This document shows positions 1 to 21,107 of a DNA stretch of 21,107 nt, one piece after another. This stretch comes from a virus. Within the stretch, counting starts at the first letter, position 1, and every line of letters starts with the position of its first letter. Location: positions 1 through 21,107 of IMG/VR virus record IMGVR_UViG_3300020433_000062; one strand, written 5' to 3'. The position numbers and the translations under genes were made by a program. The notes below the pieces were generated by a model, which saw only the letters and a program-made list of their open reading frames with translations, was not told the origin of the DNA and did not search any database.

Positions 1-583
1 AGAACCCTTCGATACTACTGGGTTCCCCTTCTGGCAGGACGATGAAGCACCCGAAGAACCCACTGATAAGACCATTGCTGATGCAGCAGAGTCACTTGCA
101 CAGGGTAAAATCGTTGGTTGGTACCAAGGACGTGGTGAAATAGGTCCAAGAGCACTAGGACACCGTTCTATCCTTGTAAACCCCAGATTACCGAACGCTA
201 AGAACCATTTGAACAAACAGGTCAAGCATAGAGAACACTTCCGACCCTTCGGTGCTGCGGTACTACTGGAAGATACACAACAATACTTCGATTTTAAGGG
301 TAAGAGTCCATATATGAACACATGTGCATACGTTCACGACGAAGAATTGTTGTCTGTGACACATGTGGATGGCAGCAGTCGCATACAAACAGTGGAGGGT
401 GATGATTGTTTTGCTAAGTTGCTTCGTAAGTACAAAGAACTGACAGGTGACTCTGTTTTACTCAATACATCACTGAATATGGGTGGTAAACCAATAGCAT
501 CTAAGATGTGGGAAGCAAAAGAATTATTCTCTAAGAAGGGAATAGAAGATATGTATATCGGAAATGATAAATTGTCTAAATAA
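1..583 (+). CDS. Carbamoyltransferase, C-terminal part (5' end outside window)
   Basis: The reading frame is open from base 2 to the TAA at 581-583 (193 codons visible). The signature GRGEIGPRALGHRSIL, followed shortly by HLNKQVKHREHFRPFG, is typical of the C-terminal domain of the NodU/CmcH/HypF-like carbamoyltransferase family. That family transfers a carbamoyl group from carbamoyl phosphate to a sugar or other hydroxyl. A later stretch, DSVLLNTSLNMGGKPI, is also a conserved family block. The N-terminal domain, with the metal and carbamoyl-adenylate site, lies upstream of the window. Such genes occur in T4-like cyanophages; the substrate is unknown, and modification of sugars or cell-surface glycans is only a guess. 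The family call is secure; completeness and substrate cannot be judged here. Confidence 0.88.
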   Translation, partial: EPFDTTGFPFWQDDEAPEEPTDKTIADAAESLAQGKIVGWYQGRGEIGPRALGHRSILVNPRLPNAKNHLNKQVKHREHFRPFGAAVLLEDTQQYFDFKGKSPYMNTCAYVHDEELLSVTHVDGSSRIQTVEGDDCFAKLLRKYKELTGDSVLLNTSLNMGGKPIASKMWEAKELFSKKGIEDMYIGNDKLSK

Positions 584-605
584 AGGTGCATACGATATGC
601 ATTTA
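582..605 (+). promoter_or_regulatory. Distant Shine-Dalgarno with intervening hairpin
   Basis: AAAGG (582-586) lies 18 bases before the ATG at 605, too far for normal use. The gap holds a perfect inverted repeat: TGCATA (587-592), loop CGA, TATGCA (596-601). If this folds, the Shine-Dalgarno sits about 3 bases from the start codon. T4 genes 25 and 38 are known to use hairpins of this kind. Folding and function are inferred. Confidence 0.4.
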
Positions 606-1000
606 TGGCAGAAGTAAAGGAAAAACCAAAAGGTATCATCGGCAAACTAAAAGAGAAGGTTGATGACAAAGAGGAACAACTAGCATACCTAGCGACTCTT
701 ATAAGAGTGATAGTTCTAGTGTGGTCGGCAGGAATATTGACGTTAAACTACGTTAAAATACCAGGTTATGATGCAGGAGAAAAGATTGATCCAACTTTCA
801 TAGCTTCGGTCTTCACAGGAACACTAGCTACTTTTGGCGTCCAAGCGGGAGGTAAGAAAAAGAATGGTGATGGTAGTGGTAGTGCCAACATATCTAAAAA
901 AGATATGGAATTCCTTATCGCTAAGGCATCAGAGACTGCTCCTGCACAAACTATCAGGATTGAATCAGGTCCTGTAAAAATAGTCCCAGATACAAAGTAA
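605..1000 (+). CDS. Small two-helix membrane protein, unknown (holin-like topology)
   Basis: This 131-residue protein is not recognised. It has a charged N-terminus rich in Lys/Glu (1-25), a hydrophobic segment at about 28-48, a short loop, a second weaker hydrophobic segment at about 62-80, and a hydrophilic tail that begins with a GGKKKNGDGSG linker. Two membrane helices with charged ends fit a small holin or another inner-membrane phage protein, but no sequence signature proves this. It opens a run of four plus-strand genes, three of them with clear membrane segments. The start ATG at 605 has an unusual ribosome-binding arrangement with a hairpin between Shine-Dalgarno and ATG. The next gene starts 4 bases after its stop. 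Coding status is well supported by context; function is not. Confidence 0.7.
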   Translation: MAEVKEKPKGIIGKLKEKVDDKEEQLAYLATLIRVIVLVWSAGILTLNYVKIPGYDAGEKIDPTFIASVFTGTLATFGVQAGGKKKNGDGSGSANISKKDMEFLIAKASETAPAQTIRIESGPVKIVPDTK

Positions 1001-1004
1001 AATT

Positions 1005-1223
1005 ATGCAAAAACTTGTTAATGCTATCGCCATTTTTGGTGGTGTGGTGTCACTTTCAGTCGTAGGACTGGGTGGATATGTATTCATCCGTAAGGATGCA
1101 ATCATTGAAGATATTAAAACAAAAGTAACAGGAGCAGCACTCGGTGCAGTGACTGGTTCGTTACCTGACATGGTTCCAGACGCTCTACCTGACTTCTCTG
1201 GACCCGCTTTACCGATCAAATGA
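1005..1223 (+). CDS. Small single-pass membrane protein, unknown
   Basis: A 72-residue protein with one N-terminal hydrophobic segment (about 5-27), then a charged stretch (RKDAIIEDIKTKVTG) and a Pro/Asp-rich tail (residues about 52-70) with repeated P-D elements. There is no signal-peptidase-like site with small residues, so an N-terminal membrane anchor is more likely than secretion. It sits 4 bases after the upstream membrane protein gene, and its stop codon overlaps the next start (ATGA at 1220-1223), so the genes are probably cotranscribed and translationally coupled. No function can be assigned. Confidence 0.65.
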   Translation: MQKLVNAIAIFGGVVSLSVVGLGGYVFIRKDAIIEDIKTKVTGAALGAVTGSLPDMVPDALPDFSGPALPIK

Positions 1224-1777
1224 AGAGCAGGAACATACTTATAGCGACAGTGGGTGGTCTGGTAGGACTCTCACATATAGGTATGATTGCACTCCTCGTA
1301 TCACGAGTTGGAGTTAAAGACCAGATACCACTTATCAGTCCACCAGTAGGACCATATACATCATATGCTATATCAGCATCTAAGGATGGGTATAAGGTAA
1401 GTTATCAAGCAAATGACCCTAAAACTATGGTCAAGAGCACATCAACTAAGGTCAAAGGTCTAACAAAGAAAACAGAAACTACTGTTGTAGATGAGTATAC
1501 AATGGATGGTAAGACCCATTTAGGTGTACTAGGCATGGCAGAGGCAAATGCACTCAACGTAGCATGCATCAAGGCAGAAGGTGGTGGTGAACAGACAGGC
1601 AAGGTAGTAGGTGCTGCTGTTGGTACTGCTGCTGGTGCAAAGGTAGTTGCTGTACCATTTGTAGGTCCAGTTCTAGGAGGTCTTGTAGCACTAGGTGCTG
1701 CTGATAAAGGTGCCGACATAGGTGGTCAGATAGCGACTGAATGGAGTGAAGCGTGTGACCCTGATACAACCGATTAA
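1220..1777 (+). CDS. Membrane-anchored protein with glycine-rich C-terminal region, unknown
   Basis: This 185-residue protein has an N-terminal hydrophobic anchor (about 6-28), a polar middle (40-120) and a Gly/Ala/Val-rich stretch at 121-170. Regularly spaced glycines there (for example GKVVGAAVGTAAGAKV and VGPVLGGLVALGAADKG) resemble a glycine-zipper membrane hairpin as found in some pore-forming or envelope proteins. Cysteines lie at about 115 and 179. The start overlaps the upstream stop as ATGA, which supports coupled translation. The last 32 bases overlap the next gene in another frame. Glycine-zipper proteins often insert in or span membranes; whether this one does, and why the phage needs it, is unknown. 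Confidence 0.68.
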   Translation: MKSRNILIATVGGLVGLSHIGMIALLVSRVGVKDQIPLISPPVGPYTSYAISASKDGYKVSYQANDPKTMVKSTSTKVKGLTKKTETTVVDEYTMDGKTHLGVLGMAEANALNVACIKAEGGGEQTGKVVGAAVGTAAGAKVVAVPFVGPVLGGLVALGAADKGADIGGQIATEWSEACDPDTTD

Positions 1778-2555
1778 TATAAACGATGTCAATATATTTG
1801 ACATAACATTGCCCCCGATCACGCAAAGATATAGCGTGACACCAGGGGCATTGCCATTTTATAACCCAGTAACGGTACCAGTTGGTGTACCTTTGATTCT
1901 GATGCCTGGATGTGTAGAAGCACACCCAGAAAGTAAACCACAGAACCCAAATGATAACTTAGTCAAGGATGATGAGGACGGAGCAAAGGTATATTGTGAT
2001 GCTGGTATGCCATCCTTTGATGCGATGGACTATACACCAGAGAATTTAATAATAACGAGAGAAATAGAGACACCTGTGGTAGAAGCACCACCCGCACCAG
2101 AGACACCAGAAGTAGAAGCACCAGATATACCACCCACAAACGAAGAACTTCCCTGCCCTGGACCAAATGCACCTAGAATAGGTGACATAGCACAGAACAA
2201 GGAAGAGAAAGTATCAGGTTTTGAAAAACAGATTGACCCTGTAACTAATAAGGAAATCTGTGTGATATTGTATGAGGATATACCACCATTAGAAGCACTA
2301 TTACCAGACGTTCAGACAGTGAGTACCACCGCAGTTATAGCAACAGTTGCTACGGGATCTGCACTCCTAGCGAAACCTCTTGCAGACCTGTTGATGAGGA
2401 CTTTTCGCCCCGCCATAAAGAAGGGATTGACCACTTTCCAAACCAAGGTTTTGAAGAAGAAACCGAGGCAGTTAAGTCGCTCTGAGATCCAGACGAATCA
2501 GTATCGGAAAAAGAAAGGTTTAGATCCTTTTTCTCCTCCGAAGAAGAGGGGTTAA
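1746..2555 (+). CDS. Proline-rich protein with possible membrane segment and basic tail, unknown
   Basis: The frame runs 269 codons from a GTG at 1746 (another GTG is at 1755); the first in-frame ATG is much further in. Regions seen are an N-terminal beta-like segment (1-55), an acidic part, a Pro/Glu/Ala-rich linker (108-140, with repeats such as EAPPAPETPEVEAP), a weak hydrophobic segment (about 191-212), and a strongly basic tail (KKKPRQLSRS, then KKKGLDPFSPPKKRG). It may be anchored with the Pro-rich part extending to one side of the membrane. Its last 206 bases overlap the end of the opposite-strand gene. Start choice is uncertain because no good Shine-Dalgarno is visible and the gene overlaps the upstream one by 32 bases. 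Function unknown. Confidence 0.65.
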   Translation: MKRVTLIQPININDVNIFDITLPPITQRYSVTPGALPFYNPVTVPVGVPLILMPGCVEAHPESKPQNPNDNLVKDDEDGAKVYCDAGMPSFDAMDYTPENLIITREIETPVVEAPPAPETPEVEAPDIPPTNEELPCPGPNAPRIGDIAQNKEEKVSGFEKQIDPVTNKEICVILYEDIPPLEALLPDVQTVSTTAVIATVATGSALLAKPLADLLMRTFRPAIKKGLTTFQTKVLKKKPRQLSRSEIQTNQYRKKKGLDPFSPPKKRG

Positions 2556-3183
2556 GTTGATGGACGTGTGGTTTCACTACATGTACACCTTCCACAACGA
2601 CATCAGCACATATCTTATGATACGGTGAGTTTTTGTGGAACCGAATTCCTTCCTTGTAGAGTTCACCACAGTTTTTTAATCTTGCTATCTCAAAGTCTAA
2701 TCTTTTATTGGCGATGTTTTGTGTTTGTAATGCTATCTGTGTCTCTACTGCTAGTTTACACTGCTCTTGTGCCTTTTTATCTAATGGTATTGACCATGTT
2801 GCAGACACACCAACAGATGCGTTCAGTTGATCCTTCTGACCTGTACGAGTAGGCATGTAATATAAAATATTCCCTGGATTGTCGATCTGACCGTCATCAT
2901 CAGCGTCATGTATGTCGTACACTGGGTCATTCCAATACGCTTCGTATGGTTTTTGTCCAGAAATTGATCCAGTGACGTAGGGAGTTATGTTGAGGGTACT
3001 ACCTTGACACTGGATACCATTACCATATGTGTTTGTTATATACGGTCCTTGTAAAACTTGAATAGCTTGATTGGTCACTGACCCACTGCTATTAGCGATG
3101 GGTGATGCAGTAGCACTAACACCACCAACAGTTTCAGCACGAACACTAGGCATAAACCCAGTGATAGCAAGGGATATCCCTAT
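2350..3183 (-). CDS. Exported protein, unknown, lacking a canonical start codon
   Basis: The frame codes for an export-signal-like stretch (YLSAIGISLAITGFMPSVRA, then ETVGG), a Ser/Thr/Gly-rich segment, a motif DADDDGQID resembling a calcium-binding acidic loop, a helical segment with charged repeats (NIANKRLDFEIARLKNCGEL), and a Ser-rich tail of about 70 residues. Cysteines recur (QCQ, QCK, NCG, ICADV). No ATG, GTG or TTG lies between the upstream gene's coding region and the signal core. The options are ATA at 3183-3181, which overlaps the upstream TAG, ATG at 3153 (which would remove the signal core), or a far-upstream start at 3345 that would overprint the neighbour. I place the 5' end at the ATA. 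The 3' 206 bases overlap the convergent plus-strand gene. I believe similar proteins occur in marine T4-like phages; function unknown. Confidence 0.62.
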   Translation of the reverse strand: MGISLAITGFMPSVRAETVGGVSATASPIANSSGSVTNQAIQVLQGPYITNTYGNGIQCQGSTLNITPYVTGSISGQKPYEAYWNDPVYDIHDADDDGQIDNPGNILYYMPTRTGQKDQLNASVGVSATWSIPLDKKAQEQCKLAVETQIALQTQNIANKRLDFEIARLKNCGELYKEGIRFHKNSPYHKICADVVVEGVHVVKPHVHQLNPSSSEEKKDLNLSFSDTDSSGSQSDLTASVSSSKPWFGKWSIPSLWRGEKSSSTGLQEVSLGVQIP

Positions 3184-3608
3184 TGCTGAAAGATACTGGT
3201 TGTGTCTGTGACGCTTTGGATAGTGGTGGTTCGATTTATCACGGTGTGATTCGACAACCCTGGTCCGCTGTATGTCTCTGTGAATTGGAAGTTCGCACCT
3301 GGCGTTGTCTGTGTAAACGTCGGTTTTGTATCCACTCCTGTCCATGTTGAAGCAACTCCTTCAATAGTTACATTATTAGTTGTAGTTGTTGGTGATAGAT
3401 TACCAGATGCTGTAACACCAGTGCCTGTTGCGGTCCACTGGTACCCAGTATTATAATCCATCGAATTTATAGTCTCAGTGACTGTCGTAGTCGTCTCAGT
3501 GTGAGACGTCATACTACCTTGGGTGAAATTAGGCACCACAGGCACTGCAAACACTGGGTTTACGCCCATGGCAAAGCATATAAGAAGTAGTTTTATGTTA
3601 CTCCTCAT
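3180..3608 (-). CDS. Exported Thr-rich protein, unknown
   Basis: This 142-residue protein starts with a good signal peptide (MRSNIKLLLICFAMGVNPVFA, cleavage probably before VPVVPN). The mature part is rich in Thr/Ser and aromatic residues with alternating polar pattern, suggesting beta structure. I chose ATG 3608 over the GTG at 3617 because AGGTGA lies 5 bases before the ATG, at normal Shine-Dalgarno distance; the GTG directly follows the previous stop. It is the middle gene of three minus-strand genes. A block near the middle of the mature part (TPGANFQFTETYSGPG) resembles one in the neighbour at 3618-4124, so the two may be diverged duplicates. Function unknown; a periplasmic, outer-surface or virion location is possible. 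Confidence 0.7.
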   Translation of the reverse strand: MRSNIKLLLICFAMGVNPVFAVPVVPNFTQGSMTSHTETTTTVTETINSMDYNTGYQWTATGTGVTASGNLSPTTTTNNVTIEGVASTWTGVDTKPTFTQTTPGANFQFTETYSGPGLSNHTVINRTTTIQSVTDTTSIFQQ

Positions 3609-3617
3609 ATGTCTCAC

Positions 3618-4124
3618 CTATCTCACTGTTAGTTCGCTGACCACCTGTCCAGTCGCTTGTGTACCAGCACCACCAGCAGTTATTGCAATGGTTCCTGATG
3701 TATCGATTGTACCCGCTAGACTACCCGCTGACCCTGCTGCTGTTGATACTTGACTGGAAAAGTTTCCAACCTCACCAACAGTCGGTGCACTACCTGATAT
3801 AGCATCACCTTGGGTGAATGACTGAGTAAAGCTCCAACTCTCCCCTGCTGTTGCCTGGGTTGCTGATAACGTAGGTATAGAACCAACACCTGATGAGATA
3901 GTCATACTACCTATGGATGCTGTTGCACTACCGCCTGTTGGTGTGTACTGTGTGGTCACATTGTTACCACTTACAGAGTACGTCGAACCAATACGCTCAA
4001 CCTGTGTTGCTGCTGCGTTTACGTTTAACTGAACTGATGAACTTAACTTATGTGTGATGTCTGCATGAGCAGCACCTACACCTAAGAAAGGCATCATACC
4101 GAAGAAGATTAATAATCGTTTCAT
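3618..4124 (-). CDS. Exported Ser/Thr/Gly-rich protein, unknown
   Basis: A 168-residue protein with a clear signal peptide (MKRLLIFFGMMPFLGVGAAHA, cleavage before DITHK). The mature part is low in charge and rich in Ser, Thr, Gly, Ala and Val, typical of beta-rich extracellular or fibre-like proteins. It contains TAGESWSFTQSFTQGD, which resembles a block in the following gene product. This is the first gene after a minus-strand T4-type late promoter (4156-4149), so it is probably made late together with the next two genes. GAAGGTAG lies about 11 bases upstream of the ATG. Possible roles are a minor virion component or an envelope-acting late protein; nothing in the sequence decides. Confidence 0.72.
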   Translation of the reverse strand: MKRLLIFFGMMPFLGVGAAHADITHKLSSSVQLNVNAAATQVERIGSTYSVSGNNVTTQYTPTGGSATASIGSMTISSGVGSIPTLSATQATAGESWSFTQSFTQGDAISGSAPTVGEVGNFSSQVSTAAGSAGSLAGTIDTSGTIAITAGGAGTQATGQVVSELTVR

Positions 4125-4148
4125 GATTTTTTATACTACCTTCACCCA

Positions 4149-4156
4149 TATTTATA
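4149..4156 (-). promoter_or_regulatory. T4-type late promoter for the minus-strand exported-protein genes
   Basis: On the minus strand bases 4156 to 4149 read TATAAATA, the exact T4 late promoter sequence recognised by the gp55 sigma factor with the sliding clamp. It lies 25 bases before the ATG at 4124, leaving a short leader that contains GAAGGTAG. It is correctly oriented and lies in the only long noncoding gap of this region. Confidence 0.75.
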
Positions 4157-4182
4157 CCTAAAATTATTACAGTTTTCCGTAC

Positions 4183-4211
4183 TTGAAAAAACGATACAAC
4201 TGTACTAAATA
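4183..4211 (+). promoter_or_regulatory. Possible sigma-70-like promoter for hsp20
   Basis: TTGAAA (4183-4188), a 17-base spacer and TAAATA (4206-4211) form a -35/-10 pair with a good -35 and a weak -10. It lies 52 bases before the hsp20 ATG, divergent from the late promoter on the other strand. CTAAATA at 4205-4211 could instead be a degenerate late promoter. Either reading gives a leader of about 45 bases. Confidence 0.4.
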
Positions 4212-4216
4212 TAGGT

Positions 4217-4233
4217 AGTTGCCTTCGGGGACT
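4217..4233 (+). promoter_or_regulatory. UUCG-capped hairpin in the hsp20 leader
   Basis: AGTTGCC (4217-4223), TTCG (4224-4227) and GGGACT (4228-4233) can fold into a short stem with one bulged G and a C(UUCG)G loop. C(UUCG)G hairpins are common in T4 transcripts and are unusually stable. Here it sits in the leader, 20 bases before the Shine-Dalgarno, where it could protect the mRNA 5' end. This is a by-eye fold only. Confidence 0.35.
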
Positions 4234-4262
4234 ACAAACAAACTCGCTTACTAAGGAGAACT

Positions 4263-4697
4263 ATGAGAACATTAAACTTCTCGTCCAGAGATATGGACAA
4301 GATCTTTGACGCTGCAATGACTTACAGCGTTGGATTTGAAGATCTATTCAACAGGATGCATTCATCGGCATCAATCCACACATCTTACCCACCATATAAC
4401 ATAGTCAAAGAGACTGAATCAGAGTGGAGAATCGAGATGGCACTAGCAGGATGGTCTAAGGATGATATAGAGATTAGTACAGAAACTAACGTCCTAACCA
4501 TTAAGTCTAAGGCAGAACAGGAATCAGATGGAGACTTTATTCATCGTGGAGTTGCCAAGAGGTCATTCACTAAGACATTTAACATCGCAGATGATGTAGA
4601 AATAGGTGACATCACATACGAAAACGGACTATTGAACATCAAACTTACTAAGATAGTTCCAGAGAGTCAGAAACGAAAAGTCTATGACATAAAGTAG
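4263..4697 (+). CDS. hsp20: Small heat shock protein, Hsp20/alpha-crystallin family
   Basis: A 144-residue ATP-independent chaperone that binds unfolding proteins. The N-terminal arm (1-40) includes MDKIFDAAMTYSVGFEDLFNRM; the alpha-crystallin domain runs from about 41 to 135 with WRIEMALAGWSKDDIEI and the hallmark YENGLLNIKL near its end. It ends in a short basic tail (KRKVYDIK) with a degenerate I/V-x-I anchor. The start has a strong AAGGAG 4 bases before the ATG. Hsp20 is a marker gene of T4-like marine cyanophages, generally thought to help virion assembly or protect proteins during infection. It stands alone: divergent gene upstream, terminator downstream. Confidence 0.95.
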   Translation: MRTLNFSSRDMDKIFDAAMTYSVGFEDLFNRMHSSASIHTSYPPYNIVKETESEWRIEMALAGWSKDDIEISTETNVLTIKSKAEQESDGDFIHRGVAKRSFTKTFNIADDVEIGDITYENGLLNIKLTKIVPESQKRKVYDIK

Positions 4698-4716
4698 TCT
4701 ATATAATAGACAACCG

Positions 4717-4740
4717 AAGAGACCCCCAGTGGTCTCTTTT
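4717..4740 (+). terminator. Rho-independent terminator after hsp20
   Basis: Perfect 8-bp stem AAGAGACC (4717-4724) / GGTCTCTT (4731-4738), loop CCCAGT, with the T run beginning inside the stem (TTTT at 4737-4740). It lies 20 bases after the hsp20 stop, so hsp20 is probably a single-gene transcript. The loop and right arm end 16 bases before the next ATG. Confidence 0.8.
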
Positions 4741-4755
4741 CTATTGGAGAATTTT

Positions 4756-4998
4756 ATGAACATGTATGTCAATCTGTGTCCTGCATATACACAGAAGAGT
4801 GACTCAGTAACTATGGACGTTCCACCTGACATGACGGAACACTTTATGCAGTATGTGTATACCTTATCTGACGAAAAGAACATATCCGCTAGACGAGCGT
4901 TCAATGATATGCTAAGATATACATTTGACACCCTTATGGAGAAAGATTATGAGCGCAAGAGTCGTAAGAATGATAAACGGAGAAGACGTAATCGCTGA
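4756..4998 (+). CDS. Small protein with very basic tail, unknown
   Basis: An 80-residue protein not recognised. ATG 4756 is chosen because GGAGA (4746-4750) stands 5 bases before it; the more upstream ATG at 4729 would start inside the terminator stem-loop. The middle is predicted helical (EHFMQYVYTLSDEKNISARRAFNDML) and the last 16 residues are almost all Lys/Arg/Asn (ending KNDKRRRRNR), suggesting nucleic-acid contact. It overlaps the start of the next gene by 50 bases in another frame, and that overlap encodes the basic tail. It leads the polymerase gene string, so a replication-related role is possible but unproven. Confidence 0.6.
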   Translation: MNMYVNLCPAYTQKSDSVTMDVPPDMTEHFMQYVYTLSDEKNISARRAFNDMLRYTFDTLMEKDYERKSRKNDKRRRRNR

Positions 4999-5290
4999 CG
5001 TCAAGGAAGTTCGTGAATCTAACGACGGTCCTGCACTTGCTTATAAACTTACGCAACCATATACCGTTACAATTCAACAACCTCCCGAGGTTACGTTTGA
5101 AACTGATGCAGAAACAGCGATAACAGACTTCACACAGTTAGATGTAGAGTTCACAGTTTATGTACCCTTCTCAGCAGAGGAGCACATCTTCTTACCTCTC
5201 CCATCTGTGATGTTTATCTACAAACCATCAGATAATCTCGTAGAAAAGTACAATCAATTACTAGATCATGGTAAAACTAATCCTGCTTAA
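4949..5290 (+). CDS. Probable Sm-like (LSm-fold) small protein
   Basis: A 113-residue protein starting at ATG 4949, preceded by GGAGAAAG (4938-4945). The pattern is that of small phage Sm-like proteins: MINGEDVIADVKEV (first strands, with Gly-Glu-x-Val-Ile), a middle strand ALAYKLTQPYTVTI, then VEFTVYVPFSAEEHIFLPL and a closing VMFIYKPSDNLVEKYNQLL. The final strand followed by a Tyr-Asn-Gln-containing helix is a feature I associate with Sm-like proteins of T4-like phages. Sm proteins form rings that bind RNA. The call is by pattern only; there may be another small beta-barrel family. It lies directly upstream of a similar protein and the DNA polymerase gene. Confidence 0.5.
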   Translation: MSARVVRMINGEDVIADVKEVRESNDGPALAYKLTQPYTVTIQQPPEVTFETDAETAITDFTQLDVEFTVYVPFSAEEHIFLPLPSVMFIYKPSDNLVEKYNQLLDHGKTNPA

Positions 5291-5537
5291 AGCAGACATC
5301 AATAAGTATCTTATTGGAAAGATAACAGAACTAGATGAGGAACCATCGTTACTCATAGAGAATGTTTATCAAGTCAGAGACGAGAAAGACATCGTGAAGT
5401 ACCCTCAGTTTACAGATCAACGTGATTTGTTCTTGACTTCTGATGTAGTCTTTACTATAATAGATCCATCCAGCACTTTATTGGCAACTTATGTTACCAG
5501 TACAGGTGATATTAAAGCAGCAAACACCAACAATTAA
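5268..5537 (+). CDS. Small beta-rich protein, possible second Sm-like protein
   Basis: An 89-residue protein whose strand order echoes the preceding gene product: KLILLKADINKYLIGKITEL, then SLLIENVYQV, a polar insert, and DLFLTSDVVFTIIDPSSTLL near the end. The I/L-L-K...LIG.I start and the V-x-x-IIDPS ending fit the same small-barrel layout, so the pair may form a mixed ring or a dimer. The start overlaps the upstream gene by 23 bases; the stop overlaps the polymerase start as TAATG, so its translation is probably coupled to gp43. Function unknown. T4 itself has RegA, clamp and clamp-loader genes upstream of gene 43; this is not recognisable as any of those. Confidence 0.45.
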   Translation: MVKLILLKADINKYLIGKITELDEEPSLLIENVYQVRDEKDIVKYPQFTDQRDLFLTSDVVFTIIDPSSTLLATYVTSTGDIKAANTNN

Positions 5538-8023
5538 TGAATTTCTACACTGACGTGTTACTCCTTGGTGATGATATCCTCTATCGAGGGTATGAAGATG
5601 GGAGGCAAGTTCAGTATCGTGAGAAGTCACGTCCTACATTATATTTTGTACCAAGAGAACAATCTAAGAAGTCAAGTTGGAAAACACTTGACGGTAGATA
5701 CGCACACCCAAAGAAATTTGATGGTGCTCGTGAAGCAAGAGGGTTCATTGACAAGTATAAGAATGTAGATGGACTAGAAGTTCATGGGTATGATAGATTT
5801 GCATACCAATTCATCGCACAGAAGTTCCCTAACACAGTGGAATTTGATATGGATGTGATGAAGATATATGCTATTGATATCGAGGTTGCATGTGACAATG
5901 GATTCCCCTCAGTAGAAGCATGTGCTGAGGAAATGCTGTGTATTACTATCAAAGACATTATGTCTAAGAAGGTAATTACATGGGGAACTAGGGAGTTCAT
6001 ACCAAATGGTACTGAGTATCGTACGTTCTGGACTGAACAAGCGATGCTAGAAGATTTCCATACATGGTGGTGTGAAAATACACCTGACGTTATTACTGGA
6101 TGGAACTGTCAACTGTATGATATTCCATACTTATGTCGTAGATTGGACAGAGTGCTAGGAGAGAAGTGGAAGAAGTCACTTTCACCGTGGAACGGTGTTC
6201 TTGAACGTGAAGTCTTCATTAAGGGTCGTAAACAAATTGCTTATGACCTTCGTGGCATTGCTACACTTGATTATTATGATCTCTATCAGAAGTTTACATA
6301 CTCAGCGAAGGAATCCTATCGCTTAGATCACATTGCATTTGTTGAACTAGGTGAGAAGAAACTTGATCACTCTGAGTTTGAGAACTTTAAAGCATTCTAT
6401 TCCCAGAACTGGCAGAAGTTTGTCGAGTATAATATAAAGGACGTTGAACTTGTTGACCGTCTGGAAGACAAGATGAAACTCATTGAGTTGGCATTGACTT
6501 TATCTTATGATGCTAAGGTTAATCTTACTGATGTATATTCACAGGTTCGTATGTGGGATACTCTCATATACAACGATCTATCTAAGAGAAACATTGTAGT
6601 TCCTCCCAAGGTAGATACACAGAAGAATGACCAGTATGCGGGTGCATACGTCAAAGAACCTGTGCCTGGGATGTATGACTGGGTGGTCTCTTTTGACCTT
6701 AACAGTCTGTATCCACATTTAATAATGCAGTACAACATTTCTCCCGAGACGTTAGCAGAAAGAAAACACCCAACGGTTAGTATCGAGGCTATACTTCAAG
6801 AGGATGTAAACCTTGATGGTGACTATGCTGTATGTGCCAATGGTGCACAGTATAGAAAAGACGTCCATGGGTTCTTACCAGAGATGATGCAAAGGATCTA
6901 CGATGAACGTAAGATCTACAAAAAGAAAATGCTTAGAGCGAAACAAGAGTATGAAACAAAACCTACCACGTCACTTGAAAAAGATATCGCACGATTCAAT
7001 AACATTCAGATGGCACGAAAGATTCAACTCAACAGTGCCTATGGTGCAATCGGAAACCAATACTTCCGATACTACAATTTGGCAAACGCTGAGGCAATCA
7101 CACTCTCTGGTCAGGTTGCGATTCGTTGGGTTGCCGACAAAGTAAATGCATATCTTGGTAAAATATTAAAGACAAATGATGATTATGTTATTGCTAGTGA
7201 TACTGATAGTATCTACCTCCATCTGGGTCCTCTGGTGGAACGTGTATACGAGGGCAGAGAAAAGACTAATGAAGGCATTGTTGGGTTCCTTAACAAGGTC
7301 TGTGAAGTGGAACTTGAACCTTTTATTTCGCGTACTTACGAAAAACTGGCACGGTACACTAACGCTTACGAACAGAAAATGATCATGAAGAGGGAGACCA
7401 TCGCTGATCGTGGTGTATGGACTGCCAAGAAGAGATATATCCTCAACGCATGGGACATTGAGGGTGTAAGATTTTCTGAACCTAAGTTAAAGATCAACGG
7501 TATCGAAGCAGTCAAGTCATCGACTCCTGCACCATGCCGAACTGCTATTAAAGAAGCACTTAAACTGATCATGAGTGGTACAGAAGAAGAAGTTCAGACG
7601 TACGTTGCTAAGTTCAGAAAAGAGTTTGAGAAGATGCCTCTCGAAGACGTTGCATTTCCTAGAAGTTGTAACAACATAGGTAAATTTTCGTCTCCAAGAA
7701 CCATCTATGGTAAGGGTTGCCCCATGCACGTTCGTGGTTCTTTGATGTATAATTATTATGTCAAAAGGATGAAACTAGAACACAAGTATCCTCTGATTCA
7801 AGAGGGTGAAAAGATCAAGTTTGTCTATTTACAAATGCCAAACAAAACTGGTGAGAATGTTATGTCATTCTTCCAGACTATGCCAAAGGAATTTGACATA
7901 CATGGTGCTATCGATTGGGATATGCAATTTGAAAAAGGTTTCCTAAGTCCAGTCAAGTTTGTTCTTGACGTCATAGGTTGGGAAGCAGAAAAACGTAACA
8001 CATTGGAGTTTTTATTCGCATGA
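5537..8023 (+). CDS. 43: DNA polymerase, family B, T4 gp43-like
   Basis: An 828-residue replicative polymerase with 3'-5' exonuclease, compared with 898 in T4. Exo I is AIDIE with D114/E116; Exo II is [14 protein letters not shown]; Exo III is [12 protein letters not shown]. Polymerase motif A is SFDLNSLYP (D387), motif [14 protein letters not shown] (from K495), and motif C ASDTDS (D555, D557). All expected catalytic acids are present, and the KKRYILNAW thumb-side block is intact. It copies the phage genome with the clamp and the gp41/gp61 helicase-primase. The start is in a TAATG overlap with the upstream gene; the stop overlaps uvsX as ATGA. The end is slightly shorter than in T4, but the core is complete. 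Very secure. Confidence 0.98.
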
Positions 8024-9033
8024 GTTTTCTAAAAGATATCGTAAAAGATATTGGTAATGAGTATGCAGGCATCGTTAGTGACGGTGTATCAGCAGGAGAC
8101 GTACAGTCTTTTATTGACACAGGAAGTTATGTGTTCAATGCAGTAGTTTCTGGTTCTATCTTTGGTGGTCTACCTTCTAATAAGATCACTGCTATTGCAG
8201 GAGAGTCTAGTACAGGTAAGACATTCTTTTGTCTGAGTGTTGTCAAGCATTTCTTAGAGTCAAACCCTGATGCAGGAGTTGTATACTTTGAATCAGAGTC
8301 TGCCATCTCTAAGGATATGATTGAGTCCAGAGGTATAGATTCTAACCGTATGATTATAGTTCCTGTGGTCACAGTACAGGAGTTTAGACAACAAGCAATC
8401 AAGATTATTGATAAATACTTGGCACAGAAGGAAGAGGAAAGGAAACCTCTAATGTTCTGTCTTGATTCTTTGGGTATGCTTTCTACCTCTAAGGAGGTCG
8501 ACGATACTGAACAAGGTAAAGACACAAGAGACATGACAAGAGCACAGGTTGTCAAGTCTATCTTCCGAGTTCTGACACTGAAACTAGGTAAAGCAAACGT
8601 ACCTATGTTAGTTACTAACCACACCTACGACGTGGTTGGATCTTACGTTCCCATGAAAGAAATGGGTGGTGGAAGTGGTCTTAAATATGCAGCAAGCACG
8701 ATTATCTATCTCTCTAAGTCGAAAGAGAAAGATGGTAAAGAAGTGATTGGTAATATAATCAAATGCGAGACTAAGAAGTCTCGTTTCACAAAGGAGAATG
8801 TCAAAATTGAAACACGTTTATTTTATGATGAACGTGGATTGGACAAGTATTACGGACTATTGGAACTGGGTGAGAAACATGGAGTCTTCGAGAGAATCGG
8901 GACTCGTTATCGCATTGGTGAATCTAATGTTTTTGCTAAGTCTGTCCTTGCCGATCCTAACAAGTACTTCACAGAAGAAGTAATGGAGAAGTTAGATGAA
9001 GCAGCACAAAAAGAATTTACCTATGGATCTTGA
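8020..9033 (+). CDS. uvsX: UvsX recombinase (RecA family)
   Basis: A 337-residue RecA-type strand-exchange protein that coats single-stranded DNA and drives recombination-dependent replication in T4-like phages. Walker A is GESSTGKT (residues 61-68); Walker B ends in CLDSLGML with D149; the block [23 protein letters not shown] corresponds to the loop-2 and following strand region. T4 UvsX is about 390 residues, so this form is shorter, as in marine relatives. It starts inside the gp43 stop (ATGA), suggesting coupled translation with the polymerase. The 3' end overlaps the next gene by 11 bases. Confidence 0.96.
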
Positions 9034-9586
9034 CAAGTACATCAAAGTATACGATAATGCACTTGATGTAAATCTATGTCGCAATATCTTACATTCAATT
9101 AAGAATGTTGAAATGAAGAGGTGGGATCGTGGTGGTCGTCCTCAGTTCAATGAGTTCAACATTACTGATCACGCAGAATCAACTGATCATCCAGACGATA
9201 TCTGGAACACCATACACAATCAAGTCATCCAAGCAGTCAAAAATGTATCTAACAGATACATGGATGAAGTCGGGTGCCAACAGCAATGGCCATACTCAAA
9301 TGCTTTGGAACAAGTCAGACTGAAACACTATCAGGTAGATCAGAATGATAGATTTGATGAGCATGCAGACGTGGGAGACCATGCATCTGCTCGTAGATTT
9401 CTCGCAATGTTTTTCTACTTAAATGATGTAGAGAAAGGTGGTGAAACAAAGTTCGAGCATCGCTCGATCAAACCAGTTCAAGGTAGATGCCTAGCATTTC
9501 CTCCTATGTGGATGTTCCCACACTCAGGAGCAGCACCTATAACTGAGGACAAATACATTATTGGAACCTATTTACATTACGTTTAA
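9023..9586 (+). CDS. 2-oxoglutarate/Fe(II)-dependent oxygenase (prolyl 4-hydroxylase-like)
   Basis: A 187-residue enzyme predicted to couple 2-oxoglutarate decarboxylation to hydroxylation of a substrate. The iron triad is visible: H114-x-D116 in DEHADVG and the distal H167 in FPHSG. K177, ten residues further, is the expected 2-oxoglutarate-binding Lys. The jelly-roll strands around [19 protein letters not shown] and IGTYLHYV fit the prolyl 4-hydroxylase alpha subunit fold. I prefer ATG 9023 (11-base overlap with uvsX) to ATG 8996, because [14 protein letters not shown] is a natural family N-terminus. Marine T4-like phages often carry several of these genes; the substrate is unknown. The TAATG overlap with gp41 places it firmly inside the replication operon. 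Confidence 0.92.
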
Positions 9587-10968
9587 TGCCAAGCATAGAA
9601 ACTATTGCGATCAGTAAACTCATTACCAGTGAGGAATACACACGCAAAGTATTACCTTTTATAAAGGAAGATTACTTTGAAACACTGGACATGAAGACAC
9701 TGTTCGGTGAGATAAATGATTACTTTACAAAGTACGATCAAGTACCTGAGATTAATGCCTTAAAAATTGAGATAGATAAGAGGAAAGATCTTAGTCAGGA
9801 AATTGTAACAGAGATTGAAAAGTTTCTTGACGAAAGTATTGACAAACAACAATATAATGATGACTGGTTAGTAGAAACCACAGAGAAGTGGTGTAAAGAA
9901 CGTGCTATCTATCTTGCTCTAATGGATAGTATTAAGATTGCTGACGGTCAGGATAAGACACGTCAAAAGGATGCCATTCCACACATAATGTCGGAAGCAT
10001 TAGGCACATGTTTTGATGAAACAGTAGGGCATGATTACATACAGGACGCAGATGAAAGGTACGACTTCTATCACAAAAAAGAAGACAAAATTCCATTCGA
10101 TCTTGAATACTTCAACAAGATTACAAAAGGTGGTTTACCTAGCAAGACTCTCAATGTCGCACTTGCTGGTACAGGTGTCGGGAAGTCTCTATTCATGTGC
10201 CACGTCGCTAGTTCCTGTCTCATGCAGGGGAGGAACGTTCTCTATATTACACTTGAAATGGCAGAAGAGAAAATTGCTGAACGAATTGACAGCAACCTCC
10301 TCGATGTCCCGATCAAACAATTAAGTGACCCTCTGTTTACTAAGCAACAGTTTAGAAATAAAGTAGATGTATTGAATAAGAAGACACAAGGTAGGATAGT
10401 TATAAAAGAATACCCAACAGCATCAGCACATGTAAATCATTTCAAATCATTATTGAATGAGTTGTCTATGAAGAAGGGATTCCAACCTGACATTGTGTTC
10501 ATTGATTATCTAAACATCTGTGCGAGTGCTAGATATAAAGGAACTATCGTAAACTCATACACTTTTGTTAAAGCGATTGCAGAAGAACTCCGTGGTCTTG
10601 CAGTTGAATGCAATGTACCAATCGTCACTGCTACTCAGACTACTCGTGCGGGTTATGGGAGTAGTGATGTTAGTCTTACTGACACAAGTGAGTCTTTCGG
10701 TCTCCCTGCAACTGCTGACCTTATGTTTGCTCTTATTTCTACCGAAGAGTTAGAACAACTAGGACAGATTATGGTCAAGCAGTTGAAGAATAGATATAAT
10801 GACCCTACCATACACAAACGTTTCATTGTCGGTATTGACAGAGCGAAGATGAGGTTGTATGATTGTGATCAGAAAGCACAAGAGGATATTGTTGATGCAG
10901 GGGACACCCTCAAAGATAACTTCCTTGAACTCAAAACTCAAAACAAATTTGACGGTTTTAAAATATGA
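9586..10968 (+). CDS. 41: Replicative DNA helicase, T4 gp41-like (DnaB family)
   Basis: A 460-residue hexameric 5'-3' helicase that travels with the gp61 primase at the fork (T4 gp41 is 475). The N-terminal part is helical (1-160). The RecA-like motor begins near 180 with ITKGGLPSKTLNVALAG; Walker A is GTGVGKS at about 195-201; YITLEMAEEKIAERID is the DnaB-type motif with the catalytic Glu; Walker B is DIVFIDYLNIC near 305; VTATQTTRAGY carries the sensor Gln. The C-terminal tail (YDCDQKAQEDIVDAG) is acidic. Start and stop overlap neighbours (TAATG, ATGA). Confidence 0.96.
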   Translation: MPSIETIAISKLITSEEYTRKVLPFIKEDYFETLDMKTLFGEINDYFTKYDQVPEINALKIEIDKRKDLSQEIVTEIEKFLDESIDKQQYNDDWLVETTEKWCKERAIYLALMDSIKIADGQDKTRQKDAIPHIMSEALGTCFDETVGHDYIQDADERYDFYHKKEDKIPFDLEYFNKITKGGLPSKTLNVALAGTGVGKSLFMCHVASSCLMQGRNVLYITLEMAEEKIAERIDSNLLDVPIKQLSDPLFTKQQFRNKVDVLNKKTQGRIVIKEYPTASAHVNHFKSLLNELSMKKGFQPDIVFIDYLNICASARYKGTIVNSYTFVKAIAEELRGLAVECNVPIVTATQTTRAGYGSSDVSLTDTSESFGLPATADLMFALISTEELEQLGQIMVKQLKNRYNDPTIHKRFIVGIDRAKMRLYDCDQKAQEDIVDAGDTLKDNFLELKTQNKFDGFKI

Positions 10969-11609
10969 CTAAAAGAGAAGACGTAAACGTCGATTACAAT
11001 AGTGCTGACAAAGCATCAAAGGCAGCAGAGAATGTCATGAATCACATGCAAGATGTGAAGGAGGGTATGTCTGACAATGCCAAGAAAGTTGCAGAGGACA
11101 CACCTACCACACCCGAAGAGTTTATTAATAAGAAAGGGTTCACTGCATGGAGAGCAGCAGAGGAGGTCAAGGAGAAACAGAAAGCAAAAGAAGATCAAGA
11201 AAAGTTTGCAGTTGACCTAGACAAATACCTTGAATTTTGTGAGAACACATGTAGTAATTTCTCAAAAGATCATGCAGCATATATAAAGAGGTTGAACGAT
11301 TTGAACGAACTTGGTTGTAACATTTCTCTTCTAGATACTGCTGCTAATGGTCTCTCTGCTGAGGCGGGTGAGTTCATGGAAATAGTTAAGAAGATGAAGT
11401 TCCAGGGTAAACCATGGGACGAAGCAAACAAGGAACATCTAATCAAAGAACTAGGTGACATCATGTGGTATGCAGCACAAGCATCAATGGCACTTGGTCA
11501 AAGACTAGATGATGTAATCTATGTGAACACACTTAAACTCGCAAAGCGTTATAGTGGTGGAGAGTTCAACGTAAGTGATTCAGAAAACAGGGCACCCGAT
11601 GACATCTAA
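10965..11609 (+). CDS. mazG: MazG-like nucleotide pyrophosphohydrolase with N-terminal extension
   Basis: A 214-residue protein. The C-terminal half has the MazG metal-binding pattern: E133-x-x-E136 (SAEAGEFMEIVKKMK) and E162-x-x-D165 (ELGDIMWYAAQASMALG). MazG enzymes hydrolyse nucleoside triphosphates or related nucleotides to monophosphates; cyanophage MazG has been studied as a modifier of nucleotide or ppGpp pools. The first 80 or so residues are highly charged and rich in Lys, Glu and Ala (AADKASKAAENV-like), with no MazG similarity that I see, longer than the usual single-domain phage MazG. ATG overlaps the gp41 stop. Confidence 0.9.
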   Translation: MTKREDVNVDYNSADKASKAAENVMNHMQDVKEGMSDNAKKVAEDTPTTPEEFINKKGFTAWRAAEEVKEKQKAKEDQEKFAVDLDKYLEFCENTCSNFSKDHAAYIKRLNDLNELGCNISLLDTAANGLSAEAGEFMEIVKKMKFQGKPWDEANKEHLIKELGDIMWYAAQASMALGQRLDDVIYVNTLKLAKRYSGGEFNVSDSENRAPDDI

Positions 11610-11739
11610 ACACGGAAAACTAGATCCAGAAGAGAGGGTATTAGATAACCCAATCAACCTTAGAGAGGTCATGCATGATGACGATGATGACGTCAAAGAG
11701 GAAATTAACGAAGGTTGGTACCCATTAAAGTCTGACTGA
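11599..11739 (+). CDS. Small acidic ORF, unknown (46 residues)
   Basis: A short reading frame from ATG 11599 to TGA 11737-11739, beginning inside the last codons of mazG (11-base overlap) as is usual in this gene string. It codes for MTSKHGKLDPEERVLDNPIN, then a run of five Asp (MHDDDDDVKEEINEGW) and YPLKSD. It fills an otherwise empty 140-base gap, and the strong phage tendency to pack genes supports it. The composition is hydrophilic and acidic without helix-breaking repeats. No family recognised. Confidence 0.5.
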   Translation: MTSKHGKLDPEERVLDNPINLREVMHDDDDDVKEEINEGWYPLKSD

Positions 11740-11745
11740 TAAATA
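11738..11745 (+). promoter_or_regulatory. Possible T4-type late promoter
   Basis: GATAAATA matches the NATAAATA late consensus and lies in a short gap. However, the next ATG is at 11751, so transcription would begin about at the start codon, giving a nearly leaderless mRNA. No Shine-Dalgarno precedes that ATG. The match may be chance, because it includes the stop codon of the small ORF. Confidence 0.3.
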
Positions 11746-11750
11746 GTGTC

Positions 11751-13064
11751 ATGGCAACGACACTAACATCAGCAGCAGGATGGCAGAAGTATTCTTGGTA
11801 TTACAAGGAGGGATTTGCCTGTCAAATAAAGAGAGACTTACCTGTATATAAAAAAGAGAAAGGTAATGAGACTGTAACTCTTCTTAAAAAAGGACACGAG
11901 ATAACTACAACACCGATACTAACTGGTCAACCATCCAGAGTACATATAACCTTCGCAGAGAACATGAAATCTCTCGAAGGTTTTGTATCGTTAGGACAAC
12001 TTGGTGCAAAACCAGGTCAGATATTAAAACAGAATCTAAAACCACAAGACTTTGCTATGCCACTGGATAAGAAAGTGTCATTTAACAAGTATTATAATGG
12101 TGTGATGTCAGCACTAGGGGAGAGAGAAGATGTTCCCTTGGTTATAAGAGCATATCTAAAAGCATTAGTGAAATATTGTTATGAACATAAGGACCACCAG
12201 AATTTAAAGAAGACATACGAGAACCTTATGAACACCAAGTATGCGGGTGTCATCAATGAGATTGAAGCAGACTTCTCTGAGATCATGGCACCTCTATGTG
12301 TGCTAGAACGAGGTCAAAGAGAGTTAGAGAAGATGGGATTCAAAGGTTTGACCAAAGCAAACACAATGATATATGTACCCAAGAAAGGTAACGAACCATT
12401 GATGGATTTTGCATTGTATGGTAAGGATGGTAGAGAGTATAAGTTTTCAGTTAAGAAAGCAACTGGTGTTACTAACACAGTCAAACCAAAAGATATAATA
12501 GAATTGATGGGTGATTTGAAAGGAGCATATAAAGGTGAAGATAATTATGAGATACTAAAAGTATTAGCAGAGAATAGTATCAAACTAGGACCAATCTATG
12601 CATTCAAAGAAGCATATAAGAGGTTCCCACAAGTGCAGATGAAACTTAAACAGGCAGGGTTAGACTGGAACATAGAAGGGATGATACCAGACAACGCTGT
12701 GCCAGATGTATTAGTGTACCAACCACAGTGGACAAAGGTTATGTCTGTATATTATAATGAAGGTATAGATTACTGGGAACAACCAGACTTTACAGATGGT
12801 CCGTTAGGAGTCGTAAGTCTAACTTGTCAGACAGCATTGGAGAAAATGACCAAGGGAGAGAAGTTGTGGAACTATCGTGACATCATTGTTGATGTTGTAA
12901 TGAAACAAGTATCTTTCTATAAATTCAAACTTAATAAAGGTGACCCTGAGTTCTTTATGTCGAATGATCTATATAATAAAATACCAAACAACGCAAACTT
13001 CTACTTGCGTAACAAGTCATCTAAGAGCAGACCATACAGAGAGACAGTTGGAGTACAACCATGA
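11751..13064 (+). CDS. Uncharacterised protein with possible PD-(D/E)XK nuclease-like core
   Basis: A 437-residue protein I do not recognise by family. A candidate nuclease core lies at residues 170-240: a helix with E177 (EADFSEIMAPL), then PLMDFALYGKDGREYKFSVKK, where D219 is followed ten residues later by E229-x-K231. This is the D...ExK spacing of the restriction-endonuclease-like fold, and a Glu-bearing helix before it is common there. The N-terminal part (1-110) contains the strands FACQIKRDLPVYKKEKG and VHITFAENMKSLEGFVSLG; the C-terminal third holds KVMSVYYNEGIDYWEQ and a basic end. It starts the 11751-16931 string and its stop overlaps the ligase-like gene (ATGA). Nuclease activity is an inference; a structural or repair-scaffold protein is equally possible. 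Confidence 0.55.
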   Translation: MATTLTSAAGWQKYSWYYKEGFACQIKRDLPVYKKEKGNETVTLLKKGHEITTTPILTGQPSRVHITFAENMKSLEGFVSLGQLGAKPGQILKQNLKPQDFAMPLDKKVSFNKYYNGVMSALGEREDVPLVIRAYLKALVKYCYEHKDHQNLKKTYENLMNTKYAGVINEIEADFSEIMAPLCVLERGQRELEKMGFKGLTKANTMIYVPKKGNEPLMDFALYGKDGREYKFSVKKATGVTNTVKPKDIIELMGDLKGAYKGEDNYEILKVLAENSIKLGPIYAFKEAYKRFPQVQMKLKQAGLDWNIEGMIPDNAVPDVLVYQPQWTKVMSVYYNEGIDYWEQPDFTDGPLGVVSLTCQTALEKMTKGEKLWNYRDIIVDVVMKQVSFYKFKLNKGDPEFFMSNDLYNKIPNNANFYLRNKSSKSRPYRETVGVQP

Positions 13065-14254
13065 GCAAGAATACACACCTCGAACATTTGGAAGATGATA
13101 TATTTAATGATGGATATGCTGGTGCACTCAATGGCATCAACTTCTTAAACTCACTTGTAGATATGTTGACCACTGGTAAAGGTGGGAACAACACAAAGGT
13201 TACAGTCAAATGGGATGGTGCTCCTGCTGTTATATGTGGCACAGATCCTGAGTCTGATATGTTCTTTGTAGGAACTAAATCTGTATTCAATAAGAATAAC
13301 CCAAAGATATGTTACTCACATGATGACATTGATTCTTTTTATGATGGTGAGTTGAATGACAAGTTAAAGAAAGCATTTGATCATCTATCACAGTTGAATA
13401 TCAAGGGTGTGATACAGGGTGACCTTCTCTACACAGAGACACCTCCTGTTGTTACCATGGGTGGTAAGGTATGCTATAAGTTTAAACCTAACACTATCAC
13501 ATACTGTGTAGAGAAGAATACAGAAATGGGAAAGAAGGTTGGACAGTCTGACATAGGTATAGTATTTCATACAAGATACAGTGGCACCACTATCAGCACT
13601 ATGACAGCAGGATTTGGTGTAGATGTATCAGGTATGCAGAACAACAAACTTGTAGCAGTGTTCTCTTCTGCATTTTCTAATGTAAATGGAGTTGCAAACT
13701 TAACACCAACAGAACTATCAAGTGTGAAGAATGATATTAGAATGGCAAAGACTAATCTACTACGCTCTAAGACATTCTTAAATGCAATAGGTGGTGGTAC
13801 AAAACCATTTAGTTATGCTGCTATGTTCAAGAAGTATATAAACATCTTAGTCAGACAGAATAGTATCCCCGACAGTGCAGAGAAGATGGCAAAGGGTTAC
13901 ATATACTATGTTGATAAAGAATTTGGTAAAGAAATTGAAAAGAAAAAGAGTGAGAAAGGAAAAGAAAAATGGGAAAAACAAAAGAAAGAGAATCTAACTT
14001 ATCTAAATAGTAACAAGAGTGTCATTTTCTCTGCCCTTACTGGATTCAAACTGTTGATGAAGGCAAAGGTTAAGATTATAAATAAATTGAAGAAGATAGA
14101 AGGTGTCGGCACGTTCCTTGAAGACGAGGATGGATACCGAGTTACAAGTCCAGAAGGATTTGTTGCTATCAAAGATGGTTCAGCAGTCAAATTAGTTGAC
14201 AGACTTGAATTCTCTCGTGCAAACTTTACTGTGGCAAAGAATTGGTCTAAATGA
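13061..14254 (+). CDS. Ligase-like covalent nucleotidyltransferase, uncharacterised
   Basis: A 397-residue protein with the motif layout of the ATP-dependent DNA/RNA ligase and mRNA-capping superfamily. Motif I is KWDGAP with K50 as the predicted nucleotidyl-Lys. GDLLYT (D121) follows a strand and resembles motif III; IGIVFHTRY (165-173) resembles motif IIIa; EGFVAIK (E365) is motif IV; VKLVDR (K377) is motif V. An unusually long segment (about 190-350) with a Lys/Glu-rich helical part separates IIIa from IV. I believe marine phage relatives are catalogued as an uncharacterised domain family (perhaps DUF6267). Whether it seals DNA, RNA or modifies something else is unknown. Coupled by ATGA to both neighbours. 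Confidence 0.68.
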   Translation: MSKNTHLEHLEDDIFNDGYAGALNGINFLNSLVDMLTTGKGGNNTKVTVKWDGAPAVICGTDPESDMFFVGTKSVFNKNNPKICYSHDDIDSFYDGELNDKLKKAFDHLSQLNIKGVIQGDLLYTETPPVVTMGGKVCYKFKPNTITYCVEKNTEMGKKVGQSDIGIVFHTRYSGTTISTMTAGFGVDVSGMQNNKLVAVFSSAFSNVNGVANLTPTELSSVKNDIRMAKTNLLRSKTFLNAIGGGTKPFSYAAMFKKYINILVRQNSIPDSAEKMAKGYIYYVDKEFGKEIEKKKSEKGKEKWEKQKKENLTYLNSNKSVIFSALTGFKLLMKAKVKIINKLKKIEGVGTFLEDEDGYRVTSPEGFVAIKDGSAVKLVDRLEFSRANFTVAKNWSK

Positions 14255-15471
14255 GATTTCGTCAGTTCATCATAGAGGCAGAAACGCCTAAGAAGAAACC
14301 CGCATCCTCTGCTAAAAAGCAAGAGGTGCAGGATAAACACGTCGCATTTACCTTTGGACGATTCAATCCTCCTCATGCAGGACATGGTAAGATGATGGAC
14401 GCAGTAAAATCATATGGTGGAGACTCAGGTAATTACAGAATCTATCCTAGTAGAACGCAAGATAATAAGAAGAACCCACTGTCAGCAGAACAGAAGATAA
14501 AGCACATGCGTGCGATGTTCAAAGACCATAAAGACAAGATTCAGAACAGCGAAGCACATAGAAATATATTTGACATCATGAAAGACCTTAACGATGAAGG
14601 TCATGAGCATGTAACCATGGTAGTTGGTGACGATAGAGTCAAAGAGTTTGATAAACTTACCAAGAAATACAATGGAGTGCACTATGACTTCAAGAGTATT
14701 AATGTTAAGTCTGCTGGTAAACGTGATCCTAAGTCTGAGGATCCTTTGGAGAGACTTAGTGCAAGTGCTTTGCGTAAGCATGCTACAAAGGGAGACTACG
14801 ATTCATTCCATGCAGGCACTGGTGGGTATAAGAATAGTAAGCAGATGATGGCAGACGTTGCAGCAGGAATGACACCAAAAGAGAAGGCAGCGAAGGCAGC
14901 GAAGAAAGCAAAGGCGAAGTTAAGTACAGCAACAGGTACAAAAGAAAAGACAGTCAAGGAAACATGGGAGTTTTCTCCTAAGTTAGCACTAGAAGATTTG
15001 AGAGAACACTATATTCAAGGTGAAATATTTGATACTGGTACACTTATAGAGCATGACAACACAGGTATTAGAGGTCACATAGTACACAGAGGAACTAACC
15101 ATGTCATATTCAAGGACGAGCATGGTGATGAGTTTAAGGCATGGTTGGGAGATATTACAGAGATAGCAATGAAGAATCCTAACAAGGATAAGGGTGTGCC
15201 ACTAGGACGTAAGAGTAATCCATATGGTAAGCGTGCAGTATTGAAGATGCTTATCAAGTCAGTAGCAGAGAGAGAAAGATCCAAGGCAGGAGTAACAAAG
15301 GAAAGTGCAAACATCAACAGGAATGATCAGAGTAATTACAGTGCGGATGATGGGTCAGGTAACGATTGGAAGATAGGAACAGATAAATATAGACAGGCAG
15401 TACAGGCGATGACTCCTGGGCAAGCAACCAAGAAGTTTTCTGAGTTCAGAAAGTCTGTCAAATCTAAATAG
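14251..15471 (+). CDS. HxGH nucleotidylyltransferase fused to a C-terminal beta domain
   Basis: A 406-residue protein in two parts. The N-terminal domain (about 28-190) is a cytidylyltransferase/NMN-adenylyltransferase-type Rossmann domain: FGRFNPPHAGH with H42-x-G-H45, MVVGDDRV (123-130), and LSASALRKHA (169-178), the counterpart of the ISSTxxR motif. Such enzymes join a nucleotide to a small phosphorylated substrate. A basic Ala/Lys-rich linker (about 210-230) leads to a C-terminal part with FDTGTLIEHDNTGIRGHIVH and RGTNHVIFKDEHGDEFKAWL, a small SH3-like beta unit that I associate with marine phage proteins. The substrate is not predictable; NMN, a sugar phosphate or choline-like phosphate are options. 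Starts in an ATGA overlap with the ligase-like gene. Confidence 0.75.
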   Translation: MRFRQFIIEAETPKKKPASSAKKQEVQDKHVAFTFGRFNPPHAGHGKMMDAVKSYGGDSGNYRIYPSRTQDNKKNPLSAEQKIKHMRAMFKDHKDKIQNSEAHRNIFDIMKDLNDEGHEHVTMVVGDDRVKEFDKLTKKYNGVHYDFKSINVKSAGKRDPKSEDPLERLSASALRKHATKGDYDSFHAGTGGYKNSKQMMADVAAGMTPKEKAAKAAKKAKAKLSTATGTKEKTVKETWEFSPKLALEDLREHYIQGEIFDTGTLIEHDNTGIRGHIVHRGTNHVIFKDEHGDEFKAWLGDITEIAMKNPNKDKGVPLGRKSNPYGKRAVLKMLIKSVAERERSKAGVTKESANINRNDQSNYSADDGSGNDWKIGTDKYRQAVQAMTPGQATKKFSEFRKSVKSK

Positions 15472-15491
15472 TAATACCACTTTATCAAACC

Positions 15492-16244
15492 ATGTTAGAT
15501 ATTAAGATAGGATCTGTGTTACTAGGGTACAGTTTGCAAGAGCAAACACAAATCCTAGACTGCGTTTACGGAGGAGAAGATCCAAAGACCAAGCGTATAG
15601 AGGACGCAGGCAGAGCAATCGTTGACATCATTATGAATCACGAAGAGATTGTCGAGGGTTATGCAGGATTCCCAGTTGAAAAGAAACTAATCGACAAGAA
15701 CAAGATCAAGTTCGACAAGGATCGTAACATTGGTAGAGTGATATCACAGGGCGGAGAGTCATTTGTCATTACAGGTATGAAGAATGACGGACGCTATCAA
15801 ATCATGGGTAAGAAGGGAGAAAAGACTGCTAAGGAACCCAGAGACCTAGGATTAAATTTACAGAGACCAGGTGGTGTGACAGAAGGTATAGATATAGATG
15901 CACTACACAACGAAATGGTCGAGAGTTTGAAGCAGGCACGCAAGAACGTCGGTGCAGGCAAGTGTTGGGATGGATACACAGCAAAAGGAACTAAGAAAAA
16001 AGGTGGTAAAGTAGTTCCTAATTGTGTAAAAGATCATCATGAAAAGGATGCTGATGGTAACGTTATACCACATGATGTTACAGATCCAAAGAAATCCCTT
16101 GACGAGAAGAAGGGACTCTGGGATAATATCCATGCTAAGAGAAAGCGTGGTGAGAAACCAGCAAAACCTGGTGACAAGGACTATCCTAAGACACTTAACG
16201 TTGAAAAGTACTCTTGGCGCAATGAACTAGGATTAGAATCATGA
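15492..16244 (+). CDS. Lysine-rich protein with marine-phage C-terminal motif, unknown
   Basis: A 250-residue protein. The N-terminal 60 residues are a compact helical domain (SLQEQTQILDCVYGGEDPKT, RAIVDIIMNHEEIVEG), the middle has GGESFVITGMKNDGRYQIMG, and residues 135-182 carry GKCWDGYTAKGTKKKGGKVV ending in PNCVK, a pair of cysteines 20 apart (C158, C178) that might bind metal. The end, KKGLWDNIHAKRKRGEKPAK, is a short motif I associate with proteins of marine T4-like phages, some of them virion proteins. There is no clear Shine-Dalgarno and 20 noncoding bases separate it from the previous gene. Function unknown. Confidence 0.65.
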   Translation: MLDIKIGSVLLGYSLQEQTQILDCVYGGEDPKTKRIEDAGRAIVDIIMNHEEIVEGYAGFPVEKKLIDKNKIKFDKDRNIGRVISQGGESFVITGMKNDGRYQIMGKKGEKTAKEPRDLGLNLQRPGGVTEGIDIDALHNEMVESLKQARKNVGAGKCWDGYTAKGTKKKGGKVVPNCVKDHHEKDADGNVIPHDVTDPKKSLDEKKGLWDNIHAKRKRGEKPAKPGDKDYPKTLNVEKYSWRNELGLES

Positions 16245-16693
16245 AACCAGACCAAGACAAGCGAGTCACTACCACTGTAAAGAAGAACGGTGTGACTATT
16301 AATCCCAAAAAGGAGGACCTTATGCAGGAAAAGAATTTAGACGAGAAGAAATTAGATCCAGTAGGTAAAGAAGACAAGGACATCGACAATGACGGTGACC
16401 ATGATAAGTCTGATAAGTATCTATTGAACAGACGTAAAGTCAGATCTAAAATCATTAAGATGAAAGAGTCTACACTCGAAGAACTTCGTAAGAAACGCAC
16501 TGCTCCAAAGGGAGAGGGTGCAGTTGACAACACACCCGAAGAAGGACACGAAGTTGAAGAAGAGACTGTCAAAGAGTATGCTTCTGTTGATACTTCTGCT
16601 AAGAAGAATGCTATCAAGGACAGAATGAAGCAAAAGATGATGCAAATGACTGCTGACCATGATAGAAAGAAAGCAGGGATGAATGTTAAATGA
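16241..16693 (+). CDS. Highly charged protein with EF-hand-like acidic loop, unknown
   Basis: A 150-residue protein dominated by Lys, Glu and Asp. Residues 45-63 (DKDIDNDGDHDKSDKYLLNRR region) contain D49-N-D51-G-D53-H-D55, which looks like a calcium-binding DxDxDG loop followed by a helix, as in dockerin-like or EF-hand units. The rest is predicted disordered or helical, ending in MKQKMMQMTADHDRKKAG. It overlaps the previous stop as ATGA and the next start by 11 bases. I believe this acidic loop plus basic helix is a recurring element in marine phage proteins; calcium binding and role are untested. Confidence 0.6.
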   Translation: MKPDQDKRVTTTVKKNGVTINPKKEDLMQEKNLDEKKLDPVGKEDKDIDNDGDHDKSDKYLLNRRKVRSKIIKMKESTLEELRKKRTAPKGEGAVDNTPEEGHEVEEETVKEYASVDTSAKKNAIKDRMKQKMMQMTADHDRKKAGMNVK

Positions 16694-16931
16694 ACGTGCC
16701 CTAAGTTGGTACACTGATACCAAGGCAAGAGAAAGAGACGAAAAGCAAAACAAGGACGCTCGTATAAAAGGTGCTATTATGAAGCACGGTAAGAAGCGTT
16801 ACAAGGATTTTGTTGACTCTGATGGCAAGAAGAAAAAGACAGAGGTCGTCAAAGACAAGAGAGGGATACGAGCACTGCATAAAGGTAAGTGGGGTTACAT
16901 GAAGAACCGAAAGTTTACCGCAGACAAGTAG
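16683..16931 (+). CDS. Small basic protein, unknown
   Basis: An 82-residue, strongly basic protein (many Lys/Arg; for example HGKKRYKDFVDSDGKKKKTE and IRALHKGKWGYMKNRKF). ATG 16683 overlaps the end of the previous gene by 11 bases. The composition suggests contact with nucleic acid or with the acidic neighbour proteins. It ends the 11751-16931 string; a short AT-rich gap follows. No family recognised. Confidence 0.55.
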   Translation: MLNERALSWYTDTKARERDEKQNKDARIKGAIMKHGKKRYKDFVDSDGKKKKTEVVKDKRGIRALHKGKWGYMKNRKFTADK

Positions 16932-16941
16932 TATATATAGA

Positions 16942-16951
16942 GTAGATCTAC
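16942..16951. repeat. 10-base palindrome GTAGATCTAC in a short intergenic gap
   Basis: A perfect palindrome in the 31-base gap between 16931 and 16963, preceded by TATATATA (16932-16939 region). It could be a protein-binding site or chance; no matching second copy was noticed by eye. Confidence 0.3.
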
Positions 16952-16962
16952 AATAATTAATT

Positions 16963-17160
16963 ATGTTCGGATTTCTACTACCTATTGCCTCAAAGATTAT
17001 CTCTGACGCAGTAGATAAAATACCAGATGATGCTGAACTCGGTGAGAAACTCATCGACATCTGCCTAGTTATACTAGGAAAGGCAGTAAAACTAACTAAG
17101 ACGGATGCTGACGATAAGTTACTGGCAACGGTGGCAGAAGCGATCAAGAACCGCGAATAA
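16963..17160 (+). CDS. Small helical protein, unknown
   Basis: A 65-residue protein with an N-terminal hydrophobic stretch (MFGFLLPIASKII) and two amphipathic helices (about 25-46 and 48-64). The opening is like that of some phage membrane-associated or holin-family proteins, but the hydrophobic part is short and no real transmembrane segment is clear. There is no Shine-Dalgarno within the AT-rich leader. It is followed directly by a strong terminator, so it ends a transcription unit. Function unknown. Confidence 0.55.
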   Translation: MFGFLLPIASKIISDAVDKIPDDAELGEKLIDICLVILGKAVKLTKTDADDKLLATVAEAIKNRE

Positions 17161-17167
17161 GATAATG

Positions 17168-17190
17168 AGGGAGGGCAACCTCCCTTTTTT
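17168..17190 (+). terminator. Strong Rho-independent terminator
   Basis: Stem AGGGAGG (17168-17174) / CCTCCCT (17179-17185), loop GCAA, followed by five more T to 17190. It closes the upstream transcription unit and separates it from the late promoter that begins at the very next base. Confidence 0.92.
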
Positions 17191-17198
17191 TATAAATA
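17191..17198 (+). promoter_or_regulatory. T4-type late promoter for the virion-protein gene
   Basis: TATAAATA, exact T4 late consensus, immediately after the T run of the terminator. Expected start of transcription is near 17205, with GGAG (17222-17225) before the ATG at 17233. It supports late expression of the downstream Ig-like protein. Confidence 0.85.
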
Positions 17199-17232
17199 AA
17201 ATATAGGAAACACATTGTATTTGGAGTAAAGA

Positions 17233-18060
17233 ATGGCGATCTATGGTAAGATTGACGCTGCTGCATTCACACAAAACATAGGAGTCACCAATGGAGACGC
17301 CACTGTTACTAAGAATGCTGCTGATAGCGTAGTCCCAGGTGACGTACTAGAAATTAGTAGCGTTGCATATATTGTAAAGCAAGTCACTAGCACAACTGCT
17401 ATTGAACTTCATAAGAATTACGCAGGGTCAACTGCAACAGTTACTGCTGCAAACGTAATCAAGAGAACACCACCAAAGGCGGTTGCAGAGTATGTGATCA
17501 AGGGTGGAGATAGTATCTCTAATTACCAGTTAGTATTTGTAGATACAACAGAAGACGGTATTGCATCTAACAAAACAAGAGGAATTGACGGACCTGGATG
17601 GTGGTTGTATAGAACATACCAGACACATAATGGTACTGAGCGTCATAAGGCAGAGAAACTTGCATCACTTAGAGTGGCAGCAGGAACATCAGGTGACACA
17701 GCAGACGAGACAGTAGTAGCAGACGTACTTGAAACTATCACAGTTGGTACACAACCCGCTAACTCTACTTCATCTAGTGGTGCTGGAACATTTGTTGCTG
17801 CATTCTCAGTTGATCAGTCTGGTACTAAGGTATACAAATGGCAGAGACAGACAGCAACTGCTACTACTCGTTGGGTAGATATAAGTGCTTCACTTGACAC
17901 TGGTATTACCTATGCTAACTTCGATACTGCAACTCTTGCATACAGTGGACTAGCAGGAACAACACTTAACGGATACAAGTATCGTTGTGTGTTAAATACA
18001 AGCAAAGGTGCAGAGACAAAGTACACTGACGGTGCTGCTACACTGACCTTCGGTTCTTAA
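17233..18060 (+). CDS. Probable virion structural protein with C-terminal Ig-like domain
   Basis: A 275-residue protein expressed from a late promoter. The N-terminal part (1-160) is beta-rich; it starts MAIYGKIDAAAFTQNIGV and includes PGDVLEISSVAYIVKQVTST, like small phage head or tail decoration proteins. From about 165 to 273 it has an Ig-like pattern: ITVGTQPANST, a VYKWQRQ strand (Trp203), DTATLAYSGL, then YKYRCVLNTSKG (Cys252) and AATLTF. The core Trp, Tyr and C-terminal Cys are kept, but the first-strand Cys is absent, so no classical disulphide forms. Ig-like domains on phage capsids and tails often help weak surface binding. The virion role is inferred from the late promoter and composition. 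Confidence 0.72.
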   Translation: MAIYGKIDAAAFTQNIGVTNGDATVTKNAADSVVPGDVLEISSVAYIVKQVTSTTAIELHKNYAGSTATVTAANVIKRTPPKAVAEYVIKGGDSISNYQLVFVDTTEDGIASNKTRGIDGPGWWLYRTYQTHNGTERHKAEKLASLRVAAGTSGDTADETVVADVLETITVGTQPANSTSSSGAGTFVAAFSVDQSGTKVYKWQRQTATATTRWVDISASLDTGITYANFDTATLAYSGLAGTTLNGYKYRCVLNTSKGAETKYTDGAATLTFGS

Positions 18061-18077
18061 TCTAAAAGTTTTATGTT

Positions 18078-18443
18078 ATGAGATTTGATGAATTAAATGA
18101 GAAGAATCATTTAATGTTTGCAATCAAGTATTACGAAAACCCACACTCAGTTACAATAGACGACTTCATGGAAGACATGAAGAAGTTTAAATATCTGAAA
18201 CGATTACTTAAAAGGTATATCAAGACAGGTGTGCTTCGTACTAACTTGATACTCAACCATTTGATAGTGTTGTTCAATGTGTTTGGAGAAGGAACGTTAC
18301 CACTACTCATGTATAAGTTAGAACGTGAGTACTGGTCTGTTCTTAAAACATTTGTTATGTACCTCAATCGTTATAAAGAAGGTGGTAGCATTGACAGCGT
18401 TCCTATTGATGATGATGTTAAGAAAGAGTTAGACTCACTATGA
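18078..18443 (+). CDS. Conserved-type phage helical protein, unknown
   Basis: A 121-residue, mostly helical basic protein (IDDFMEDMKKFKYLKRLLKR, then LILNHLIVLFNVFGEGTLPL and LKTFVMYLNRYKEGG). I have the impression that similar small proteins are widespread in T4-like marine phages, but no function is known to me. It lies 17 bases after the Ig-like protein gene and overlaps the next start (ATGA at 18440), so late cotranscription is plausible. Confidence 0.7.
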   Translation: MRFDELNEKNHLMFAIKYYENPHSVTIDDFMEDMKKFKYLKRLLKRYIKTGVLRTNLILNHLIVLFNVFGEGTLPLLMYKLEREYWSVLKTFVMYLNRYKEGGSIDSVPIDDDVKKELDSL

Positions 18444-18832
18444 TTAATGAAGATGCCCCAACAATGAGTGCTGGCACAGGTGGATTCTCAGGATCATCTG
18501 CTGCTAATGGACCTGTTGCAGGGTTTGATTCTATGATGGGAGTTAGTAAACTCACTAAGAAGAAACCTAAGCGTAGAAAGTACGTTAAGGAAGAGGTCTC
18601 TAACGCAAGTGTAGACCTAGAACAAAAGACTGCCATGGCATTGCCCTTCCGTGTTTCCTATAAGGACGAAGCGATGGACTTTATATTATATGGAAAGTCT
18701 GAACAAGCAATCAGACTAGAACTAAGAAAGATATTTCGTCCAGAGAAAGCAAAGTATTTCTCAGTCAAGAGGTTATATCCTAATCAAGTGATCAAATTCT
18801 ACTGGGACAAAAGACAAGCGTCTCTGAAATAA
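18440..18832 (+). CDS. Small protein with Gly/Ser-rich N-terminus, unknown
   Basis: A 130-residue protein. The first 40 residues are flexible (Gly, Ser, Ala; GTGGFSGSSAANGPVAG), then a basic stretch (KLTKKKPKRRKYVKEE), and an alpha/beta C-terminal part (MALPFRVSYKDEAMDFILYG, KSEQAIRLELRKIF, VIKFYWDKRQ). The flexible tail before a folded unit suggests an exposed arm, for instance in virion assembly, but this is speculative. ATGA overlap upstream, TAATG overlap downstream. Confidence 0.65.
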   Translation: MINEDAPTMSAGTGGFSGSSAANGPVAGFDSMMGVSKLTKKKPKRRKYVKEEVSNASVDLEQKTAMALPFRVSYKDEAMDFILYGKSEQAIRLELRKIFRPEKAKYFSVKRLYPNQVIKFYWDKRQASLK

Positions 18833-19230
18833 TGTCAGATATAAACAGTGCTATTATAGAAAGACTCGAACGAGTAGTTGACACCTTACAGGAGAACTCT
18901 GTAAAGATGGGTCAACTTCTTGCTGTGCATAATGAGAAGTTAGATAAGCAAGACAAGATAGACGAAGTATTATTTGAGAAGATAGATAGACTATCTGCTG
19001 ATGTTAATAGAGAGACCAAAGCAATTAAGCAGGGATGTGAGAGAGATATAAGAAAGGTAGATGATAGACTGAGGTTGATGGAGAAAAAGATGTGGAGTAT
19101 CTTCGGAGCACTCAGCGTCATATCATTCCTCGTATCAGCACCAGGGCAGAAATTATTGAAGGGGTTGCAGACTCAATCAAATAGTGCTACACTAATTGAG
19201 CAAGTACAACCTCTATATGAGCGCAGTTGA
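18832..19230 (+). CDS. Coiled-coil protein with one membrane segment, unknown
   Basis: A 132-residue protein. Residues 5-85 are rich in heptad-like Leu/Ile/Val spacing with many charged residues (IIERLERVVDTLQENSVKMG; EVLFEKIDRLSADVNRETK), so a coiled coil is likely. One hydrophobic segment follows at about 88-104 (MWSIFGALSVISFLVSA). This layout is seen in XhlA-like and other phage holin-associated proteins, among others. The C-terminal 28 residues are polar. Its end overlaps gp61 by 14 bases. Function is unproven. Confidence 0.65.
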   Translation: MSDINSAIIERLERVVDTLQENSVKMGQLLAVHNEKLDKQDKIDEVLFEKIDRLSADVNRETKAIKQGCERDIRKVDDRLRLMEKKMWSIFGALSVISFLVSAPGQKLLKGLQTQSNSATLIEQVQPLYERS

Positions 19231-20206
19231 TGAGCATTACATCGACAAAGTATCTTATCGCTTAGAGAAATTTAAAAAGGTAAGGGACGGACTATACAAC
19301 TTCCGATGTCCTTATTGTGGTGACAGTCAAAAGCATCGCAATAAAGCGCGGGGGTATTTCTTTGCGATTAAACAGAGGATGGTGTACAAATGTCACAACT
19401 GTGGCATAGGTAGAACAGCACCTAACTTTCTAAAAGACATAGCACCAGAGATCTATGCTGAGTACCAAATGGAAAAGTATAGAACAGGGAGAACAGGTAA
19501 GGGAACTACAACTAAGAAGTTAGAAGTCCCTGACTCAACTCCCTATTTTGCTAGGAAAACGTTAGACTTGACGAGTGTAGATTTACTAAATAATGGGCAT
19601 CCAGCGAAAGAATATTTACTAAGTAGAAAGATACCTGACCTGTCACGTTTCTACTATGTCAGTAAGTTTAAAGAGTGGGTGAACACACAGAAACCAAGAA
19701 CGTTTACTGACTTAAAGTATGACAGACCTAGAATTATTATCCCTCTCTTACGTCATGATGGTACTATGTTTGGAATCCAGGGTAGATCTTTGGAGGCAAA
19801 CCCCCATCTACGATACATAACCATAATGTTTGAGGACCAACCCAAGGTGTTTGGTCAAGATAAAGTAAACTTAGATGAGACTGTTTATGTCACAGAAGGA
19901 CCCTTCGACTCCGTTTTCATTCCCAACTCTCTTGCTATGTGTGGCAGCGATGTTGATCATCGGTCCATTAATGTTCGAGATACAGTATGGGTCTTCGACA
20001 ACGAACCAAGAAGCAAACAAATCGTTGATAGAATTGCAGCAGCAATTAAAAGAGGTGACAAAGTAGTCATCTGGCATAAGGATATAAAAGAAAAGGACAT
20101 CAATGAAATGGTGTTGCAAGGTTATGATCCTTATGCTATTATTAAACACAACACTTTCTCTGGATTAGAGGCAACACTTAAACTAGCAGACTGGAAAAAA
20201 GTATGA
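19217..20206 (+). CDS. 61: DNA primase, T4 gp61-like
   Basis: A 329-residue primase that makes RNA primers with gp41 (T4 gp61 is 342). Zinc ligands C31-x-x-C34 (CPYCGDS) and C59-x-x-C62 (CHNCG) are present. The TOPRIM core follows: VYVTEGPFDSVF with E227 and D231, and VWVFDNEP with D261 and E263. I chose ATG 19217 because the more upstream start at 19196 is a TTG deep in the preceding gene and the residues MSAVDEHYIDKV form a natural beginning. The stop overlaps nrdA as ATGA. Unlike in T4, several genes and the late virion gene lie between gp41 and gp61. Confidence 0.93.
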   Translation: MSAVDEHYIDKVSYRLEKFKKVRDGLYNFRCPYCGDSQKHRNKARGYFFAIKQRMVYKCHNCGIGRTAPNFLKDIAPEIYAEYQMEKYRTGRTGKGTTTKKLEVPDSTPYFARKTLDLTSVDLLNNGHPAKEYLLSRKIPDLSRFYYVSKFKEWVNTQKPRTFTDLKYDRPRIIIPLLRHDGTMFGIQGRSLEANPHLRYITIMFEDQPKVFGQDKVNLDETVYVTEGPFDSVFIPNSLAMCGSDVDHRSINVRDTVWVFDNEPRSKQIVDRIAAAIKRGDKVVIWHKDIKEKDINEMVLQGYDPYAIIKHNTFSGLEATLKLADWKKV

Positions 20207-21107
20207 ACGTAATTAAAAGGGATGGCACTGCCACTCCTCTCAACCTAGACAAGGTACACAAGATGGTTGAGTATGCATGTGAAGGACTCGCAGGAGTATC
20301 AGAATCACAAGTTGAGATCAATTCTAATATACAATTCTTTGATGGTATTAGAACACAAGATATACAAGACATTCTAATTAAGTCTGCTAATGATTTAATT
20401 TCATTAGACGCTCCAAACTATCAGTTCGTTGCTGCTAGATTATTATTATTTGATGTCAGAAAAGAAGTCTACAAGGGGCATCCCGACAATCATCCTACTA
20501 TTAAATCACATCTTGATAAGGGAATTGCACAGGGAATATATGACAGTGCCCTTGCAGGAGCATACAGTGAGGACGAGTGGGCATCCCTCGACTCATATAT
20601 AGATCACAATAGAGATTACCTGTTTACCTATGCAGGCATGAGACAGGTGGTAGATAAATATCTAGTACAGGATAGAAGTACAGGTGCTATATTTGAGACA
20701 CCTCAGTTCATGTACATGTTGATCTCTGCTACATTATTCCAGAAATATCCAGAAGAGAAGAGACTCGATTATGTCCAAAGATACTACGACGCGATCAGCA
20801 CGCACAAAATCAACATTCCCACACCTATCATGGGAGGGGTGCGAACTCCACTTCGACAGTTTGCTTCCTGTGTTCTTGTTGATGTTGATGACACCCTCGA
20901 TAGTATCTTTGCAAGTGATATGGCTATTGGGTACTATGTTGCTCAAAGGGCAGGAATCGGTATTAACGCAGGCAAAATCCGTGCGGTCAACAGTAAAATC
21001 AGGGGTGGAGAAGTACAGCACACAGGTGTTATACCTTTCCTCAAAAAGTTTGAAAGTACTGTCAGATGTTGCACTCAGAACGGCATTAGAGGTGGATCAG
21101 CGACTGT
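20203..21107 (+). CDS. nrdA: Ribonucleotide reductase class I large subunit, N-terminal part (3' end outside window)
   Basis: 301 complete codons are visible and the gene runs off the window. The enzyme reduces ribonucleotides to deoxyribonucleotides with the NrdB subunit. Residues 1-90 form an ATP-cone domain (MNVIKRDGTATPLNLDKVHK), which in the family binds ATP/dATP for overall activity control. RQFASCVLV holds C223, matching E. coli redox-active C225; QRAGIGINAGKIRAV and IRGGEVQHTG are conserved catalytic-domain blocks, as is the last visible VRCCTQNGIRGGSAT. It begins within the gp61 stop (ATGA). Very secure. Confidence 0.97.
   Translation, partial: MNVIKRDGTATPLNLDKVHKMVEYACEGLAGVSESQVEINSNIQFFDGIRTQDIQDILIKSANDLISLDAPNYQFVAARLLLFDVRKEVYKGHPDNHPTIKSHLDKGIAQGIYDSALAGAYSEDEWASLDSYIDHNRDYLFTYAGMRQVVDKYLVQDRSTGAIFETPQFMYMLISATLFQKYPEEKRLDYVQRYYDAISTHKINIPTPIMGGVRTPLRQFASCVLVDVDDTLDSIFASDMAIGYYVAQRAGIGINAGKIRAVNSKIRGGEVQHTGVIPFLKKFESTVRCCTQNGIRGGSAT

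Follow-up and report, generated by a model that had tools for sequence, protein, structure and literature searches.

The window analysed here, a 21,107-nt stretch covering the virus record IMGVR_UViG_3300020433_000062 from position 1, contains two convergent groups of genes. On the minus strand, three genes whose products have export-type N-termini lie behind the late motif TATAAATA, and every immediate neighbour is on the plus strand; the first-pass annotation had described both features, and the open reading frames and the motif were located as it had them. The first gene, A (3618..4124, minus strand), encodes a 168-aa protein of phrog_564 with a signal-type N-terminus, corresponding to gp167 of Syn9 (T4-GC 237). 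The second, B (3180..3617, minus strand; gp166 of Syn9, T4-GC 236), encodes a predicted exported all-beta protein of 145 aa counted from a GTG codon, although the likelier start appears to be the ATG at 3608, which is preceded by AGGTGAG. Its assignment to DUF6322 (PF19847; Pfam E 5.3e-41, 139.6 bits against a curated cut-off of 30.6) and phrog_650 (E 3.3e-63) is clear, and its AF2 model has a pLDDT of 84.0. The third, C (2350..3345, minus strand; phrog_848/phrog_1755; gp165 of Syn9, T4-GC 235), encodes a predicted exported protein of 331 aa (AF2 pLDDT 73.6) with four cysteines that are invariant across phage types in the alignment. The 3′ end of C overlaps the opposing gene D by 206 nt (2350-2555).

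On the plus strand, the first gene (605..1000; phrog_2714/721) encodes a small DUF6450 protein (PF20048; Pfam E 5.4e-33, 113.1 bits against a curated cut-off of 25), a putative holin-like protein of the inner membrane. It is followed by PS (1005..1223, plus strand; phrog_568), a small single-anchor protein mislabelled as 'plasmid stability', GZ (1220..1777, plus strand; phrog_605), which has an N-terminal anchor and a Gly/Ala-rich segment, and D (1746..2555, plus strand; phrog_570), a proline-rich protein that ends in a basic tail and whose gene is convergent with C. The divergent hsp20 gene (4263-4697) marks the module border, with a CTAAATA late motif of its own at 4205..4211 (plus strand). 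The plus-strand genes at 605-2555 belong to this late module as its second half, so that the minus-strand genes are not the isolated three-gene island they had been taken for. In Syn9, gp161-gp167 (T4-GC 218, 414, 219 and 234-237) comprise the same families in the same order.

Holins have at least one, and typically two or three, membrane segments. By our own hydropathy cut-off, the DUF6450 protein of the window has one hydrophobic segment, and among 115 such proteins 93 have one, 21 have two, and 1 has none. The depositors of the P-SSP7 record noted two transmembrane regions in PSSP7_043, the DUF6450 orthologue.

Late promoter motifs are conserved in position

The motif TATAAATA of the A-B-C operon (4149..4156, minus strand) lies 32 nt before the ATG of A, and the DUF6450-PS-GZ-D operon has a CTAAATA motif (576..582, plus strand) 29 nt before its first ATG. 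A T4-type late motif, NATAAATA, has been published for S-PM2 (PMC2984593), and the cassette carries such a motif, in the form TATAAATA, at promoter distance. The window contains three copies of TATAAATA where a mean of 1.23 is expected, and 16 of 100 shuffles reach three; the count was therefore dropped as evidence. The motif before A is meaningful because of its conserved position. In 99 of 110 distinct upstream regions of relatives, [ACT]TAAATA or CTATATA, the latter a post hoc pattern added once the sequences had been viewed, starts at −45 to −25 of A, while between −120 and −46 the former occurs 0 times and the latter once. A second run with both patterns on 107 distinct regions gave, besides this peak, 8 matches at −150 to −121 and 1 at −105 to −91. 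Before DUF6450, the late motif falls at −30 to −16 in 62 of 88 cases and at −45 to −31 in 6 more; in that range it was found before none of 118 B genes and none of 37 pol genes. Most relatives thus have a separate late motif for the DUF6450-PS-GZ-D operon. From the promoter motif, A, B and C are predicted to be late-expressed genes of the T4 type.

Genes B and C share 166 nt in two reading frames

The start of C lies inside B, giving a dual-coding overlap of 166 nt (3180..3345, minus strand), and the overlap has this same length in 147 of 160 loci. We examined 154 B genes (130 distinct; 5 were dropped), leaving out the locus of the window itself (L009) and open or cut genes; an earlier version of the test had used 106 B genes and excluded 53 without T or Q before W. 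Within the distinct B genes the C start is kept in 130/130 and the frame is open in 129/130, whereas synonymous reshuffling of B keeps the start in 42% and the frame open in 11%. This conservation of start codon and frame inside B rules out an annotation slip as the origin of the long N-terminus of C. Synonymous variability, however, drops only modestly, from 0.82 upstream to 0.75 in the overlap.

Export signals and searches for known functions

By eye, A (MKRLLIFFGMMPFLGVGAAHA/D) and B (...NPVFA/V) have textbook signals, and the signal of C (SAIGISLAITGFMPSVRA/E) is preceded by about 50 extra residues. A home-made rule combining hydropathy with an A-X-A motif accepts A in 114/114, B in 95/120 and C in 134/137 cases, and hsp20, DUF6450 and D in 0/55, 0/91 and 0/119, respectively. 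Because it also accepts the single-anchor proteins PS (100/101) and GZ (72/83), it does not discriminate cleaved signals from anchors. For PSSP7_044, the B orthologue of P-SSP7, the depositors noted a possible SignalP signal. The residues after the predicted cleavage sites in the window are D, V and E, and on reading the three sequences the lipobox cysteine of an o-spanin is absent from A, B and C.

Pfam and PHROG searches assigned none of the window's module proteins to a peptidoglycan hydrolase family. A, B and C showed neither a hydrolase domain nor a fold match: against the sequences of solved structures the best E values were 0.11 for A, 0.16 for B and 0.48 for C, and PDB fold searches of B and C, which bear on a possible pore- or ring-forming beta protein, returned many weak matches, none at E ≤ 1e-3. 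VIA Z scores reached at most 3.7 for B and 4.2 for C, the latter for a helix only. In a viral fold library B had six matches at E ≤ 1e-3, the two named ones being phage proteins without function.

The module recurs in several cyanophage groups

A-B-C is conserved in hundreds of cyanophage records, and the core of the module is not specific to T4-like phages, recurring in MED4-184 and in T7-like cyanopodoviruses. Among relatives of MED4-184, DUF6450-A-B-C and the convergent D-PS are clustered in 62 of 80 loci. In podovirus relatives DUF6450-B-C is clustered in 68 of 80 loci, with D in 25 of those 68 and A in 0 of the 80. In P-SSP7 and 9515-10a the module sits between the genes for the tail fibre and the terminase small subunit. 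The D model has no match in 9515-10a, and the D of this phage and of P-SSP7 is named by resemblance only (Pro-rich, with a C-terminal hydrophobic segment and a basic tail). Over 165 loci the best D match is on the minus strand in 19, perhaps through chance matches of a Pro-rich query. As to a host origin, a genome scan that was weak because it used two patterns yielded 9 loci, all nine with A, B, C and D together, as in cyanophages.

Module and free endolysins were not found together in the records tested

In P60 and S-CBP42 a lysozyme gene lies one ORF downstream of the tail fibre, where P-SSP7 and 9515-10a carry the module, the slot being fixed by the tail fibre alone as the terminase small subunit is unlabelled in the stretches examined. 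C was found in 0 of 9 cyanophage records with a GH19-like endolysin, against 6 of 13 in the positive control; conversely, none of 15 module-bearing records had a GH19-like endolysin, which was detected in both positive controls. S-PM2 is without C, B and DUF6450; its RegA adjoins Hsp20 at the expected module site, and it has a free T4-type lysozyme, a Phage_lysozyme frame of 169 aa with the annotation 'putative lysin'. In S-CREM2 RegA likewise adjoins Hsp20, and there are two lysozymes, gp169 (below the Pfam GH19 cut-off, E 0.0016) and gp170. The GH19-like endolysins that alternate with the module (S-CREM2 gp169, P60 gp37, S-CBP42_0014) and the S-PM2 lysin are lysozyme-type, have no signal peptide in the annotated genes and are not visibly related in sequence to A, B or C.

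The pattern has irregular members. DUF6450 relatives exceed the cut-off in 3 of the 9 endolysin phages, and podovirus S-B28 has its endolysin gene away from the tail fibre. PSS2 and S-CRM01 are without C and without a GH19-like enzyme; Syn5 lacks C and DUF6450 and matches none of the five hydrolase models tried, and Ma-LMM01 lacks C, B and DUF6450. Scans with four Pfam hydrolases covered 10 module-bearing phages, S-PM2 and Syn5; in S-SM1 and P-SCSP1d, hydrolase domains occur within frames of 925 and 961 aa, respectively. The Fisher p of 1e-4 for module and endolysin records, with Ma-LMM01 left out, is descriptive, as the records are related and were chosen by trait. Phage clades or habitats, and not function, could underlie the exclusion, and the module-bearing phages could have a hydrolase of a family outside those searched.

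Discussion

Because the module was not found together with a free endolysin among the viruses examined, it is a good candidate for the means by which they burst the host. We give about even odds (a probability near 0.5) that the cassette supplies the exported proteins of a late lysis or envelope-disruption module of marine cyanophages rather than a set of virion parts. This reading builds on the observed gene families, motif positions, N-termini and clustering, on the podovirus position and, in the records tested, on the non-co-occurrence with endolysins. In a scheme predicted from sequence at every functional step, the membrane location of D included, the late RNA polymerase would transcribe the two convergent operons, DUF6450-PS-GZ-D and A-B-C. 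DUF6450 would play a holin-like role in the inner membrane, where PS, GZ and D would be its partners, and Sec would export A, B and C, which would assemble either in the periplasm or at the outer membrane. As infection ends, these three would break or bridge the outer layers, replacing endolysin and spanins. The first-pass annotation had seen late-promoter genes for proteins with export signals that T4 biology does not explain, and so far it holds; it had also called them non-lytic-looking, and here the podovirus position and the non-co-occurrence with endolysins point the opposite way.

The same late motif and the conservation of A-B-C would also suit proteins that decorate the particle or aid adsorption to cyanobacterial envelopes, and B weakly resembles tail and collar proteins of phages in fold (best E 1.4e-3). 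However, proteins that are built into virions in the cytoplasm are not expected to carry Sec-type signals, and a single cassette common to T4-like and T7-like phages also speaks against a virion role. S-SM1 virions have been analysed by mass spectrometry (PMC3037559). The S-SM1 record calls the A-B-C orthologues 'hypothetical' and other genes there 'virion structural', which, being labels only, weighs weakly against a virion role; we regard such a role as unlikely. Alternatively, these late exported proteins, which occur in phages with common hosts, might mask or alter receptors and so block adsorption of progeny or rivals, and C has a non-significant fold match to TraT (E 3.3). T4 Imm and Sp act early, whereas the motifs here are late, and exclusion would not predict that the module is absent from endolysin-carrying phages, so that we consider surface exclusion or superinfection immunity quite unlikely. 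Remodelling of the envelope for uptake or stress during infection would agree with the 'OMP1 protein' label given to A in some records and with the presence of pstS and phoA among the genes past hsp20 in S-SM1. Against this, the neighbours vary, hli genes adjoining the cassette in P-HM1, and in podoviruses the core lies in the late region of the tail-fibre and terminase genes, making remodelling distinctly improbable.

A broader form of the lysis reading is tentative, and we think it rather doubtful as a whole. Host lysis by most marine T4-like and many T7-like cyanophages might depend on a trans-envelope machine lacking a classical endolysin, with either none at all or an unrecognised hydrolase. 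The holin-like DUF6450 would be its trigger, accompanied in the inner membrane by PS, GZ and D; the exported A, B and C, perhaps as an oligomeric beta ring, would break the outer layers; and the module would be swapped between phage families for free endolysins.

Among the killers of marine picocyanobacteria, T4-like and T7-like cyanophages are abundant. Lambda, T4 and T7 have holin-endolysin-spanin lysis cassettes. Like these, the module has late genes and a small membrane protein beside exported proteins, and in podoviruses it sits where others carry a lysozyme; unlike them, it is without a recognisable endolysin, spanin or lipobox, has more components, and includes the dual-coded B/C pair. 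Until now PHROG 570, 848, 650 and 564 and the Pfam families DUF6450 and DUF6322 have been described as separate genes of unknown function. The literature searched does not treat them as one late module and does not describe their podovirus spread or alternation with endolysins; it identifies no lysis genes for Syn9- or P-SSP7-type phages and does not mention DUF6322 by name. The part examined of the literature on cyanophage holins, spanins, endolysins and lysis mechanism proposes no such module, and the words holin, lysis, endolysin, lysozyme and transmembrane are absent from PMC4646655. The timing of lysis by Syn9 was the subject of a 2026 study, which does not settle whether holin and endolysin are the mechanism (PMC13371907). 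If the lysis reading is true, a lysis system without any recognised component is exchanged across phage families, and lysis becomes directly testable with named genes, gp161-gp167 of Syn9 and PSSP7_042-045. In freshwater cyanophages, ORF70 of MaMV-DC is described as a holin-like lysis gene (PMC12843271) and ORF123/ORF124 of PaV-LD as lysis genes (PMC9096620); a role in cyanophage lysis is what they would have in common with the module.

Results

The virus record belongs to a T4-like cyanophage of which 21,107 bases are present; its first 6 kb match 404 phage records, whose names are all Synechococcus, Prochlorococcus, cyanophage or marine and which are headed by P-RSM6, S-WAM1 and P-SSM4. Three minus-strand genes lie here: A (4124..3618; phrog_564), B (3617..3180; DUF6322, phrog_650) and C (3345..2350; phrog_848 and phrog_1755), which correspond to gp167, gp166 and gp165 of Syn9 and to T4-GC 237, 236 and 235 of both P-HM1 and S-SM1, respectively. 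In a tblastn search of 50,697 phage records, relatives of A turned up in 408 records, of B in 402 and of C in 421. Facing them on the plus strand are a DUF6450 gene (605-1000), PS (1005-1223), GZ (1220-1777) and D (1746-2555), and hsp20 (4263-4697, plus) marks the border of the module. Many records label PS (phrog_568) as plasmid stability; its protein resembles a small single-anchor membrane protein of the module.

The motif TATAAATA stands 32 nt upstream of A; by number of occurrences it does not stand out in the window (3 versus 1.23 expected). Among 110 distinct regions upstream of A, [ACT]TAAATA or CTATATA, the latter a second pattern added post hoc once upstream sequences had been inspected, starts at -45 to -25 in 99; from -120 to -46 the former is absent and the latter occurs once. 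Both patterns precede DUF6450 (62 of 88 at -30 to -16, 6 at -45 to -31) and hsp20 (27 of 47 at -60 to -46, 18 at -75 to -61), where one sequence may be counted in two bins. At -45 to -16 they are scarce before PS (2 and 2 of 91) and D (1 of 113) and absent before GZ (0/80), B (0/118), pol (0/37) and uvsX (0/16); sporadic matches occur at -150 to -121 (A 8, D 12, GZ 5, uvsX 2, hsp20 18, DUF6450 2). For S-PM2, NATAAATA has been published as the late promoter (PMC2984593). Because late patterns precede A and DUF6450 but are rare or absent before PS, GZ, D and B, we read the module as two convergent predicted late operons, DUF6450-PS-GZ-D and A-B-C.

Sec-type signal peptides are predicted at the N-termini of A and B, and in C a predicted signal appears only after about 50 residues; the rule used was home-made and crude, and does not separate cleaved signals from anchors. 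In P-SSP7, depositor notes give one transmembrane region for PSSP7_042, two for the DUF6450 protein PSSP7_043 and a possible SignalP signal for PSSP7_044. Four cysteines of C (mature positions 43, 126, 156 and 176) do not vary across 70 rows from three phage types, which fits a putative extracytoplasmic location. AF2 models C as beta hairpins with a 42-residue helix (mean pLDDT 73.6, pTM 0.44) and B as all-beta with two strands of 22-23 residues (pLDDT 84.0, pTM 0.47); the A and B profiles match across 59 columns with 95% probability.

C starts inside B. Of 160 loci, 147 have an overlap of exactly 166 nt, 9 have one of 172 or 178 nt and 4 have other lengths. The C start codon is kept in all 130 distinct B genes and the C frame is open in 129, versus both being retained in 4.8% after random synonymous recoding (maximum 13/130 across 100 replicates); we take the overlap to be dual-coding, despite only a slight drop in synonymous variability within it (0.82 to 0.75). 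A stretch of 166 nt shared in two frames (3180-3345 in the window) is unusually long and constant for a phage gene overlap. B of podovirus 9515-10a (L004 8657-9028), unannotated in its record, lies almost wholly within the C frame (8665-9606). Convergent C and D share 206 nt at their 3' ends in the window (2350-2555), a length that differs widely among relatives.

Of 165 loci, 67 show one of the four most frequent gene orders, with DUF6450, PS, GZ and D on plus and C, B and A on minus, followed beyond A by plus-strand hsp20, pol and in some cases uvsX where the contig extends that far; the GZ match is missing in 14 of the 67, and unchecked matches place D on the opposite strand in 19 of the 165. 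In MED4-184 (38 kb), DUF6450-A-B-C converges with D-PS; 80 loci related to its C locus were compared, of which 62 have all six genes, the rest, many of them short contigs, being without one or more. In podovirus 9515-10a, a D-like gene, DUF6450, B and C share a strand and are flanked by the tail-fibre region on one side and the terminase small subunit on the other; PSSP7_042-045 occupy the matching position in P-SSP7. Among 80 podovirus-type loci, 25 have D-DUF6450-B-C, 43 have DUF6450-B-C and none has A; T7-like P-SCSP1d also contains C, B and DUF6450. Judged by these sequence matches, the core of the module is not confined to one phage type but occurs in T4-like phages, MED4-184 relatives and T7-like podoviruses.

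Discussion

The position of the module points to lysis. P60 and S-CBP42 each have a lysozyme gene (P60_gp37, S-CBP42_0014) one ORF past the tail fibre, the position that the module occupies in P-SSP7 and 9515-10a, although the terminase small subunit is unlabelled in the two lysozyme-bearing stretches; the endolysin of S-B28 is located elsewhere than after the tail fibre. The C profile found nothing in nine records with a GH19-like endolysin and was positive in 6 of 13 records used as a control. Conversely, a profile aligned from eight cyanophage GH19-like endolysins matched both positive controls but none of 15 records that carry the module, of which 10 are named phages and 5 are contigs, possibly fragments. 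When the 10 named phages were scanned for four families of Pfam hydrolases, PF00959 appeared within a 925-aa frame of S-SM1, SLT within a 961-aa frame of P-SCSP1d and M15, below threshold, within a 977-aa frame of S-SSM4, while Amidase_2 was not found; because these frames are so long, they suggest tail or internal virion proteins. In S-PM2, profile searches found none of C, B and DUF6450, RegA adjoins Hsp20 at the expected module site, and a 169-aa PF00959 frame that is annotated as a putative lysin has a 'lipoprotein precursor' gene close by, the two possibly forming a lysis cassette. RegA also adjoins Hsp20 in S-CREM2, which has two annotated lysozymes. Of the S-PM2 pair of putative lysin and lipoprotein gene (L357 2000-2218 and 2939-3301), the lysin is annotated shorter than its lysozyme frame.

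Strict alternation between module and endolysin is contradicted by three phages: Syn5 (L345), in which C, DUF6450 and all five hydrolase models were not found and gp55-gp57, amid structural genes, have no clear Pfam match, and PSS2 and S-CRM01, in which neither C nor a GH19-like enzyme was found. Since relatives of DUF6450 exceed the cut-off in three of nine endolysin phages (S-N03, MA10 and S-B68; between neck and baseplate genes in S-N03), DUF6450 may be a general partner.

We give a probability of about one half to these genes forming a late lysis or envelope-disruption module. The first-pass annotation had described a late minus-strand cassette of exported proteins, and that observation, with its late motif and export-type N-termini, stands; its interpretation as non-lytic-looking virion parts, envelope modifiers or surface-exclusion factors was half right. 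PDB searches with the predicted folds of B and C gave no match reaching E 1e-3, and the weak matches include many ring or pore proteins (flagellar L ring, lysenin, aerolysin, binary-toxin translocases, FliF) as well as phage tail and collar proteins, a likeness that is a hint at most. That A, B and C are virion parts seems unlikely to us; a role in exclusion seems slightly more improbable, and some other remodelling of the envelope a little more so again. The T4 r lysis-inhibition genes are reported missing from cyanophages in the available text of PMC2984593, and the accessible parts of the cyanophage literature searched contained no treatment of these genes as one module.

A scan of bacterial genomes gave nine loci, and each has the combination of A, B, C and D that cyanophages show. 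Loci L166-L174 are cyanophage-like contigs filed under unrelated bacteria and an archaeon, in their MAG bins or single-cell genomes, L171 coming from a 188-kb contig filed under Nonlabens.
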